Source: Natronorubrum halalkaliphilum
GTDB lineage: Archaea > Halobacteriota > Halobacteria > Halobacteriales > Natrialbaceae
DNA length: 61,014 nt
Direction: 5' to 3'
Assembly (NCBI RefSeq): GCF_009834785.1
Contig: NZ_WUYX01000026.1
Span: 1 to 61,014, forward strand
The notes beneath the pieces are model-generated. The model ran no database searches. It was not told the DNA's origin and worked only from the letters and a program-made list of their open reading frames with translations. Shown here piece by piece: positions 1-61,014 of the stretch (its first letter is position 1; every line of letters begins with the position of its first letter). The translations under genes and the position numbers were made by a program.

Positions 1-19
1 GCAACGTCTTGCAGGGTTG

Positions 20-63
20 TGGTTGTGCTGGACACACTTTCCACACCCTGCTGCTTCGTACGT
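20..63 (+). repeat. Short coding-like remnant, copy 1 (matches 50020-50063)
   Basis: This 44-bp block matches 50020-50063 at 33 of 44 positions, and nearly all differences are transitions. Read on the plus strand both copies encode the pattern VLDxLSxPxCFVR, so the similarity looks coding. It is probably the end of a transposase or other mobile gene whose remainder lies left of the window. The family is not recognised. The rest of the stretch up to 329 holds no gene I can support. Confidence 0.35.
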
Positions 64-329
64 GACGCTTTCTATGACACGCTCTAGGTACCTACTGACC
101 GCTGGTCAGGTATTGCCGGTCGTGCAACCGCTGCAAAAAGACACGAGTTGCAAATATTTTGGGCATCGCGCTGTTCATGCATATCCAACCCCGATTTTGT
201 CATGCCGAGGTCGGTATTCGGCTGGATTAGTTACCAGGTGCGTATTGACCATCGATAGTTCTACCAATCACAGTAGATATGTTCTGCGACATTCACCGCA
301 CGTAGTCAGAGGAGGGTTCGTGGGAGAAA

Positions 330-674
330 TTATCCGTCAAGTTCTTCCTCGAACCACACAACCTGTTCGTCTCCTTCCACCCATGCATCGTGTCCGGGTG
401 GAAGCAAGGCGACATCGCCTTTCTCGATTGTTTTCCGAGTCCCATCTTCCATTTCAACAGTCATCTGTCCAGAGAGCATGTACAGACGGTGTGGAGACGG
501 GCACCACTCGGTTCCCATATCAGGACCGTTATCTCTGGAGAACTTCCATCCCGGTTCTGCCGTTGCCAACCAGAACTTCCGCTCCCCTAACTGTACACAC
601 TCACCTTTCGCATTCTTGAGAGTCATTGTCTCATCAGGTGACTCGAACGACTTCACTACTAATTCGTCTATCAT
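330..674 (-). CDS. Small cupin-domain protein
   Basis: A 114-residue single-domain cupin, the usual length for stand-alone cupin_2 proteins. The beta-barrel signature is visible as HRLYMLSGQMTVEMEDG, then IEKGDVALLPPGHDAW, the second of which is the typical G-D-x-x-x-x-P-x-x-x-H motif 2. Such proteins bind a metal or small ligand, and no substrate can be read from sequence. Its ATG overlaps the stop of the upstream SnoaL-like gene by four bases (ATGA), so the two are almost certainly co-transcribed and translationally coupled. Both are small ligand-pocket folds, which suggests joint work on a small metabolite. That last point is inference. Confidence 0.8.
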   Translation of the reverse strand: MIDELVVKSFESPDETMTLKNAKGECVQLGERKFWLATAEPGWKFSRDNGPDMGTEWCPSPHRLYMLSGQMTVEMEDGTRKTIEKGDVALLPPGHDAWVEGDEQVVWFEEELDG

Positions 675-1090
675 GACAATCCAAGCTGTTCGAAGGACTC
701 CTGTCGGTCGATGTACTCCTGGTGTTCTTTTATTTCACCATCTTCGATGGCGAATTTCGACATTCCTTTCATGTTGACCTCCCGTCCGGTTGCTGGGATT
801 TCGTTGAATTCTCCCTCGTGAGTCATCGTATAGTTCACCTCAACCATTACTGTCTCGTCACTAGCAAGAAGATCTATAATTTCCACCTGAATGTTGGGGA
901 AGCCAGTCGTGACCTCGTGCATCCATTCTTCTAACCCTTCGTGTCCCCGTACCTCACCGTCAGGCATGCTTGGATGAGACACGACGACTGACTCCGAGAC
1001 AAGGTCTGGTATCTTTGCGAACTCCTGTTCGTTCCACATCTCTCCATAGTCTCTCACGAGTTGTTCGGTGTCTGGTTTTGCTTGTGCCAT
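671..1090 (-). CDS. SnoaL-like / ester-cyclase-type NTF2-fold protein
   Basis: A 139-residue protein with the NTF2/SnoaL fold pattern. An N-terminal helix pair (LVRDYGEMWNEQEF) is followed by VSHPSMPDGEVRGHEGLEEW, a central strand set (TVMVEVNYTMTHEGEF), then IPATGREVNMKGMSKF and a terminal IKEHQEYIDRQESFEQLG. These are hallmarks of the polyketide-cyclase-related ester cyclase group. The family includes real cyclases and many proteins of unknown role, so a catalytic claim would be speculative. It is the first gene of a two-gene operon with the cupin, overlapping it by ATGA at 671-674. The start is an ATG with about 260 bp of non-coding DNA upstream, consistent with a promoter there. Confidence 0.8.
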   Translation of the reverse strand: MAQAKPDTEQLVRDYGEMWNEQEFAKIPDLVSESVVVSHPSMPDGEVRGHEGLEEWMHEVTTGFPNIQVEIIDLLASDETVMVEVNYTMTHEGEFNEIPATGREVNMKGMSKFAIEDGEIKEHQEYIDRQESFEQLGLS

Positions 1091-1353
1091 AGGTCGCCTG
1101 TCTCGCTACGTTGACCAAGCACATACCGTCAACTGGTGAAGAATTTGCACAGGTTGCACGGGGAGCAACCGGTGAACGATATGCGCTCTATATTCACAGA
1201 GACTGAACGTTCTACTCGGATTCTGTCAGAAACTGCGTGCTGAATCCAGAGAATGAAGTCAGCACAGCGACTCGGTTTATTTCGTGCTACTAACGCAGAA
1301 CTATCCGAAAGAGAACCTGCAGATTGACAATTGGATTCCCTGCACTGACCGAT

Positions 1354-1794
1354 TCACGGAGTCGCAGGAGAGTGATTATTGAAAACGGCTCGTCGGATGC
1401 CGTATTCAATCCCACCAATCAGGAGTGCGATCAAGAGCAGGGCTGGCCAGAACCAGAGAAGGAAATCAAACCACGTTGGCGTGATTCCTGCTCCGGCTGA
1501 TTGTGCGGAGTCGATCAGTGCCGACCACGAGGTGGCGAGCCCCAACCCGTAGATGGCGACAGCGACAGCAACAGGAGACACGACACGATACCGTGCCGAG
1601 AGATACGCTGGAATCGCTCCGAAAAGGAACATTCCACCGAAACTCCACAGCTGCAAAGTAGTCGATGTTGCGAAGCCGTCGCCATGCTCGAATCCTGCGA
1701 GATACACGTGGGCGACGAGCGTGAGCGCACACAGACTGAGCCCGGTTCCGAGCGCAAGTGTGAGCGGGGACTTCCACGGACGAACGCAAACCAT
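1354..1794 (-). CDS. Four-helix membrane protein, unknown function
   Basis: A 146-residue protein with about four hydrophobic segments: roughly residues 12-33 (TLALGTGLSLCALTLVAHVY), 47-64, 70-92 and 106-127. A positively charged end (YGIRRAVFNN) suggests a cytoplasmic C-terminus. It lies alone between intergenic gaps and is not obviously in an operon. I do not recognise the family. The hydrophobicity pattern and codon usage fit a genuine haloarchaeal membrane protein rather than a shadow frame. Confidence 0.65.
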   Translation of the reverse strand: MVCVRPWKSPLTLALGTGLSLCALTLVAHVYLAGFEHGDGFATSTTLQLWSFGGMFLFGAIPAYLSARYRVVSPVAVAVAIYGLGLATSWSALIDSAQSAGAGITPTWFDFLLWFWPALLLIALLIGGIEYGIRRAVFNNHSPATP

Positions 1795-1926
1795 GTCTGC
1801 AATTACTACAACCGAGTGTAATGAACCTTCCCCGACTCTGAGAAATTATTATACTGATGATCTGTGGATAGCATGTACTGACCGATTACCGCGTTCGTAG
1901 ATTGAGCCGAATCTCGTACGACATTC

Positions 1927-1945
1927 GCGCCCTGTATACAGCAGA
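1927..1945 (+). repeat. Att-like 19-bp repeat, left copy
   Basis: The sequence GCGCCCTGTATACAGCAGA lies 29 bp beyond the 3' end of the integrase gene. It recurs at 4238-4256 with one mismatch (T for A in the centre). The core CTGTATACAG is a perfect 10-bp palindrome here. The two copies bracket the integrase and mgtE and look like attL/attR of a small integrated segment. Confidence 0.5.
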
Positions 1946-1974
1946 GGCTACGAAAATCGTGAGTAGACTGTTAG

Positions 1975-2679
1975 TTATCGGTGATGCGCTTGCCGGAGTG
2001 CATCTGCGGTCGCTGTTCCGGAAATCCGGATGTATTTCTGGGCGGTGGCGAGATCGCTCCACCCCATCAAGGCCTGAAGCGGAACTGGCGCAACTCCCTG
2101 ATAAGCGTGATAGCTCGCAGCGGTTGCTCGCAAACAGTGTGGGTAGACGCGCCCTCGAAGATCGGCACCCTCGGCTGCTTCGTTCACTCGCCTATTGATC
2201 GACGAGCGCGAATGCGGGAAAGAATCGTACCGATTGGCGAAGCGTTCGAGACACAATTCGAGACGCAAAGACAGGTCGAACGGGATCGCCCGCGCGGAGG
2301 AAACCGTCTTTGGGTGCCACCGGGCCTCTACTGCCTCGTCCTCGGTGAGGTCGTCACAGTGGTTCGCTTCCTGAGCTGCTTGGCGACGACAGTACCCACA
2401 AGAACACGGTTCGTGCTGTGGAATCTGGAGAAGCTTCCGATCCCAGTCAAACCAGTCGGTAGTGAGATGTAAAATCTCGCCCCCACGGAGTCCGAGCCGA
2501 CCGGCGACCAAACAGATGAACCGCGCTTGGAAATCACGGGGACTGGACAACTCCGAACAGGCTTCGAGTAACAACTCGAACTCTCGGTCGGTGAGGACAT
2601 CTTCGTGAGAATGTCGTGTCGTCAATGCTCGTCGATGTCGCTTCGCCCACGTTGATGACTCAGATTGATGCTGTGTCAT
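1975..2679 (-). CDS. Tyrosine-type site-specific recombinase (integrase)
   Basis: A 234-residue haloarchaeal integrase of the phage/XerCD superfamily. The catalytic set is visible: Arg65 in LGLRGGEILHL, a likely Lys124 (RWHPKT), His181-x-x-Arg184 in HCLRATAASYH, Trp207 in GWSDLATAQ at the position often occupied by His, and the nucleophile Tyr216 (QKYIRISG). A Cys/His cluster (PCSCGYCRRQ plus a later HC) sits between box I and box II, as in other haloarchaeal integrases, and may bind zinc. Only a short N-terminal region precedes the catalytic domain, so a full core-binding domain is lacking or reduced. Its 3' end is 29 bp from an att-like repeat that recurs beyond mgtE, consistent with self-mobilisation of a 2.3-kb segment. 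Confidence 0.88.
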   Translation of the reverse strand: MTQHQSESSTWAKRHRRALTTRHSHEDVLTDREFELLLEACSELSSPRDFQARFICLVAGRLGLRGGEILHLTTDWFDWDRKLLQIPQHEPCSCGYCRRQAAQEANHCDDLTEDEAVEARWHPKTVSSARAIPFDLSLRLELCLERFANRYDSFPHSRSSINRRVNEAAEGADLRGRVYPHCLRATAASYHAYQGVAPVPLQALMGWSDLATAQKYIRISGTATADALRQAHHR

Positions 2680-2900
2680 TACAGCCAGAGGTGTGCGCGG
2701 TTCCCAGAGAAGCTATTCAAAATCGAGATTGTTCGGCAGTGCTGAATATGGAGCATACATTCAGCAGCGAAAATCTCTTGATTGCGTGTTTATCGAAATG
2801 GATTGGCTGTTCAGTGCCGCTGGAGCAGCCACCGCTAAGAGGGCCTTATTATGATAGCGCTATCAGTCGTGATTTAGTGCTCGGCTTATACACTCCGCAT

Positions 2901-4157
2901 ATGACTCAGCAGACGGATATACAGGAGACGATTGCGATGGCTTCGGAGCCGTCGAATCCGTTCACAGACCTGCCACTGAGCGAGTGGCGTAACGTGTTCT
3001 TCGCACTCCCGGAAGAGGTGCAAGAACACCTCATCGTAGACATGAGCCGTTCTGAATTGGAGACGTTTATCGACTGGCTCGATCCGGACGAGGTGACAGA
3101 CGTTCTCGGGTACACTGACGAGGAAACACGTGAGGGGCTGCTCGAAACGCTCGATAGCGAACGCCGCGAGAAAATCGACTTCCTACTCTCGTTTGACCCT
3201 GAAACTGCGGCCGGGGTAATGAGTCTCGATTACGTTACCGTTGACGAAACGCGGGAATTCCCAGAAGTGATCGAACGCGTTCGTCGGTTCGAAGAGAGAA
3301 GGGGACGGGTTCCGACGATCTTCGTTACTGACGATGGGAAATTGCAAGGCGAACTCCCCGGTGCAGCGCTGTCCGTGGCCGATCCCGAAACCGAGACGAT
3401 CAGCGACTACGTTCGAGAGACACCGCATGTCCGGTACGACCGCGACGACGAGACAGTTCTTGAAGTATTCAAGGAAAACCGCAAGCGTTCCGTTGCCGTC
3501 CTCGATGAAGAGGAAGACATCTTCGGAGTGATTCACGCCGAGGACTTGTTGCGGCTACTCGAGGAGGCGCGCGGGCAAACGCTCTACGAGTTCACCGGGG
3601 TCGCTGAAGAAGAGAGCGTTCTCGATGGTCCAGCTACCAAGGTACGGCGACGATACAAGTGGTTGATTCTCAACCTCGGAACGGCGTTTATGGCTGCAGC
3701 GGTGGTTGGGTTGTTCGAGTCGACCATCGCTGCTGTCGCCATCTTGGCAGCATACATGCCGGTCGTCGCCGGGATGGGTGGAAATGCTGGCACACAGGCG
3801 ATGGCGGTCACGGTTCGCGGGATTTCACTTGGGGAGGTGTCACTCAACACCGGCAAGCGTGTCATCTTCAACGAAGTCGTTGCCGGTGCCGTCAATGGAC
3901 TGATTACCGGTGTGCTCGTCGCCGTGATCGCTATTGCCTTTTCGTTCGGCGAATTTGGCCTCTTACTCGGGGCCGTCATTGGCATCTCAATGGTCGCAAA
4001 TCTCGTGATTGCAGGCTTTTTCGGTGCCATTACGCCGTTGTTACTCGATCGGCTGGGATTCGATCCGGCCACGTCCGCGACGATCTTCATCACTACGGCG
4101 ACCGATGTGCTAGGCTTTTTCGTCTTCCTCGGATTGGCTCAGGCGGTCCTGTTGTAA
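2901..4157 (+). CDS. mgtE: MgtE-family magnesium transporter/channel
   Basis: A Mg2+ channel of 418 residues if started at the ATG at 2901. The open frame extends farther upstream, but that part lacks family similarity, and an AT-rich box (TTATTATGAT near 2846) fits a promoter for the 2901 start. Domains in order: MgtE N-domain (about 15-110), paired CBS regulatory domains (about 110-240, with VDETREFPEVIERVR and GVIHAEDLLRLLEE), a connecting helix and a five-helix transmembrane domain. The family signature PVVAGMGGNAGTQ and the ion-coordinating Asp in TTATDVLGFFVF are present. The N-domain normally senses cytosolic Mg2+ and closes the pore. The gene is divergent from the adjacent integrase, and both lie between att-like repeats. 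Confidence 0.92.
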   Translation: MTQQTDIQETIAMASEPSNPFTDLPLSEWRNVFFALPEEVQEHLIVDMSRSELETFIDWLDPDEVTDVLGYTDEETREGLLETLDSERREKIDFLLSFDPETAAGVMSLDYVTVDETREFPEVIERVRRFEERRGRVPTIFVTDDGKLQGELPGAALSVADPETETISDYVRETPHVRYDRDDETVLEVFKENRKRSVAVLDEEEDIFGVIHAEDLLRLLEEARGQTLYEFTGVAEEESVLDGPATKVRRRYKWLILNLGTAFMAAAVVGLFESTIAAVAILAAYMPVVAGMGGNAGTQAMAVTVRGISLGEVSLNTGKRVIFNEVVAGAVNGLITGVLVAVIAIAFSFGEFGLLLGAVIGISMVANLVIAGFFGAITPLLLDRLGFDPATSATIFITTATDVLGFFVFLGLAQAVLL

Positions 4158-4237
4158 CTGCCGCTTGTACACTCCTGTCGTTACAGGCGCTTGATTAATC
4201 TGGTAACTCCAATCCGACTGCTCTCCATGCGAGATAA

Positions 4238-4256
4238 GCGCCCTGTATTCAGCAGA
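4238..4256 (+). repeat. Att-like 19-bp repeat, right copy
   Basis: GCGCCCTGTATTCAGCAGA matches 18 of 19 bases of the copy at 1927-1945, in the same orientation. It lies 80 bp beyond the mgtE stop. Together the copies delimit a 2.3-kb integrase-mgtE segment. Confidence 0.5.
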
Positions 4257-4330
4257 ACTCGTTGGCTGTGATCTGAACCTGACAGAAACTCCACTGCCAT
4301 TTCACACGCGTAGTTACCGAACTGGCCGTT

Positions 4331-4852
4331 TCAGTCTGATTTCTGAAACTGCTCGCCGACCGACAGCCACACGTCTTCTCCGTCGGGGTCACACTGGGCT
4401 TTCCACTCCGAAACCGAACGGTCGGTCGCGTCGAATTCGCCGTTCTGTGCGGCGGCGGGCGGCATCGGCGCGATGCGGTGGACGCACCGGCCGACCGCGT
4501 CGTCGGCCCGCAACTGCGCCGTGACCCGATCGGCCACATCGGGCGCGAGCAGGGACAACACCTGTTCGGTGTAGAAAACGTCGATCCGTTCGACGTCGAA
4601 GCTCGTCCGCAGTCGATCGACGAGCTCTGGGTCCTCCAGATCGCATTGCTCGAGGCGATCGGGCGATGTCTCGGCATCGGCCAGCGCGTCGGGAGAAATA
4701 TCGAAGCCGTAGGCGTCGACCCCGTGCTCGAGCAGCCCGTCGACGGTCCGTCCGCGACCGCAGCCCGCGACGACGACGGTCGGCGGGTCGCCCTCGGAGT
4801 TGCGGGCGGCGAACTGAGCGAGCTCTTCGACCGGCGAAACGATGGTTCCCAT
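4331..4852 (-). CDS. Small class I SAM-dependent methyltransferase-like protein
   Basis: A 173-residue protein with a Rossmann-type SAM-binding start: TVVVAGCGRGRTVDGLLEHG is motif I, followed by YGFDISPDAL (acidic residue after strand 2, for the SAM ribose) and LEQCDLEDPEL as motif II. Downstream IDVFYTEQVLSLLAPD replaces the usual D-x-V motif. It is short for the family because the C-terminal sheet is reduced, so the substrate is unknown and activity is not assured. It lies convergent with mgtE and upstream of nothing obvious, and is probably a single gene. Confidence 0.68.
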   Translation of the reverse strand: MGTIVSPVEELAQFAARNSEGDPPTVVVAGCGRGRTVDGLLEHGVDAYGFDISPDALADAETSPDRLEQCDLEDPELVDRLRTSFDVERIDVFYTEQVLSLLAPDVADRVTAQLRADDAVGRCVHRIAPMPPAAAQNGEFDATDRSVSEWKAQCDPDGEDVWLSVGEQFQKSD

Positions 4853-4948
4853 ACCCTCGTCAGTGGAGTCGGCGGTAAAACGCTGTCGAGGAGAATGGAG
4901 ATTCGTGTGATTTCGGCCAGCTCTCGGTCTCGCCTTTGCTCTCGAGGC

Positions 4949-5893
4949 TCACTCCGCGTCGTCGTCGGATTCCGACTCGTCGTCCGCTGACGCCTCGGCT
5001 CCGGACTCCGCGTCGACGTCCCATCGACAGGTGACCAGCCAGTCGGCTCGCTCGCCGCCGGGCGCGACCTCGAGGGTCACCGGCCGCTCGAGCGCGGCGG
5101 CGAAGCCGACTGCGAGGAACGAGGGGATCGGGTGGTCGAACCGGTCGGCGTCGCCGAACGCGCTGTCGCTGATGGCGATCGTCGCGCGGCCGTCGCCCGC
5201 GTCGACGTCGGCGGTCGCGCCCTGGGCGAGTTCGAACTGTTCGACGAGCCCGTCGGTCAACTGCGAGGCGAGTACCGACGGCCGGTCTGCGAGGTCGCCG
5301 GTTAGCGCTCGCTCGAACTCCTCGAAGAGTTCGGTACCAGTTGCCTCGAGGAGGAGCCCCCGCGACCCGTCGTCGACGACGATCGGTCCGGAGCGGTCGT
5401 CCGGAATCGCGTACTCGGGCGACTGGGGCACGTAGAGGCGAGCGGTTGCGGTCTCGCTGGGGACGTACACCCGGTCCTCGCGGAGTCCGAGCTCGTCGGC
5501 GATCGCGTCGACGTTCGTCGCGGTGGCCGTGTAGACGCGTTCGCCGACTTCGGCGGCGACGAACTGACTCGGCGTGAGATAGTAGGTCAAGAGGGCACCG
5601 AACAGCCCGGTCGCGCCGAGCGCGATGAGGATCTCTCGGGCGTCGGGAAAGAGCAGGCCGCCGAGTGCGGCGACGACGCCGATCGCCGCGAGTCCGACCG
5701 CCGTGGCTCGATACTGAGACTGGCGTGCGCGCACGTACTCCTCGCGAAGTCGGCGATTTTCGTCGGTGAGGAGTTCGACCTGGGCGGCGAGTTCGGTCTG
5801 ATCGTCGCCGTCGGCTCTCTCCTCGGCGTCGGTGCTGGGGGCGTCTGTCGTGGGCGAGCGCGAGTCGGTCGTCTCGACGTCGTTGCTACTCAT
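4949..5893 (-). CDS. Coiled-coil/two-helix membrane protein of the DUF58 gene cluster
   Basis: A 314-residue protein with a disordered acidic head and a coiled coil (about 33-62, LAAQVELLTDENRRLREEYV). Two adjacent membrane helices follow (about 66-85 and 88-108), then a soluble alpha/beta domain that contains [19 protein letters not shown] and a C-terminal acidic tail. I do not recognise a named catalytic motif; this is an uncharacterised haloarchaeal family. It is the last gene of a three-gene operon. Its ATG overlaps the stop of the preceding membrane protein by four bases at 5890-5893. Its context (DUF58 upstream, DUF4129 and DUF1616 genes nearby) points to envelope biogenesis or export. 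Confidence 0.72.
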   Translation of the reverse strand: MSSNDVETTDSRSPTTDAPSTDAEERADGDDQTELAAQVELLTDENRRLREEYVRARQSQYRATAVGLAAIGVVAALGGLLFPDAREILIALGATGLFGALLTYYLTPSQFVAAEVGERVYTATATNVDAIADELGLREDRVYVPSETATARLYVPQSPEYAIPDDRSGPIVVDDGSRGLLLEATGTELFEEFERALTGDLADRPSVLASQLTDGLVEQFELAQGATADVDAGDGRATIAISDSAFGDADRFDHPIPSFLAVGFAAALERPVTLEVAPGGERADWLVTCRWDVDAESGAEASADDESESDDDAE

Positions 5894-6381
5894 GTGTCGT
5901 GGGAGTCAGCTGCGTAATCATCGGGGACGAGTCCGAGGCGGACGAGTTCGTATCGGTGGAGCGTGTACGCGGCGAGCGCGAAGACGAGGATCACGGTGGC
6001 GGCGGCGAGCCAGAGCGGCTGGGACTGAGCGACGATCCAGCCGATGCCGACCAGACCGACCGCGCTGGCGAGCCCGACGGCACCGTCGCGGAGCGGATCC
6101 GTGCCCCAGATCGTCGGCGCGAGGACGAACACGACGAACGGGAGTTCGACGAGCACGAACGATTCGAGGCCGATGCCGTTCGGAAACGCCGTCGCGAGCA
6201 CGACGTGTCCGGCCGCGACCGCGTACGGCGTCCCGAGTACGTACCAGGCGATCGCCGTCGCGAGGCCGGCTACGGTACCGAGGACGCCGACGACGACCGT
6301 CAGCGCGACGGTGAGCACGACGAGTGCGACGATCGTCGGCCAGTCCCGACCCGTCGTCTCGCTCTCGAGGGCTGCGCTCAC
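5890..6381 (-). CDS. Polytopic membrane protein between DUF58 and coiled-coil gene
   Basis: A 163-residue protein with about five hydrophobic stretches (IVALVVLTVALTVVVGVLG, AIAWYVLGTPYAVAAGHVVL, FVLVELPFVVFVLAP, AVGLVGIGWIVA and LAAATVILVFALAAYTLHRY). It has no catalytic motif and no family I can name. Translation probably starts at GTG 6381, which overlaps the DUF58 stop (GTGA, 6378-6381), and its own stop overlaps the next gene by ATGA. It is therefore tightly coupled into a three-gene operon, and a structural partner role for the DUF58 protein in the membrane is plausible. Confidence 0.7.
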   Translation of the reverse strand: MSAALESETTGRDWPTIVALVVLTVALTVVVGVLGTVAGLATAIAWYVLGTPYAVAAGHVVLATAFPNGIGLESFVLVELPFVVFVLAPTIWGTDPLRDGAVGLASAVGLVGIGWIVAQSQPLWLAAATVILVFALAAYTLHRYELVRLGLVPDDYAADSHDT

Positions 6382-7907
6382 ACGCGACCACCTCGAGCCC
6401 GAGTCCGGCCGGACGAGAGCACGGTCGAGAGTCGGTCGGTCGGTCCGACCTCGAGTGCGGTCACGCGGCTCATCCGGGCGAGGTCGCGGCGCAGTTCCTC
6501 GAACTCGACGTAGCGGTCGTAGGCGCGCTCGACGTCGGCGAGTCCGCCAGGTTCGTAGAGGACCGACGGGGCGAGCAGGACCAGGACGGCGTTGTCGTTG
6601 CTGCGGGCGAGTTTGACCGTCTCGCGAAGCTCGGCCGGCCGCGAATCGTCGGTGAAGATGACCGTCCAGAGAGTGTTCAGCCCGCGGTTGTGGGCCGTTC
6701 TGACGGCGCCGTAGAGCGGCTTCGACTCGATCCGCTTGCGGTAGCCCGTTCGATTCGCGTAAAACGGCCGCAAGGTCGACGTGAACGGATCTGAATCGGG
6801 TTCGGTTCCGGTTTCAGGCTCGCCCTCGAGATCGCCGCCGATTGCCGAGAGTTTCCGCCGAGCGTCGGCCGCGGTGAGTCGGCTTCGCAGTCGGATCGAC
6901 GTCGGGTCAGGGCCGGTTCGCCGTCGGTAACTGTCGGCGTCGTCGCCCGCTGTGTCGTCGGACGGCGTGGCGGACGTCGGTTCGAGTTCGAGGAGTCGCT
7001 GGCGAACCCGGTTGTACGTCGCCGGCGTCGTATCGGGCTCGAGTCGGTCGGTCACGCCGGCGTCGCCGACGGCGAGGAACCCGAGGGGGTCGCCGAGTCG
7101 TCGCGCGCTCGCGGCCGTCGCGAGCGCGACTTCGCGGAGGTACTCGAGTTTCGTCTCGCCCTGGACGCCCGTCGCGAGCGAGGCGCGGTGGTCGACGACC
7201 AGCAGCGTCTGGCGATCGGTCGCGGCCTCGTACTCGCGGACGTGTGGAGTTCCGAGTCTGGCTGTCGCCTTCCAGTCGATCCGGTCGGCCGTGTCGCCCG
7301 GCATGTACTCCCGGAGTTCGGCCGGCTCGAGGCCGGAGCCAAGCCGGCCGGCCTCGTGTTCACCGTAGGCCGTCGCGATCCGGTCGCCGCCTTCGCCGAC
7401 GTGGATCGTTCGCGGGCCGCGGGGTTCGACGGTGATCGTCGGGGCCTCCCCCACCGACAGCGTTTCGCGAACGAACCCGTCCGAAACCCGCACGGTAGGC
7501 TCGTCGAATCGGTGCTGGCCCGCGACCGGCCACGTGACCTCGACCGTTCGGTCCGCGGTCGACTCCGAGGGGGCGAGCGACACCGACAGCGGCTCGTCCG
7601 AAACGGCCGCCGTCGGCAGCCCGGCGTCGATATCGAACGCGAGCGGCGAATCCGTCTCGAGCGTGGCCGCGAGGGTGACCGGAATCGTGTCGGTCGTTCG
7701 GACGCCGGAGCGAGTGACCGACTGGTGGACCCAGAGGGAGTCAACACCGTCCTCGAGCGTTCGGAGGAACCGGTACTGACGTGTCAGCACCCACGCGCCG
7801 ATCAGCCCGGCCCCTCCGAGGAGGAGCGGACGGGCGGCGACGACGGCGAACGCGGCGAGAAAGACCGCGAGCGCGATCGCCGCCCAGAGTCGACGCGTGG
7901 GGAACAT
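6378..7907 (-). CDS. DUF58 / vWA-like membrane-anchored protein
   Basis: A 509-residue protein if begun at the ATG at 7907 (MFPTRRLWAAIALAVFLAAF). A 38-residue upstream extension of the frame is not hydrophobic-led and is less likely. Two N-terminal membrane helices precede a beta-rich region. The diagnostic DUF58 block follows: ELREYMPGDTADRIDWKATA, then TPHVREYEAATDRQTLLVVD, where a von Willebrand-A-like fold begins. DUF58 proteins usually partner MoxR ATPases and transglutaminase/DUF4129 proteins in envelope assembly. Here a DUF4129-type gene starts divergently 243 bp away, but no MoxR gene is visible. First gene of a three-gene operon with GTGA coupling to the next. Confidence 0.85.
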   Translation of the reverse strand: MFPTRRLWAAIALAVFLAAFAVVAARPLLLGGAGLIGAWVLTRQYRFLRTLEDGVDSLWVHQSVTRSGVRTTDTIPVTLAATLETDSPLAFDIDAGLPTAAVSDEPLSVSLAPSESTADRTVEVTWPVAGQHRFDEPTVRVSDGFVRETLSVGEAPTITVEPRGPRTIHVGEGGDRIATAYGEHEAGRLGSGLEPAELREYMPGDTADRIDWKATARLGTPHVREYEAATDRQTLLVVDHRASLATGVQGETKLEYLREVALATAASARRLGDPLGFLAVGDAGVTDRLEPDTTPATYNRVRQRLLELEPTSATPSDDTAGDDADSYRRRTGPDPTSIRLRSRLTAADARRKLSAIGGDLEGEPETGTEPDSDPFTSTLRPFYANRTGYRKRIESKPLYGAVRTAHNRGLNTLWTVIFTDDSRPAELRETVKLARSNDNAVLVLLAPSVLYEPGGLADVERAYDRYVEFEELRRDLARMSRVTALEVGPTDRLSTVLSSGRTRARGGRV

Positions 7908-8149
7908 ATGCGTTCGATATGCGGGTATCTTGTTGAAGCTACTGATTCGCGCGGAACCGCCCGGCGAAACTGTCGTTGCGAGCCGGGTTCGAAACGGTAC
8001 CAGGTGCGGACTCTGTTTCACCGTCCGGATCGGTCGAAGTGACGCGTTTCGTCGCCGAAGCCACTCGAGACCGGCGTTTTCGTACTATCGACCACTGACT
8101 CGACATCCAAGAGAACAGTTTTTTGCTGTCGGCCCCGCATTCGACTACT

Positions 8150-10267
8150 GTGACTACTGGCGTCGGTCGGACGATCGTCCTCGCACTCTTGCTGTGTTGT
8201 CTCCCGCTAACCGTCATGGGCGGCGCCGGCGCGGTGCCTGCAACGGGAGCCACCGGAGACAACGAGCGCGCGCTCGGGAGCGTCGCGTTCCAGCAGGATG
8301 CGGCCGACGGCAACGAGACCGTCCGCCACCAGAACCCCGACGAGTACAGCGGCGACGGCGATCAGGAGGAACTCGAGCGCTGGCTCTCGGGGTGGCTGTC
8401 AGAGCAACTCGAGGGCGGTGCGGTCGAATTGAGCGAAGGCGAGTACGACATGGCCAGCGAGTACGTCGACGACGAGTACAGCGACAGGCTCGCCCAGTAC
8501 GTCGAGGTCTCCGGTGGCGGTGACGGTGGTGGGGGAGACGGCGACGGCGGCGGCCTGAGCCAGCAGGCACAGGCCTTCGAGGAGGCCCAGGCCGAACAAC
8601 AGCGGGTCGCGAACGCGGCCGCGACGTACAACGAGACGAGGACGGAGTACCGGGAAGCACGCGAGGCGGGTGACGCCGAAGAAGCCCGAGAGCTGGCACG
8701 CGAACTCGAGACGCTCGCTCAGGACCTCGACGACGCGACCCAGAACGCGCTGGTGCAGTACGACGCCCTCAGCGAGGATGCCGATATCGACCTCTCCGAG
8801 GCCAGAGCGGCCATCGAAACGACGAATCAGGACGTTCAAACGGAGCAGGCCGACATTCGTGATGCGGAGTTCGTCGAAACCGAAATGACTCTCGAGGCCG
8901 CAAACGAGGAGATCTCGTTTACCGATCCGCTGGTCGGCACCGGCGAGTTACGGACGGCAAACGGGACGCCGATCACCAACGAGGAGATCGATCTCGAGGT
9001 GGGCAACCAGACGATTCAGACCGAGACGGACGCGACCGGTTCGTTCGATCTCGAGTACCGACCGATCGCCGTCCCGCTATCCGCCGAGTCGGTGTCGGTC
9101 CAGTACGTGCCCGGAAATCAGACCGACTACCTCGGCAGCGAGACGAGCGTCCCGGTCTCCATCGAGCAAACCGAACCGCCGCTCGAGGTCGCGTCGGTGA
9201 GCCCCGAGCCGGTGGCGTACAACGATACGGTGACGGTCGAGGCCGGACTCGTCGCCGACGACGGCACGACTCACAACGTTTCCACGGCGGTTTCGATCGG
9301 CGGCGTCTCGCTGGGAACGTTGGACTTCGACGAGCGAACGTTCGACGAGAACGCGACGGTGCCGGCGGACGTCCCGGCGGGCGAACAGCCGCTCGAGGTC
9401 GCCCTGCCGTTCGGTGATCGAGCGGTGGCAAGCATCGACGCGGAGACGACGGTTACGGTCGCGGAAACCGAGCCCGAACTGGCCGTCGGCGCGACGTCGA
9501 GTGGCGATCAGGAGGTGACGGTCAACGGGACGCTCGCGGTCGCCAGCGGCGGTGACATCGACGGCGTCGAAGGCGAGTCCGTCCAGATCGTGTCCAGCGA
9601 TACCGTTCTCGGGACGCTGACCACGGGCGACGGCGGCGAGTTCGGCGACACGCTCGAGCTACCCGAGGAGATGGCGGCGGGCGACGTCCAGATCGTCGCC
9701 GTTCACGACGATGACGGGACGAACCTGGCGCGAGCGGAAGCCGAGACGACGGTCTCGTTCCCCGGCGGCTCGCTGCTTCCGACGTGGGCATGGCTCGTCA
9801 TCGCGTTGCTCGCCGCGGTCGCCGCCGGGGCCGGGCTCCGCTGGTATCGGGCCGGCACGGACTCGGAGTCGGTCCCCGACAGCCAGGGCGATAGCGAAAC
9901 GCCGGTGTCGGCGACCGAGACGATGGAGCCGTCGGTCTCCCGGTCGCTGCTCTCCCACGCCGGCGAGCAGCTTTCGCGGGGTAACGCCGACGAGGCCGTT
10001 CGAGACTGCTACGCGGCGGTCCGCGGAACGCTCGAGTCCCAACTCGGCGCGGCCGGCTCGCTGACCCACTGGGAGTTCTACCAGCGGTATCAGGACGACG
10101 CGTCGGCCGCCGATCCGGAGCCGCTTCGAGACGTCACCGAGGGGTACGAACGCGCGACGTTCGGCCGTGAGGGCGTCTCCGAGCGCGAAGCCGAAACGGT
10201 CCTCGAGCGGGCCCGAGAGCTCTGCGGGTTCGAGGAGTCCGCCGGGCACCCGTCGGCTGACGATTGA
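8150..10267 (+). CDS. Exported multi-domain protein with C-terminal DUF4129-type domain
   Basis: A 705-residue protein from GTG 8150 (MTTGVGRTIVLALLLCCLPL), which gives a clean signal peptide; a TTG 27 bp upstream is the alternative. After the signal come an acidic Gly/Asp-rich linker, a helical coiled-coil stretch (about 135-230, many Ala/Glu/Arg), several beta-sandwich repeats (about 245-530), one membrane helix (about 541-566) and a cytoplasmic helical domain (about 600-695). The last domain contains DEAVRDCYAAVRGTLES and LTHWEFYQRY, typical of DUF4129. This domain often sits on transglutaminase-like envelope proteins; no transglutaminase triad is present here. It is divergent from the DUF58 operon with a shared 240-bp promoter region, so the two sides probably form one functional cluster. 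Confidence 0.78.
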   Translation: MTTGVGRTIVLALLLCCLPLTVMGGAGAVPATGATGDNERALGSVAFQQDAADGNETVRHQNPDEYSGDGDQEELERWLSGWLSEQLEGGAVELSEGEYDMASEYVDDEYSDRLAQYVEVSGGGDGGGGDGDGGGLSQQAQAFEEAQAEQQRVANAAATYNETRTEYREAREAGDAEEARELARELETLAQDLDDATQNALVQYDALSEDADIDLSEARAAIETTNQDVQTEQADIRDAEFVETEMTLEAANEEISFTDPLVGTGELRTANGTPITNEEIDLEVGNQTIQTETDATGSFDLEYRPIAVPLSAESVSVQYVPGNQTDYLGSETSVPVSIEQTEPPLEVASVSPEPVAYNDTVTVEAGLVADDGTTHNVSTAVSIGGVSLGTLDFDERTFDENATVPADVPAGEQPLEVALPFGDRAVASIDAETTVTVAETEPELAVGATSSGDQEVTVNGTLAVASGGDIDGVEGESVQIVSSDTVLGTLTTGDGGEFGDTLELPEEMAAGDVQIVAVHDDDGTNLARAEAETTVSFPGGSLLPTWAWLVIALLAAVAAGAGLRWYRAGTDSESVPDSQGDSETPVSATETMEPSVSRSLLSHAGEQLSRGNADEAVRDCYAAVRGTLESQLGAAGSLTHWEFYQRYQDDASAADPEPLRDVTEGYERATFGREGVSEREAETVLERARELCGFEESAGHPSADD

Positions 10268-10387
10268 CCGCGGACGGGACGATCGGTGAAACTCCCGTCA
10301 GTCGACACCATCGTTTCAGGAGCGTCTCTCCTGTATTCCGCCTCCAATTTTCACTGACACTGTTCTACCGCAACTGATATTATACGT

Positions 10388-10402
10388 GGAAATTTCCGGA
10401 AA
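10388..10402. promoter_or_regulatory. Overlapping palindromes in promoter of HTH gene
   Basis: Within the 215-bp non-coding gap 10268-10482 lie two overlapping perfect palindromes, GGAAATTTCC (10388-10397) and TTTCCGGAAA (10393-10402). An AT-rich box (TTTTAATTTAAGATA, near 10415) follows, about 60 bp before the ATG of the regulator. They are reasonable operator and BRE/TATA candidates for autoregulation. Confidence 0.35.
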
Positions 10403-10482
10403 TATAACTGTAGCTTTTAATTTAAGATACCTATAAGGGGAGCTCTGGAATAGGACTGGCAACAAGAGGGTGCAGACTGGAG

Positions 10483-11508
10483 ATGACCGAGTTACGGCAG
10501 ACGGCATCGGACCGAGGTACCGACAGCGGACCGAACGCCCCGCGTGCTATCATCCATAAGCAGATCCTCGAGGCGGCAGAACAGCGCCCGGACGCCTCCA
10601 TGGAGACGATTGCGGACGGAGTCAGCGGTGCAACGGTCACGACGGTCGAGCGCGTTCTCGAGGAGTACGGCGATCCGGGGAGCGATGCTGCGGACGAAGT
10701 CGGGGTTGCGGACGACTCCGAGACGACACCGAACGCTACTGAGATGAGCAACGAATCGACGACGCCGGCGACGGTCGAAGAGGAGTTACAATCGGAATCG
10801 GAATCGGACTCAAAATCGGAGCCGGTGCTGGACCGAACAGCACTCACCGAGAAGCAAGCCGAAACGTTGCGGGCAATCGCCGAGCGGCCCGACGCAACCC
10901 AGGCGGAACTCGCCGACACGCTCGGCGTTAGCAGCCCGACGATCAGCCAGCGCGTCAACTCCATCGAGGGCTTCGACTGGTCGAACCGCCACGAACTCGT
11001 GGAACCGCTGTTCGGGAACGGCGACGAAAGTGTACGGCAGCCGGCCGAGGCGACCCAGGGTGGGAACTCGAGTGGCGACCAGCACTCGGCCGATCCGGAG
11101 GACGGCGATACCGATCGGGCGACCGAAAGCGAGACCGACTCGCAAAACGACGGCTCGGTTGAGACACAGCCGGCTGCGTGTGCTCGCCAGCGAGAGGACG
11201 GTCAAGCCGCCGAAGACGAGGCAGACGGAGGCCAGGAGAGCGGTGACGATCGGCGAGCGGAACTCGAGGACCGGATCGACGAACTCACAGCACAGGTTAG
11301 AACCCTGCAAGACGAAGTCGAAGCGCTTCAGGGACGGGAGACGGCGACGGAATCGGTGCTCGACGACCCCGAACTCGCACACAAGGTCGTCCACGCCTGT
11401 CTGCATTCGGATCGGATCACTGAGGAAGAGGAGTTGCAGTTGCTTCGAGATGTGACGGCCGCCGGATCGGCCGAACAGGCCGGGACCGAGAGCTCGTTCG
11501 AAGGCTGA
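10483..11508 (+). CDS. Two-HTH acidic regulator with coiled coil
   Basis: A 341-residue likely DNA-binding protein. An N-terminal helical segment (20-62, IIHKQILEAAEQRPDASMET) resembles a degenerate HTH. A clear winged-helix domain follows at about 118-165: LTEKQAETLRAIAERPDATQ, then AELADTLGVSSPTISQRVNS as the recognition part. Long acidic Ser/Asp linkers separate these from a coiled coil (about 253-287, ELEDRIDELTAQVRTLQDEV) that probably dimerises, and a short helical C-terminus. It lies between two envelope genes (DUF4129 and DUF1616) in the same direction and has its own AT-rich promoter, so it may control that cluster. Targets are not deducible from sequence. Confidence 0.75.
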   Translation: MTELRQTASDRGTDSGPNAPRAIIHKQILEAAEQRPDASMETIADGVSGATVTTVERVLEEYGDPGSDAADEVGVADDSETTPNATEMSNESTTPATVEEELQSESESDSKSEPVLDRTALTEKQAETLRAIAERPDATQAELADTLGVSSPTISQRVNSIEGFDWSNRHELVEPLFGNGDESVRQPAEATQGGNSSGDQHSADPEDGDTDRATESETDSQNDGSVETQPAACARQREDGQAAEDEADGGQESGDDRRAELEDRIDELTAQVRTLQDEVEALQGRETATESVLDDPELAHKVVHACLHSDRITEEEELQLLRDVTAAGSAEQAGTESSFEG

Positions 11509-11743
11509 CCGACGCTCGAGCGAAACGCCACTAGTACTCCTCTCGGCATCAGCGTCCGCCGCTCGGTCCTGCGGTCACTAGTACTAGGAACGCTGACCCG
11601 GTGCTTCTAGTCCTTCGTGTCAATTGTTTCGGACGTAGCGTATATGTCACAGGAACGATACTATCGTACGTTGGCTCTCGGTGGGCGACCATCCGAACGG
11701 TGACCGGTTTGCTTTTACCGGTGTCGTCGCTACGTACGGGTGA

Positions 11744-12853
11744 ATGACCGAGTCGCGTTCACTGGTGGCCATGCTTCCGCGACCAGTCCGGCGGCTCCCG
11801 GCCGATCTCGCTGCCGTGCTCGTCCTCGTCGCCGCGACGAACATCGCCGCCCTCGCCCCCGTGATCCGCGACACGCCGCTTCGGGTGCCCCTCGGGCTCG
11901 CCTTCGTCCTCTTCGTGCCCGGCTACGCGTTTATCGCGGCGCTGTTTCCCGAAGCCGGCGAATCGCCCGTCGAGGCGGGCGAGTCGGAGACGGACGAACC
12001 CGAACTCGGAACCGACGCCGACACCGCAGAGAGCTCCCTCTTTCAGGGCGGGCTCCCCCGCTCGGGAATCGACGGCATCGAGCGTGTCGCACTCTCGTTC
12101 GGGCTGAGCATCGCCATCACCCCGCTGCTCGGACTGGTATTGAACTTCACGCCGTGGGGGATTCGACTGGTGCCGATCATGGTCGCCGTGAGCGGCTTTA
12201 CCGTCATCGCGACCGTCGTCGCCGCCAATCGTCGGTGGGAACTCCCCGAAGACGAGCGGTTCTACGTCCCCTACCGGACGTGGTACGCCGCGGCTCGCTC
12301 GGAACTGCTCGAGCCGGACACGCGAGCCGACGCCGCGTTGAACGTGTTGCTAGCGCTGTCCGTGATGCTGGCGATCGCGAGCGTCAGTTACGCGATCATG
12401 GTGCCACCCGACGGCGAGCAGTTCTCCGCGATCTACATCCTGACCGAAGACGACGACGGCGAACTGGTCGCCGACGACTATCCGACCGAGTTCACCCAGG
12501 GCGAGAGCCAGGAGATCGTCCTCGGCGTCGACAACCACGAACACCGGACCGTCGACTACACCGTCGTCCTGGTCGAACAACAGGTGGCCATCGAGGCGAA
12601 CCAGACCGTTATCGAGGACGACGAAACGGTCACGGTCAACGAAACCGTCGTCGAAGACCAACGCGAACTCGAGCGCTTCGAGACCCAGCTGGCACACAAC
12701 GAGAGCTGGCACCATTCTCACGACCTCGAGCCGACCATGACCGGCGAGAACGTGCGACTCGTCTGGCTGCTCTACCCCGACGAGGTTCCCGCGGAGCCGT
12801 CGATGGACTCGACCGAGTACTACGTCCATCTGTGGGTCGACGTCGAAGAGTGA
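11744..12853 (+). CDS. DUF1616 family membrane protein
   Basis: A 369-residue protein with an N-terminal membrane module: helices near 20-37, 45-62 (PLGLAFVLFVPGYAFIAALF, the usual DUF1616 opening), 118-140 and 143-164. A further helix at about 203-223 leads into an extracellular beta domain. That domain has Glu/Asp-rich strands and the terminal block NVRLVWLLYPDEVPAE. DUF1616 proteins are archaeal envelope proteins of unknown biochemical role, often next to glycosylation or surface genes. An ATG at 11744 is preceded by GTACGGGTG. The gene follows the HTH regulator by 235 bp, and that gap carries only imperfect repeats (ACTAGTACT twice). Confidence 0.82.
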   Translation: MTESRSLVAMLPRPVRRLPADLAAVLVLVAATNIAALAPVIRDTPLRVPLGLAFVLFVPGYAFIAALFPEAGESPVEAGESETDEPELGTDADTAESSLFQGGLPRSGIDGIERVALSFGLSIAITPLLGLVLNFTPWGIRLVPIMVAVSGFTVIATVVAANRRWELPEDERFYVPYRTWYAAARSELLEPDTRADAALNVLLALSVMLAIASVSYAIMVPPDGEQFSAIYILTEDDDGELVADDYPTEFTQGESQEIVLGVDNHEHRTVDYTVVLVEQQVAIEANQTVIEDDETVTVNETVVEDQRELERFETQLAHNESWHHSHDLEPTMTGENVRLVWLLYPDEVPAEPSMDSTEYYVHLWVDVEE

Positions 12854-13302
12854 GACTGACTGCGGTAGTCAACGAGCACCGATCGCGACCCGAGGTGGCG
12901 ATCGGCGGTACATTCTTTGAGTGATTCGTTTGACGAGGCACTTCTCGGTGAGCAGTTACTGTTACCGCCGCGTTCTCGAGCCATCAGCACGGCTCCGTGC
13001 GGAACGGCCAGCGCGTCCGCATCGCCGATGGATCAATGCAACTGTCAATTATTGCTGACAGCATCCGCTGGGGAGCGTTCTCGGCTGCTACCCATGGGAG
13101 AAAGGTCGTGTTAGTTGACGTTCCGTCTGGGCCGTTTCGCCGCTTTCGTGAAAGTGCGTTATCCGGGTTGAAACTGCGATTTTCGCGGTCATCGATGGTC
13201 GTGGGAATCCCGGCGATGCCTGAAGGATTTCCATAATCACAGACCGTCTCTGTGACGATAATAGACCTTTATGATATGTTTCACCATGGATGGGTATCGA
13301 GG
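12854..13302. other. Non-coding stretch of 449 bp
   Basis: Short frames exist in this gap (for example 12997-13236 plus strand), but none has convincing codon usage, family similarity or a ribosome site. The last 40 bp are AT-rich (GATAATAGACCTTTATGATA) and fit a promoter for the Tat-exported protein. I see no repeat or RNA gene. Confidence 0.4.
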
Positions 13303-14490
13303 ATGACAGACAACAAAACGAACGAGACGGATCGGCGAATCGGTCGCCGTTCGGTGGTACTCGGTGCGGGAGGAATCGCACTGGGTGCCGCTGGTATCGC
13401 CGGCGGCGCGAGCGTCCTTGCGGATGAACACGACGAGCCGGGACCACCAGATGACGCGGGCCCACCGGACGACGCGGGCCCACCAAACGGTGAGGAGGAC
13501 ACGACGATGTCCCCGGAACAGTTCATCGCCCAGCTTCGTACCGAGGCGTTCCTGGTTGACGTCGATGGGGATGAAGCGTTTCAGACGACGATGCAGGTGG
13601 AGCCCGAGGGAGCGGTCAGTGTCACGTCGGATGTCGACACCCGCGACTACGTCGGTGCCGGGATCGATCTCCTCGAGCAATCACCCTCGTTGGGCCAGGT
13701 CGTCAGCGACGAGACAACGTACGATGGGGCCCCTGATGAGGTCTTTTTGGCCTTCCAGACGGGTGGCACGAGGTTCGGCGGCGCAGTCAGGAGATTCGGG
13801 ATGGGCGACGACTCGAACGGGCTCCCTGCCGATGACTGGTTCGCCGTCGAGATCGATATTGCGGACGCCAACCTTGGTGCGATCCAGCAAGAGCTGTCGG
13901 CCCCCGATATCAGCGTCGACGACGTCATCGCGCTACTCGAGCGAGAAGGTCTGGACGGCATCGAATCCGGTGTAAACCTCACTCAACGGTTCGATTCTGG
14001 AGCGACCGTTCTCGGTATGGCCCTCGGCGCCGGTGACCCCTTCGAGGGCACCACGACCGACGCGACCTTCGACAACCTGCAGGTCGCCGGCGAACCGCAG
14101 CCGATTCCGGCCGTGCTCTCGATGGATACGTCGTTTACCCGCCCCGGGGGCCAAGGTGGCGGCGGTCGAATCACTGCGGAACTCTCGTTTGCGGCTGACG
14201 AGCCAGGACTCTCGGCGACGGAGATCGACCCGGGTACGGTACGCGCGTCTCCGTATGCCTCGGTCGCACCGCCGGTTCCAGGAAGCCCACAGGCCCAGAA
14301 CTTCGCCGAGGCCGACGCCGTCAGCGACGTAACCGAGGACAGCATCACCGTCGAGTTCGTACCGGGGCAGATCCAGCGACTGCTCGACGGCGACCAACCG
14401 ACGACGATGCTCGTCTACGGCGACTTCGCCGACGAACCCTACACGTTCGTCGGCGTCGGCGAACTCGAGGGTCCCGGACGCGGAAACTGA
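13303..14490 (+). CDS. Tat-exported acidic protein, unknown function
   Basis: A 395-residue protein from ATG 13303. The open frame reaches 13252, but the Tat signal begins best here: RRIGRRSVVLGAGGIALGAA is a twin-arginine motif with a hydrophobic core, cut probably near GGASVLA. A Pro/Asp-Gly linker (PPDDAGPPDDAGPP, a tandem hexapeptide repeat) follows. The mature domain is beta-rich with no recognised catalytic motif; VDVDGDEAFQTTMQ and EPYTFVGVGELEG can be read near its ends. There is no lipobox Cys and no C-terminal anchor, so it is likely released or attached non-covalently. It converges with the ABC exporter operon, separated by only 26 bp, and could be a substrate, but that is inference. 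Confidence 0.72.
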   Translation: MTDNKTNETDRRIGRRSVVLGAGGIALGAAGIAGGASVLADEHDEPGPPDDAGPPDDAGPPNGEEDTTMSPEQFIAQLRTEAFLVDVDGDEAFQTTMQVEPEGAVSVTSDVDTRDYVGAGIDLLEQSPSLGQVVSDETTYDGAPDEVFLAFQTGGTRFGGAVRRFGMGDDSNGLPADDWFAVEIDIADANLGAIQQELSAPDISVDDVIALLEREGLDGIESGVNLTQRFDSGATVLGMALGAGDPFEGTTTDATFDNLQVAGEPQPIPAVLSMDTSFTRPGGQGGGGRITAELSFAADEPGLSATEIDPGTVRASPYASVAPPVPGSPQAQNFAEADAVSDVTEDSITVEFVPGQIQRLLDGDQPTTMLVYGDFADEPYTFVGVGELEGPGRGN

Positions 14491-14516
14491 ATCAGTAGTA
14501 CGCTTTTTTCGGCGCG

Positions 14517-15740
14517 TTAGCCGGCGAGGTGTTCGAACCTGGTGTAGACGCTGGCTCGCCAGCCGGCGACGACGGCACCGATCGTCCCGACGCCGACCGC
14601 GATCGCGAAGCCGACGAGATAGATCTCCGGCGGGGTGCGCAACAGGTTTTCGAACCCGACGAGCGAGGCCGCGAGGCGGTTCAACGCGAACGCCGCGGCC
14701 GGCGTCGCGAGCAGGCCGAGGACGCCGCCACACAGTCCGAGCACGATCCCCTGGCCGCCGATGAGTGCGGTGATCAGCCCCCGCGAGAGCCCGATCGCGC
14801 GGAGGGCCGCGAGCTCTCGTCGCTGCTGGGCCGCGACGAGCGCCAGGAGATTCACCGTGAGGATGATCCCCGCGAGCACGGCCAGGACGACGAGGGCGAC
14901 GCCGCTGGCGAGCAACAGAATCTGCTGTTCGACCATCGACTCGAGTTGCTCCTCGCTCGTTCGAACCTCGTACTCCGGATACTGCTCCTGCAGGTCGTCG
15001 CTGACGGCGTCGCGATCGGCTCCGTCCGCGACGGTGACGGTCACGTAGGTGGCCCGATCCGCACCCGTCGTCCCCGCGATCTGCTGGAGTTCTGAGAGCG
15101 GCATCGTAAGGGTCGACGTGCCCAGAAACTGCGAGTAGGTCTCCGAGATGCCGACGACGGTAAACTCGTGTGTCGATGCCGTCTCGGGGCTCGTTCCGAC
15201 GTAGATCGTGTCACCGACGTCGGCGTCGATGCGCTCGGCCATCTGGGGATCGAGAATGACCTCGTAGGTCATCGGCCCGTCGTAGTCCCCGTCGCCGTAG
15301 TGGACGTTCCCCTCGGAGAAGCCGTCGCCGGCCTCGAGGGTCATCCCGCCGTGTTCGCCCGGGACGCCGACGCCCGAGACGACCTCGAGATCGTCCGGTT
15401 CGGTGCCGGCGTACACCGCGTGGAACGCGAGCGGGGACGCGCCGGTGACGTCGTCGCGCGCCTCGATATCGTCGGCGAGCCGGTGGGAGTCGGGGATCGG
15501 GTTCTCCATCCCACCGGCGGCCGTGAGTTCGACCGCGTCGCCCGTGATCCAGACGTCCTGATCGGCCTCGGCGAACCGTTCCTCGCCCGTCTCGAGGACG
15601 CCGATTCCCAGCCCGGCGAGCAGCGTCACCGCGAGGACGGCCAGCCCGATCGCGAGGATCACGAGCAGCGTCCGGCCGACGTCGTGGCGGAGCTGGGCCG
15701 CCGACAGGCGGGCGATCGCGAAGAGTCGTTGGCGAATCAT
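14517..15740 (-). CDS. ABC transporter permease, FtsX/MacB type (second)
   Basis: A 407-residue permease with the MacB/LolC topology. There is one N-terminal helix (about 22-47, LLVILAIGLAVLAVTLLAGL), a large extracytoplasmic domain (about 50-275) and three C-terminal helices (about 276-306, 322-345, 375-397). The helix pair carries the FtsX-family block LALVAAQQRRELAALRAIGL. The family exports lipoproteins or peptides, or acts as a mechanotransmitter, rather than importing solutes. It is the last gene of a three-gene operon with another permease and an ATPase. The 42-bp gap before it contains a small degenerate repeat (TCGAGTTTCGAGTTTCGG), so expression may depend on read-through. Confidence 0.86.
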   Translation of the reverse strand: MIRQRLFAIARLSAAQLRHDVGRTLLVILAIGLAVLAVTLLAGLGIGVLETGEERFAEADQDVWITGDAVELTAAGGMENPIPDSHRLADDIEARDDVTGASPLAFHAVYAGTEPDDLEVVSGVGVPGEHGGMTLEAGDGFSEGNVHYGDGDYDGPMTYEVILDPQMAERIDADVGDTIYVGTSPETASTHEFTVVGISETYSQFLGTSTLTMPLSELQQIAGTTGADRATYVTVTVADGADRDAVSDDLQEQYPEYEVRTSEEQLESMVEQQILLLASGVALVVLAVLAGIILTVNLLALVAAQQRRELAALRAIGLSRGLITALIGGQGIVLGLCGGVLGLLATPAAAFALNRLAASLVGFENLLRTPPEIYLVGFAIAVGVGTIGAVVAGWRASVYTRFEHLAG

Positions 15741-15782
15741 AGCTCTGGGTATCGAGTTTCGAGTTTCGGATTTCGGGTATCG

Positions 15783-17060
15783 CTAGCGACGGAGTTCGGC
15801 GATGGCGTCCGTTCGTGCGGCGAGGTACAGCGGATAGGGCATCGCGAACAGTCCGGCACCGATCGCGACGCCGAGGGCGTAGGGGATGAACGCCGGATGG
15901 GTGGTCGCGATCGCGCTCGAGGTCACCGTTTCCATCGCGAGGTAGTTGGTGAGCGCGATCCCGCCGTAGCCGACGGCGATGCCGATCAGTCCGCCGGCGA
16001 TCGTAAGCCCGAGGGTCATGATCGCAACGATGGCGAGACGCGACCGGGTGGGAAAGCCGACCGACGCGAGGACGGCGAGGGTCTGGCGTTCGCGTTCGAC
16101 AACGAGCGCCGACGCGGTGGTGATAAAGAGCGTACAGATGCCGATGCCGACGACCAGTGCGATGGCGCTCGTCGCGAGCGCGAGGTCGTCGTCCTGTAAC
16201 GCCGCGAGGCCGGCGTCACCGTCGGATTCGACCGTCGCGTTCGGGTACGTCTCCTCGACGGCGGCTTCGGCCGCCGACGACTCGGTTCCGACGAGCACCT
16301 GATCGGCGAGATCTTCCTCCGCCGCGCCGGTCAGCGTTTGCAGTTCGCTCAGCCGGACCACGACGACGGGCAGTTCACTCGAGAGCGAGGCGGTGTCGGC
16401 ACCGTCGTCGATCGCGGTGACTTCGTGGGGCTGGGAGAGCGCCCCGGTTCGGGGACTCATGAGGAACAACTGGTCCGTCTCCTCGGCCTCGAGTTGGGCG
16501 GCCGCCCCCGACGAGAGGACGGCGTCGCCGGTCTCGGGGCCGTCGTAGCTCCCGTCGGCGTAGTGTGGATCGCCCGGCTCGAGGGCGTCGGTCGAGACGC
16601 CGCCGACGGGCGGGGAGCCCTCGCTGGGGACGATCCCGACGGCGAGGACGTTGACGGGGTCGTCGGAGTCGGGCGTCCCCGCCTGAACGACCTCCATGAG
16701 CACGGGAACTGCGTAGTCGACGTCCTCCCGGTCGTCGATCGTGGCCGTCCGCTCGTGGGCGTCGCTGAGTCGCGGCCCCTCGATTTCGACGACCGGTGAG
16801 AGAGTCCCGCCGTCCTCGGGGACGACGCGGATGTCCGCCTCGTCCTCGGTCGTGTCGTCGGCGAGCGCAACGCTGAGCCCGGTGACGATCACGAGCAGCG
16901 CGATGGTGACCGCGACGAGGCCGATCGTGACGGTGGTTCGTCGGGGCGTCTGTCGGAACTGCGCCGCGACCCGGCCGACGGCGAACCGGAAGATCGCGAG
17001 CCAGCGTCTGGGAGCGGCGGCTGCTGTGGGTCGGTCGTCGGTGTCGTCCCTACCGCCCAT
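15783..17060 (-). CDS. ABC transporter permease, FtsX/MacB type (first)
   Basis: A 425-residue permease built like its neighbour. An N-terminal helix follows a basic stretch ([20 protein letters not shown]). A large periplasmic-type domain (about 75-300) precedes three C-terminal helices, with the conserved coupling block [20 protein letters not shown]. That segment contacts the ATPase in MacB-type exporters. The two permeases probably form a heterodimer. Its start lies inside the end of the ATPase gene (11-bp overlap), which indicates translational coupling. The extracellular domain is distinct from that of the second permease, which fits a paralogous pair. Confidence 0.86.
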
Positions 17061-17787
17061 CGTCGATCACCTCCCCGTCGAGCAGTCGGACGACGCGGTG
17101 CATTCGGTCGACGGCTCGCTCGTCGTGGGTCGCCAACACGACCGTCCGCTCGTCCGCGACGTCGACGAGGAGGGCGAGGATGGCCATCCCGGTTTCCGTG
17201 TCCAGTTCACCCGTCGGCTCGTCGGCGAGAACCACGTCGGGATCCGTGACGAGCGAGCGGGCGATCGCCACCCGCTGTTGTTCGCCCCCGCTGAGTTCGC
17301 CGGGTCGATGGTCGACGCGGTCGCCCAGACCGACCTGCTCGAGGAGCTCTCGAGCGCGAGTCCGTCGGTCCCGTCGGCCGTAGCCGAGTTGGACGAGCGG
17401 AAGGGCGACGTTCGCCGCGGCCGAGAGCGCGGGGAGGAGATGAAACTGCTGGAAGACGAGGCCGACCGACTCGCGGCGGAGTCGGGTCCGTTCGGTTTCG
17501 GAGCGGGTCGTGAGATCGGTGCCGAGCAGTTCGACGGTGCCCGCGGTCGGGACGACGAGCCCGGCGATCGCGTGGAGCACGGTCGACTTCCCGCTGCCGC
17601 TCGGGCCCGTGAGGCCGACGACCTCGTTCGATCGGATCTCGAGGGAGACGTCTCGGAGCGCCGTGACTGATCGGCCGGCGTCCGAGCCGAGCCACGACGA
17701 CCGGCCGCCGTACTCGTGGGTGACGTCGGTACACCGAACGGCGACCGGCCGGGCTGTCGCCGTCTCCGAGGGTCGTTCACGCGCCAT
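17050..17787 (-). CDS. ABC transporter ATP-binding protein, LolD/MacB type
   Basis: A 245-residue ATPase. Walker A is [17 protein letters not shown], the Q-loop is [20 protein letters not shown], the signature is [15 protein letters not shown], and Walker B plus D-loop is [16 protein letters not shown], followed by H-loop [11 protein letters not shown]. The Q-loop/ELD sequence style places it in the LolD/MacB/FtsE group, matching the adjacent FtsX-like permeases. It is the first gene of the exporter operon and reads leftward from a 300-bp gap that holds an inverted repeat (17907-17925). The substrate is unknown; a cell-envelope function is likely given the surrounding genes. Confidence 0.92.
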
Positions 17788-17906
17788 ACTCGAGTCGAAC
17801 TACCGTATCGTGTCACTCAGTGACTATTGTTTGGGTCCGCCTACTCCCCGGAGTGGCCGCGGTTTGTCGCGATCCGGGCCAGTGCTGTCGGTCGGTGGTT
17901 CGGGTC

Positions 17907-17925
17907 CCGTAATAGGATATTACGG
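17907..17925. promoter_or_regulatory. Inverted repeat upstream of ABC operon
   Basis: CCGTAATA and TATTACGG form a perfect 8-bp inverted repeat with a 3-bp spacer, 120 bp upstream of the ATPase start. The surrounding gap 17788-18090 also carries the direct repeat CAGTGACTA (near 17816 and 17970) and an AT-rich stretch at 18000-18030 that could serve the zinc-finger gene. An operator is plausible; a terminator is less so. Confidence 0.35.
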
Positions 17926-18090
17926 AACGGTCGCGGCGCTGACGCCGATCTGGTACGCGGGGGCGTTCAGTGACTACTATCGTGTACGTGAGGAATTTTA
18001 GTTATCGTAACAATATAGAAAAGATACTATTTTGAAAGATTGATCAACGGCAGGGAAAGGTTAATTACTAAGTGTGTTGGTGAGCTCAAT

Positions 18091-18228
18091 ATGGGAGATA
18101 ATCTCGAGGGAAGACCGACCGCATTTTGCGCGACGTGTGACGGAACGGAACCGATCAAGCGGACGGTTCCGTGGCAACCAAACATCTGTACCGTCTGCGG
18201 CTCGAACGTTTCGGCGTCCGACGAGTGA
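18091..18228 (+). CDS. Small two-CxxC zinc-finger protein
   Basis: A 45-residue protein (MGDNLEGRPTAFCATCDGTE start) with two zinc knuckles, CATC and CTVC, 22 residues apart. This is the pattern of haloarchaeal CPxCG-related micro-proteins. The ATG at 18091 is chosen over upstream starts because the family begins close to the first knuckle. Such proteins are usually predicted to bind a single Zn2+ and have regulatory roles in several haloarchaea; no partner is visible. A strong hairpin lies just after the stop. Confidence 0.7.
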   Translation: MGDNLEGRPTAFCATCDGTEPIKRTVPWQPNICTVCGSNVSASDE

Positions 18229-18230
18229 CT

Positions 18231-18244
18231 CTTCTCGCGAGAAG
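18231..18244 (+). terminator. Palindromic hairpin after zinc-finger gene
   Basis: CTTCTCGCGAGAAG is a perfect 14-bp palindrome two bases after the stop codon at 18226-18228. It could terminate or stabilise the small transcript. No T-tract follows, so termination is uncertain. Confidence 0.35.
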
Positions 18245-18400
18245 TCGCGAGCGTGCTGCTGGAATCTCCGCAAAACGATTGTGACGTAATTTGCGAACGG
18301 CCGACGCAACCACGGTAGTTCGACGGCTGATTGTACGAGGTGTCAGTGCAACCGCGAGATGGCAGCAGTTACACCCGGCAAATCGGTACGACCGTCCCTC

Positions 18401-18706
18401 TCACTCCTCGAGCGACGTCCCCTCGAGTTCGAGTCGGGTTTCGCGGGCTTCGGACAGTTGCAACGCGGCCTCGAGCAGGATGGCCAGCGAGGCGCCCGCG
18501 ACGACGGCCGTCGCCGGTGCGAGTGCCGCAACCGTGAGCGCCTCGAGGCCGAAGACCTGCGGGACGGTCGCCTCGATGCTGGTCCGGGTAGCCGGCGCGG
18601 GGCCGACGGCCAGGATGTACGCGGCGAGAACGGCGGCCGCCGTACTGCCGATGACGGTCGCGATGGCGATCAGCGTTCGCCTGGTCGGGGTCGCGGGTCG
18701 GGTCAC
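18401..18706 (-). CDS. Two-helix membrane protein, unknown
   Basis: A 101-residue protein with two hydrophobic helices, about 10-31 (TLIAIATVIGSTAAAVLAAY) and 54-83 (LEALTVAALAPATAVVAGAS), and a short charged C-terminus. No family is recognised. The gene stands alone on the minus strand between the zinc-finger and HalOD1 genes. The helix pattern and lack of alternate long frames support it as real. Confidence 0.55.
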   Translation of the reverse strand: MTRPATPTRRTLIAIATVIGSTAAAVLAAYILAVGPAPATRTSIEATVPQVFGLEALTVAALAPATAVVAGASLAILLEAALQLSEARETRLELEGTSLEE

Positions 18707-18882
18707 GTCGTGTCTACCGATCGCAGCCGCGAGTCGAGAGTAAGTTTTGTGGTTCGCGAACTCGAGTCGCCGCCCGCGTGCGATCGGTGCGTTCCGTGAT
18801 TCGTCGACGGGAGCCCGGATACTGCATCGCTACTGTGCCATTACTTTTTATCGTGTCTGGAATTAAATGCGGAGGTGATGGA

Positions 18883-19116
18883 GTGCGCGAAACCATGACT
18901 GAAAATTCCGCCGATCCGCCCGAAATCGAAGTCTCGCTCGACGACGAGACCGAGCTGGAACTTCACAGGACCGAGTTCAACACCGACGGTCTCCCGCTCG
19001 AGTTTTCGCTCGATGGCGTCGTTCGATCGATCGACCCCGACGTGCTGGACGAACTACAGGGAGTCACTCTCGAGCCGATCGGGATCCGTTTTCGACTCGT
19101 CAGTACTGACGAGTAA
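18883..19116 (+). CDS. Small acidic protein preceding HalOD1 gene
   Basis: A 77-residue protein starting at GTG 18883, five bases after a strong Shine-Dalgarno-like GGAGGTG; an in-frame ATG at 18895 is the alternative. An AT-rich TTACTTTTTATCG box 40 bp upstream fits a TATA element. The protein is mostly strands (IEVSLDDETELELHRTEF, then LPLEFSLDGVVRSID), strongly acidic, with no Cys or catalytic motif. It lies 52 bp upstream of a HalOD1-domain gene in the same orientation and may share a transcript. I do not recognise the family. Confidence 0.55.
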   Translation: MRETMTENSADPPEIEVSLDDETELELHRTEFNTDGLPLEFSLDGVVRSIDPDVLDELQGVTLEPIGIRFRLVSTDE

Positions 19117-19168
19117 CACCATTACGGACAGGGATTCTATTAGTAGCTGGACGGTGGGAGTGTTGCAC

Positions 19169-19483
19169 ATGGGAGCAGATGACGCGTCAGGGCCACTCGT
19201 TCCAGACGGCGGCAATGTCTTTTATACGGAATACCAGAACGAACCGCCGGTACAGGCGATTGCGCGCGGACTATCTACTATCGAAGAGTGTCGCGTCGAC
19301 GATATTCCATCGCTGTACCACCACGTCGACTCCGACTCGATGAATCGCATGATGGAAACGGCTCGCGATTCGAATCAGGACGTGACGGTCCAGTTGACGG
19401 TCGACGACTACACCGTCGCGGTCGATAGCGACGGGACGATTTCGATCCACGACTCCGACCTGGATTCCGCCGGTTCCGACTGA
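19169..19483 (+). CDS. HalOD1 output-domain protein
   Basis: A 104-residue protein matching the HalOD1 pattern. A helix with PPVQAIARGLSTIEECRVDD is followed by IPSLYHHVDSDSMNRMMETA, which carries the L-P/L-Y-x-x-V/I-D-x-D core. The block VTVQLTVDDYTVAVDSDGTI forms the terminal strands. HalOD1 is a haloarchaeal output module predicted to act in signalling, either alone or fused to response regulators; its ligand is unknown. Start ATG 19169, with an in-frame GTG 9 bp earlier as alternative. Probably the second gene of a pair with the preceding small acidic protein. Confidence 0.75.
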   Translation: MGADDASGPLVPDGGNVFYTEYQNEPPVQAIARGLSTIEECRVDDIPSLYHHVDSDSMNRMMETARDSNQDVTVQLTVDDYTVAVDSDGTISIHDSDLDSAGSD

Positions 19484-19564
19484 TTCTCTCCGGCGGGGAA
19501 GCGACACGCGTCTTTGGGTGCGACCAGTTCGAACTACGGGTTCCGTATCGTGATCCCGTCAGAC

Positions 19565-19810
19565 TCACCGGCGACGGTTCGTGAGCCAGCGATAGAGCAC
19601 CATTCCGGCGAAAACGACGGTCGTGGCGAGTAGCAGTCGCGCTTTCGGATCCGCCGGCCACCAGAACCGGCGGTTGTGGGTACCGCAGTGCGGACAGCGG
19701 CCGGCGCTCCGGTGGATCGTGCCGGCGCAGTTGGCACACGCAGTCCATTGCGCGTGGCTCTCATCGGCGGCTGGCGCGGGGGTAGGCCCAGCGGGCACCG
19801 CAGCAGTCAT
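19565..19810 (-). CDS. Zinc-ribbon protein with C-terminal membrane anchor
   Basis: An 81-residue protein (or 90 from ATG 19837) with a zinc ribbon, CANC at one knuckle and CPHC at the other, 14 residues apart, embedded in TACANCAGTIHRSAGRCPHC. One membrane helix (ARLLLATTVVFAGMVLYRWL) and a basic tail follow. This tail-anchored zinc-ribbon layout is common among small haloarchaeal proteins of unknown role. Stand-alone gene divergent from the thermosome gene. Confidence 0.65.
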   Translation of the reverse strand: MTAAVPAGPTPAPAADESHAQWTACANCAGTIHRSAGRCPHCGTHNRRFWWPADPKARLLLATTVVFAGMVLYRWLTNRRR

Positions 19811-20059
19811 ATGTGGTATGTTATCGTCCAGCGCCATTATGGTATCCCGTCGTCGCGGTGACTGTCTCGTCGATTGTGCGGTTCGGACAGTGGAGATGCG
19901 GGACGTGGTTGCGTTTAGGATAGATAGCTCGCCTCACACGTTTTCTAGAACACGTTCGCTTCGACTAATCCAACGGCCCAATGCCCACTATACTTTCACT
20001 CGTTCTCTAGTCGATATCAAAACATGTATACAGAACCTCAAACAATCCGTTACGTACTC

Positions 20060-21757
20060 GTGTCACAACAGCAGATGGGCAACCAGCCTATGATCGTCAT
20101 GTCCGAGGACAGCCAGCGAACCTCGGGCGACGACGCACAGTCGATGAACATCACCGCAGGGAAAGCCGTCGCGGAGGCGGCCCGAACGACGCTCGGCCCC
20201 AAGGGGATGGACAAGATGCTCGTCGGTTCCTCCGGCAACGTCGTCGTCACGAACGACGGCGTCACGATCCTCCAGGAGATGGAGATCGAGCATCCCGCGG
20301 CCAACATGATCGTCGAAGTCGCACAGACCCAAGAAGAGGAAGTCAGCGACGGGACCACCTCCGCCGTCGTCGTCGGCGGCGACCTGCTCGGGCAGGCCGA
20401 GGACCTCCTCGATCAGGACGTCCACGCCACCTCCATCGAACAGGGCTACCGTCAGGCCTCCGAGGAAGCGAAAGCGATCCTCGAGGAGCAGGCGATCGAC
20501 GTCGGCGCTGACGATACCGAACTTCTCGAACAGATCGCCGCCACGGCGATGACCGGCAAAGGCGCGGAGAACGCCAAGGGTCGGCTGGCCGAACTCGTCG
20601 TCGACGCCGTCACGAGCGTGGCCGACGACGCCGGCGTCGATACGGACAACATCAAGATCGAGACCGTCGTCGGCGGGGCCATCGAGGACTCCGAACTCGT
20701 CGACGGCGTCGTCGTCGATAAGGACCGCGTCTCCGACGCCATGCCGTACTTCGTCGAGGACGCGAACGTCGCCGTGATCGACGACGCCCTCGAGGTCGCC
20801 GAAACCGAGATCGACACCGAGGTCAACGTCACCGATCCCGACCAGCTCGAGGAGTTCCTCGACCGCGAGCAGGAGCAACTGCGCGCGATGGTCGACGATA
20901 TCGTCGACGCCGGCGCCGACGTCGTCTTCGCGGAGGACGGCATCGACGACATGGCCCAGCAGTTCCTCGCCGACGCGGGGATCCTGGCCGTCCGTCGCAC
21001 CAAATCCAGCGACGCCGCACAGATCGCTCGCGCAACCGGCGCACAGGTCGTCGGCAACGTCGGCGACATCGAGGCCGACGACCTCGGCTTCGCCGGCACC
21101 GTCTCCCAGCAGTCCGTCGGCGGCAGCCAGCAGCTCGTCGTCGAGGACGTCGAGGACGCCAGCTCCGTCACGCTGCTTCTGCGCGGCGGCACCGAACACG
21201 TCGTCGACGAAGTCGAACGCGCCATCGGCGACAGTCTCGGCGTCGTTCGCATCACCCTCGAGGACGGCAAGGCGCTGCCCGGCGGCGGCGCGCCCGAGAC
21301 CAACCTCGCGCTCGAACTGCGCGACTTCGCCGACTCCGTCGGCGGCCGCGAACAGCTGGCCGTCGAGGCCTTTGCCGACGCACTCGAGTCCATCCCGCGC
21401 ACCCTCGCGGAAAACGGCGGGCTCGATCCGATCGACTCGCTGGTCGACCTCCGGAGTCAGCACGACGCCGGCCAGTCCAGCGCCGGGCTCGACGCCTACA
21501 GCGGCGACGTCATCGACATGGAGACGGAAGGCGTCGTCGAGCCGTTGCGCGTCAAGACCCAGGCGATCGACTCCGCGACCGAGGCGGCCGTCATGCTGCT
21601 TCGCATCGACGACGTCATCGCGGCCGGCGACCTCAAGGGCGGCCAGATCGACGGTGACGACGGCGGCGACGACGGCGGTCCGCCAGCCGGCGCCGGCGGC
21701 CCAGGCGGTATGGGCGGTATGGGCGGCATGGGCGGCGGTATGGGCGGCATGATGTAA
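20060..21757 (+). CDS. thsA: Thermosome (group II chaperonin) subunit
   Basis: A 565-residue chaperonin subunit from GTG 20060, which gives the family N-terminus ([20 protein letters not shown]); the frame extends 12 codons upstream without similarity. ATP-binding and hydrolysis motifs are present: [34 protein letters not shown] and [12 protein letters not shown], with [12 protein letters not shown] toward the C-terminus. The tail is a Gly-Met repeat ([17 protein letters not shown]) typical of haloarchaeal subunits. It assembles into double-ring cages with a built-in lid for cytosolic protein folding. An AT-rich stretch with GATATCAAAACATGTATAC precedes it. Sequence is alpha-like, but the paralogue letter cannot be fixed from one gene. 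Confidence 0.93.
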
Positions 21758-21890
21758 GCGACGGAGGACCACTCTCCGCTCGAGACCGTCCGTCGACCGT
21801 TCACTGCGACAGTTCGATTCGCGCCGACCGTTTTCGCGAATTCCAGACACTCGTTTTCTTCGGGAGACGACTACTAGCTCGGCAGCACGG

Positions 21891-22232
21891 TTACTCGAAT
21901 GTGAGACGCGTGTAGAGATCGATCACGCTGAGGACGATGATGGCAAAGGGGAACGCCACGTCGCCGAAGGTGGCCCCCTCGAGTCGAAGCGCCGTGACGA
22001 CGATCGGTTCGGTGAGCGCGCCCTCGACGAGGAGACTGCCCGGGCTGAGGAACACGAGTGCGATACCGCAAAGCCCGGCCCAGCTGAGTCCGCGGGTCCA
22101 CTCGCCGACGGCGAGATGCCCTGCACCCGGACAGAGCACGGCCAGCAGGTACGCCGGCCACGTCTTGACCCGTTCGAGACCGGTCCGCCGATGGCCGTCG
22201 CGAGGCGTCTCGAGTCCAGTTGCGGTTTCCAT
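21891..22232 (-). CDS. Small membrane protein of the TM2-like haloarchaeal type
   Basis: A 113-residue protein from ATG 22232; a start at 22259 is also possible. A basic N-terminus precedes the block PAYLLAVLCPGAGHLAVGEW, the Pro-Gly-x-Gly-x-x motif found at the head of TM2-like and related small membrane proteins. Two or three further hydrophobic stretches follow (LSWAGLCGIALVFLSPGSLL and VAFPFAIIVLSVIDLYTRL). Function unknown. It converges on the thermosome gene. Confidence 0.6.
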   Translation of the reverse strand: METATGLETPRDGHRRTGLERVKTWPAYLLAVLCPGAGHLAVGEWTRGLSWAGLCGIALVFLSPGSLLVEGALTEPIVVTALRLEGATFGDVAFPFAIIVLSVIDLYTRLTFE

Positions 22233-22259
22233 ACCACCCACGTCACCGTTGCCCGTCAA

Positions 22260-22837
22260 AAACTTCAGTCAGACGGGTGTGTGACGGACTCGAGACGCGC
22301 GGTCGAGTGGGTGACAGGGCGATGGCGGTGCCGGGATGACTGCCAAACCATGTTGGGAGAACGACTTTCATTGGAACTGGGGTATCGTCGTGACGGGGCC
22401 GCAGCTCACGCCGCACGGAACGGCTGTGACGGTGTGGCCCGGCGAGAAAGTCGGCTGTGGGCCGGATATCCGCGATTCCGTCTCGATGGTGGTGTGTCGA
22501 CTGCGGTCCAGCCCACATCGTTTCGGCCCGGTTGGAACGATATCAGTTTGTCGGACCGGCGTGTCGATGACTCTGTGACTGCTGGAACCGTTCTTGGAGT
22601 CGGATCTCGCGGCGTCATCGGGTTCTCGAGCACGTGATACCGAACAGGAGTGTCCGTGCTCGGAATCGCAGTACTGGAACGGGGAAGTGGCCGCTTCCTG
22701 ATTGGGTGACTCGAGTAACGATGGGTTTCGTTCGGCCGACACGGTTGAAACGCGGATTTCCCCCCGGAACGACGTATTGAGTTCCGTAATAGTACTCACG
22801 GTTTAAGAATCGACCAGTTCGTCGGCTAGCTGGAGAC
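22260..22837. other. Non-coding stretch of 578 bp
   Basis: Several short open frames cross this gap on both strands, but none shows family similarity, coding bias or a plausible ribosome site. Near 22800 the sequence GGTTTAAGAATC is an AT-rich box about 35 bp before the hyperacidic protein's ATG and is the best promoter candidate. I see no RNA gene or clear repeat here. Confidence 0.35.
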
Positions 22838-24493
22838 ATGAGCGCACGCAACATCTTCGTCGTCACAATTGCAGTGATGATGCTCGCGAGCGGGGGTGCA
22901 TTCGCAGTCGCACCTGCGGGTGCGGCCGTCGACGAGCACGACGACGATCCCGAGACGGATGCCGATGACACCGAGAGCCAACTGACCGTTACAATCGAAC
23001 AGGCGACGATCGTCGTCCTCGATCACACTGACCAACAGGCGATGATGGAGGACGATTCGGACGCTGCTGACGACCACGACGCGGACGATGACCTCGAGAC
23101 CGATGCCGACGATGACGATGGCGTAGCAGCGGACGACGACGATGAGGAGGTGGGTGTTGATGACGAAGCTGCCGGCGACGAGGCTGCCGTCGATGACGAA
23201 GAGATGATGGAGCACATCCAGCTGCAGGTCTCGTTCAACGAAGTGACGATCGTCGACCTCACCGACCACCTTGACGAGGCGGATGATGTCGACGATGTGG
23301 ACGATGAAGAGGCCGACGATCACGACACCGAAGTAGGCGATGAAGACGCAGACGCTGATGAGGACGCTGCCGTCGACGATGACGAAACCGACGCTGACGA
23401 CGGCGTTGACGACACCGACCTAGACGCGGACGACGATGCGGATAACGACGCGGTCGACGTTGGCGACGACGAGCTGACCGTCGACCAGGCGACGATTTTC
23501 GTCGTCATTGACAGTGATGACGAGGAGGATCACGATGCCGATGATGCCGACGACGACGCAGACGAGCACGACGCTGACGACGATGAACTCGATACGGACG
23601 CTGACGAGAACGACAACGGCGTTGACGCCGACGACGATACCGACGCCGACGACGGCATTGACGACGCAGCCGAAACGGAAGACGCCCACACTGAGGACGA
23701 CGAACTAACCGTCGATCAGGCAACTATCTTCGTTGTGCTCGAGGACCACGCCGAGGACGATCCCGGCGTCGATGACGCCGACGACGATGCAGAACACGAC
23801 GCTGACGAAAACGACAACGACGATCTCAACGACGACGACGATGCTGACGCCGACGAAAACGGTGTCGACGACGCTGACGACGACATGGCCGACGACCACG
23901 CAGCTGACGACGAGCACCAGATGCAGGTGACGATCGAGCAGGCGACCATCTTCGTCGTCGGTGACCACCTCGGCGAGGATCTGACCGCCGAAGAGCCGGC
24001 TGCCGAGGAGGACCCCGAAACTGACGACAATGACGTCGACGCCGACGAAAACGGTGTCGACGATGACGACGCTGCTGACAACGACGTCGACGACGACACG
24101 CCAGCAGCTGACGAGGATGACGACACCGAGGCCGACGACGACATGGCCGACGACACCGAGGCCGACGACGACATGGCCGACGACGACATGGCCGACGACA
24201 CCGAGGCCGACGACACCGAGGCCGACGACGACACCGACGCTACCGATGACGACCTAGACGCGGACGACGAAGCGGATGACGAACCGGTTGCCGAGGACGA
24301 ACCCGATGCTGACGACGAGGAACGCATCCAGGTAACGATCGAACAGGCGACCATCTTCGTCCTGTCCGACCACGCTGAGGACATGGCGGACGACCACGCC
24401 GAGCCCGACACTGAAGACGACGAACCGGGTGACGACGATGGTGATAATGGAGACGACGATGACGCCACCGAAGCCGCAATCGCCGCCCACTAA
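22838..24493 (+). CDS. Secreted hyperacidic Asp-rich repeat protein
   Basis: A 551-residue protein with a signal peptide (1-30, NIFVVTIAVMMLASGGAFAV then APAGAA). Roughly half of the mature residues are Asp or Glu, far beyond the usual haloarchaeal excess. Six copies of a hydrophobic beta-like unit punctuate it at about 48-62, 128-143, 212-226, 289-304, 361-377 and 496-512, with consensus (L/V)TVTIEQATIFVVxDH. Between them run Asp-rich linkers such as DADENDNGVDADDD (254-267) and DADENGVDDADDD, which resemble Ca2+-binding thrombospondin-3-type D-x-D-x-D/N-G loops. No membrane anchor is present. A cation-binding or matrix role is inferred; no named family is recognised. Confidence 0.75.
   Translation: MSARNIFVVTIAVMMLASGGAFAVAPAGAAVDEHDDDPETDADDTESQLTVTIEQATIVVLDHTDQQAMMEDDSDAADDHDADDDLETDADDDDGVAADDDDEEVGVDDEAAGDEAAVDDEEMMEHIQLQVSFNEVTIVDLTDHLDEADDVDDVDDEEADDHDTEVGDEDADADEDAAVDDDETDADDGVDDTDLDADDDADNDAVDVGDDELTVDQATIFVVIDSDDEEDHDADDADDDADEHDADDDELDTDADENDNGVDADDDTDADDGIDDAAETEDAHTEDDELTVDQATIFVVLEDHAEDDPGVDDADDDAEHDADENDNDDLNDDDDADADENGVDDADDDMADDHAADDEHQMQVTIEQATIFVVGDHLGEDLTAEEPAAEEDPETDDNDVDADENGVDDDDAADNDVDDDTPAADEDDDTEADDDMADDTEADDDMADDDMADDTEADDTEADDDTDATDDDLDADDEADDEPVAEDEPDADDEERIQVTIEQATIFVLSDHAEDMADDHAEPDTEDDEPGDDDGDNGDDDDATEAAIAAH
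24119..24240 (+). repeat. Tandem repeat inside the hyperacidic gene
   Basis: Near-identical units built from GACACCGAGGCCGACGAC and GACATGGCC are repeated in tandem, encoding DTEADDDMADD-type repeats (residues about 428-466). The almost perfect nucleotide identity points to recent slippage or recombination, so length may vary between strains. Confidence 0.7.
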
Positions 24494-24551
24494 CTGACCG
24501 CCGACCGCAGCGACCGATCACCGCTATTTTTCGCCGGCTGCAAGTCAGGGA

Positions 24552-24700
24552 CAGCTTACTGATTCGCGGATTTACGCCTTGAGGATTACGGGTCAAGGAT
24601 TGAAGATCGAGCCGCGAGGATCACGGGTCACGGATCGAAGGTCGAAGATCGAGCCTCGAGAATCGAGAGTCAGGCCTCGAGAATCAGGTCTCGAGACGGC
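24552..24700 (+). repeat. Degenerate GGATC/GAGAATC repeat tract
   Basis: About 150 bp of non-coding DNA made of drifting variants of GAGGATTACGGGTCAAGGAT, GGATCACGGGTCACGGATCG and CCTCGAGAATCGAGAGTCA. The unit length is not constant, so it is not a CRISPR array. It fills the gap between the hyperacidic gene and the convergent HTH gene. A smaller cousin of the same style (TCGAGTTTCGAGTTTCGG) lies at 15750-15780 between the two permease genes. Confidence 0.6.
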
Positions 24701-24706
24701 CACACC

Positions 24707-25408
24707 TCACTCCGTGGCGAAGATCAGCGACAGCAATTTCTGCTCGGCTTTGCGCAAGTGTTCCGAGAACGTCGCGTACGTCACCCCGAGTTCGGCCGCG
24801 AGCTCTTCGCCCGTGTTCTCCCGCGGCCAGTCGTAGTAGCCGTTCGTATACGCGAGCACGAGCACTTCCCGTTGGCGCGGAGTGAACAGACGCGTCACGG
24901 CTTCCTGCAGTTCCTTGCGCTGGAAGAGCGGCACCGGCGTCGGTTTCTGTCGTCGCGCGATGATCTCCATCGAGGGGTAGTGCTCTTCGAATCGGCTGAT
25001 GACGTCCGAGGCGGAGTACGTCGCGGGGATTTCGGCGACGATCCGCGCCACTCCGTCCTTGCTCGCTAACTGCGTCGGGATCGCGCCCGCATCGGTCAAG
25101 CAGATCGTGAAAAATCCGCCCTCCGCACTGATTCGAAATTCCACGACCGCGCTCTCGTCGCCGCTGGTGACCAGCCGCGCGTCGAACCCGTCGTAGGAGC
25201 GGGTGAACTCGAGGACCCGTTCCGGATCGGTGCCGCTGATCCGCTGGAACACCGTGTAGGCACCGTTGCTTCGCGGCAGGAGCTGGAGGAGCTCCGCCTC
25301 ACAGCCCGTCTCCGCGGACAGTGCGACTAACGGATATCGAGGGTCGGAGACTTCGAACTCGACTTCGACAGCCGCGTTCTCCACCTCGGCTCCTTGAGAT
25401 ATGGTCAC
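24707..25408 (-). CDS. HTH_10 (bacterio-opsin activator type) regulator
   Basis: A 233-residue transcription regulator. An N-terminal sensor-like alpha/beta domain (about 10-160) is followed by the C-terminal HTH_10 domain. That domain runs from LFTPRQREVLVLAYTNGYYD through GEELAAELGVTYATFSEHLR to the end. This bat-type arrangement is a large haloarchaeal family that controls diverse genes. No ligand can be named from the N-domain. It is transcribed from a gap of about 415 bp whose proximal part is AT-rich (ATTCACTATTACCATTCATAATAG). It is a single gene, convergent with the hyperacidic protein gene. Confidence 0.88.
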   Translation of the reverse strand: MTISQGAEVENAAVEVEFEVSDPRYPLVALSAETGCEAELLQLLPRSNGAYTVFQRISGTDPERVLEFTRSYDGFDARLVTSGDESAVVEFRISAEGGFFTICLTDAGAIPTQLASKDGVARIVAEIPATYSASDVISRFEEHYPSMEIIARRQKPTPVPLFQRKELQEAVTRLFTPRQREVLVLAYTNGYYDWPRENTGEELAAELGVTYATFSEHLRKAEQKLLSLIFATE

Positions 25409-25823
25409 ATGGGACAGTATGGGCCCGACCGATTTACCGGTTTTCGTGATCGATGTGCATATTCACTATTACCATTCATAATAGCTGGAGAGTGGGTGTA
25501 TCCACTGCTGAAGGCTCGTACAAGACCGTTTCCGGAAAGTAGAGCCTCGAGTGATCGCTATCGATCCGCGAGTGAGGTCGCCGCCTGCAGATCCTGTCGT
25601 CAACACGGGTCGGCGTCCGGAGTCCCGGCGGCGTCAGTCGACCCGCGAGGGGACGACTCGAGGGAAACACAGCCGAGCGTACTCGGACGACGAACTGCGA
25701 GACCGCATCGAGACGGGTGCCGCTGCGCTCGAGGAACGATCGTCACGGAATCGCAGTCTCTTCCGGCCAGGGATCGGGGACTCGGGACTAACACCGACGC
25801 GCGTCTCGAGTCGCCCCCGGTAG
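25409..25823. other. Gap of about 415 bp with promoter region
   Basis: The left end (25455-25495) is AT-rich and is likely the promoter of the HTH_10 gene. A plus-strand frame at 25551-25823 (90 codons, Arg-rich) is open, but it lacks the acidic haloarchaeal composition and any family match, so I do not call it a gene. Nothing else is seen. Confidence 0.35.
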
Positions 25824-26150
25824 TCACGAAAGGTTCGTTCCCGAATCGCTAAGCGGCCCCCGGTCGGCCGGCGTCTGCGCGTTCTCGAGGCGCTCGAGGA
25901 GCGTCTCGATACGCGCGTCCGGCTCCTTGGGGGCGTCCGCGGGATAATCGATCACGCCGACCTCGATGGCTCGAGCGTCGCTGAGCGCGCCCTCGACGAC
26001 GACGATATCGAGGACCGACCGGGACGCGACGACGATCGCGCGCTCGGACGAGACGTCGAGCACCTCGACGCCGAGTGCGGTGAGCGCCGCGGGTAAGTCG
26101 AGCGACGCGGCGAACCGATGGCGTTTCGTCGGCCACGTATCCTTGGCCAT
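25824..26150 (-). CDS. Conserved-looking small alpha/beta protein, unknown
   Basis: A 108-residue protein from ATG 26150 (MAKDTWPTKRHRFAASLDLP); the frame is open further upstream, but that part looks non-coding. It reads as alternating strands and helices (ALTALGVEVLDVSSERAIVV, IVVVEGALSDARAIEVGVID) and ends in a charged helix (IETLLERLENA). It is acidic like its neighbours and has no Cys or catalytic motif. I do not recognise the family with certainty. Single gene. Confidence 0.55.
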   Translation of the reverse strand: MAKDTWPTKRHRFAASLDLPAALTALGVEVLDVSSERAIVVASRSVLDIVVVEGALSDARAIEVGVIDYPADAPKEPDARIETLLERLENAQTPADRGPLSDSGTNLS

Positions 26151-26420
26151 GCTAGCGCTCTCCACATTCAGAAATAAAACTCTTCGTGCAAATCTCGTCG
26201 GTTTCGGCGGAACCGTCCCCCCGGCGACCGCTGTTCGGGACGTCGTCGATCGGGGATGACCCCTGGAGTTGCTGGCCGTCACTACACACCCGATCGCACG
26301 ACGGCTCGTGAGCAGTGTGTGAGTCGTTTCGTACGCCCCGCTGTACGTCGGTAGCGAACGCGAGTAGTCGTGCTGTGGACGCAGTGACAACGGCGTGTAT
26401 CAGTAGCTACGCGGAGCGTA

Positions 26421-26786
26421 TCAGTGGCTACGGCAGGTCTTCGCCGTGAGGAGATCGAGATACGGGTGCAACACATCGCGATTTACGCGGAGGGTCACCG
26501 TTTTCCGCCCTTCGTCGTACGCGATGAGCTTCGCCTCGAGAAGATGCGGGAGGTGAAGATGGTAGAAGCCCGTGAGAATGCGTTCGTACCGGTCTCGCGT
26601 GGGTTCCCCTTCACGGACGGCGATGTATTCTGCGACGTCACCGAGCGGAACGGCTGCCGGTTTTTGGGCCAGATACTGAAGCGCGTACTGGCGTCGTTCG
26701 TGTGAAAGCGCTTCGAACATCGTCGTCGGCTCGATCTCTCGGCTGCTCGTTCCTACGTCGTCGGGGTCAAATGCGTTGGACTTCAT
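26421..26786 (-). CDS. DUF7344-type winged-helix regulator
   Basis: A 121-residue protein from ATG 26786 (MKSNAFDPDDVGTSS). The core block TMFEALSHERRQYALQYLAQ is the opening helix typical of the haloarchaeal DUF7344 wHTH group. It is followed by VPLGDVAEYIAVREG, a helix-turn-helix with GFYHLHLPHLLEAKLIAYD, and the wing KTVTLRVNRDVLHPYL. It probably binds DNA as a small repressor or activator. No neighbour in the same orientation is close enough to be an operon partner. Confidence 0.72.
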   Translation of the reverse strand: MKSNAFDPDDVGTSSREIEPTTMFEALSHERRQYALQYLAQKPAAVPLGDVAEYIAVREGEPTRDRYERILTGFYHLHLPHLLEAKLIAYDEGRKTVTLRVNRDVLHPYLDLLTAKTCRSH

Positions 26787-26954
26787 GGGTACTCCGGTAC
26801 TCAGCTTACACGACACTCCAAGAGACAACTCGTCACAAACCAACTTCAGCGGAGCCTGTCTGCTGAATCTGCAACCACGAATATAGGCGTTCCGGTTACG
26901 TCAAATGAGTTACAAACTGACTGTCCGGAAAAGCTGGTTTATTTCCGGGGAACG

Positions 26955-27176
26955 TCAGTCGATGAGTTCCGGGTCGTAGTCCGGTTCGTCATCGGAATAC
27001 ACTTTCTGAATTTCAACGCGCCAATCGGGAGCGTCAGCTAACGGCGTACTGAGTTCCCAGTCTCCTTCGACTCGTTCACCGCTCGCATAACAGCTCGCGA
27101 TGAGTTCGTTCAAAGCGTCTTCGAAGGACGGGGGTTGGTCCGGGTTCCGAACAGAATCTGAGGGAGTCATTACCAT
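26955..27176 (-). CDS. Small acidic protein, haloarchaeal unknown family
   Basis: A 73-residue protein from ATG 27176; ATG 27170 is equally possible. It comprises a short helix (PSFEDALNELIASCYASGER), a central VEGDWELSTPLADAPDWRVE and an acidic tail. It resembles small conserved haloarchaeal proteins, but I cannot name the family. The ATG pair and acidic composition favour a real gene. Confidence 0.5.
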   Translation of the reverse strand: MVMTPSDSVRNPDQPPSFEDALNELIASCYASGERVEGDWELSTPLADAPDWRVEIQKVYSDDEPDYDPELID

Positions 27177-27471
27177 GATGGAGGATGGAGTCGCCGTGTC
27201 GGTCACGAGTCGGGGTATCACTGTGGACTCCACACGTCCACGGCGCAAGGAACGGATATAACGCCGTCGGTCAGCTATCCACAGACCAGCGGATTCTGGG
27301 TCACTTTCGGTACTGGTTGGGAACACCCCGATATCGTCGACGGTTGTCGCATCCGGGAGTCAGCGGGTGGCGTCGAGAAACTCGAGTATCGTCGTCGACT
27401 CGAGGGTCCCGTCTCGAGGGGGACCGTCGTGGCGTCGGTCTGGAAGACTTCGGTCGGGGGACGGCAGGTCG

Positions 27472-27705
27472 CTACTCGTAAAGGCGGTTGAGAAGCACGG
27501 CGGTCGCCACCACCGCGATCACGGCCGGGATTACGAACGGGACCAACTCGAGGCCGTCTCTCAGGAACAACACCGCCGCCACCATGGCCGCGGCACCCGT
27601 CACCAGAATCACCTGGAGGACGAGGATCGCCATGACGATGGAATCCTCGAGTTTCCCCGCCTCGAACCGGAGCGTGAGTTCGTCTTCCCTGGCAGACATA
27701 CTCAT
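27472..27705 (-). CDS. Two-helix membrane protein
   Basis: A 77-residue protein. After a charged N-terminus (MSMSAREDELTLRFEAGKLE) come two hydrophobic helices, VMAILVLQVILVTGAAAMVA and LVPFVIPAVIAVVATAVLLN, ending in NRLYE. No family is recognised. The 33-bp repeat shared with 29074-29106 begins 72 bp upstream of its start. Confidence 0.55.
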   Translation of the reverse strand: MSMSAREDELTLRFEAGKLEDSIVMAILVLQVILVTGAAAMVAAVLFLRDGLELVPFVIPAVIAVVATAVLLNRLYE

Positions 27706-27776
27706 TCACAGCAACTGGACACTCTTTACTGTTGGTATGTCGGTCGCTCGAGGGAGGGTTCTAGCTTCGCGGAGGT

Positions 27777-27809
27777 ACTCGTCACGGTCGGTTGGGTGGG
27801 CGACTCGAG
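27777..27809 (+). repeat. 33-bp direct repeat, left copy
   Basis: ACTCGTCACGGTCGGTTGGG continues to a perfect 33-base match with 29074-29106. Weaker similarity continues for about 30 bp further left (CTCGAGG...GCGGA). The two copies flank the two-gene regulator/TumE-like module, so they may be the ends of a 1.3-kb cassette. Alternatively they are a shared upstream element of the two minus-strand genes that start next to them. Confidence 0.6.
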
Positions 27810-27959
27810 GCTGACTAGCTACGATGCAGTCGTTCCTGTGCAGTTTCCTGCCGGCCGTTGTCGAGAATCGGCGACGGCGGTCCGCGTAGCGGTTGCCGAC
27901 GAAACGGGGAGTGCGGTCCTACGGGGCTGACGGTGATCGTCCCCCTGACGGCTCACCCG

Positions 27960-28403
27960 CTAATCCTCCTTCCAGAATCCGCGCTGGCGGCCGTCGATTT
28001 CACGCAGAATACTCGAGAGTACGTCCCGCCAGTCAGCAGGATACGTCGTGTCTTCGCCCGGTGTCGGAGCGTCCGGCCCGGGATGTACGTGTTCTCTTGC
28101 ATTGTGATCGGACGGGTGTCGGTCCCATCTGTGATCGAACGATCGTTCTCCGTGCTCTTCGTGATAGTGGGCATCAAAATCGCCATTTTCGAACCACACG
28201 AGTTCGAGTCGGACTCTTCGTACTGCTGGCGGGTACAATCCGATATCGTAGTGACAGACGAGTTCGTTCGCCCGTTCGGGGTTCCACTCGATTCGTTCGA
28301 ACCGTTCGTCACCTCGCAAGCGATTACGGACGAGGCCAAGTCGATCGAAGTCTACGGTCGCTGAACGCCGTGGTTCGTCATTTCCCGGCGGCGACCCGGT
28401 CAT
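27960..28403 (-). CDS. TumE-like putative toxin, partner of DUF7342-like regulator
   Basis: A 147-residue protein. After a helix (FDRLGLVRNRLRG), strands VRRVRLELVWFENGDFDAHY lead to a His/Asp-rich centre (HRWDRHPSDHN at 91-101, HVHPG at 105-109) and a terminal helix YPADWRDVLSSILREI. The order of meander, H-x(2-4)-N/H cluster and terminal helix resembles the TumE (DUF6516-type) toxin pattern, though similarity is moderate. It follows the winged-helix gene with an ATGA overlap, the standard order for an antitoxin-toxin pair. A second, diverged copy of the same pair lies at 34423-35513. A toxin role is inference from fold pattern and gene order. Confidence 0.6.
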   Translation of the reverse strand: MTGSPPGNDEPRRSATVDFDRLGLVRNRLRGDERFERIEWNPERANELVCHYDIGLYPPAVRRVRLELVWFENGDFDAHYHEEHGERSFDHRWDRHPSDHNAREHVHPGPDAPTPGEDTTYPADWRDVLSSILREIDGRQRGFWKED

Positions 28404-28969
28404 GCGACGGGTCGGTGATGTCCTGAGAGTGAGTCATCCGTCGACAGCGCTCGCTCGAGGAGTTCGATTCGGCGACGTGTCGTGTGCCACTCGGCGAGCT
28501 GTTCCCACACGTCTTCGATCGATTGGTCCGTCTCGCTAGCGTACGAATGCACGCGGACGTGATCGGGATCGGCGACGCCGAACGCCGTTTCGAACTCGTC
28601 TGCCCGGCCGGCTTCGGTCGCAAGCATTTCGGCGATCTCGTCCGGTTCGTATCGGTTCCGAATACGCTCTGCGCGCCGCCAGACGAGGTACTCGCGGTTC
28701 CGGCGATAGGTTACTGGATTTCGGCCGATTTGCTCGACGATCCCCATCCGTTCGAACCACTCGAGATACTCGCGTGCGGCGTCGGGGCCGTGATCCGCGA
28801 TATCCGCGACCTCGTCGACGGTTGCCGCTTCCGAGAGCTGGAGGGCGGCATCGAGAAAATCGTCGCGAGTTCGTTCGCCCCGAACGAGCTCATCCGGCGG
28901 GGTGAGCGCGTCGAAATCCGGAGGCTGCTCATCGGCGGTCGCTTTCAGCTCTTCTCGTGGCTCTCTCAT
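28400..28969 (-). CDS. DUF7342-like winged-helix regulator (putative antitoxin)
   Basis: A 189-residue protein. A winged HTH (about 35-95: TRDDFLDAALQLSEAATVDE, then EVADIADHGPDAAREYLEWF and the wing GRNPVTYRRNREY) is followed by long helices. These carry the FGVADPDHVRVHSY block and an end helix (RRRIELLERAL). It shares this layout with the proteins at 33714-34232 and 34423-34968. The stop overlaps the start of the TumE-like gene by ATGA, so the regulator is made first. Two identical decamers GGAATAATCC lie 25-55 bp upstream, an arrangement suited to autoregulation by a dimer. I expect it to neutralise or repress its partner, but that is inferred. Confidence 0.68.
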   Translation of the reverse strand: MREPREELKATADEQPPDFDALTPPDELVRGERTRDDFLDAALQLSEAATVDEVADIADHGPDAAREYLEWFERMGIVEQIGRNPVTYRRNREYLVWRRAERIRNRYEPDEIAEMLATEAGRADEFETAFGVADPDHVRVHSYASETDQSIEDVWEQLAEWHTTRRRIELLERALSTDDSLSGHHRPVA

Positions 28970-28993
28970 CGTGTTCGACTAACGAGGTCAGAC

Positions 28994-29024
28994 GGAATAA
29001 TCCTTTGTCCATTGGGAATAATCC
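28994..29024 (-). promoter_or_regulatory. Two operator-like decamers 21 bp apart
   Basis: GGAATAATCC occurs perfectly at 28994-29003 and 29015-29024, start-to-start distance 21 bp, which is two helical turns and puts both on one DNA face. Each is nearly palindromic (GGA-TTAT-TCC on the other strand). They sit just upstream of the winged-helix gene, and the TTATT core may also serve as TATA element. The probable ligand is the adjacent regulator. Confidence 0.5.
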
Positions 29025-29073
29025 GGTCCGAGTATCACCGTCGACTCGAGGACGGTTTTGACGTTGGCGCGGA

Positions 29074-29106
29074 ACTCGTCACGGTCGGTTGGGTGGGCGA
29101 CTCGAG
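29074..29106 (+). repeat. 33-bp direct repeat, right copy
   Basis: This is a perfect match to 27777-27809 in the same orientation, 1,297 bp apart. It lies between the winged-helix gene's promoter region and the promoter of the AbrB/VapC pair. Confidence 0.6.
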
Positions 29107-29171
29107 AAGGCGTCGAATGACGAACACTGGTCCGTACGACGTTGGCTCCCGAAGAGGCAGGTATTTTGCAG

Positions 29172-29196
29172 CTGGAAATACAATTCCTGTATCCAG
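29172..29196 (+). promoter_or_regulatory. Imperfect inverted repeat before AbrB gene
   Basis: CTGGAAATACA and TGTATCCAG form an imperfect inverted repeat, with an extra AA in the left arm, around a short spacer. It ends just before the ATG at 29198. AbrB-type antitoxins commonly bind such sites in their own promoter with the toxin, so this is a likely operator. Confidence 0.4.
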
Positions 29197-29233
29197 AATG
29201 AGTGACGAAACTAGTATCCTTACCAGAACTGCT

Positions 29234-29545
29234 ATGTATACTCCCACCGAACGTGGGAATATGGTGACGGTGGACTCAAAAGGACGAGTCGTCCTCCCGC
29301 AGGAGGTCCGAGAGCGTCTCGGAATTACCCCCGGGACGGAAGTAGAAATTCACGAAGAAGGCGGAAAAGCAGTCGTTACACCTGAAGACAACCCCGAGCA
29401 GATTATCGAGCAGATGGAACAGCTCGTTACGGACGCGGCGTCAGAACACGGAGAGACAGCCCCGATTGATGGGGCCGTTGACCCAATCGCCCAGCAGCAC
29501 CGATCTGCGGTTCGACGAGGAGCAGAGAAAAACAGCGATGGATAA
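29234..29545 (+). CDS. vapB: AbrB/MazE-type antitoxin
   Basis: A 103-residue protein from ATG 29234; ATG 29198 and ATG 29261 are alternatives in frame. The swapped-hairpin AbrB DNA-binding domain is obvious at about 8-48: MVTVDSKGRVVLPQEVRERL, then GITPGTEVEIHEEGGKAVVT. A C-terminal acidic/helical region (QIIEQMEQLVTDAASEHGE) would wrap the toxin. Its stop overlaps the PIN-domain gene by eight bases, the usual antitoxin-first layout. The promoter carries an inverted repeat at 29172-29196 that could be its operator. Confidence 0.82.
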   Translation: MYTPTERGNMVTVDSKGRVVLPQEVRERLGITPGTEVEIHEEGGKAVVTPEDNPEQIIEQMEQLVTDAASEHGETAPIDGAVDPIAQQHRSAVRRGAEKNSDG

Positions 29546-30005
29546 CGAGAGCGGCCCATATCTGTTCGATGTTGGCGTCATTGCGCTGGCACACACGAAG
29601 ACGCCGGTTCGTGATGCTGCGCTCTCGTACGTCCAAGATGCCATTGCTGGTGGGATTGATGCTGTCGTCCCATATCCTGCCCTCTTCGGTGCACACACCG
29701 TCTTGACAACGTACTACGGGGTATCAAACACAGATGCGTCCCGCCTGATGCAAAATTTCATGGACGCAAAACGCATTCACTGGTACGAGAAGATGCCCGA
29801 AGATATCGCTCGAGAGAGTTTTACTCGATCGAGTGACGCAACTGTTAACGGATGGGATGGATACTATGCTCAGGTGGCAATTGACGAAGGAGTGAACACT
29901 GTGTTGACGATCGACAACGACTTCGAACAGTTCGACGAGTTCGATACCGAGGTTATTCTCTCATCCGATGAATTTAGTGAACTGAATCAATTTCTCGATG
30001 TCTGA
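29538..30005 (+). CDS. vapC: PIN-domain VapC-like toxin
   Basis: A 155-residue PIN-domain protein from ATG 29538, eight bases inside the antitoxin gene. Acidic residues of the nuclease centre are visible in YLFDVGVIALAH (first Asp), WDGYYAQVAIDEGVNTVLTI (third) and TIDNDFEQFDEFDTE (fourth). The second position, usually Glu, reads PALFGAH here with no acidic residue. VapC toxins cleave tRNA or rRNA. The altered second acid may reflect the haloarchaeal subfamily or reduced activity. Immediately after the stop lies a TnpB remnant, so the pair borders mobile DNA. Confidence 0.78.
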   Translation: MDNESGPYLFDVGVIALAHTKTPVRDAALSYVQDAIAGGIDAVVPYPALFGAHTVLTTYYGVSNTDASRLMQNFMDAKRIHWYEKMPEDIARESFTRSSDATVNGWDGYYAQVAIDEGVNTVLTIDNDFEQFDEFDTEVILSSDEFSELNQFLDV

Positions 30006-30036
30006 TTACACTACCGGCTCTGAACAACGAAACTGT

Positions 30037-30171
30037 ATTACTAACTACTGCTATTACAACTCGAAGACGTGTTCGTACTGTGGTGAGCGTGGGTATCGGC
30101 AGGGACGGCGGTTCCGCTGTACGACCGAGGAGTGCAATGTGGTGCAAGATCATACGCATGAAAATCACCGT
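30037..30171 (+). pseudogene. Remnant of a TnpB (IS200/IS605) zinc-ribbon end
   Basis: The plus-strand frame after the vapC stop reads KTCSYCGERGYRQGRRFRCT followed by TEECNVVQDHTHENHR. This is the four-Cys zinc ribbon and following Asp-x-x-x-N region of TnpB C-termini, with the catalytic part missing. It is a small leftover of an IS1341-like element, now abutting the VapBC pair. Confidence 0.65.
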
Positions 30172-30287
30172 GGTCGGTGGCCCAACGTAACGAAACGCAC
30201 TCTCGCGAGTTTCGGAGTCGCGGGACGCGAGTCGGCCGGTCCGAGACATCCCACACGGTTTTCCCATCCGCCCACCTCACTCCTCGT

Positions 30288-31271
30288 ATGCCGTTCAGTG
30301 TGAGTTGGCAGACGCTCCTCGAGGAACTCGAGGAACTCGACGGAGCGACGCTCGTCACGCCCCTGTCGCACGATCGGTTTCGGATCACCGACGTCCAGGA
30401 CCACCGCGTCATCGTTCACTTCGAAGACGGGGACGAAAAGCGCCCGCTCCAACGCGACCAGTTCGAGTCGCTGTATCGACGGATTACCGATACGCCGAAC
30501 GGGTTCGAACTCGACCGGCTCCCGCCCGACGCCGATCCGTATCCGGCGGTGTGGAGCCTGCATCCCCGCTTCGAGATCGACGAGGACGCCGGCGTGATCG
30601 TCGAGCAGGACGGCCCGACGTCGACGCAACTGCTCGAGGGCGAGCCCGCCTCGGAGTCCGACAACCGAACGGAGCCCGATCTCGCCGTGTACGCCGACGC
30701 GCTCTTGCTCGTTGATGCGCTCGAACGGCACGACGTCGACGTGCTCGAGGAACTGGAGACGGACGTACTGGTGAATCTGTACACGCTGCTCTCGGACGTG
30801 CAGCGCAACGCCAACGGGGTCCGCCAGGACGTTGCCGACGTCCTCCTCGCTCGTCTCCACCACGATCGGCTCGTCAACGGCCCGTTCGGCTCCGTCCAGC
30901 GGACAACTCGACGCAACCGCACGCTCAAGGACGAGGAAACGGTTCTGGCGGCGCTCGAGGACGCCGGTATCGACCGCGAGCGCGTCATGGGTGTCGACCG
31001 CGGGAAAGTCGACGACGCACTCGAGGTGACGGACCTGGCCGAGAGCGATGTCTACGACATCGAGGAGAGCGCGTACGTCCGCAAGGCCGAGGTCGACGAA
31101 GAACGCAAGGATAGCCGGCTGCAGGGGTTGAAAGAACAGCTTGCGGCTGTAGACAGCGACGAAGGTGAGGCGCTCCGGCAGGAGATAGAGGACCTGGAAG
31201 CCCGTATCGACGAACTGACCGAGTTCAAGTCCGGCCAGGCGTTTCAGTCTCGAGGCGGGGGAAACTCGTGA
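30288..31271 (+). CDS. Acidic conserved haloarchaeal protein of unknown function
   Basis: A 327-residue protein from ATG 30288 (MPFSVSWQTLLEELEELDGA); the frame is open upstream, but this N-terminus is the conserved one. An N-terminal small barrel (ATLVTPLSHDRFRITDVQDH, then VIVHFEDGDEKRPLQRDQFE) is followed by an acidic middle and a C-terminal region with LAALEDAG and a coiled coil (LKEQLAAVDSDEGEALRQEI). No catalytic residues are evident. It is co-transcribed with the CcbP-like gene, with which it overlaps by GTGA. The same pairing occurs in other haloarchaea as far as I recall, but this is not verified here. Confidence 0.6.
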   Translation: MPFSVSWQTLLEELEELDGATLVTPLSHDRFRITDVQDHRVIVHFEDGDEKRPLQRDQFESLYRRITDTPNGFELDRLPPDADPYPAVWSLHPRFEIDEDAGVIVEQDGPTSTQLLEGEPASESDNRTEPDLAVYADALLLVDALERHDVDVLEELETDVLVNLYTLLSDVQRNANGVRQDVADVLLARLHHDRLVNGPFGSVQRTTRRNRTLKDEETVLAALEDAGIDRERVMGVDRGKVDDALEVTDLAESDVYDIEESAYVRKAEVDEERKDSRLQGLKEQLAAVDSDEGEALRQEIEDLEARIDELTEFKSGQAFQSRGGGNS

Positions 31272-31465
31272 CTCGAGCCGACCGGGACGAGGAGCGCGAC
31301 GAGCGGATCGAGATGCGGATCATCGTCGACGCCTACACTGCCGAAGAGCAGGCGATGGGATGGTACTCCTACCTGGACGATACGCTGGCGTTCCCGTTCG
31401 ACGCTCGCTGTATCGACGAACGAGAGGAGTCACCCCTTCGAGAAGGCGAACCGGTGCGTTGGTAA
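31268..31465 (+). pseudogene. Truncated CcbP-type calcium-binding protein
   Basis: Residues 1-63 match the start of the CcbP family (RIEMRIIVDAYTAEEQAMGW, then YSYLDDTLAFPFDARCIDER). They stop at EGEPVRW*, just where the family continues with a second half of about 45 residues holding further acidic ligands. No continuation is found in other frames, so the gene was cut by a rearrangement near 31456. The family binds Ca2+; this copy probably no longer does, or does so weakly. GTG start inside the previous gene (GTGA overlap). Confidence 0.65.
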
Positions 31466-31612
31466 TACGGATTCTTTATAACATTCTCTGAAACGTTCAG
31501 CCGTTGGTCCGGTGGCTGGTTGCACGACTGATTCTCCACTGTCCGCCGATGCCGAAGGATTTTTCGCCCCCACACCCACAGTCTTATTGCGCTATATTGC
31601 GTTCTATTACAT

Positions 31613-31933
31613 ATGCCAATCACCATCGATCGGTTCGACGAAGAACCTGTGGACGCACTCGACCTCCAGGAAGGGACACAGCCGTATCGACTGTTGCAAT
31701 TCCTCGCGACCCACAGCGATCAGGCGTTCACACAGACGGAACTCCACGAAGCGACCGGCATCAAGCGCGGGAGCGTCGGCGCGGCACTCTCCCGCCTTGA
31801 GGATCGCGGCCTCGTTCGTCACCGCGGCCGATACTGGGCCATCGCCGAGGACGACCGTCTCGCTTCCTACGCCGCACAGACGAACGCCAGTTCCGTTTCG
31901 ACGACGGACGACTACTACGGCGACGAGGAGTGA
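31613..31933 (+). CDS. MarR-like winged-helix antitoxin/regulator
   Basis: A 106-residue wHTH protein with a short N-terminal extension. The core is YRLLQFLATHSDQAFTQTEL followed by EATGIKRGSVGAALSRLEDR and the wing GLVRHRGRYWAIAEDD; the acidic tail ends DDYYGDEE. Its stop overlaps the MazF/PemK-like gene by GTGA. An AT-rich stretch (CTTATTGCGCTATATTGCG) 20-50 bp upstream supplies the promoter. A wHTH preceding a MazF-type protein is a recognised antitoxin arrangement in haloarchaea. Confidence 0.72.
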   Translation: MPITIDRFDEEPVDALDLQEGTQPYRLLQFLATHSDQAFTQTELHEATGIKRGSVGAALSRLEDRGLVRHRGRYWAIAEDDRLASYAAQTNASSVSTTDDYYGDEE

Positions 31934-32265
31934 CGGACGTCTACGAGCGCGGCGCGGTCGTAAAAGGCCCCGATCTTCTCGCAGACCACGACTACCGGCC
32001 GTATGTCTGCCTGAGTGATCGCACACACCCGTTCCACGACGAGGAAGCGCTCTACGCGGCGGCCACGACGACGCGACGGGCGGTTGCTATCCCGCTCACT
32101 GACGACGACTTCGTCTCGGGCGGTCTACCGAGGGAAAGCTACGTGAATCCGTGGACAGTCGTCACGATTCGGCACGCCGACATGGAGTGCGAAGAGGGGC
32201 ATCTCGTCGAGGCGACGACAGAAACGATCGCTACCGAAGCTGCTGGATATCTCGGTGTCCGCTAA
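31930..32265 (+). CDS. PemK/MazF-like toxin
   Basis: A 111-residue protein from GTG 31930, overlapping the preceding antitoxin stop. Fold cues of the MazF/PemK barrel are RPYVCLSDRTHPFHDEEALY, AVAIPLTDDDFVSGGLPRE and the SYVNPWTVVTIRHADM strand pair, the last being the usual S-x-V-x-P region. MazF-type proteins are ribosome-independent or ribosome-associated RNases; substrates here are unknown. The adjacent antitoxin and small size make a type II toxin-antitoxin role likely. Confidence 0.68.
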   Translation: MTDVYERGAVVKGPDLLADHDYRPYVCLSDRTHPFHDEEALYAAATTTRRAVAIPLTDDDFVSGGLPRESYVNPWTVVTIRHADMECEEGHLVEATTETIATEAAGYLGVR

Positions 32266-32342
32266 GAGCGCTGTTTCCCACGGCTCAGAGACCCTCCGAA
32301 CCTCCGGCAACGTCGGCTCCGATCTGGCCGACGAGATGCTGG

Positions 32343-32600
32343 CAAGTCAACTGCCCCGCGCACGGTGGCGCGGGGCTTGTCAGTGGACTCACCGCGTCGT
32401 ACCGAGGACTTCTCGGCGTTCACGGGTCGGCATCCCTGACTTCGAGGGCCGGTTGACGGCGGCCCGTGATTGGCGACAACTGTTGGCCGCCAACCACTAC
32501 CATACTGTGGGGATGCCATCCACTAAAACGTATTCATAGTGAATCAAGTGTCGGCTTCCTCCCCGCCCACCGTGGGGCGGGGAATCCGCCTTGGTTTTCT
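32343..32600. mobile_element. IS200/IS605-like MITE or element ends
   Basis: Two strong hairpins bound this non-coding segment. The first pairs GCCCCGCGC (32353-32361) with GCGCGGGGC (32368-32376) around ACGGTG. The second pairs CCCCGCCC (32561-32568) with GGGCGGGG (32575-32582), followed by AATCC. The second resembles the right-end hairpin next to tnpB at 36861-36882 (CCTCCC...GGGAATCC) in the same orientation. The interior holds no gene. It looks like a palindrome-associated non-autonomous element, or two separate remnants. The wider gap 32266-32721 contains nothing else supported. Confidence 0.5.
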
Positions 32601-32721
32601 TTTGAACTCGAGAACGGACGAGGACACCAGTTCGGTACATTGACTTTCAGTGGCTACTACCCTCGCTCGGTACGTCAGCCGACAGATTTGAGAGCCAAGC
32701 TACGCTCGTATTCAGTGAGCC

Positions 32722-33414
32722 ATGACTGACGGTGACTGCTCCCGCTGCGGGGATACGTACACCAAACGCGGAATGTCGCGCCATCTCCGGGCGTGTCTTC
32801 CGGACTCGAGTGAGCGCACATCGGCGTTTCACCTTCGGATTACCGGCGCACAGCGCTCCGACTACTGGCTTCATCTGCTGGTCGAGGCGGAGACGACGCT
32901 CTCGCGTCTCGATGCGTTCCTTCGCGAGTTCTGGCTCGAGTGCTGTGGCCACATGAGCGCGTTCACGACCGAGACGGCCCGCTACGAGAAGCCCTACGAC
33001 GACCAGGCGCCGGCATACGGACCCGACAGGCAATCGATGGACGTTCCCATCAGGGCCGTCGACGACGAGGCGTTTACCTACGAGTACGACTTCGGGTCGA
33101 CGACGACACTCGACGTAGCGGTCGTCGACACCGGCGACTGGTCGCTCGCAGACCTCGAGAGCCGACGTGCCGACGCCCTCGAGACGGACACGGACGGCAT
33201 CGGTCTGCTGGCACGGAACGACCCGCCCGAGATCGACTGTGGAACCTGCGGCGAGTCGGCAACCAAGGTCTGCCAGACCTGTCTGTGGCAATACGGACCA
33301 GACGCCTGGCTCTGTGAGCCGTGTGCGACCGATCACGAAGCCGACTGTGAGCGGCCGAATTATCTTCCGAAAGTGAACTCGCCTCGAACTGGTGTCTGTG
33401 GGTATCGAGGCTGA
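32722..33414 (+). CDS. pRiA4b ORF-3-like domain protein with zinc knuckles
   Basis: A 230-residue protein. A short N-terminal zinc finger (CSRCGDTYTKRGMSRHLRAC, a C-x-x-C...H-x-x-x-C pattern) precedes the IS1096/pRiA4b ORF-3-like domain. That domain contains FHLRITGAQRSDYWLHLLVE, AETTLSRLDAFLREFWLECC and EYDFGSTTTLDV. A C-terminal cysteine cluster follows (CGTCGESATKVCQTCLWQYG, CEPCATDHEADC). The domain is widespread on plasmids and mobile DNA and has no proven activity. Location next to IS200/IS605 remnants and toxin modules agrees with accessory DNA. The start ATG at 32722 follows GTGAGCC. Confidence 0.78.
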   Translation: MTDGDCSRCGDTYTKRGMSRHLRACLPDSSERTSAFHLRITGAQRSDYWLHLLVEAETTLSRLDAFLREFWLECCGHMSAFTTETARYEKPYDDQAPAYGPDRQSMDVPIRAVDDEAFTYEYDFGSTTTLDVAVVDTGDWSLADLESRRADALETDTDGIGLLARNDPPEIDCGTCGESATKVCQTCLWQYGPDAWLCEPCATDHEADCERPNYLPKVNSPRTGVCGYRG

Positions 33415-33713
33415 CACCGTGAACGTCCACTATAATCCACAGCTGGCGTTAGTCTCCCCAAACAGGTAGGAAATCGAATCTACAGGCGGAGCAGGCCGAG
33501 TGCCTCGGGGGCGAGACGTGGAGTCGTCCGAGAGACTTCGTCCCTCGCGGAGCGTTGCTCCCCTCAGTCCCGAAAATCTTCGGTCTCGAACCACTTTACT
33601 CGAGGCAGTTCACATCTCCATTCAGTAGATATAGGGCAGGCAAAACTCACGCTGATTCAATATTCTGAAACAGAGTGCAAAATACTACTATAGATCGATA
33701 TCCAATTTCGGGT
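33415..33713. other. Intergenic stretch with possible old mobile-gene tail
   Basis: A plus-strand frame near 33470-33600 (LQAEQAECLGGETWSRPRDF...) is open and reminiscent of a transposase tail, but without motifs I cannot assign it. The right end carries AT-rich sequence (GCAAAATACTACTATAGATC) that probably forms the promoter of the next gene. Confidence 0.3.
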
Positions 33714-34232
33714 ATGAGTGATTCAGGAAGCGACGATCACGCGGCGAAATTGAACCGGATTCGGGAGGTTTCGATGACGGTTAGAGAGCCACGTAACGCG
33801 GGGGAGATCGCGGACGCTGCGGGTGTGGCTCGAAATACAGCCGAAAAGTATCTCACACAGTTGGTTGAAGCAGATAAACTTACTACTACCCAGCGAGGGC
33901 GCGAAACCTGCTACTACCCTGATCCCGTCACCCAGTATTTCGATCAAATTCGCGACCTCGTGGAGGACCATCAAAAAGACGAACTCACTGTCGAACTCGG
34001 TGCCATCCGCGATGACATCGACGATTGGAAGGAAGCCTATGGCGTCTCGTCAGCCGACGAGCTTCGAGCGACGGTCGGTGACGATCTCTCTGCTGATGAA
34101 CGCCAGCAACGCCGTCAGGATGCTGAGGACTGGGAGTACTTCGAGCATCAAACGACGCTTATCAAGCAGGCGATACAGCTGTACGATACAATCGAGTCAA
34201 CACGTGAAAGTTGGCGTGCGTCAGCCCACTGA
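33714..34232 (+). CDS. DUF7342-like winged-helix regulator (orphan copy)
   Basis: A 172-residue paralogue of the regulator at 34423-34968. The wHTH runs EIADAAGVARNTAEKYLTQL, then VEADKLTTTQRGRETCYYPD as wing, and the helical part carries YGVSSADELRATVG and EYFEHQTTLIKQAIQLYDTI. Its wing and dimer helices match the neighbour closely, so they arose by duplication. No toxin-like gene follows; 190 bp of AT-rich DNA separates it from the second copy. It may act as an extra antitoxin or a regulator of the paired module. Start ATG 33714; an upstream extension of the frame lacks similarity. Confidence 0.72.
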   Translation: MSDSGSDDHAAKLNRIREVSMTVREPRNAGEIADAAGVARNTAEKYLTQLVEADKLTTTQRGRETCYYPDPVTQYFDQIRDLVEDHQKDELTVELGAIRDDIDDWKEAYGVSSADELRATVGDDLSADERQQRRQDAEDWEYFEHQTTLIKQAIQLYDTIESTRESWRASAH

Positions 34233-34422
34233 TTAATCATATCAATGGGGGAACCACCGATAGCGGGTGATACACACTTGCATCGCTACGAGGTCCACAA
34301 ACGAGTAGCGGATCGATTGCGTCGAACCTCTGGAGTGACGTCACTTCCCAACCACCCGTGGATTGTATATATTTTCTCACGATGCCAAAGATTTACGATG
34401 ATGGGCTGAGTAGGTGGTAGTG

Positions 34423-34968
34423 ATGTCGTCTGATTCACCCGACGTATGGTCCGATGATATGGAAAGCGAGGACCGTGTCCGGGCTGTCGCCGAGATGCTC
34501 ACACAACCCCGTAGCGCCTCGTGGGTTGCCGACCAAGCCCACGTCAACTACAAGACGGCACGCAAGTACCTCACTAAACTCGCTGACGATAAGCGGCTGG
34601 TCACGACCGACCGCGGCCAAAAGACGCTCTACTACCCCAACCCGCGAGAACAGTTCTTCAGTGAAATTGGCGATCTCGTTGATGAACACACAAAGGATGA
34701 CCTCACGGCTGAATTGAACGCGATTAGCTCTCGGATCGAGGAGTGGCAGGATGAATATAATGTCGAAGATGCCGACGAACTCCGAACGACGCTCGACGAG
34801 TCACTACATGTTGAGGAACGCCGGGAACGCGAACGGGTGATTGACACGTGGGAGTACAACCAGGAGATGCAGACACTCATCCGTCACGCGATTCGACTGT
34901 ATGATGACCTCCATCAGTTCACGGCTACTCACTCACCTGCGACATCTGAGGCCACGACGAACGGATAG
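34423..34968 (+). CDS. DUF7342-like winged-helix regulator (module 2)
   Basis: A 181-residue protein from ATG 34423. The wHTH is SWVADQAHVNYKTARKYLTK, with wing VTTDRGQKTLYYPNPREQFF. A helical dimer arm with YNVEDADELRTTLDESLHVE and EYNQEMQTLIRHAIRLYDDL follows. It ends two bases before the start of the 180-residue partner (TAG-CG-ATG), a spacing that implies coupled translation. Same layout as 28400-28969, so this is the second occurrence of the module in the window. Promoter region 34365-34400 is AT-rich (TATATATTTTCTCACG). Confidence 0.72.
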   Translation: MSSDSPDVWSDDMESEDRVRAVAEMLTQPRSASWVADQAHVNYKTARKYLTKLADDKRLVTTDRGQKTLYYPNPREQFFSEIGDLVDEHTKDDLTAELNAISSRIEEWQDEYNVEDADELRTTLDESLHVEERRERERVIDTWEYNQEMQTLIRHAIRLYDDLHQFTATHSPATSEATTNG

Positions 34969-34970
34969 CG

Positions 34971-35513
34971 ATGCCAGGCGACAAACCAGAGCTCGCCTTC
35001 GATGGTGGGAGTCCACGGACACGGAAGCAAATTCTCTACCAACTCAATAATCGGTTGAAAATGGAGCCGGGAGTGGAGTATACACGGTTTGATCCCAGCC
35101 GCATCACGCCCGACACGGTTATTGCGTCGATTAACCCGACGGAGTTCCTTGGGGAGGCGTATCCCTCACCAATCGCCACGCTTGAAGTGTGGTGGTCGCC
35201 ACGAGAGGTCGGAAAGGATCACTTCACGATTCAGTGGTACGAGGAACCGGATAGGGAGGCTGCTATTGACGCTGCGGATGTGAACGACCCGACACTCCCC
35301 GAAGAGTACACGCTCAGTTGCGGCTGGCATCAGGATGAGCATTTCAACGAACTCGGTGAGGCACATTTTCAGGAGGAATATCCGGATGAGTGCCCGGAGC
35401 GCTATGGCGTGACGTTCGATGATGTGACGCCACGGTGGATTCTGAGTGAATGCCTCCGAAATCTTCCGAACCGACTTACCGTATTTCGTGATTCCCTTGA
35501 CGCATCTCCGTAA
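34971..35513 (+). CDS. TumE-like partner of the second regulator (putative toxin)
   Basis: A 180-residue protein. Features in order: helix TRKQILYQLNNRLK, strands TVIASINPTEFLG and IATLEVWWSPREVGKDHFTI, then CGWHQDEH (117-124), AHFQ (131-134) and a terminal helix VTPRWILSECLRNLPNRL. The His-rich centre followed by a helix starting with a D-V/W-x-x-I-L pattern parallels the 147-residue protein at 27960-28403 (HRWDRHPSDHN...WRDVLSSILREI). Overall identity is low. It directly follows a paralogous winged-helix gene, which is the stronger argument that both pairs are one system. Biochemical activity is unknown. Confidence 0.55.
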   Translation: MPGDKPELAFDGGSPRTRKQILYQLNNRLKMEPGVEYTRFDPSRITPDTVIASINPTEFLGEAYPSPIATLEVWWSPREVGKDHFTIQWYEEPDREAAIDAADVNDPTLPEEYTLSCGWHQDEHFNELGEAHFQEEYPDECPERYGVTFDDVTPRWILSECLRNLPNRLTVFRDSLDASP

Positions 35514-35606
35514 TTCAACTGAATGTAGCACCGTATAGACGCAGTCTTAATTAGATACTGTGGGGAAAATTTAACTAAATGTACACCCATTAGCCAGTAG
35601 TTGCAA

Positions 35607-36782
35607 ATGGCTCTCCAAGAGTTATCCGATGATGCCCCTGGACGGCTTGTCCCATACGATCGGCGTCCATATTATCGTCCAGATCCGCTCCCGCCGGATA
35701 CCGAACTCCAATTCGAGGGGGAGTTCTACGAAACGCTTTCAGCGGCGACGTTTTGGCTCGGAAAACTCAGTGGCTTTACCCTGACAACTGAGTTCGCTCC
35801 TGTCTTGTACACATCGCTGCTTCGAAAGGAAGCGATGGAGTCGGCTGCAATCGAGGGGGCAGATATCGATTACAACGCCCTCTATAGCTTCGAGACTAGA
35901 TCACCGGTCAGTCCGGAATCCGACGGCGATCCAGCTTTCGCTGTCGGCGAAACGAAAGACGTCCAAGAGGTCCTCAATTACGAACGAGCACTCGAGAACG
36001 GCATTGATGCGCTCGATCGTGGGGACGAGATTTCGATCGATCTCCTGCATACCCTCCACGAGACGCTCCTCACCGACGTTCCAGACGATCGGCGTGAAAC
36101 GGACACCATCGGAGGATTCAAAACGGTCCCGAACCACCTCGGTGAGTTTGTTCCTCCCGTTCCGAGCGCCGTCGACGGGCTGATGGATGCACTGCTGACG
36201 TACATTCGAACCGGCGGAAGCTACCACCCACTCATCGATATCGCGCTCACGCACTACCAGTTTGAGACGATCCATCCATACGGAGACGGCAACGGTCGAC
36301 TCGGACGACTGCTCATAGCCCTCCAACTGTCCAATCAAGGGTATCTCGAGCAGCCGACGCTCTATCTAAGCGAGTACTTCAATCGCTACAAGGAGACGTA
36401 CGTCGATCGCATGACCGCCGTCCGAACGTACGGCGAGTGGGAAGCCTGGATCGAGTTCTTCATCACGGGTATTCGCCACCAAGCGGAAGAATCGCTGTTG
36501 CGCTCACAGGAGTTGCACACGTTACAGCAGGAATACGAAGCCGAATACGGTGACAACGCGGCTGCGTATGCACAGCTTGCGTGTACACTGTTCGAACAGC
36601 CGTATCTCACTGCGACTGTCGTGCAAGAATTGCTCGACGTGACCGGACCGACTGCCTATCGTGCGCTCGATCGCCTCGAGGCGGAGGGTGTTCTCGAGGA
36701 AACAACCGGAAACGAGCGGAATCGAGAGTTTCGTGCACGAGAGATTTTCGACATTCTCGAGCGACCGCCGCGAACATACTGA
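35607..36782 (+). CDS. Fic-family protein (AMPylase/related) with C-terminal wHTH
   Basis: A 391-residue Fic protein from ATG 35607; the preceding in-frame TTG at 35601 is less likely. The active-site loop is HPYGDGNGRLGRLLIAL, a full match to HPFx(D/E)GNGRxxR. An N-terminal inhibitory motif SAAIEGADID fits (S/T)xxxE(G/N), indicating auto-inhibition by the N-terminal helix. Residues about 310-391 form a winged helix (LTATVVQELLDVTGPTAYRA with EGVLEETTGNERNREFRARE), the common Fic/DUF4172-type layout. Such proteins transfer AMP to targets, sometimes as toxins. Located next to the TumE-like module and followed by a TnpB element. Confidence 0.88.
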   Translation: MALQELSDDAPGRLVPYDRRPYYRPDPLPPDTELQFEGEFYETLSAATFWLGKLSGFTLTTEFAPVLYTSLLRKEAMESAAIEGADIDYNALYSFETRSPVSPESDGDPAFAVGETKDVQEVLNYERALENGIDALDRGDEISIDLLHTLHETLLTDVPDDRRETDTIGGFKTVPNHLGEFVPPVPSAVDGLMDALLTYIRTGGSYHPLIDIALTHYQFETIHPYGDGNGRLGRLLIALQLSNQGYLEQPTLYLSEYFNRYKETYVDRMTAVRTYGEWEAWIEFFITGIRHQAEESLLRSQELHTLQQEYEAEYGDNAAAYAQLACTLFEQPYLTATVVQELLDVTGPTAYRALDRLEAEGVLEETTGNERNREFRAREIFDILERPPRTY

Positions 36783-36849
36783 ACTTCTACAGGCAGATCA
36801 GAGGGTGTCATAGAACGGTCACAGATCTTCTCCGCGAGTCCCCGACGAA

Positions 36850-36914
36850 TATTGACATCCTCCCGCGCCTGAAGACGCGGGAATCCCACGGTACCGCACC
36901 GCTGAGTTGGGATA
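36850..36914 (-). ncRNA. tnpB right end / probable omega-RNA 3' region
   Basis: Immediately downstream of tnpB (minus strand) lies a hairpin, TCCCGCG (36861-36867) with CGCGGGA (36876-36882), flanked by GACATCC and ATCCCAC. It is the right end of an IS1341-type element. In TnpB systems the guide (omega) RNA covers this end and overlaps the tnpB 3' region, with the guide read from DNA beyond the end. Guide sequence would start near 36850 going left. Confidence 0.5.
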
Positions 36915-38234
36915 TTAGGGTTTACAGTCTACCACTTGTTCCTGCGGTTGGAATCCGCTGGACAAGTCGTGAAGGTAGACTCCGGGCTGTGCCAACCAGC
37001 CGGTACTCCTATCCTCGCCCAAACTGGCCGAAGACTCGGAGTTACTTTGGTTTAGGTCGAGACGGATGTTCTCCGCCCCGTTCACATCAGCGTTGAACGC
37101 CGCATCACACGACTCACAGACGTACAATCCACGTTCAACTCGCTGACTATCGCCTTCTCTCCCGCACACGCAACACGTCTTGCTCGTGTTACGCTCTGAA
37201 ACTTCTATGACTTCGATTCCCTCGACTTTCGCCTTGTAGGAGAGGATGTTCGTGAAGCGGTCGAACGCCCACCCGTGCAGGTCAAGATTGCCGTGCTTGC
37301 CCCAGTTTTTCGACTCACCATCTTCGTCTTTACGGACTCCCTCCAAGTCTCCGACGTTGATGCGGCCAACATCTTTCTCGACACACCGCTGGACGATGTG
37401 TTTGGCGAGACTGTGGAAGAAGTGTGTTCGTCTTTCCGACCACTTGTGATGAAGCCGCGTGGCTTTGTCGCCACCAGAGTCGTCGCACTTGGCGATCTCT
37501 TTCGGGAAGTAGTACCCGTCTTGTTTCAGGCGGTTGCCGGGGTAGAGGTCGGCTTCTTCGGTACTGTAGGCGACGGCGGCGAAGTTACTAATGCCGAGGT
37601 CAATACCCACTGTTTCGTTGCCGGGTGCGTTGGGTGTCTCGATTTCGTCTTTGCAGACGAGGTGCAGTTCCCATCGCGTCTTCGCCATGTCGTAGACGGC
37701 TCTGACTTGTTGCAGGTTCTCGACTTCTACGCCGGGACGAGTTTCGTACTCGACAAGGATGTACTCCCATGCTTTCGGGTGTTCCTTGTGATTTCCACCC
37801 TTTGAGAGTCGAACACGGTTGTTTTTCGTGTCGTGTTTGATGCCGTTCTGCTTCCACGTCACCGTCGAACGCGGGTGTTCTTCGTGAACACGGCGGCCTT
37901 CATCATCGTAGTAGTTTTTCTTGCGGTAGCCGGGCGGATTCGCTCGATCATCGGACTTTCTCTTACCGTACCACGAGTTGAAGGCTTCAGCGAGTTCCTC
38001 CAGAACGCGCTGACTGGACTGGCTATGCAGTCCCTTGTATTTGGTGTGACCTTTCAACTCGTCTTTGAGGTCTCCGTGGCCAGGAATCTCGCCCGTGTCC
38101 TCCCACACCTTGCGGGAGTGGTAGTTGGCGACGTTCCAGAGCTTGCTGGCCGACCACCCATGCTGGTCGAGCATCTCAGCCACTTGGGAGTGATTGAGGA
38201 TTTTCGCTCGATGGGTGCGGTGGACTTCTAACAT
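36915..38234 (-). CDS. tnpB: TnpB RNA-guided nuclease of an IS200/IS605 (IS1341-type) element
   Basis: A 439-residue TnpB. RuvC residues are Asp212 (VGIDLGISNFAAV), Glu298 (INVGDLEGVR) and Asp383 (FNADVNGAENIRLDL). The zinc ribbon has Cys354, Cys357, Cys373 and Cys376 (TCCVCGREG, VCESC). All catalytic residues are present and the frame is intact, so nuclease activity is plausible. No tnpA accompanies it, so transposition would need a transposase in trans. TnpB cleaves DNA matching its omega-RNA guide and helps the element persist at its site. It inserted just after the Fic gene, in the opposite orientation. Confidence 0.92.
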   Translation of the reverse strand: MLEVHRTHRAKILNHSQVAEMLDQHGWSASKLWNVANYHSRKVWEDTGEIPGHGDLKDELKGHTKYKGLHSQSSQRVLEELAEAFNSWYGKRKSDDRANPPGYRKKNYYDDEGRRVHEEHPRSTVTWKQNGIKHDTKNNRVRLSKGGNHKEHPKAWEYILVEYETRPGVEVENLQQVRAVYDMAKTRWELHLVCKDEIETPNAPGNETVGIDLGISNFAAVAYSTEEADLYPGNRLKQDGYYFPKEIAKCDDSGGDKATRLHHKWSERRTHFFHSLAKHIVQRCVEKDVGRINVGDLEGVRKDEDGESKNWGKHGNLDLHGWAFDRFTNILSYKAKVEGIEVIEVSERNTSKTCCVCGREGDSQRVERGLYVCESCDAAFNADVNGAENIRLDLNQSNSESSASLGEDRSTGWLAQPGVYLHDLSSGFQPQEQVVDCKP

Positions 38235-38677
38235 TCTGGACGTCTGTATAAGTGCTTATATCCGCTTGTTTTGTAAAACTTCGGTTTGAGAGCGGTGGAA
38301 TATCCGGCCCTGCCATCGACAGTGGACTGTAGGGGAGTTGTCGGATTCATCCTGACCCTAAAGGGCCAGGTATTTCCTTGATTCTGTATAAGCTAGGTAG
38401 TTTCCTGGTACTAGGCAAACGACTGGGGAAAATCCACTAGTACTATTCACCATTTGCTCTCGCATTAATTCCGAATCTGACCAAGACGCTGTTCGGCGAG
38501 AAGATTTGTGTCTCGCTGAAATGGACTGAATTCTAACCAACCCACTCGACAATCCCCTGTCGCCCAATCACTCAATTCCAGTCTCGAGAAAAATCATATG
38601 GGTGAAAATAAATCAGTAACTAAAATACAATTCCGCTAACTATTTTCGTTGGAGTGTTTTCTATGGATATGGGAAAG
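38235..38677. other. Non-coding stretch of 443 bp with element left end
   Basis: The first 100 bp upstream of tnpB (ATAAGTGCTTATATCCGC, a near-palindrome) probably hold its promoter and left end. A small hairpin CCCTAAAGGG sits near 38356. The rest is AT-rich with no supported gene. The final 30 bp (GTTTTCTATGGATATGGG) could be the promoter of the tRNA-like gene. Confidence 0.4.
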
Positions 38678-38821
38678 GGGTATGTGGTTCAGTCCGGAAG
38701 AACAGCTGAACTGCTGGACAGATGTTGCTGAGAGGATGTGAGTCCGCGCGGCACATTCTCTCTGTATTGGGAGGATTGGTTGTCGGTCAGCAAGCCCAGG
38801 GTTCGAATCCCTGCATACCCA
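38678..38821 (+). tRNA. Intron-containing tRNA or tRNA-like gene, anticodon unresolved
   Basis: The acceptor strands GGGTATG (38678-38684) and CATACCC (38814-38820) pair perfectly, with discriminator A. The D-arm is GTTC/GAAC with loop AGTCCGGAA, including the GG pair. The T-arm is CAGGG-TTCGAAT-CCCTG. An anticodon stem GCTGA (38705-38709) / TCAGC (38787-38791) also pairs perfectly. Between the two halves of this stem lie 77 nt instead of 7, so about 70 nt are intron-like. They hold a 10-bp hairpin (AGAGGATGTG with CACATTCTCT). No reading gives an ideal U33 loop at the canonical intron site, and TTGTCGG next to the 3' stem would give GUC. A pseudogene or att target is possible. Confidence 0.55.
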
Positions 38822-38909
38822 CTCTAGATAGCTTTGTCCCAGATTCACTTATCAAGGGTGATTGTTCAAACCAATACACATAAGAGGATTGTGACCGCGA
38901 ATTGATGGT

Positions 38910-40094
38910 ATGGATTCTCCCTCTGCCGTCGTCCTCGCTGGGGGTGAAGGATCGCGTCTTCGGCCGTTGACCCGTCACCGGCCCAAACCGCTCCTCCCAG
39001 CGGCGACGACACCGATCCTCGAGCACGTGTTCGACCAACTGCTCGAGGCCGGCGTGACCGAGATTACGGTCGTCGTCGGCTACGGACGCAACCGCGTCCA
39101 GGCCTACTTCGGGCCGACCTACCGGAACGTGCCGCTGACCTACGTGACCCAGGAACAACAGCTCGGGAGCGGGCACGCGCTGCTGGCCGCCGAGTCCGAA
39201 ATCGAGGGGACGGCCCTCGTGGTCAACGGCGATCAGATCGTCGAGCACGGGATTATCAGCGACGTCCTCGAGGCCCACGACAGGTCGTCGGCGGCGACGG
39301 TCGGCCTGCTCAACCGGACCGACGTCGCGTCCTACGGCGGCGTTCTCGTTGAGGACGGTTCGGTCACCGAGATCGTGGAGAACCCGGAGGACGAGCGAAC
39401 GTACCGGTTTAACGCCGGGGTGTACGCGTTCGAACGGGAGATTTTCGACGCGATTCGCGACGCCGAGCCGCGGGCCGGCGAACAGTCGCTGACCGACGGC
39501 ATCACCGAGTTGCTCGAGTCGGACGCGTCCGTCCGGGGCGTCGTCTCGGAAGGCCTCTGGGTCGACTCGACGTACCCGTGGGATCTCCTGGACGTCTCGT
39601 TCGATCTGTTCGAGGCGGGGATCGTCGACGGGACGCAGGCGGCGAACGTCGCGAGCTCGGCGACGATCCACGAGAGGGCAGTGGTGCGCGAGCCGGTCGT
39701 GATCGCGCCCGACTGCGAGATCGGCGCGGGAGCCGTCGTCGGTCCCTACGCCTGTCTGGGCGAGAACGTGACCGTCGGCTCGAACGCCGTGGTGGAGCGA
39801 AGCGTCGTCGACGCCGATACGCGCGTCGGGGCGTCGGCGACGGTGATGGACTGCGTGACCGGCGTCGGCGTCGAGATCGGGAACGGAACCTCGATCCCCG
39901 GCGGCCCCGGCGACGTCCGCGTCGGCGACCGCGTCTTCGAGGACGAGGACCTCGGGGCGCTGCTTGCCGACCGCGTCATCGATCGGGGCGGAAATACGTA
40001 CGTTCCCGGCGCGATCGTGGGGCCGGAAGCGGACATCGAAGCGGGCGCGACGGTTCGCGGAACGATTTCGGAAGGCACGGAGGTGCGATCGTAA
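38910..40094 (+). CDS. glmU: GlmU-like bifunctional sugar-phosphate nucleotidyltransferase
   Basis: A 394-residue enzyme. The N-terminal nucleotidyltransferase domain (1-225) has AVVLAGGEGSRLRPLTRHRP with the catalytic Lys-Pro, then TALVVNGDQIVEHGI for Mg2+ and GLWVDSTYPWDLL. The C-terminal left-handed beta-helix (about 245-394) shows hexapeptide repeats (IAPDCEIGAGAVVGPYACLG). In this archaeal GlmU/glucose-1-phosphate thymidylyltransferase group the helix often carries glucosamine-1-phosphate acetyltransferase activity. Product is most likely UDP-GlcNAc, for S-layer glycans. Its stop overlaps the glmS start (TAATG), so the two steps are coupled in one operon. Confidence 0.85.
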   Translation: MDSPSAVVLAGGEGSRLRPLTRHRPKPLLPAATTPILEHVFDQLLEAGVTEITVVVGYGRNRVQAYFGPTYRNVPLTYVTQEQQLGSGHALLAAESEIEGTALVVNGDQIVEHGIISDVLEAHDRSSAATVGLLNRTDVASYGGVLVEDGSVTEIVENPEDERTYRFNAGVYAFEREIFDAIRDAEPRAGEQSLTDGITELLESDASVRGVVSEGLWVDSTYPWDLLDVSFDLFEAGIVDGTQAANVASSATIHERAVVREPVVIAPDCEIGAGAVVGPYACLGENVTVGSNAVVERSVVDADTRVGASATVMDCVTGVGVEIGNGTSIPGGPGDVRVGDRVFEDEDLGALLADRVIDRGGNTYVPGAIVGPEADIEAGATVRGTISEGTEVRS

Positions 40095-41881
40095 TGTGTG
40101 GCATTATCGGATACACCGGAACCGGCGGCGGCGTACTGGACGTTCTGATGACCGGGCTCTCGGGCCTGGAGTATCGCGGCTACGATTCGGCCGGGGTGGC
40201 CGTCGCGAACGCGTCGCTCTCGGTGCACAAGCGACAGGGTGAGGTGTCGGCGCTCGAGGATGCGCTTCCCGACGGGGATCTGGACGGGCTGGCCGGGATC
40301 GGCCACACGCGGTGGTCGACTCACGGGCCGCCGTCGGACGCGAACGCACACCCGCACACGGACTGTGAGGATCAGGTGGCGGTGGTCCACAACGGGATCA
40401 TCGAGAACTACCAGGAGCTTCGCGGTGATCTGGAGGCCAGCGGGCACGACTTTGCGAGCGAGACCGACACCGAGGTTATCCCGCACCTGATCGAGTCGGC
40501 GCTTTCGGAAGGGGCCGACCGCGAGGAAGCGTTCCGGGAAGCGGTTCATCAACTCGAGGGAAGCTACGCCGTTGCGGCCGTGTTTGATGGCAACGAAACC
40601 GTGTACGCCGCGCGCAACGAATCGCCGCTAGTACTAGGACTCGGCGAGGACGGTCATTACCTGGCGAGCGACGTGCCCGCGTTCATCGAGTTCACGGACC
40701 AGGTGGTCTACCTCGAGGACGGCCAGTTCGCGCGGGTCAATCCGTCGGGGATCGTCGTGACCGACGCACAAGGGGCCGTCGTGGAGACGGCCGTTGAGAC
40801 GATTGAATGGGATCCCGAAGACGCCGGAAAGTCCGGCTACGACCACTACATGCTCAAGGAGATCCACGAACAGCCCACCGCGATCCGGAAGTGTCTCCGG
40901 GAGCGCGTGAACGAACTCGAGGGCTCGGTCGGCGTGGAGGAGTTGTCGGAGTTGGAGTGTGACGGGCCCGTGCAGTTCGTCGCCTGCGGCACGTCGTATC
41001 ACGCTGCGTTGTACGGCGCGCGGTTACTTCGGGAGCGCGGGATCCGCGCGCAGTGTTTCCTGGCCAGCGAGTACGACGTCGGGATGGTTCCCGTGTCGTC
41101 GGATACGTTGGTCGTCGGGGTTACGCAAAGTGGCGAAACGGCCGATACGATGAGCGCGCTTCGGGCCGCGAATCGGTCTGGCGCGACGACGCTTGCACTT
41201 ACTAATGTTGTGGGGAGTTCCGCGGCTCGGGAATGCGATCACGTGATGTACATCCGGGCCGGCCCGGAGATAGGCGTCGCCGCGACGAAGACGTTTGCCA
41301 GTCAGCAGGTCGCGCTGGCGATGTTGTCTAGTGTCTTGTCTGAGGAGAGTTCCATGGAATTTGTTGAAAGGTTGCGCGATCTGCCCGATCAAATCCAGCA
41401 GGTTTTGGATGGGTCACAGGCTCGGGGGGTCGCCGAAGCCTACGAGGACAGCGACGCCTACTTCTTTATTGGGCGTGGGTATAACGCGCCGGTGGCGCTC
41501 GAGGGCGCGCTGAAGATGAAGGAGATCACGTACAAGCACGCCGAGGGCTTTGCGGCGGGCGAGTTAAAACACGGGCCGTTGGCGTTGGTGACCGAGAAGA
41601 CGCCAGTCTTTGCGATGTTGACCGGCTCGGATATCTCGAAGACACTCGGGAATGTGAAAGAGGTGGAGGCGCGGAGTGCGCCTGTTGTGGCGGTTACTGA
41701 TTCGCCTGATACGGTCAGTCGGTATGTTGATCATGTGCTGGAAGTGCCATCGGCAGGTTCGCGGTTTACACCGATTCTCGCCAATATTCAGTTGCAGCTC
41801 GTGTCGTATTGGGTCGCCAATCGGATGGGACGGTCGATCGATAAACCGCGGAATTTGGCAAAGAGTGTGACGGTAGAATGA
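40094..41881 (+). CDS. glmS: Glutamine--fructose-6-phosphate aminotransferase
   Basis: A 595-residue enzyme from ATG 40094; the open frame runs far upstream through glmU in another reading, but MCGIIGYTGTGGG is the canonical start, and Cys2 becomes the N-terminal nucleophile. The glutaminase domain (1-230) has HTRWSTHGPPSDANAHPHTD and VVHNGIIENYQELR. Two SIS isomerase domains follow with VACGTSYHAALYGARLL, GVTQSGETADTMSALRAA and the terminal KPRNLAKSVTVE. It makes glucosamine-6-phosphate from fructose-6-phosphate and glutamine. Directly follows glmU with a TAATG overlap. Confidence 0.95.
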   Translation: MCGIIGYTGTGGGVLDVLMTGLSGLEYRGYDSAGVAVANASLSVHKRQGEVSALEDALPDGDLDGLAGIGHTRWSTHGPPSDANAHPHTDCEDQVAVVHNGIIENYQELRGDLEASGHDFASETDTEVIPHLIESALSEGADREEAFREAVHQLEGSYAVAAVFDGNETVYAARNESPLVLGLGEDGHYLASDVPAFIEFTDQVVYLEDGQFARVNPSGIVVTDAQGAVVETAVETIEWDPEDAGKSGYDHYMLKEIHEQPTAIRKCLRERVNELEGSVGVEELSELECDGPVQFVACGTSYHAALYGARLLRERGIRAQCFLASEYDVGMVPVSSDTLVVGVTQSGETADTMSALRAANRSGATTLALTNVVGSSAARECDHVMYIRAGPEIGVAATKTFASQQVALAMLSSVLSEESSMEFVERLRDLPDQIQQVLDGSQARGVAEAYEDSDAYFFIGRGYNAPVALEGALKMKEITYKHAEGFAAGELKHGPLALVTEKTPVFAMLTGSDISKTLGNVKEVEARSAPVVAVTDSPDTVSRYVDHVLEVPSAGSRFTPILANIQLQLVSYWVANRMGRSIDKPRNLAKSVTVE

Positions 41882-41963
41882 TCCCCATTCATGACTCGAA
41901 TATGATTGTGCGCAATTTTGAGTTACCACAAGCTACATGGTTTCAGTGACTGGTGTAAATGAC

Positions 41964-42710
41964 ATGAAGGCAGTTGTACTCGCAGCCGGCAAGGGAACGC
42001 GGCTTCGACCGTTGACCGACGACAAACCAAAAGGAATGGTCGAAGTAGATGGGAAACCGATCCTGACGCACTGTTTTGATCAACTTGTAGATCTCGGTGC
42101 TGACGAGTTCGTCGTTGTCGTTGGCTATCTCAAAGAGAAAATCATCGACCACTACGGTGACGAGTACAAGGGCGTTCCGATCACGTATACTCACCAGCGC
42201 GAGCAGAAAGGCCTCGCCCACGCGCTATTGAGCGTCCGCGAGCACATTGACGACGACTTCATGATGATTCTCGGAGACAATATCTTCAACGCAAATCTGC
42301 AGGACGTTGTACGTCGACAGCAGGAGGACCGTGCTGATGCGGCGTTCCTGGTTGAGGAAGTTCCATGGGACGAAGCCTCTCGATACGGGGTCTGTGATAC
42401 AAATAACTACGGGGAAATCACGGATGTCGTCGAGAAACCCGAGGACCCACCGTCGAACCTGGTGATGACCGGGTTCTACACGTTCACGCCGGCTATCTTC
42501 CCGGCATGCGAGTTAGTGCAGCCCTCGAGTCGAGGCGAGTATGAGATCAGTGAAGCGATCGATCTGCTGATTCAGTCCGGACGAACGATCGACGCTATTG
42601 GACTGGATGGATGGCGGATTGATGTCGGGTATCCCGAAGATCGAGACGAAGCTGAAGAGCGATTGCAGGCGGCAAAAGAGGAAGATCCCGAGGTCACGGC
42701 TTCTTCGTAA
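41964..42710 (+). CDS. aglF: AglF-type UTP--glucose-1-phosphate uridylyltransferase
   Basis: A 248-residue nucleotidyltransferase from ATG 41964 (MKAVVLAAGKGTRLRPLTDD); the frame reaches 41937, but this start fits the family. Catalytic features: KPKGMVEVDGKPILTHCFDQ, LAHALLSVREHIDDDFMMIL and GDN for Mg2+, then SRYGVCDTNNYGEI and DGWRIDVGYPEDRDEAEERL. It is a close match in length and motifs to Haloferax AglF, which makes UDP-glucose for the S-layer N-glycan pathway. It lies between glmS and a UDP-sugar dehydrogenase, which would oxidise its product. Confidence 0.88.
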   Translation: MKAVVLAAGKGTRLRPLTDDKPKGMVEVDGKPILTHCFDQLVDLGADEFVVVVGYLKEKIIDHYGDEYKGVPITYTHQREQKGLAHALLSVREHIDDDFMMILGDNIFNANLQDVVRRQQEDRADAAFLVEEVPWDEASRYGVCDTNNYGEITDVVEKPEDPPSNLVMTGFYTFTPAIFPACELVQPSSRGEYEISEAIDLLIQSGRTIDAIGLDGWRIDVGYPEDRDEAEERLQAAKEEDPEVTASS

Positions 42711-42737
42711 TCTATTGAATACGCTATCTATCCCGTC

Positions 42738-43013
42738 TTACTGATCATGGAGTAGTTGTTTTTCCTCGATTAATTCGTCGGTTCCGTTATTTTTGGGATA
42801 TTCGATCAGCGTCGGATGTGCGCCGATCTTGGCCAGTCGGGACAGCTGATCGGCAAAAGCCTCCCATTCGCCCGCGCAGCTATCGTGGAGATCCCACTGC
42901 TGTGTACCAACCGATGAGCGTGGTGGTGGTCCAATCGTCGTCGTGTCTTCCTCGCGGCTGATCGACTCGGAACACCACGGACACGAGTTTCGTTGCTGCT
43001 TCGTCTGGCTCAT
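42738..43013 (-). CDS. Small single-knuckle zinc-finger-like protein
   Basis: A 91-residue protein from ATG 43013 (MSQTKQQRNSCPWCSESISR). It has a CPWC knuckle, then HDSCAGEWEAFADQLSRLAK supplying His and Cys, so a C-x-x-C...H-x-x-C zinc site is likely. The rest is helical and acidic. It is read toward aglF. The family is not recognised. The following gap 43014-43372 has no supported gene; a small plus-strand frame at 43207-43389 lacks any support. Confidence 0.55.
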   Translation of the reverse strand: MSQTKQQRNSCPWCSESISREEDTTTIGPPPRSSVGTQQWDLHDSCAGEWEAFADQLSRLAKIGAHPTLIEYPKNNGTDELIEEKQLLHDQ

Positions 43014-43378
43014 ATTCGCTGTTACCGCTATAGTAGCATTTGTTAAACACACCCTACCAGATAGGTTGGTAGGATCATTCTATATTGCTATTAGCACCTT
43101 CACTAGTTTATGTGAGTAAACACGTTCAGATATGGAGGGTGGTCTAATTGGTTATTTCATCCCTCGTTATATAGCACTCTCAACGTAACCGTCAGGTATA
43201 TATTCGATGTCACAAATGGTAGTTCATAAGTTGACAAGAGATGGGCTTTATCTACCTCTGCCCTATGAGATACTAGATGTAATTGACCTCTGTCGGGTGT
43301 ATTCATCAACCGATGAAAGTCGGAACCGAAGGAACAAAAACATGATATTAAACAATGGGTTCGGTGGAACTAATGGTA

Positions 43379-44674
43379 ATGGAGAGTAATAATTCGGTTT
43401 CCGTTTGCGTCGTTGGCCTCGGTTACGTTGGGCTTCCGCTCGCAGTCGAGTTTGCTCGGAGTGGACACGATGTCATCGGCTTCGACGTCGATCCAACGAA
43501 GATTGAAACACTACGATCGGGAACCGATCCAACTGGCGATGTCGGTGACGAAGCGGTTCAGAACTTCGACATTGAATTTGCGACCGACGAAACGGCTATC
43601 GAACGTGCGGAATACGTCCTCATTGCCGTACCAACGCCAGTCGACGACCTCAAGAACCCAGACCTGAAGTACGTCGAGTCTGCCGGAAAAACGGTTGGTC
43701 GAAATATCACGGCTGGGACAACGGTGGTCCTCGAGTCAACCGTCTACCCTGGTGCAACACGCGAGAAATTGGCTCCAGCACTTGAGGAGGCGTCGGGGTT
43801 GACTGTCGGTGAGGATATCTTTGTTGGATATTCACCGGAACGAATGGTTCCAGGCGACGAGGAACATGGACTCCGAAACGTCGTGAAGATCGTCAGCGGA
43901 CAAAACGACGAGGTTCTCGATGATGTTGCATCATTATACAAGGACATTATCGATGCTGGCGTCCATCCTGCTCCTGAGATCGAAGTCGCTGAAGCAGCTA
44001 AGTGTATCGAAAATATTCAGCGAGATCTGAATATTGCGCTGGTCAATGAGCTCGCGATCGCCTGTGACAAACTCGATCTGAACACGCAGGCTGTCCTCGA
44101 TGCGGCAGGAACGAAGTGGAACTTCCATAATTACCGGCCAGGATTAGTCGGTGGCCACTGCATTCCCGTGGATCCATTCTTTATGATCTACGAACTCGAG
44201 CGGAACGGATTCACTCCACAACTGATCGAAGGTGCTCGAGAGGTCAACGAATACGTTCCCCACCACGTAGCAGATCTCGTTCTGAGAGGATTGAACGACT
44301 GTGGGAAGGTTCCGAGGGAAAGTTCCATTCTCGTTCTCGGTCTGGCATACAAGCCAGAGGTCGGGGACGTACGAACGTCTCCAATCGGCGGAACGATTAG
44401 GAAACTCGAGTCCTACGGGGCGGACATCGTCGGCTTCGATCCACACGCACCCGTAGAGGTAGTTCGCGATGAGTTCGACATCGACGTTCAAGAAGAGTTA
44501 TCCGTCGAGGACTTCGATGCAATTGTATTAGCGACCCCACACCAATCGTTGCTCGAGTTCGACTACACGACGGCATCCAGCGTCATGGCCGATAATCCCT
44601 TGATGGTCGATGTCGATGGTACACTCGATGGAGAATCGCTCGACGACTGTGGGTTCGAATACATGAGGCTCTAA
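43379..44674 (+). CDS. aglM: UDP-sugar 6-dehydrogenase (AglM/UGD type)
   Basis: A 431-residue nucleotide-sugar dehydrogenase from ATG 43379; ATG 43373 is also in frame. The NAD-binding start is VCVVGLGYVGLPLAVEFARS, the middle has VGYSPERMVPGDEE, and the active-site Cys lies in GLVGGHCIPVDPFFMIYELE. The terminal domain has VLGLAYKPEVGDVRTSPIGG. It oxidises UDP-glucose (or a related sugar) to the uronate, a known component of haloarchaeal N-glycans. The next gene starts on the very next base after its stop. Promoter region is AT-rich (AACATGATATTAAACAATG). Confidence 0.9.
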   Translation: MESNNSVSVCVVGLGYVGLPLAVEFARSGHDVIGFDVDPTKIETLRSGTDPTGDVGDEAVQNFDIEFATDETAIERAEYVLIAVPTPVDDLKNPDLKYVESAGKTVGRNITAGTTVVLESTVYPGATREKLAPALEEASGLTVGEDIFVGYSPERMVPGDEEHGLRNVVKIVSGQNDEVLDDVASLYKDIIDAGVHPAPEIEVAEAAKCIENIQRDLNIALVNELAIACDKLDLNTQAVLDAAGTKWNFHNYRPGLVGGHCIPVDPFFMIYELERNGFTPQLIEGAREVNEYVPHHVADLVLRGLNDCGKVPRESSILVLGLAYKPEVGDVRTSPIGGTIRKLESYGADIVGFDPHAPVEVVRDEFDIDVQEELSVEDFDAIVLATPHQSLLEFDYTTASSVMADNPLMVDVDGTLDGESLDDCGFEYMRL

Positions 44675-45748
44675 ATGTACCGAGACCATACCGTAGGCGT
44701 CGTCATCCCTGCATACAATGAGGAGGGTTTCGTGGGAGATGTGATCACGTCCATGCCCGACTATGTCGACAGGATGTTCGTGATCGACGATCAGTCAACC
44801 GACGGAACGTGGGACGAGATTCTAGAGGCTGCCGAGGAAGATTCCGTTTCGGCTGACCCGTTGACGAGAGGTGAGAGTGATACGTCAGAGCCGAGAGCAG
44901 TCGCGACGGACGGTGGATCGATGCTTACAGACCGAGCAGTCGTTTCCGATCGGATTGGTCGCGTTGTTCCGATTCAACACCGTGAGAATCTTGGCGCTGG
45001 TGGCGCGATCAAGACGGGGTATCTGGCTGCACTCGAGTACGGTGTCGATATCGTTCCAACTGTAGACGGGGACGGACAAATGGACCTTTCACAAATGAGT
45101 CGGTTACTCGATCCAATTGTCGAAGAGGAAGCCGACTATGCAAAAGGGAATCGATTACTATACAAGGGCTATCGGTCCAATATGCCGAAGTTCCGGTTCT
45201 TCGGTAACTCCATTCTGACGTTCCTGACGAAAATCGCGTCGGGCTACTGGAAAACAATGGATCCCCAAAACGGATATACAGCAATTTCAGGCTATGCGCT
45301 GGCTAACGTCGGAATTGAGGATATGTACGAATACTACGGCTACTGTAACGATCTCTTGGTAAAGTTGAACGCCAAGGGGATGCGTGTTGCAGATGTCGCG
45401 ATTCCAGCCGTGTATGGGGATGAAGAGTCCTCAATCAATTACACAACGTACATACGGAAGGTGTCGGGAATGTTGTTACGGAATTTCTTCTGGCGGTTAA
45501 AGGTGAAGTACCTCGTGTTGGACTTCCATCCGCTGGCATTATTCTACCTATTTGGAGTAACGACTGCCGGACTGGGTATCGCCGGTTCGCTGTGGTCGTT
45601 GTACGCGAAGTTCGTATTGGGGGATCCATTATTCGTTCGTGCATCTGCGAGTTTGCTTCTGTTCTCCATTGGGAGTATGTTCGTCATGTTTGCAATGCTG
45701 TTTGATATGCAGTCAAACGAGAGTCGAGAGGTACAAGTCCGTGACTGA
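44675..45748 (+). CDS. Family 2 glycosyltransferase with C-terminal membrane helices
   Basis: A 357-residue GT2 enzyme. The GT-A core shows VGVVIPAYNEEGFVGDVITS, FVIDDQSTDGTWDEI, GAGGAIKTGYLAALEYGVDI, the D-x-D in VPTVDGDGQMDLSQM and the acceptor block MDPQNGYTAISGYALANVG. Two C-terminal helices (LALFYLFGVTTAGLGIAGSL, ASLLLFSIGSMFVMFAML) anchor it. Dolichol-phosphate sugar synthases and AglD/AglJ-type enzymes look like this. An insert at about 58-95 (ESDTSEPRAVATDGG) is unusual for the core fold. It directly abuts the dehydrogenase gene (TAA-ATG). Confidence 0.85.
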   Translation: MYRDHTVGVVIPAYNEEGFVGDVITSMPDYVDRMFVIDDQSTDGTWDEILEAAEEDSVSADPLTRGESDTSEPRAVATDGGSMLTDRAVVSDRIGRVVPIQHRENLGAGGAIKTGYLAALEYGVDIVPTVDGDGQMDLSQMSRLLDPIVEEEADYAKGNRLLYKGYRSNMPKFRFFGNSILTFLTKIASGYWKTMDPQNGYTAISGYALANVGIEDMYEYYGYCNDLLVKLNAKGMRVADVAIPAVYGDEESSINYTTYIRKVSGMLLRNFFWRLKVKYLVLDFHPLALFYLFGVTTAGLGIAGSLWSLYAKFVLGDPLFVRASASLLLFSIGSMFVMFAMLFDMQSNESREVQVRD

Positions 45749-46580
45749 GGAGAAACTCGCTTGCATAACGCTCGATCTCGAGAACGATTGGTACTTTGAC
45801 GAAGATGGCTACGACCATCTCACATTCGAGTACATCGATGACTACATCAAGCTAATACAGGAACTAGAAATCCCGATAACATTTTTTGTTGTTGGAAAGA
45901 CGATGGAACGGTTTCCAAATGTGATTAATAAACTAGATGAGAAACTAAATTCTGAATTTTACCTACATTCTTATCAGCATGATATTTCAAAGTCGTATGA
46001 TTTTCGAACGGAGGTTCAAAACGGAAAAGAAGTGTTCGAATCGCATTTCGGGTACGAACCCAAGGGTTATCGAGCACCCCAGGGGAACATCGAACCCCCT
46101 GAGTTCGAGATTCTGGAAGATGAGGGATTCATATTTGATTCAAGTATATTCCCATCGTATCGACCAGGTATCTACAGTAACCTCGACAAGCCGTTGGTGC
46201 CGTACCAGCCAACTAAAGCAGAAAGACTCCTTGAAATCCCGATTACAGCGACCCCTTACACACGAATTCCACTCTCTCAGAGCTATCTCAAATTGCTCGG
46301 CCAGCCATATCTCATGTATATTAGACATACACCCTTAGCAGACTCGTTGGTCTTCAATACGCATCTTCAGGATTTCTATCAGACAGAATCGCATGATAAG
46401 CTTGGTCAGCCAAAAAAGACCATCATGAAAAGAAATCTTAATAACTCTACCGAGATTTTTAAGTCACTAATAGAGATTTTGCAAAGAAAAGGGTATAAAT
46501 TCTCGACCATTTCAGAAATTCGAAGAAGGCATGAATATTCTACAAAAGAAAAAGGGGATGACAATAAACAGACTAGTTAG
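45741..46580 (+). CDS. Polysaccharide deacetylase (NodB-type)
   Basis: A 279-residue protein from GTG 45741, overlapping the GT2 stop by eight bases. NodB-type motifs: CITLDLENDWYF (Asp pair at strand 1), FYLHSYQHDISKSYDFR supplying the His of motif 2, and GYRAPQGNIEPPEFEIL as motif 3. The remainder (DSSIFPSYRPGIYSNL) is like those of archaeal and bacterial exopolysaccharide deacetylases. It probably removes N-acetyl groups from a surface polysaccharide, a metal-dependent reaction. From this gene rightward the DNA is clearly more AT-rich than to the left, a sign of acquisition. Confidence 0.82.
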   Translation: MTEEKLACITLDLENDWYFDEDGYDHLTFEYIDDYIKLIQELEIPITFFVVGKTMERFPNVINKLDEKLNSEFYLHSYQHDISKSYDFRTEVQNGKEVFESHFGYEPKGYRAPQGNIEPPEFEILEDEGFIFDSSIFPSYRPGIYSNLDKPLVPYQPTKAERLLEIPITATPYTRIPLSQSYLKLLGQPYLMYIRHTPLADSLVFNTHLQDFYQTESHDKLGQPKKTIMKRNLNNSTEIFKSLIEILQRKGYKFSTISEIRRRHEYSTKEKGDDNKQTS

Positions 46581-46712
46581 AATTCACGATATCACGACAG
46601 TATCTGGTAGGATCTGTGAAAAGCAAGCAAATTGTAGAGTTAGTATAGGTCAGTCCTCACAAAACTACTCAGCAAGAATTATGTGATGGGGATTATTCGC
46701 CCTCTTGCGCCC

Positions 46713-47831
46713 TTAAACAAGCGAGTTGACTTCTTCGCCAATATCACATATCTGTTTTTCTTTTAATTTTGAGTGTACTGGGAGATTGATGATTTTCTTG
46801 GCTATATTTGCTGATACAGGGCAAGTTTGTGGATTGTTTGGCAAGCTGTAAGAATACATCTTTGAACATCCTATTCCGCGACGACGAAGTTGAGCGATGA
46901 GATCGTCTCGGTCATTCTCTACGAGAATTGAGTACCTAAAATAGGAATGGTCATTTTTGATTTTGGGAGTAGTAACCAAATCAGACAAAATTTGGTTGTA
47001 TATTTGAGCGTTTTGGCGCCTCCTATTGACTCTGGTCTGCAGTTTATCTAGCTGATTTTCCAAGAGTTTTGTAGTCCGATTCTGTATCTCTATGGATTCA
47101 AGCGGGCCTAATTCTTGTGAACTTGATGTGAAGAGTGGAGTAAGAATTCGCCGACGGATAATGTCATAGAGCTTACCTGGCATTAGGTTAAATAGCGTGT
47201 CTGTAGCAAAAATTGAAACTAGCCCTAACAATGTGAGGAAATCAGACTTTTTTCCATTTCGTATATTCGCCATAGGTTGATTGCTTAAAACAATACCGCC
47301 TCCCTTTGATGTTATCTCTTTAGAAAAACGAAGGCTGAATATACAATAATCACTATGTGTCCCAATTTTGTCATTTAACACCAATGTTCCTAAGGCTTGG
47401 GCAGCATCTTCAATTATAATAAGATTATTATTAGCGGCGACCTTAGCAATAGAAGGCATATCACATGTATTCCCAAATAAATGAACAGGTATAATAACAG
47501 AACTATCCTCCGTAATCTTATTTTTTAGATCGCTAACGTCAATAGTGAAATTCACCGGGTCGACATCTACAAATACTGGAGTTGCAATTTCTTCAACTGC
47601 ACTGGCAACTGCATAACACGTATATGCTGGCAACAAAACTTCATCATGTTCTTGTAACTCTAAAGAGTTAAGAACATTATAGATTCCTGCCCTACCAGAT
47701 TGGAATATCGTAGTGTATTCAAACTCTGTCCTATGAGAAAGATTGCACCAAAACTCTGAATTAACTCCTGGTTTAAAATAGGCAGAAAAGTCTGACGGAT
47801 GCAATTGTATACGTTCAACTCTTGCTTTCAT
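46713..47831 (-). CDS. DegT/DnrJ/EryC1 aminotransferase
   Basis: A 372-residue PLP-dependent sugar aminotransferase-like protein. It has TTIFQSGRAGIYNVLNSLEL, VLLPAYTCYAVASAVEEIAT, VIPVHLFGNTCDMPSIAKVA, IIEDAAQALGT and the Lys region DYCIFSLRFSKEITSKGGGI, where the PLP Lys is expected within FSKEITSKGGG. These enzymes make amino sugars for surface glycans. It is transcribed toward the deacetylase (convergent) and forms a leftward pair with the DHHA1-domain gene behind it. Strongly AT-rich codon usage suggests recent origin elsewhere. Confidence 0.85.
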   Translation of the reverse strand: MKARVERIQLHPSDFSAYFKPGVNSEFWCNLSHRTEFEYTTIFQSGRAGIYNVLNSLELQEHDEVLLPAYTCYAVASAVEEIATPVFVDVDPVNFTIDVSDLKNKITEDSSVIIPVHLFGNTCDMPSIAKVAANNNLIIIEDAAQALGTLVLNDKIGTHSDYCIFSLRFSKEITSKGGGIVLSNQPMANIRNGKKSDFLTLLGLVSIFATDTLFNLMPGKLYDIIRRRILTPLFTSSSQELGPLESIEIQNRTTKLLENQLDKLQTRVNRRRQNAQIYNQILSDLVTTPKIKNDHSYFRYSILVENDRDDLIAQLRRRGIGCSKMYSYSLPNNPQTCPVSANIAKKIINLPVHSKLKEKQICDIGEEVNSLV

Positions 47832-47903
47832 TAAAATCTGTCTCCATATGATAATCTATTAATTGAATCGGTTGATTTCATGCTGCCAAGCGACTATGGA
47901 GTA

Positions 47904-48554
47904 TTAATTGATTCCGTTGTTATTAATGTTTTCCTTTAACTGTTTCATCGCCTCCTGTAGCTCAGTTCTAGTGAGACCACCACCGGTGGCAAGTTGATCC
48001 GTGCCGCCAGCACCTCCTTCACCAAGTTCAGCGATACGCTTTGCAATGTTCACGGCTGCATAATTCTCTGAAAGATTAGATGATACCCCAACTGCAAATT
48101 TTCCATCGTCCAAGATACCAGCCAACAGAATTACATTCTCTTGGTGAATGGCACTCGATGCTAATTGTTCAATATCATCAAAATTCCCACTTGTGAAGAT
48201 TACATCTATTACAAATTCTGACTCAGTAGGAGGGTTCTCTTTACGAGCAGACCACCACGCATCAATCCAACGTTGACGTGTCTGGTCAATTGATTTATTA
48301 AGTTCCCTAATACGGTTATCTAGTTGCTCTACTTCCTCTGGTAAATCTTCCTGGCGACAATTAAGCATATCAGTAACCATTTCTAGTGTTTGTGTAGACG
48401 TGCCAGTTCGATCGATTGTGGAAGGTGACTGCGGGCGTTGCCATTCTTTTATAGACTCAGTATCAATTACTGACGATTTTGATCGCCACCACCAAAATAC
48501 GTTCGTAATGATAAGGCATCCAAAAAGGATTCCAGCAATAAGTCTCCAAGTCAT
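47904..48554 (-). CDS. Membrane-anchored DHHA1 (AlaRS C-terminal) domain protein
   Basis: A 216-residue protein from ATG 48554; a GTG at 48605 is possible, but a TATATAATC-like box lies too close to it. Layout: one membrane helix (about 4-23, LIAGILFGCLIITNVFWWW), a coiled coil (about 70-95, DLPEEVEQLDNRIRELNKSI), then a DHHA1/C-Ala domain (about 140-205). The domain shows NVILLAGILDDGKFAVGVSS, the Gly-rich EGGAGG (about 179-184) and QLATGGGLTRTEL, matching the C-terminal domain of alanyl-tRNA synthetase. There is no synthetase or DHH phosphoesterase part. DHHA1 binds RNA or nucleotide; a lone membrane-tethered copy in a glycan locus is odd and has no known role. Confidence 0.72.
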   Translation of the reverse strand: MTWRLIAGILFGCLIITNVFWWWRSKSSVIDTESIKEWQRPQSPSTIDRTGTSTQTLEMVTDMLNCRQEDLPEEVEQLDNRIRELNKSIDQTRQRWIDAWWSARKENPPTESEFVIDVIFTSGNFDDIEQLASSAIHQENVILLAGILDDGKFAVGVSSNLSENYAAVNIAKRIAELGEGGAGGTDQLATGGGLTRTELQEAMKQLKENINNNGIN

Positions 48555-48722
48555 TGTGATATTAGTACCGCTTTTTGCCAGCAGTATAGTTACTTTGATT
48601 CTCACGATTATATGGGTTAGTATCCCTCTAATTACTAACTATGCCCTACCTGTTTGACAGGAATAACATCAGTTAACTGGAGGAAGTAAGTCATTTTATT
48701 ACCTTTGTTTCGGTAACGTCTA

Positions 48723-49787
48723 ATGATGGACATCCAAATCTCACCAGATGAAACTGATTGGAACCAATTTATCGAATCAAATTCAGGACCTATCTTCAAT
48801 CGGAACGAGTGGAGCGCAATATGCTCAATATATGGTCATAAATCATACAATATGGCAGTCATTAATGATTCAGGTGATATTTGCGCATGTCTACCTCTTA
48901 TCCATCTTAAGAGCGCTATCTTTGGTAATACTTTAGTTTCAATGCCATTCTCAGAGCACGGTTCGATAGTAATAGATGAGTCTATCAACGATCGAAACCA
49001 AGCCGTTGACCTTTTGAGAGGGAAAGCACAGGAATTGGCTCAACAAAAGGGAGTAGATTATCTTTGCTTACGAGGTTCGAGATATCCGTCTTCTAAAGAG
49101 TTTATTCGTCTAAGTAGATATGTAACATTTGTAGTCGAGACTAATTCTTCAATGGAAGATATATGGGATTCTTTTGAAACACGTTTTCGGACAAATATAC
49201 GCAATTCTCGCGATCATAGTCTTACAACCCAAGTAGTTGAAAATGAGGCAAGCAACTTTTCGCACGATCCAGTAAGTAGTTATTATAATCTCCACCTTCG
49301 AACAATGCGCGATCTAGGAAGCCCGCCTCATGCTAAAAGCTTTTTCGTTAATATATGGAGGAAATTAGGAAAAATAGATGGCGCAATATTCATTTTCGTA
49401 ATATATGATGGGATCCCTATTAACGCAGCTCTTGCATTCCCTTACGGTGATACAGTACATTATTGGGGTGCTGTCTCAAAACCCAACTACCGTCACCTCA
49501 ATGGAGGAAGTTTGCTACTCTGGAAGTGCATAAAATGGGCTCAAAATAACGGTTACCAACAAGTAGATCTAGGACGTACTCGACCAGGGACAGGGGTCTA
49601 CAAATTCAAATCAGGCACAAATGGGCAGGAAATATACCTTGATGATCTTTTTTATTTTCCAGAAGAAATTAGTATGCCTCCCGATCCAGAGGATTCAAAA
49701 TTCACCCCGTTAATACGTATTTGGAGACAGTTGCCGTTATCTGTAACAGAGGCCCTTGGACCTCACTTACGAGGAAACATCCCATAA
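48723..49787 (+). CDS. FemAB/GNAT-like acyltransferase
   Basis: A 354-residue protein (start ATG 48723 or 48726). The FemAB/BioF2-like double-GNAT layout is suggested by IFNRNEWSAICSIYGHKSYN, AVINDSGDICACLPLIHLKS, SMEDIWDSFETRFRTNIRNS and LGSPPHAKSFFVNIWRKLG. YWGAVSKPNYRHLNGGSLLL and the end KFKSGTNGQEIYLDDLFYF also fit. Homologues in exopolysaccharide systems transfer an aminoacyl or acyl group to a glycan or lipid. AT-rich, opposite to the DHHA1 gene. Confidence 0.78.
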   Translation: MMDIQISPDETDWNQFIESNSGPIFNRNEWSAICSIYGHKSYNMAVINDSGDICACLPLIHLKSAIFGNTLVSMPFSEHGSIVIDESINDRNQAVDLLRGKAQELAQQKGVDYLCLRGSRYPSSKEFIRLSRYVTFVVETNSSMEDIWDSFETRFRTNIRNSRDHSLTTQVVENEASNFSHDPVSSYYNLHLRTMRDLGSPPHAKSFFVNIWRKLGKIDGAIFIFVIYDGIPINAALAFPYGDTVHYWGAVSKPNYRHLNGGSLLLWKCIKWAQNNGYQQVDLGRTRPGTGVYKFKSGTNGQEIYLDDLFYFPEEISMPPDPEDSKFTPLIRIWRQLPLSVTEALGPHLRGNIP

Positions 49788-50116
49788 TTTATAGACTCAA
49801 TCATCAACTCGCCGGCATAAATACTAGACGAGTGTATGGGCGAGTCAGGAACCTTTTAGTCCAACCAGAACCCCGTGCTGTGCACCTCACGGTTCGGTTT
49901 GGCACGTGGAGAACAAAGCTGAGAGGCGATTACTGAAGCGTCTAAACAAGGCTAAAAACTGTATAGGAAATCTGGGAGTTGGTGAACTCGTATTTGCTCC
50001 CTCATAGCAGAGGTGATTACGATTGTGTTAGACATACTTTCTGCACCGCGTTGTTTCGTACGTAGTATATTATATGGGCCAATGGGATAATATAAATCCC
50101 TAGCTAACGTGAATGT
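49788..50116. other. Gap of 329 bp with mobile-gene remnants
   Basis: A plus-strand piece near 49850-49935 encodes VHLTVRFGTWRTKLRGDY, perhaps a transposase tail. 50020-50063 repeats the block at 20-63 (33 of 44 bases) and encodes VLDILSAPRCFVR. Nothing complete is left; these are traces of lost elements between the acyltransferase and sulfatase-fold genes. Confidence 0.4.
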
Positions 50117-51304
50117 CTATAAGTAACCTAAATCTTTAAGCCGGTCCTCTGTGTCTTTAGTCATGGCCCGTTCTACCTTTTCTGCAAGGTGTTGATCTAT
50201 AGAGCCAAGCTCTTTGTCTGACTGTTCAATTGGAAAATCAGGTGAACCCCACGTTTTTTGATCCGAGAATAGAAGCTTAAATCCAGTTGGATTGCGAGTT
50301 TTTCGAAGATGCTTCCCTGCGGATATTCGTGTTAGATAACCTATTGTAAGTTTAATCTTTGACCAAATATTTGAACGAACGAATACATGACCCCCGTCTT
50401 TATCCCACTTACTGTCTATTCTATAATTAAATTCTCCTTGAAAAGATGGGAATCTTCGATTATAGAGACAATAGGCTGTCTCCCGATCATATTCAGGGTC
50501 AAAGATCGGTGAACCAGGTGTATCTGAGAACGGTTCTTTATCAAGCAAGTGTGAGACTGTTACCGGTAAATCAACGTGACTAGTTATATCAATATCTATA
50601 CTAGGAAGGTCAGGATGAATGTAAAAGGTGGGTACATACACGATTTCTGGGCACATAGGATAAGATTGGCTTACATGCCCGTACTCTCCAAGAAGTTCAC
50701 CATGATCTGAAAGGAATATGATTAAAGTATCATCAAGAAGATCACGGTCTTTCAATGGTTGTAAAACATATTTTTCAAACCGATTGATGGAGTCGTTAAT
50801 TCCCTTTTCGTACATCTTACGGAGGTTTTCGGTATCCCCAGCGTGTTCTGTGAAGAAGTCTGGAACAGATATCTCAGCGTTCATGTCCATGTCCCATCGT
50901 CCATATGGTGCATGGCCGCCTGGGTCACGCATAAACCAGCCAAATGGTTCCTGAATATCATCTAGAGAAAGACGGTCATATCTTTGTAAAGGATAGTCAT
51001 ATATTGTTTCGTTGAAAAATTTTCCCAAATGATCGTCGTTCAACATCCCTCCAACATCACTAAGCCCAGAGTGTTCGAATTGATCCAATATTGTTGGTGT
51101 CTCCTCAGGAATTACATCTGTAAAGCCCCCTACACCATGTTGTGGAAGATATTGACCAGTCAGCATACTAGCTATTGAAGTCGGGGTATGCGATGAGGCG
51201 CTTATTGTTTTGAATCCTTCACCCTTTTTTTGAATCTCTTCGGGGATCGAATCCCAACGAATCGAATCAGACATATATATTACAAGGTTGCTTGCATCTA
51301 TCAT
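50117..51304 (-). CDS. Sulfatase/alkaline-phosphatase-fold enzyme
   Basis: A 395-residue protein. The metal site begins at NLVIYMSDSIRWDSIPEEIQ (Asp near the N-terminus), the nucleophile region is HTPTSIASMLTGQYLPQHGV, and IIFLSDHGELLGEYGH gives the Asp-His pair. This is the sulfatase/LTA-synthase-like alkaline phosphatase fold, without a signal or membrane helix. It may transfer or remove a phospho- or sulfo-group on a surface glycan. Haloarchaeal N-glycans carry sulfated sugars, so that is a reasonable but unproven substrate. Divergent from the DUF354 gene 54 bp away, sharing a promoter region. Confidence 0.82.
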   Translation of the reverse strand: MIDASNLVIYMSDSIRWDSIPEEIQKKGEGFKTISASSHTPTSIASMLTGQYLPQHGVGGFTDVIPEETPTILDQFEHSGLSDVGGMLNDDHLGKFFNETIYDYPLQRYDRLSLDDIQEPFGWFMRDPGGHAPYGRWDMDMNAEISVPDFFTEHAGDTENLRKMYEKGINDSINRFEKYVLQPLKDRDLLDDTLIIFLSDHGELLGEYGHVSQSYPMCPEIVYVPTFYIHPDLPSIDIDITSHVDLPVTVSHLLDKEPFSDTPGSPIFDPEYDRETAYCLYNRRFPSFQGEFNYRIDSKWDKDGGHVFVRSNIWSKIKLTIGYLTRISAGKHLRKTRNPTGFKLLFSDQKTWGSPDFPIEQSDKELGSIDQHLAEKVERAMTKDTEDRLKDLGYL

Positions 51305-51358
51305 GCCTGATCAGTTTGATTGGATAGATTTATATTTTTGGATTCACACTCATCCTCT

Positions 51359-52405
51359 ATGGCGCGCATTCTTTTCAGTATTCATCATCCAGCACATGTA
51401 CATTTCTTTCGAAACGCTATAAAGGAACTCACAGATGATGGAAATTCCATCGCTGTTTTTGCTAGAGATAAGGATGTAACTGTACAACTATTGGAAAGTT
51501 ACTCAATACAGCACGAAATCTTGTCCGGAAATTTCAAAACTACGATGGGATTAGTTAAAGAAAGTTTGAAGTATGAATTTAACCTGTTACGGAAGGCTAG
51601 GGACTTCGAACCAGATATATTAGTCTCGATTGGAAGTGGTGCACTAACTTCTTACATATCTAGTTTGATTGGTGCTACTAGTATTGCATTTAATGATACC
51701 GAAAATGCAACCCTTCAAAATCGTATCGGTTACCCAATGGTAGACCAAATTTTCACTCCAGACTGTTATAATGGTGATCACGGCACCAAACACGTAAAGT
51801 ATGCAGGTTATCATGAACTGGCATATTTACACCCAGATAGATTTAAACCTGATCCATCAGTGCTCAATATGGCTGGACTTGATCACGATGAACAGTTTGT
51901 CATACTACGATTGATCTCTTGGGATGCAATACATGATGTTGGTGATAGTGGGTTTAAGGATATTGTTGATGTCGTGGAAGAACTAGAGGACACAGGTGCT
52001 ACAGTTAGAATTACGTCTGAAGCGAATCTACCATCAGGTGTTGAAGATCGGCAAGTTTCAATCCCACCACATCAAATTCACGATCTTATGGCCTTTGCAG
52101 ATCTATATGTGGGAGAAAGTGCAACAATGGCTGCAGAGAGTTCTGTTCTTGGAACACCAGCTATTTTTGTGTCTTCAAGCCGCAGAGGCTATACCGACGA
52201 ACTTGAGGCAAAATATGGACTCGTTTTTAATTACTCTGATGAAAGTCGTCATAAAGATGGACTCAATCAAGCACTGAAAATTCTGGAGAGAGATGATGAC
52301 GAAAATTGGGAAAAACGTCGTCAAAAAATGCTTGAAGAAAAAATTGACACAACAGATTTCATAACGAAAACAATTCAAAAATCAGTTAGGGGGGCTAATA
52401 GATGA
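51359..52405 (+). CDS. DUF354 glycosyltransferase-like protein
   Basis: A 348-residue protein from ATG 51359, 20-30 bp after a TATA-like TTTATATTTTTGG, so a nearly leaderless transcript. Start RILFSIHHPAHVHFFRNAIK is the DUF354 opening of a GT-B fold. The block SIGSGALTSYISSLIGATSI, the central YAGYHELAYLHPDRF and the C-terminal VGESATMAAESSVLGTPAIF complete the pattern. DUF354 proteins are archaeal relatives of MurG-type enzymes in polysaccharide synthesis, probably moving a sugar from a nucleotide donor. The 3' end is intact and the IS graveyard begins about 30 bp later. Confidence 0.8.
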   Translation: MARILFSIHHPAHVHFFRNAIKELTDDGNSIAVFARDKDVTVQLLESYSIQHEILSGNFKTTMGLVKESLKYEFNLLRKARDFEPDILVSIGSGALTSYISSLIGATSIAFNDTENATLQNRIGYPMVDQIFTPDCYNGDHGTKHVKYAGYHELAYLHPDRFKPDPSVLNMAGLDHDEQFVILRLISWDAIHDVGDSGFKDIVDVVEELEDTGATVRITSEANLPSGVEDRQVSIPPHQIHDLMAFADLYVGESATMAAESSVLGTPAIFVSSSRRGYTDELEAKYGLVFNYSDESRHKDGLNQALKILERDDDENWEKRRQKMLEEKIDTTDFITKTIQKSVRGANR

Positions 52406-52444
52406 GAGTTTGGGGAACGAGCAGGTGGTGGCGAGAAGTGTCCA

Positions 52445-52549
52445 ATGCAACTCGCCAACCTGCTCAGAGAGAGCTTAGACGTGGACTGTGATGAGGTTTG
52501 GGAGAACGAGCGCACCCCGACACCCGTTAGTGCCTATCGTAACTTCTGA
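52445..52549 (+). pseudogene. N-terminal fragment of an IS6-type transposase
   Basis: Encodes MQLANLLRESLDVDCDEVWE, then NERTPTPV, the typical N-terminus of haloarchaeal IS6-family transposases. It is followed at once by foreign sequence ending in a stop. The C-terminal half of apparently the same gene lies at 54663-55119, about 2.1 kb away. The gene was split by insertion of IS630/IS1595 material. Confidence 0.6.
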
Positions 52550-53211
52550 AGGTATCCACCAAGGTGGTCGGCGATCCATGAGGCTGCGAAACTCAGCCGA
52601 GTCGTAAGTTGCTCAAAGAGTTCAGTGAGGAGAGCGCGGTATTCTGCCGCGCTCTCCACGATCAACGGCGATGCTTCCCATTTGAGGCTTTTCCAGACCT
52701 GCTCGATTGGATTGAGATCAGGCGAACCAACTGGGAGAAACACGATATCAATGCCCAGTTGGTAGGCTCGCCTACGCGTGTACTCACATACGTGCGACGA
52801 GAAGTTGTCCAAGACGAGCAGAATCCGCTGGCCCGGATTCTGCTTGCGGATCCCTTCGAGACAGCCACAGATCCGTTCTTTCTCTTGATTGGCCGGAAAC
52901 TGAACGACACTCTCACCCGAGAGTGCGTAGAACCCGGCCGCTGGTTCGTCTAACTTTACCAGCGGTCGGGTGATATGTGGATCATCCACGGTGTAAAGCC
53001 GCTGTGAGTTGTCCCATGGTTGGGGATGCGATGTGTCGAGAAATCCAAGGACAGTTCCGCCATCCGTACGGATTTCCTCGTCAACAACCCACCCTTCTTC
53101 GCCATCTCCCTCGCGTTGGTTATGCGGCTCATCAGCCCCCTCGTCGAACGCGTCGCCGACGCGTTCGTCGAGAATCTCTTCGGCGTTCTCCGGGCGTGAT
53201 GGACGCTGCAT
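52534..53211 (-). pseudogene. IS630-family transposase, DDE part
   Basis: A 225-codon frame with the DDE core. GFLDTSHPQPWDNSQRLYTV holds the first Asp, ILLVLDNFSSHVCEYTRRRA the second, and SPDLNPIEQVWKSLKWEASP the Glu. It ends ASWIADHLGGYLQKLR. The N-terminal HTH needed for DNA binding is absent on this strand; a related HTH fragment starts at 53215 on the opposite strand. It is probably a truncated copy at the left edge of the material inserted into the IS6 gene. Confidence 0.72.
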
Positions 53212-53214
53212 CTA

Positions 53215-53388
53215 ATGGATCATATCGACGAGATCTCCGTCGAAGAACTTCACGACGCACTCGACAACGTCGAGGGAAGGAAGCCGACACAACGGCTGTT
53301 AGCGGCGATTGCGTACAAAAACGGTGTTACGCAGACTGAACTAGCCGAGTGGCATAACACCGCGAACAATTTACAGTCGCTCTTGTGA
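53215..53388 (+). pseudogene. IS630 N-terminal HTH fragment
   Basis: The 57-codon frame MDHIDEISVEELHDALDNVE continues with KPTQRLLAAIAYKNGVTQTE and LAEWHNTANN. It is the HTH start of IS630 transposases and breaks off before the DDE core. It is divergent from the DDE fragment next to it and points toward the IS630 C-terminal scrap at 54532-54667, with IS1595 pieces in between. Confidence 0.6.
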
Positions 53389-53404
53389 AGCACGTTGTTG
53401 ATTT

Positions 53405-53755
53405 TCAGAGCGCAGCATCGATAGCATGTTTGAGAGCTTCATCACCTAGTTTTCTATAGAGTTCACGCCGAAGCTGAAACGCTCTGAGAGACGGTGTTAG
53501 CTTGTCTTTCGAGACTCCTCGATGTGGTGAGAGCCACGGTCGCACCAGCGACCCGTGGCTCTCGCAGGTATTGACGTGCACATCTCCATCAGCGTATTCA
53601 CCATTGCCATGGACGACGTATTCGCGGGCGAATGCGTCGTCCTTCTCAAGCGGGTCGTACGCGCGAAATCCGTCGGTATACACTGTCAGTGGCTCCTCTT
53701 CGTGGTCCGCAAGCAGGAGCCGAACCGTCGATTCGTCGGCGGATTTCGCTGGCAC
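53405..53755 (-). pseudogene. IS1595-type transposase C-terminal fragment (copy A)
   Basis: Minus-strand frame with LTVYTDGFRAYDPLEKDDAF, YVVHGNGEYADGDVHVNTCE and SHGSLVRPWLSPHRGVSKDK. These are the second Asp and H-x-N-x-x-E region of ISH4/IS1595-like transposases, ending LRRELYRKLGDEALKHAI. Upstream sequence to about 53912 continues in another frame, so it is frameshifted and lacks its N-terminus. Confidence 0.65.
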
Positions 53756-53979
53756 GACGTACCGCTGGTCGTTGCCACGATCAACGAGCGTGAATACCGG
53801 TGGTTTGTCTCCCTCGTACGAGCCACGACCGCGCGTGGACAGGCCACGCGAGCGCGACTTTAGTACTCCGGAAAAGGTTTTGAGGAACGGGTGTTCAGAA
53901 CAGCGGCCTTAGCGTCAGTGCCTGAACTCCACTGATTGGATTCCTCAATAGCTTCTCTGGATCACTAAAATCTCCCAGA

Positions 53980-54524
53980 CAGTCGGTGGGCCGACACAGG
54001 TCGATGAAACCCAGCAAGTGTGTTCGGGATTCAAAGGCCAAGAGCCGCCGCGGGAGGGGCTCGACCGCGGCGGCTCGCCAGAGGGTGGACGAACCAGATG
54101 GACGGGAGAGCAGGGAGACGAATTGACGCTCGTCGCGGCGTGCCGCGACGTGCTTCGTGTAGTATCAGCACAGGAAGGAAGCGACTACGAGGACGATTTA
54201 GGCCCGATCATCGAGGAAGCAGCCGACCTCTCCCAGCCGCTGGGAGAGGTCTGGACTGATGGACTACCCGCCTATCAAGGGATGGAGCACGATCACCGGT
54301 ACGTCGTCCATGACGAAGGATACGTCTCTGAGGACGGCGTTCACACGAACCAAGCGGAGTGTCTCTGGTCGCTGTTACAGCCGTGGCTTGCGAAATTCCG
54401 CGGCCTCTCCAAGCAGGGCTTGGAGCAGGCCGCTCAGACCTACGGGTTCCTTCGTTCACTGAACCTGACCGGCGCACCGATCCATGGCCTCATCGATTGT
54501 GTCGCTGTCAATGTATTCCGCTAA
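53980..54524 (+). pseudogene. IS1595-type transposase, 5'-truncated (copy B)
   Basis: Plus-strand frame beginning near GPTQVDETQQVCSGFKGQEP and ending LNLTGAPIHGLIDCVAVNVF. It contains the first DDE Asp (VDET), the second in EVWTDGLPAYQGM and the H-x-N-x-x-E motif (HTNQAECLWSLLQPWLAKF). The zinc-ribbon N-terminus is missing. Close relative of the copy at 58888-59802, which keeps its N-terminus but lost these C-terminal parts. Confidence 0.68.
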
Positions 54525-54531
54525 ACTACCG

Positions 54532-54667
54532 AAGAGCGAGTCTGGAAAGTGCTCAAACGCAATGCCTCGCCAATCGCCGTCTCTTCGATACCCTCACCGA
54601 TCGACTTGGATTCGCCAAGTCCTGGATCGATCAGTTCCTTGGCCCATATTTGCAAAAGTTATCTTGA
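54532..54667 (+). pseudogene. IS630 transposase C-terminal scrap
   Basis: Two frames join to EERVWKVLKRNASPIAVS and RLFDTLTDRLGFAKSWIDQF, then LGPYLQKLS and stop. This parallels the C-terminus of the copy at 52534-53211 (VWKSLKWEASP...SWIADHLGGYLQKL) with a frameshift. It ends exactly where IS6 homology resumes, so it marks the right edge of the inserted block. Confidence 0.6.
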
Positions 54668-55119
54668 TCATTAAGCCGTCGCGGGTCGCGGTCGACGAGA
54701 AACAGATCGAGGTAGATGGTGAGAAAAAGTGGCTGTACGCCGCAATCGACACAGAATCAAAGCTTCTGCTAGAAATCGATGTCTACAGCCGCCGCGGGAC
54801 TGACCCCGCGGCGGCGTTCCTGCATCGGCTCACCGAGAAACATGAAATCGACGAGACAGAGTTTCTCGTCGATGCTGGCGGGGATTTGACTGCCCTCGCG
54901 TGCCACGAATTGAGCGGTCAGCTCAACTACAGCGACCGAAACCACGTCGAAAAGTGGTTTCAGACTGTGCCAATGCGGATCGACCGCCTTCACTCCTTCT
55001 GGCGGGGCAGTCCGGCCAGCGCAAGACGCTGGCTCAGACGCTTCAGATACCATTATAACCACGATCGACCGAATCAAGCACTCAATGGCCGAACGCCAGC
55101 TGAGGAGGTGTCGAACTAG
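54663..55119 (+). pseudogene. IS6-type transposase, C-terminal two thirds
   Basis: Frame with SRVAVDEKQIEVDGEKKWLY (first DDE Asp), DETEFLVDAGGDLTALACHE (second Asp) and NYSDRNHVEKWFQTVPMRID (Glu). It ends FRYHYNHDRPNQALNGRTPA. These are the IS6 DDE motifs. The N-terminal HTH half is separated to 52445-52530. As split it cannot encode a transposase. Confidence 0.7.
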
Positions 55120-55256
55120 ACAGTGCCGTATGATGCTAGATATCTATAAAACGAATATAATATGAACTCTAAAACCGAATTCGTCTACGACGAGTCGACG
55201 ACCAGCCAATGAAAAAGAAATATGGTTTGGTTAAACCAAGGATAATAATGAAATAA

Positions 55257-55384
55257 TGTCTTCTGATATTAGAATGCAACCATCCGGAAATCGAGAAGCA
55301 GAAGTAATCAATCATCTTAACAAAGCTTACAAAGGATGGGGTAACAAAGAATACATTACGTATACGAAAGGAGATAGGATTTGA
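55257..55384 (+). CDS. 42-residue ORF resembling a GNAT N-terminus
   Basis: Short frame MSSDIRMQPSGNREAEVINH ending in YTKGDRI*, directly abutting the next ATG (TGA-ATG). The part VINHLNKAYKGWGNKEYI resembles the first helix of GNAT acetyltransferases from polysaccharide loci. It may be a truncated leftover or a leader peptide coupled to the GT gene. Confidence is low because of its size. Confidence 0.35.
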
Positions 55385-56296
55385 ATGAAGGTTTTAAATC
55401 TGGTGACAACGCCAAGGCCGTTCTTTGATAATCAGTTACGAGCACTTCAAAGACTCGGTGTTGAAGTTGATGTAATCCAAGTGCCAGGCCGGGAATCCCA
55501 AGAAGAGTCTCGCTTGGCCACTGATTACTTACAGTATTATCCGAATGTACTCCGAAAACAGTTTGAGGACTACGATTTAGTTCATGCAAACTTCGGTAAT
55601 ACTACCCCATTCGCTATATTTCAGCCAACACGGCCTATTGTTGTCTCTTTCTGGGGGTCAGACCTTATGGGTCGATTCGGTGCAATTAATTCTCGTTTTG
55701 CATCTTTATTCAACGAAGTGATCCTACCGTCACCTGTACTCACTAGATATGTTCCCTGTGATTGTCATATAATACCATTTGAGATTAACACGGAACTCTT
55801 TTGTCCAATTTCAAAGTCAGAAGCACGTTTGGAAGTAGGTTGGGAACAAAACAAAAACTATATTTTATTCCCCTATTCGGAAACGAGAGAAGAAAAAAAC
55901 TATCCGCTAGCAAGACGCATAGCAGACAATGCTGACCAGAATGTTGAACTTATTGCGATCTCAGAAGTCGAATATGAGCAAATGCCATACTATATCAATG
56001 CAAGTGATGTAGTATTAATAACATCAAAACGAGAGAGTGGTCCAATGGTCGTCAAAGAGGCTGCATTATGTAATACACCAGTCATTTCCACCGACGTTGG
56101 ATTTGTGTCAGATGTATTATCAGATGTGAAGAATTCATACGTCTGTAGTTCAGAAGCAGAACTTGTTGAACAGTTAGATGATGTACTTGAATCAGGCAAC
56201 CAATCGAATGGCAGAAAATATGCTAATGAATGGGGATTAGATACAATGGGAGAACAATTAGTTAATGTGTATGAATCTGCTATAACCAACCAATGA
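55385..56296 (+). CDS. Family 4 glycosyltransferase (GT-B)
   Basis: A 303-residue GT4 enzyme. N-terminal domain begins KVLNLVTTPRPFFDNQLRAL, with RPIVVSFWGSDLMGRFGAIN and ILPSPVLTRYVPCDCHIIPF typical of the acceptor side. The donor domain carries KRESGPMVVKEAALCNTPVI, the E-x7-E motif of GT4 enzymes. It is somewhat short for the family but has both domains. It is AT-rich and follows the IS graveyard by some 265 bp. The stop overlaps the start of the membrane glycosyltransferase-like gene by ATGA. Confidence 0.83.
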   Translation: MKVLNLVTTPRPFFDNQLRALQRLGVEVDVIQVPGRESQEESRLATDYLQYYPNVLRKQFEDYDLVHANFGNTTPFAIFQPTRPIVVSFWGSDLMGRFGAINSRFASLFNEVILPSPVLTRYVPCDCHIIPFEINTELFCPISKSEARLEVGWEQNKNYILFPYSETREEKNYPLARRIADNADQNVELIAISEVEYEQMPYYINASDVVLITSKRESGPMVVKEAALCNTPVISTDVGFVSDVLSDVKNSYVCSSEAELVEQLDDVLESGNQSNGRKYANEWGLDTMGEQLVNVYESAITNQ

Positions 56297-58239
56297 ATTA
56301 TCTTCATCCAAATCATTTGATTGAGAAACTAACTAGGTTGTGGATTCTTGGACCCTTACTACTAGTAATCGGAGCTATTGGAGTGTACTTTTCCACAGTC
56401 ATACGAAATCCATATACTCTTTTATATCCTCCATCCCTTATTTTCGCGCCGTTTCTAGCATTCATATTGGTGCACTATAATTCTGATGACTTACCAATAG
56501 GGGAAAAGAAACTATTTGGAAAGATAATCGTATTCACCTTTCTATTATTATTATCTATCGTTATTATCCTATATCGGGAAAATGGTTTCCAAAGAACAAG
56601 TACTATCTTCTATCTTACATTCGCACTTTATCTACTGACAGCACTACATATTTTCACCCAACCCAAGCCCGTACTCAGTTTGGTTATGATTTTGATTGCT
56701 GGGATAACAAACAGACTAACAGCATATTATTCGAGTTCCCTATACAATGGGGTTGATATATATACCCATAGCAACTACATCAAATCTATAACTGCTAACG
56801 GGTCCTTAGAGGTTTTTGCCACAAGTAAGTATTTTTATGCACCCTTTTATCATATTCTAGCATCAAGTGCGGAATTGATATATGCGGTACCAACTCGTGA
56901 TGCGATCGTTCTTACCACACTTATAGCGGTAACAGTACTTCCGATGCTTGCTGTCTATCTTATAACAATCCAATTCTGGAACTCAACGAACAGTCTAGTT
57001 GCCGGATTTCTATATATCACAACAGACCATGCAATTGGTTGGGGAATTCATGTGATTCCAACCTCATTAGGCCTTGTATTCTTTTCCCTTCTATTCTTAT
57101 CATTAATGAAGTATGTGTGCTGGAGAAGGAAGCGTCAACTCATCTTAGCAATAGCGATGATGACAGCACTCATGTTCACTCATCAAGTTAGTCTATTTAT
57201 TGCAATTACTGCAACAGTGGCATTTGCGATATCAACAGTTATATATCAATTGAACATCTCGAGGATCGAAGTAAATATTGGTCTCTTGGCTGGCCTTACA
57301 ATGTTTATAGATTTTGTTGTCACAAAGTATAGCGGACCACAAGGAACAGCCAGCTTTTTTGATGTTGTTCTAGGAAATCTATTCATTTCTCTGATGGGTG
57401 CTGGTACAGAAGCTCGTACAGAAGTAGCCGTCCCTCAGGATCCATCTATCAGCCCGTCTGGGGCTGCTGCTCTTACACTTCCTCAGGTTGTTGGTTCTGC
57501 TATCCTCCTCACATTTGCTATTGTGGGTGCCCTGTACTGGTTATCAAACCGTCGAGAAAATGACGCTTTATTTATCGGTATCGGATTGAGTACTGTCACA
57601 ACGGTGTTACTTTTTGTGACATTGGTTGGTCCAGTAATAGGGCTACGAAATCTCTTACCAAGTAGATGGTGGGCGTTTATATATATTTTTCTAGCTGTGC
57701 TCGCTGCTCCAGGACTAATTGCGACCATAAATATAGGATCGAAATTGTTTGTTCCAATACTAAATTTAAGCAATTTTCAAAATGTGACTATAATACTCAT
57801 ATTAATTGTTGTCCCGTATATTGCTTTGATGGGTGGTAATTATGCAGGGGCCTCTGATGACCCTCTATTAGATGATGCACCTGGAGCAGAAGAAATGAAA
57901 GTCACTGATTCAGAAAAACAGTTGTTTGAACACGCTATTGAATATCAGGACAGCACAAATATCCTAGCGGATCGTCGGGCATCAGCCATATTCTCACGAT
58001 ATTATGGTGTTCCAGCAAACACATTATCTATAGATCTTGATAGTCAAGAACATATACAAGAACCATCCATTGTTATTAACAGAGAGTATATTCATACAAG
58101 ACATTCCCAATATGAAATTAGAACAGAGCAAGCTATACATGTTGTTCATGGCCGTTTCCCAATAACTGAACTACCGACTACGTCTAAGCAACCTATCTAC
58201 AATAGTGGAAACCACGAGATTACTCATATTTCTTTCTGA
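56293..58239 (+). CDS. Large polytopic membrane protein, GT-C-like
   Basis: A 648-residue integral membrane protein with about 12 hydrophobic helices in the first 520 residues and a soluble C-terminal part (about 540-648). Near residue 153 the loop NGVDIYTHSNYIKSI shows the Asp-x-x-x-His pattern, and KYFYAPFYHILAS follows. Both are characteristic of archaeal GT-C glycosyltransferases that use lipid-linked donors. It probably adds a sugar outside the membrane or acts as a flippase-like polymerase. Coupled by ATGA to the GT4 gene. Strongly AT-rich. Confidence 0.72.
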   Translation: MNYLHPNHLIEKLTRLWILGPLLLVIGAIGVYFSTVIRNPYTLLYPPSLIFAPFLAFILVHYNSDDLPIGEKKLFGKIIVFTFLLLLSIVIILYRENGFQRTSTIFYLTFALYLLTALHIFTQPKPVLSLVMILIAGITNRLTAYYSSSLYNGVDIYTHSNYIKSITANGSLEVFATSKYFYAPFYHILASSAELIYAVPTRDAIVLTTLIAVTVLPMLAVYLITIQFWNSTNSLVAGFLYITTDHAIGWGIHVIPTSLGLVFFSLLFLSLMKYVCWRRKRQLILAIAMMTALMFTHQVSLFIAITATVAFAISTVIYQLNISRIEVNIGLLAGLTMFIDFVVTKYSGPQGTASFFDVVLGNLFISLMGAGTEARTEVAVPQDPSISPSGAAALTLPQVVGSAILLTFAIVGALYWLSNRRENDALFIGIGLSTVTTVLLFVTLVGPVIGLRNLLPSRWWAFIYIFLAVLAAPGLIATINIGSKLFVPILNLSNFQNVTIILILIVVPYIALMGGNYAGASDDPLLDDAPGAEEMKVTDSEKQLFEHAIEYQDSTNILADRRASAIFSRYYGVPANTLSIDLDSQEHIQEPSIVINREYIHTRHSQYEIRTEQAIHVVHGRFPITELPTTSKQPIYNSGNHEITHISF

Positions 58240-58522
58240 GACCTTTACTGAATGTGTCATGGCAAAGCTCTACTTGAAATATCCATTCAGAATAGTGCAA
58301 GACCGGACTTCCTCAAGCATTTCAAGAGTAGAGCCGCCCGTCTATATTCTGATTATGGCTGATAACTATAGCTTGCAACACACGCGTCTCACCCTCCATG
58401 GCGATCGGATTGAATCATCCTACCTATATATTAAGAGGTTATACTGGTCACTCCAATGCCATTCTCGGCTGATGGGAAGATACGAAATATAATTGAGTAC
58501 TCTCGATTGCCGTGTTGACTCA

Positions 58523-58794
58523 ATGGAAATCCTGCTATCTCCTGAAAATGTAAAACAAGCCCGGGACGCAAGAGACCGAGAGCTAGCGGGCGAACCCGCC
58601 GCTGGCGTTCTTGTCCGCCAGGTACACGTCATTCTGAATTGTTTTGTATAGAAGGGGCCCATAGCTACCGTGAAACGTCGAACTGGCTAAAGTGCATGGC
58701 TGAAGTTCGTAATGGGCTCTTGCATAACTCAGCGAAACACGTTGACGACAAAACAGTCAAGAAGGCCGTGCAAGGGTGCTCCAGCGAGGTTTAA
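58523..58794 (+). pseudogene. Degraded gene with R-x4-H segment
   Basis: Two fragments in different frames. The first, 58523-58654, reads MEILLSPENVKQARDARDRE and on to VHVILNCFV*. The second, 58663-58794, reads SYRETSNWLKCMAEVRNGLL, then HNSAKHVDDKTVKKAV and stop. The second contains RNGLLH, an R-x4-H spacing as in HEPN RNase domains. A frameshift separates them, so the gene is broken; identification as HEPN is tentative. The rest of the gap 58240-58522 has no supported gene. Confidence 0.35.
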
Positions 58795-58795
58795 C

Positions 58796-58933
58796 GTCCG
58801 TCCGAACCTGTAGTAGTTCACAGAAGCACTGGGTACTCGACGAGAGGTGCGCTGGTCAGAGTGGCTCTCTCGCGTCGAATTACTGAATCAGTTCACCCAG
58901 AAGTTTGTTGAATCACTACAGGTTCGGACGGAC
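58796..58933. repeat. 19-bp perfect inverted repeat with 100-bp spacer
   Basis: GTCCGTCCGAACCTGTAGT at 58796-58814 is exactly inverted at 58915-58933. The right arm lies within the end of the IS1595 transposase frame at 58888-59802 and corresponds to its codons for SVRTC. The pair may record a duplication-inversion that destroyed the gene's end, or may be terminal repeats of a small element. Confidence 0.55.
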
Positions 58934-59802
58934 TGTTCTAACCCGGGCTTGGAGAGGCCGCGGAATTTCTGCAGCCATGGGTTCACCAGCGACCAGAGGC
59001 ATTCGACTTGATTGATATGAACACCGTCATCAGTGACAAACTCTTCGGAGTGAACAACGATCTGCTCATTCTCGTAGACGAGTGGCGCGTACCCGCGCCA
59101 CCCGTTGTGCCACACTTCGTCAAGTTTCCCCGAGAGAATCTCTACCTCATCGAGTGCTGGCTTGAGCTCTTCCGGTTGGGAACCTGGTTCGGTGCGAATT
59201 ACTCGAAGGACGTCACGACAAGCACCGATCAGCGTCATTGTGTCACCAGGTGCACCTTCCCAGCGTGATCGCCCTTTCTCTCCAGAGCCGCCGCGGGAGA
59301 GGCTGTCCCGCGGCGGCGTCTGTCCCTTGTAGCCGGAACACTTGTGATCGGTTTCGTCGATCTGAGTTGGCCCGTCGATGGTGTGCTGGATGCGTTCCCA
59401 GACGAGGTAGAAGCCGCCTTCGAGCGCGGCTTCTACCTCTCGAATCGTGGTATGAATCGTGTCGTAGACGGCATCAAAGAACTGGGCAATCTGATGAATG
59501 CTGAGTAGTGTATCAGCGTAGAGGACGAACGCGATAACAATCTCGCCAGGAGTGAGTGTACGGCCGTGGAAAGGTGTGTTACGGGTGTATATGAAGCCGT
59601 ATCGACAGTTGGTACACCAGAGTCGGGGACTGTCGTCCCCACTCTGGATTTCGGTTTCACTGCACTCTGGACAGGGAGCTTCTTCCCAGGCGTGCTTACA
59701 GCGCCGCTCGATACGGAGATCGAGCGGCTCTGGGCGCAACACTATTGAGGAGAGCTCAACAAGATTCTGTAGCATCCCGCCGAAGGCTGTCCGCTTGCAC
59801 AT
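58888..59802 (-). pseudogene. IS1595-type transposase, C-terminally degenerate (copy C)
   Basis: A 304-codon frame with a zinc ribbon (Cys44, Cys47, Cys63, Cys66: CPEC...CTNC), a helix-turn-helix region LTPGEIVIAFVLYADTLLSI, then the DDE part. The first Asp is in GPTQIDETDHKCSGYKGQTP, and the last motif is HINQVECLWSLVNPWLQKFR. The second catalytic Asp, expected in W-x-D-G (WTDG in copy B), reads WHNG here. The end breaks off into unrelated SDSTNFWVN at the inverted repeat. Almost certainly inactive. Confidence 0.75.
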
Positions 59803-59898
59803 AGTAACTAGCGTACGGCGGGATGCTGTAATTCTCAGGGTGCTGTTTCACTCAGTTCGGTAAGAGCCCGTAATGTATTGGTCCCGTCCCAAAGTCGT

Positions 59899-61014
59899 CT
59901 AGAGTTCGCCTCTGGTATCGTCAATTGACACCTCCATTGTGATGGCTGTTTTGGCTGAGCGCTCGAGCAGTTCGTCGGCGAACGCCGCGAACTGCTCGGG
60001 ATCGGCGTACTGCACCAGATTCAACCAGAGAAGCGACTCTAGCCCTGCTTCTGACCATTGCATCCATTGCTTCTTACACCGTTTCGAAACTTCACCCATG
60101 GCTCGTTCGACCACGTTTGATGTCCACGGAACCTGCTGTTGGTTAAGCGCGAACTCCGCGAACGTCACGGTTGCTTCCGCCCATTCCCAGAGGTACGCCG
60201 CTGCTTTTGGGGAGTCTTGACGCTCTAACCTCCAGGCTTCTTTCCGAAGGTTCTCGAGCGTTTGGTCGATCCGCTTACGGATCGCCAAACGCTCATTCCT
60301 CGGTGCATGGAGTGCGACAGAGTTCTTCAGATGGAACAGATCATTCGTAACGCCAGAGACGATTGCTTTCCGCTCGGAGAGCGGAAACGAATCGTCTTTC
60401 CAGAACTTGTACCCGAGCGTTCGACCGACGTGAACGAGGTCGAGCTGGTGAGATCGGCCACCATTCTCGAACGCATCGACAAGCGCTTTCTCGGCGTCAC
60501 TGACGACCGTCGCGTCGTCAGTGACCGCCTCATTCTCCTCGAGAGTCTCAGCTGTATCATCCTAAGAATCGTTGAGATTGACGTCTAAGAGCGTAGTTTC
60601 CGTGTCTTCCTCGGTGGTCTGTCCGAGGGTGACGTTGACGTCGTGGTACGTGCAGTGATCGTCCTGGCTATGACACTTCGTTCCGTCAGGAACGACAGTG
60701 TCTGCGTTCGTCCCAGGAAGCCGATCACGAACGAAGTCACCGAGTTTGCTGCCGTACTCGCGGACTCGACGGTTGATTGTCGTTTTCGAAGGCATCGGAG
60801 TGAAGCCGTCGCCGTGGGCGACGGCATCACGAAAGCTGAGCAACGTAGCGAGGTCGGTACTCTGGAGCGAAACATCCTCTTGATAGATACGCTGTCCGTC
60901 GAATTCGACGAGATCCTCGAGTGGACGGAAGTAGGTTGGATCGTCCTCAGCAGCAGCGGTATCTTTGACGTGGTGGAGAGTGAATTCGTGTTCTCCAGCA
61001 GTTGTAACGGCTGT
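59899..61014 (-). pseudogene. ISH6 transposase, partial with internal amber codon
   Basis: A single minus-strand frame runs from the right window edge to the stop at 59899, about 371 codons with the N-terminus outside. Blocks match ISH6: GEHEFTLHHVKDTAAAEDDP, YFRPLEDLVEFDGQRIYQED, DAVAHGDGFTPMPSKTTINR, VVPDGTKCHSQDDHCTYHDV, HQLDLVHVGRTLGYKFWKDD and VPWTSNVVERAMGEVSKRCK. It is interrupted once by TAG at 60562-60564, where ISH6 proteins have Trp (DS-W-x-x-TAE). So the copy is intact apart from one nonsense change and presumably inactive. Confidence 0.85.

Follow-up and report, generated by a model that had tools for sequence, protein, structure and literature searches.

A Natrialbaceae family of secreted proteins with conserved hydrophobic units and variable acidic linkers

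The repeats of the curli subunit CsgA follow the pattern S-X5-Q-X-G-X-G-N-X-A-X3-Q. FapC, the major subunit of the functional amyloid of Pseudomonas, contains a narrow number of repeats of fixed length, which are joined by highly variable linkers and lie in the fibre core (PMC3792158, PMC12392863); the Fap repeat has the pattern X15-G-X4-N-X3-G-X6-N-X7 (PMC3792158). In the Archaea, sheath amyloids are described for the methanogens Methanosaeta and Methanospirillum (PMC6242892, PMC10593813). For biofilms of Haloferax volcanii, the presence of extracellular amyloid was suggested by staining with dyes (PMC4180959), and the literature searched contained no haloarchaeal protein established as amyloid. 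Here we describe a gene from Natronorubrum halalkaliphilum whose product resembles FapC in its layout.

The gene is located at positions 22838..24493 (+) of the analyzed stretch of 61,014 nucleotides (the window); ORF analysis, composition and family searches identify it as a gene for a protein of 551 amino acids with short strand-like units and acidic spacers. The N-terminal region is a Sec-type signal peptide (MSARNIFVVTIAVMMLASGGAFAVAPAGAA, 22838..22927, +), which is conserved in the family and predicted by AF2 to be helical at residues 4-17; its end is approximate. The mature chain (residues 31-551) consists of 37.4% Asp and 11.9% Glu, in sum 49%, and contains a single Arg and no Lys, so that trypsin would be expected to miss it; the predicted charge is about -254 at pH 7. 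Six hydrophobic islands, separated by 73-135 residues from start to start, were detected without any profile. The acidic linkers between them (23033..24316, +, units excluded) are conserved neither in sequence nor in length, and an acidic tail with the last residues EAAIAAH (24377..24490, +) ends without a C-terminal Cys or CxC. Searches with the window protein gave no match in Pfam and NCBIfam at E<=1 and no match among PDB sequences. The preliminary description of a secreted protein, about half Asp and Glu in its mature part, with six beta-like hydrophobic units at spacings of 70-135 residues and a layout known from no named family, is in agreement with these data. The DNA similarity of the gene inside its own genome reflects mostly acidic codon composition.

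For scoring of the units we used an HMM trained solely on units of other genera. Unit 1 (QLTVTIEQATIVVLDH, 22973..23032, +) reached 22.5 bits, unit 3 (DELTVDQATIFVVIDS, 23459..23518, +) 20.0 bits, unit 4 (DELTVDQATIFVVLED, 23690..23749, +) 19.3 bits, and unit 5 (QMQVTIEQATIFVVGD, 23912..23971, +) and unit 6 (RIQVTIEQATIFVLSD, 24317..24376, +) 27.7 bits each. Among 2000 shuffles of the mature chain the maximum was 8.1 bits, and four shuffles exceeded 5 bits. Unit 2 (IQLQVSFNEVTIVDLTDHL, 23213..23272, +; LQVSFNEVTIVDL) belongs to a divergent type, which occurs in other genera too, and scored 3.3 bits with this HMM and 10.7 bits with the iterated family model. The consensus over 196 units is x-L-x-V-T-I-E-Q-A-T-I-F-V-V, with Ala in 93% at one position and the adjacent Thr in 84%. 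Hydrophobic residues are found at profile positions 3, 5 and 7 and then at 10, 12 and 14, so that the phase flips at E-Q, and both faces are hydrophobic at positions 12-16. The hydrophobic phase pattern is typical of strands; from the flip and the two-faced positions we infer that the unit is a beta strand that bulges or arcs at E-Q. A search of the PDB with the unit profile gave a telomere protein as best match (E=1.9).

Relatives were sought first with the whole protein and then with a profile of 26 units. This search for other unit-bearing proteins, suggested in the preliminary description, revealed a family with matches in 68 of 125 Natrialbaceae genomes and 23 of 29 genera, mostly with several units per ORF. 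In 392 genomes of the order, just three weak single-unit matches (E 0.004-0.009) were located outside the Natrialbaceae, and these were taken as chance. Within 257 Gb, a nucleotide pattern encoding TIEQAT[IV][FY]V had exact matches in 17 stretches; 15 of them belong to Natrialbaceae (Natrialba, Natronococcus, Natronolimnohabitans and MAGs) and two to bacterial MAGs, which is about the number estimated for chance. No member was found in the plasmids and viral contigs searched. The units define a family which is essentially confined to Natrialbaceae and has no Pfam or NCBIfam model.

Two forms of the family can be distinguished. The short forms consist of a signal peptide, mostly five to six units and linkers; the long forms contain additionally a DUF7282 domain and in some cases an Ig-like stretch. 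The unit number is not absolute, and some members have three, four or five islands. The long-form relatives that were scanned matched DUF7282 (PF23951) at about 1e-42 to 1e-44, and PF23951 is absent from the window protein. In nine other Natronorubrum genomes no six-unit match comparable to the window protein was present, and the six matches examined there, which have about three units, belong to the DUF7282 long forms. The source genome itself encodes a long-form paralogue (L131:2548-4605, +, on contig G000:C24), in which a CARDB/Ig-like stretch accompanies DUF7282 and three units. A relative from Natronolimnohabitans (G130, L074) shares part of its surroundings with the window.

The linkers of the family are 5-186 residues long and contain 33.5% Asp and 17.5% Glu. 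The linker repeats of other genera, for example EEPVEEEPV, DDDEAPVDDDEEPV, DNDSVDDGLTD and NETDDGVGTDD, are unrelated, and the Natronococcus species compared have nearly unchanged units, with linker lengths that differ by as much as about 30 residues. A C-terminal Cys or CxC is present in 13 of 38 members and absent from the window protein. It was recorded at twelve loci in the endings TSC, TAC, CAC, CTC and CSC, and the mature chains of members with such an end are mostly free of other Cys residues. Members with such an end may be cross-linked or anchored by it. Another secreted-looking protein of the source genome (L085:9803-11458, -, about G000:C6:73800-75460) has a frame of 552 residues, 50% Asp and Glu and linkers of the DDADDENGVDD type, but other, pentapeptide-like units (VTIENATIEELNVEDL); it is a second design of strands and acidic residues within this genome.

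Simple counting of substitutions yielded dN/dS values of 0.22-0.55 for the units, by which they are evidently under purifying selection. For 14 proteins with six units, units from different genera that occupy equivalent positions scored 36.3 on average, against 31.1 ± 0.35 with permuted order, and none of 500 permutations reached this value; as these proteins are related, the result reflects shared descent of ordered units and no independent events. Judged by this comparison, the units are not freely exchanged. The unit-2 type is recognisably separate and sits at position 4 in Natronococcus-like members. Sequence constraint is located in the units and, ahead of the genes, in an upstream element common to the family, which the preliminary description does not mention; the linkers keep their acidity and no metal site.

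This upstream element is a block of the form GAAAT-N-GTTG-NN-CCGGTTTA-N-GC, often with TTT a few bases ahead of GAAAT, and could be aligned for 35 of the 36 regions upstream of short-form and long-form genes. It contains on average 1.15 bits per column, compared to 0.24-0.39 in the flanks; as [GC]TTTA served as the anchor of the alignment and the rows were filtered by score, the invariance of the TTTA columns is built in. The copy in the window (TTT..GAAAT-N-GTTG-NN-CCGGTTTA, 22773..22810, +) is degenerate, with 15 of 20 consensus bases and GTAAT for GAAAT, and a TATA-like GGTTTAAG is located about 30 nt ahead of the ATG. A scan of five whole genomes for the near-exact pattern gave six sites. 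Four of them precede family genes (G070, G074, G130 and G000:C24), and the other two are located ahead of a DUF7282 protein of the sister kind and of a small signal-peptide-like ORF. The block ahead of the long-form paralogue of the source genome has one mismatch. Many members (family genes L045-L084) carry TTTC or ATTT before GAAA(T), which forms a small dyad; this putative operator could be the binding site of a regulator.

In the window the gene is followed by a convergent gene for a transcription regulator with BAT and HTH_10 domains (24707..25408, -) and by a DUF7344 winged-HTH-like gene (26421..26843, -). Long-form members from at least 10 genera likewise have a convergent gene of the DUF7344 family as neighbour, in surroundings that are broadly conserved; it was seen at fourteen loci. 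Besides this regulator near the long forms, no conserved gene was seen among the recurrent neighbours. The G+C content of the window decreases from about 0.6 to 0.39-0.44 at positions 45000-52000 and 55000-58000, which suggests an acquired island.

A fold prediction of the window protein produced long strands at five units, but with low overall confidence (AF2 with 26 sequences and a single chain; pLDDT 52, pTM 0.39). Units 1, 2, 4, 5 and 6 were modelled as long strands that are paired according to DSSP, the best unit blocks with pLDDT 70-85; unit 3 is a short strand and barely modelled, and most linker blocks had a pLDDT near or below 50. For a second member, a short-linker relative, the confidence was lower and the strands were weaker. 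Foldseek found no match to the model of the window protein in the PDB. The prediction supports strands at the units and says little on the mode of their pairing.

With FapC the family shares secretion, a narrow number of conserved repeats, a length that is set by the linkers and position-specific repeat features. The mostly five to six units and the linkers of 5-186 residues correspond to the narrow repeat number and variable linkers of FapC as a resemblance in layout only. The FapC repeat comprises 39 residues with a G/N/Q pattern, whereas the unit of the window family has about 14-16 residues with the sequence V-T-I-E-Q-A-T; moreover, the linkers are polyacidic, and any fibres of the family are hypothetical. 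Both the Fap and the curli repeat pattern are absent from all 38 members, and therefore we do not file the family with Fap or curli. No conserved neighbours resembling the fapABCDEF cluster were seen around the family genes. FapC is, by analogy, the closest layout analogue without detectable homology, and the two may work alike. Like the methanogen sheath amyloids, the family is archaeal, extracellular and, according to prediction, composed of beta-rich structural proteins; unlike the window family, these sheaths enclose the cell and belong to another archaeal class, and the window protein was compared with them only through the absent Pfam and PDB matches. With the haloarchaeal DUF7282 surface proteins there is an overlap in the long forms, which combine DUF7282, the units and the upstream block of the family. 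The window protein has no DUF7282, and Pfam covers this domain alone and not the units. The window protein itself combines a signal peptide, several VTIEQATIFVV units and an acidic chain, as is characteristic of its own family.

We favor the explanation, with a probability of roughly 0.45, that the gene encodes a secreted surface or matrix protein in which the strands pair into a beta core and hydrated acidic spacers remain outside. Each unit would be a short beta segment with an amphipathic first half and a second half that is hydrophobic on both faces. The five to six segments of a chain would pair mutually, and probably also with those of neighbouring molecules. The long Asp/Glu linkers would stay unfolded and hydrated outside this core in brine and keep it soluble, or form a polyanionic coat or gel. 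In relatives with a C-terminal Cys or CxC, this end would serve to cross-link the chain or to anchor it, and the fused DUF7282 and Ig-like domains would couple the unit module to other surface parts. This explanation is based on the five to six units per protein, their positional identity and purifying selection, the variable acidic linkers, the paired strands in the AF2 model and the strand-like hydrophobic phase, and further on the DUF7282 and Ig-like fusions, the Cys ends, the near family-exclusive upstream block and the precedent of FapC. The low AF2 confidence, the poorer result for the second member, the Foldseek search without match and the missing C-terminal Cys of the window protein count against it. 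Pairing of the units as strands is probable, the chances of a matrix or surface role are about even, and assembly between molecules is somewhat doubtful; a charge of about -250 per chain should oppose assembly unless it is screened by salt. An extended acidic extracellular matrix, already proposed in the preliminary description, is still a good reading.

The paired strands within one AF2 chain, together with the narrow number and position-specific character of the units, would also be expected if the strands of each chain folded on their own into a compact beta sheet, sandwich or barrel, with the linkers as giant surface loops, and the protein stayed a non-polymerising monomer. The AF2 input was a single chain, however, and therefore unable to show inter-chain pairing. 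We consider a compact domain rather unlikely, with a unit number that varies (3, 5, 6), a unit-2 type that shifts to position 4 in some genera and no fold match. A multivalent docking scaffold, in which each unit, as a short linear motif, would supply a strand to a surface partner protein and the linkers would merely space the motifs, seems unlikelier still. Short motifs in many copies, flexible linkers and fused surface domains are in line with such a scaffold, but beside the family genes we saw no conserved partner gene apart from the DUF7344 regulator, and the positional identity suggests that the units face one another and not one common partner.

In the preliminary description the linkers were said to look like calcium-binding loops, and binding of large numbers of divalent cations was proposed as one of two possible roles. 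Indeed, like TSP3/EF-loop or RTX proteins, some linkers have Asp/Asn/Gly-rich stretches that resemble EF-loops, and the window protein contains three D-x-[DNS]-x-[DNS]-G starts compared to 0.9 expected from shuffles. Some relatives have many such starts, with 28 in L066. In contrast, the loop is absent from 24 of 38 members, and the signatures of TSP3 (D-x-D-x-D-G-x2-D-x2-[DC]) and RTX (GGxGxDx[hydrophobic]) were found in none of the 38; calcium loops as a conserved function of the family were rejected on these grounds. A buffer or sensor for which Ca2+ or Mg2+ binding by the acidic linkers is the selected function, as a mature chain with 49% Asp and Glu might suggest, is very improbable, since the conserved sequence consists of the hydrophobic units outside such stretches and not of the linkers. 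Nonspecific cation binding by the many carboxylates is likely as a side effect. Low-complexity drift, with acidic codon repeats expanding in a dispensable secreted protein, would account for the tandem repeats in the linkers and their different lengths in close species, but it is hardly credible with positionally conserved units under purifying selection and a conserved signal peptide and upstream block.

Taken together, the analysis confirms the observation of the preliminary description and extends it to a whole family of secreted proteins, restricted to Natrialbaceae, in which the units are conserved, the acidic linkers vary and an upstream element is shared. The favored strand-pairing core could be part of a haloarchaeal system similar to functional amyloids, in which about six position-specific strands lead to a cross-beta assembly in brine, surrounded by polyanionic linkers; the genes would be expressed from a promoter element common to the family, and C-terminal cysteines or fused surface domains would hold the assembly in place in some relatives. 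We regard this extension as speculative and on balance unlikely. The family represents a concrete amyloid candidate in a haloarchaeal group other than Haloferax. Its unit is short and well delimited, variants with three to six units occur naturally, and the regulation through the upstream element is traceable. A further question is a physical one: how could chains that each carry about 250 negative charges come together, and is it molar salt that permits this?
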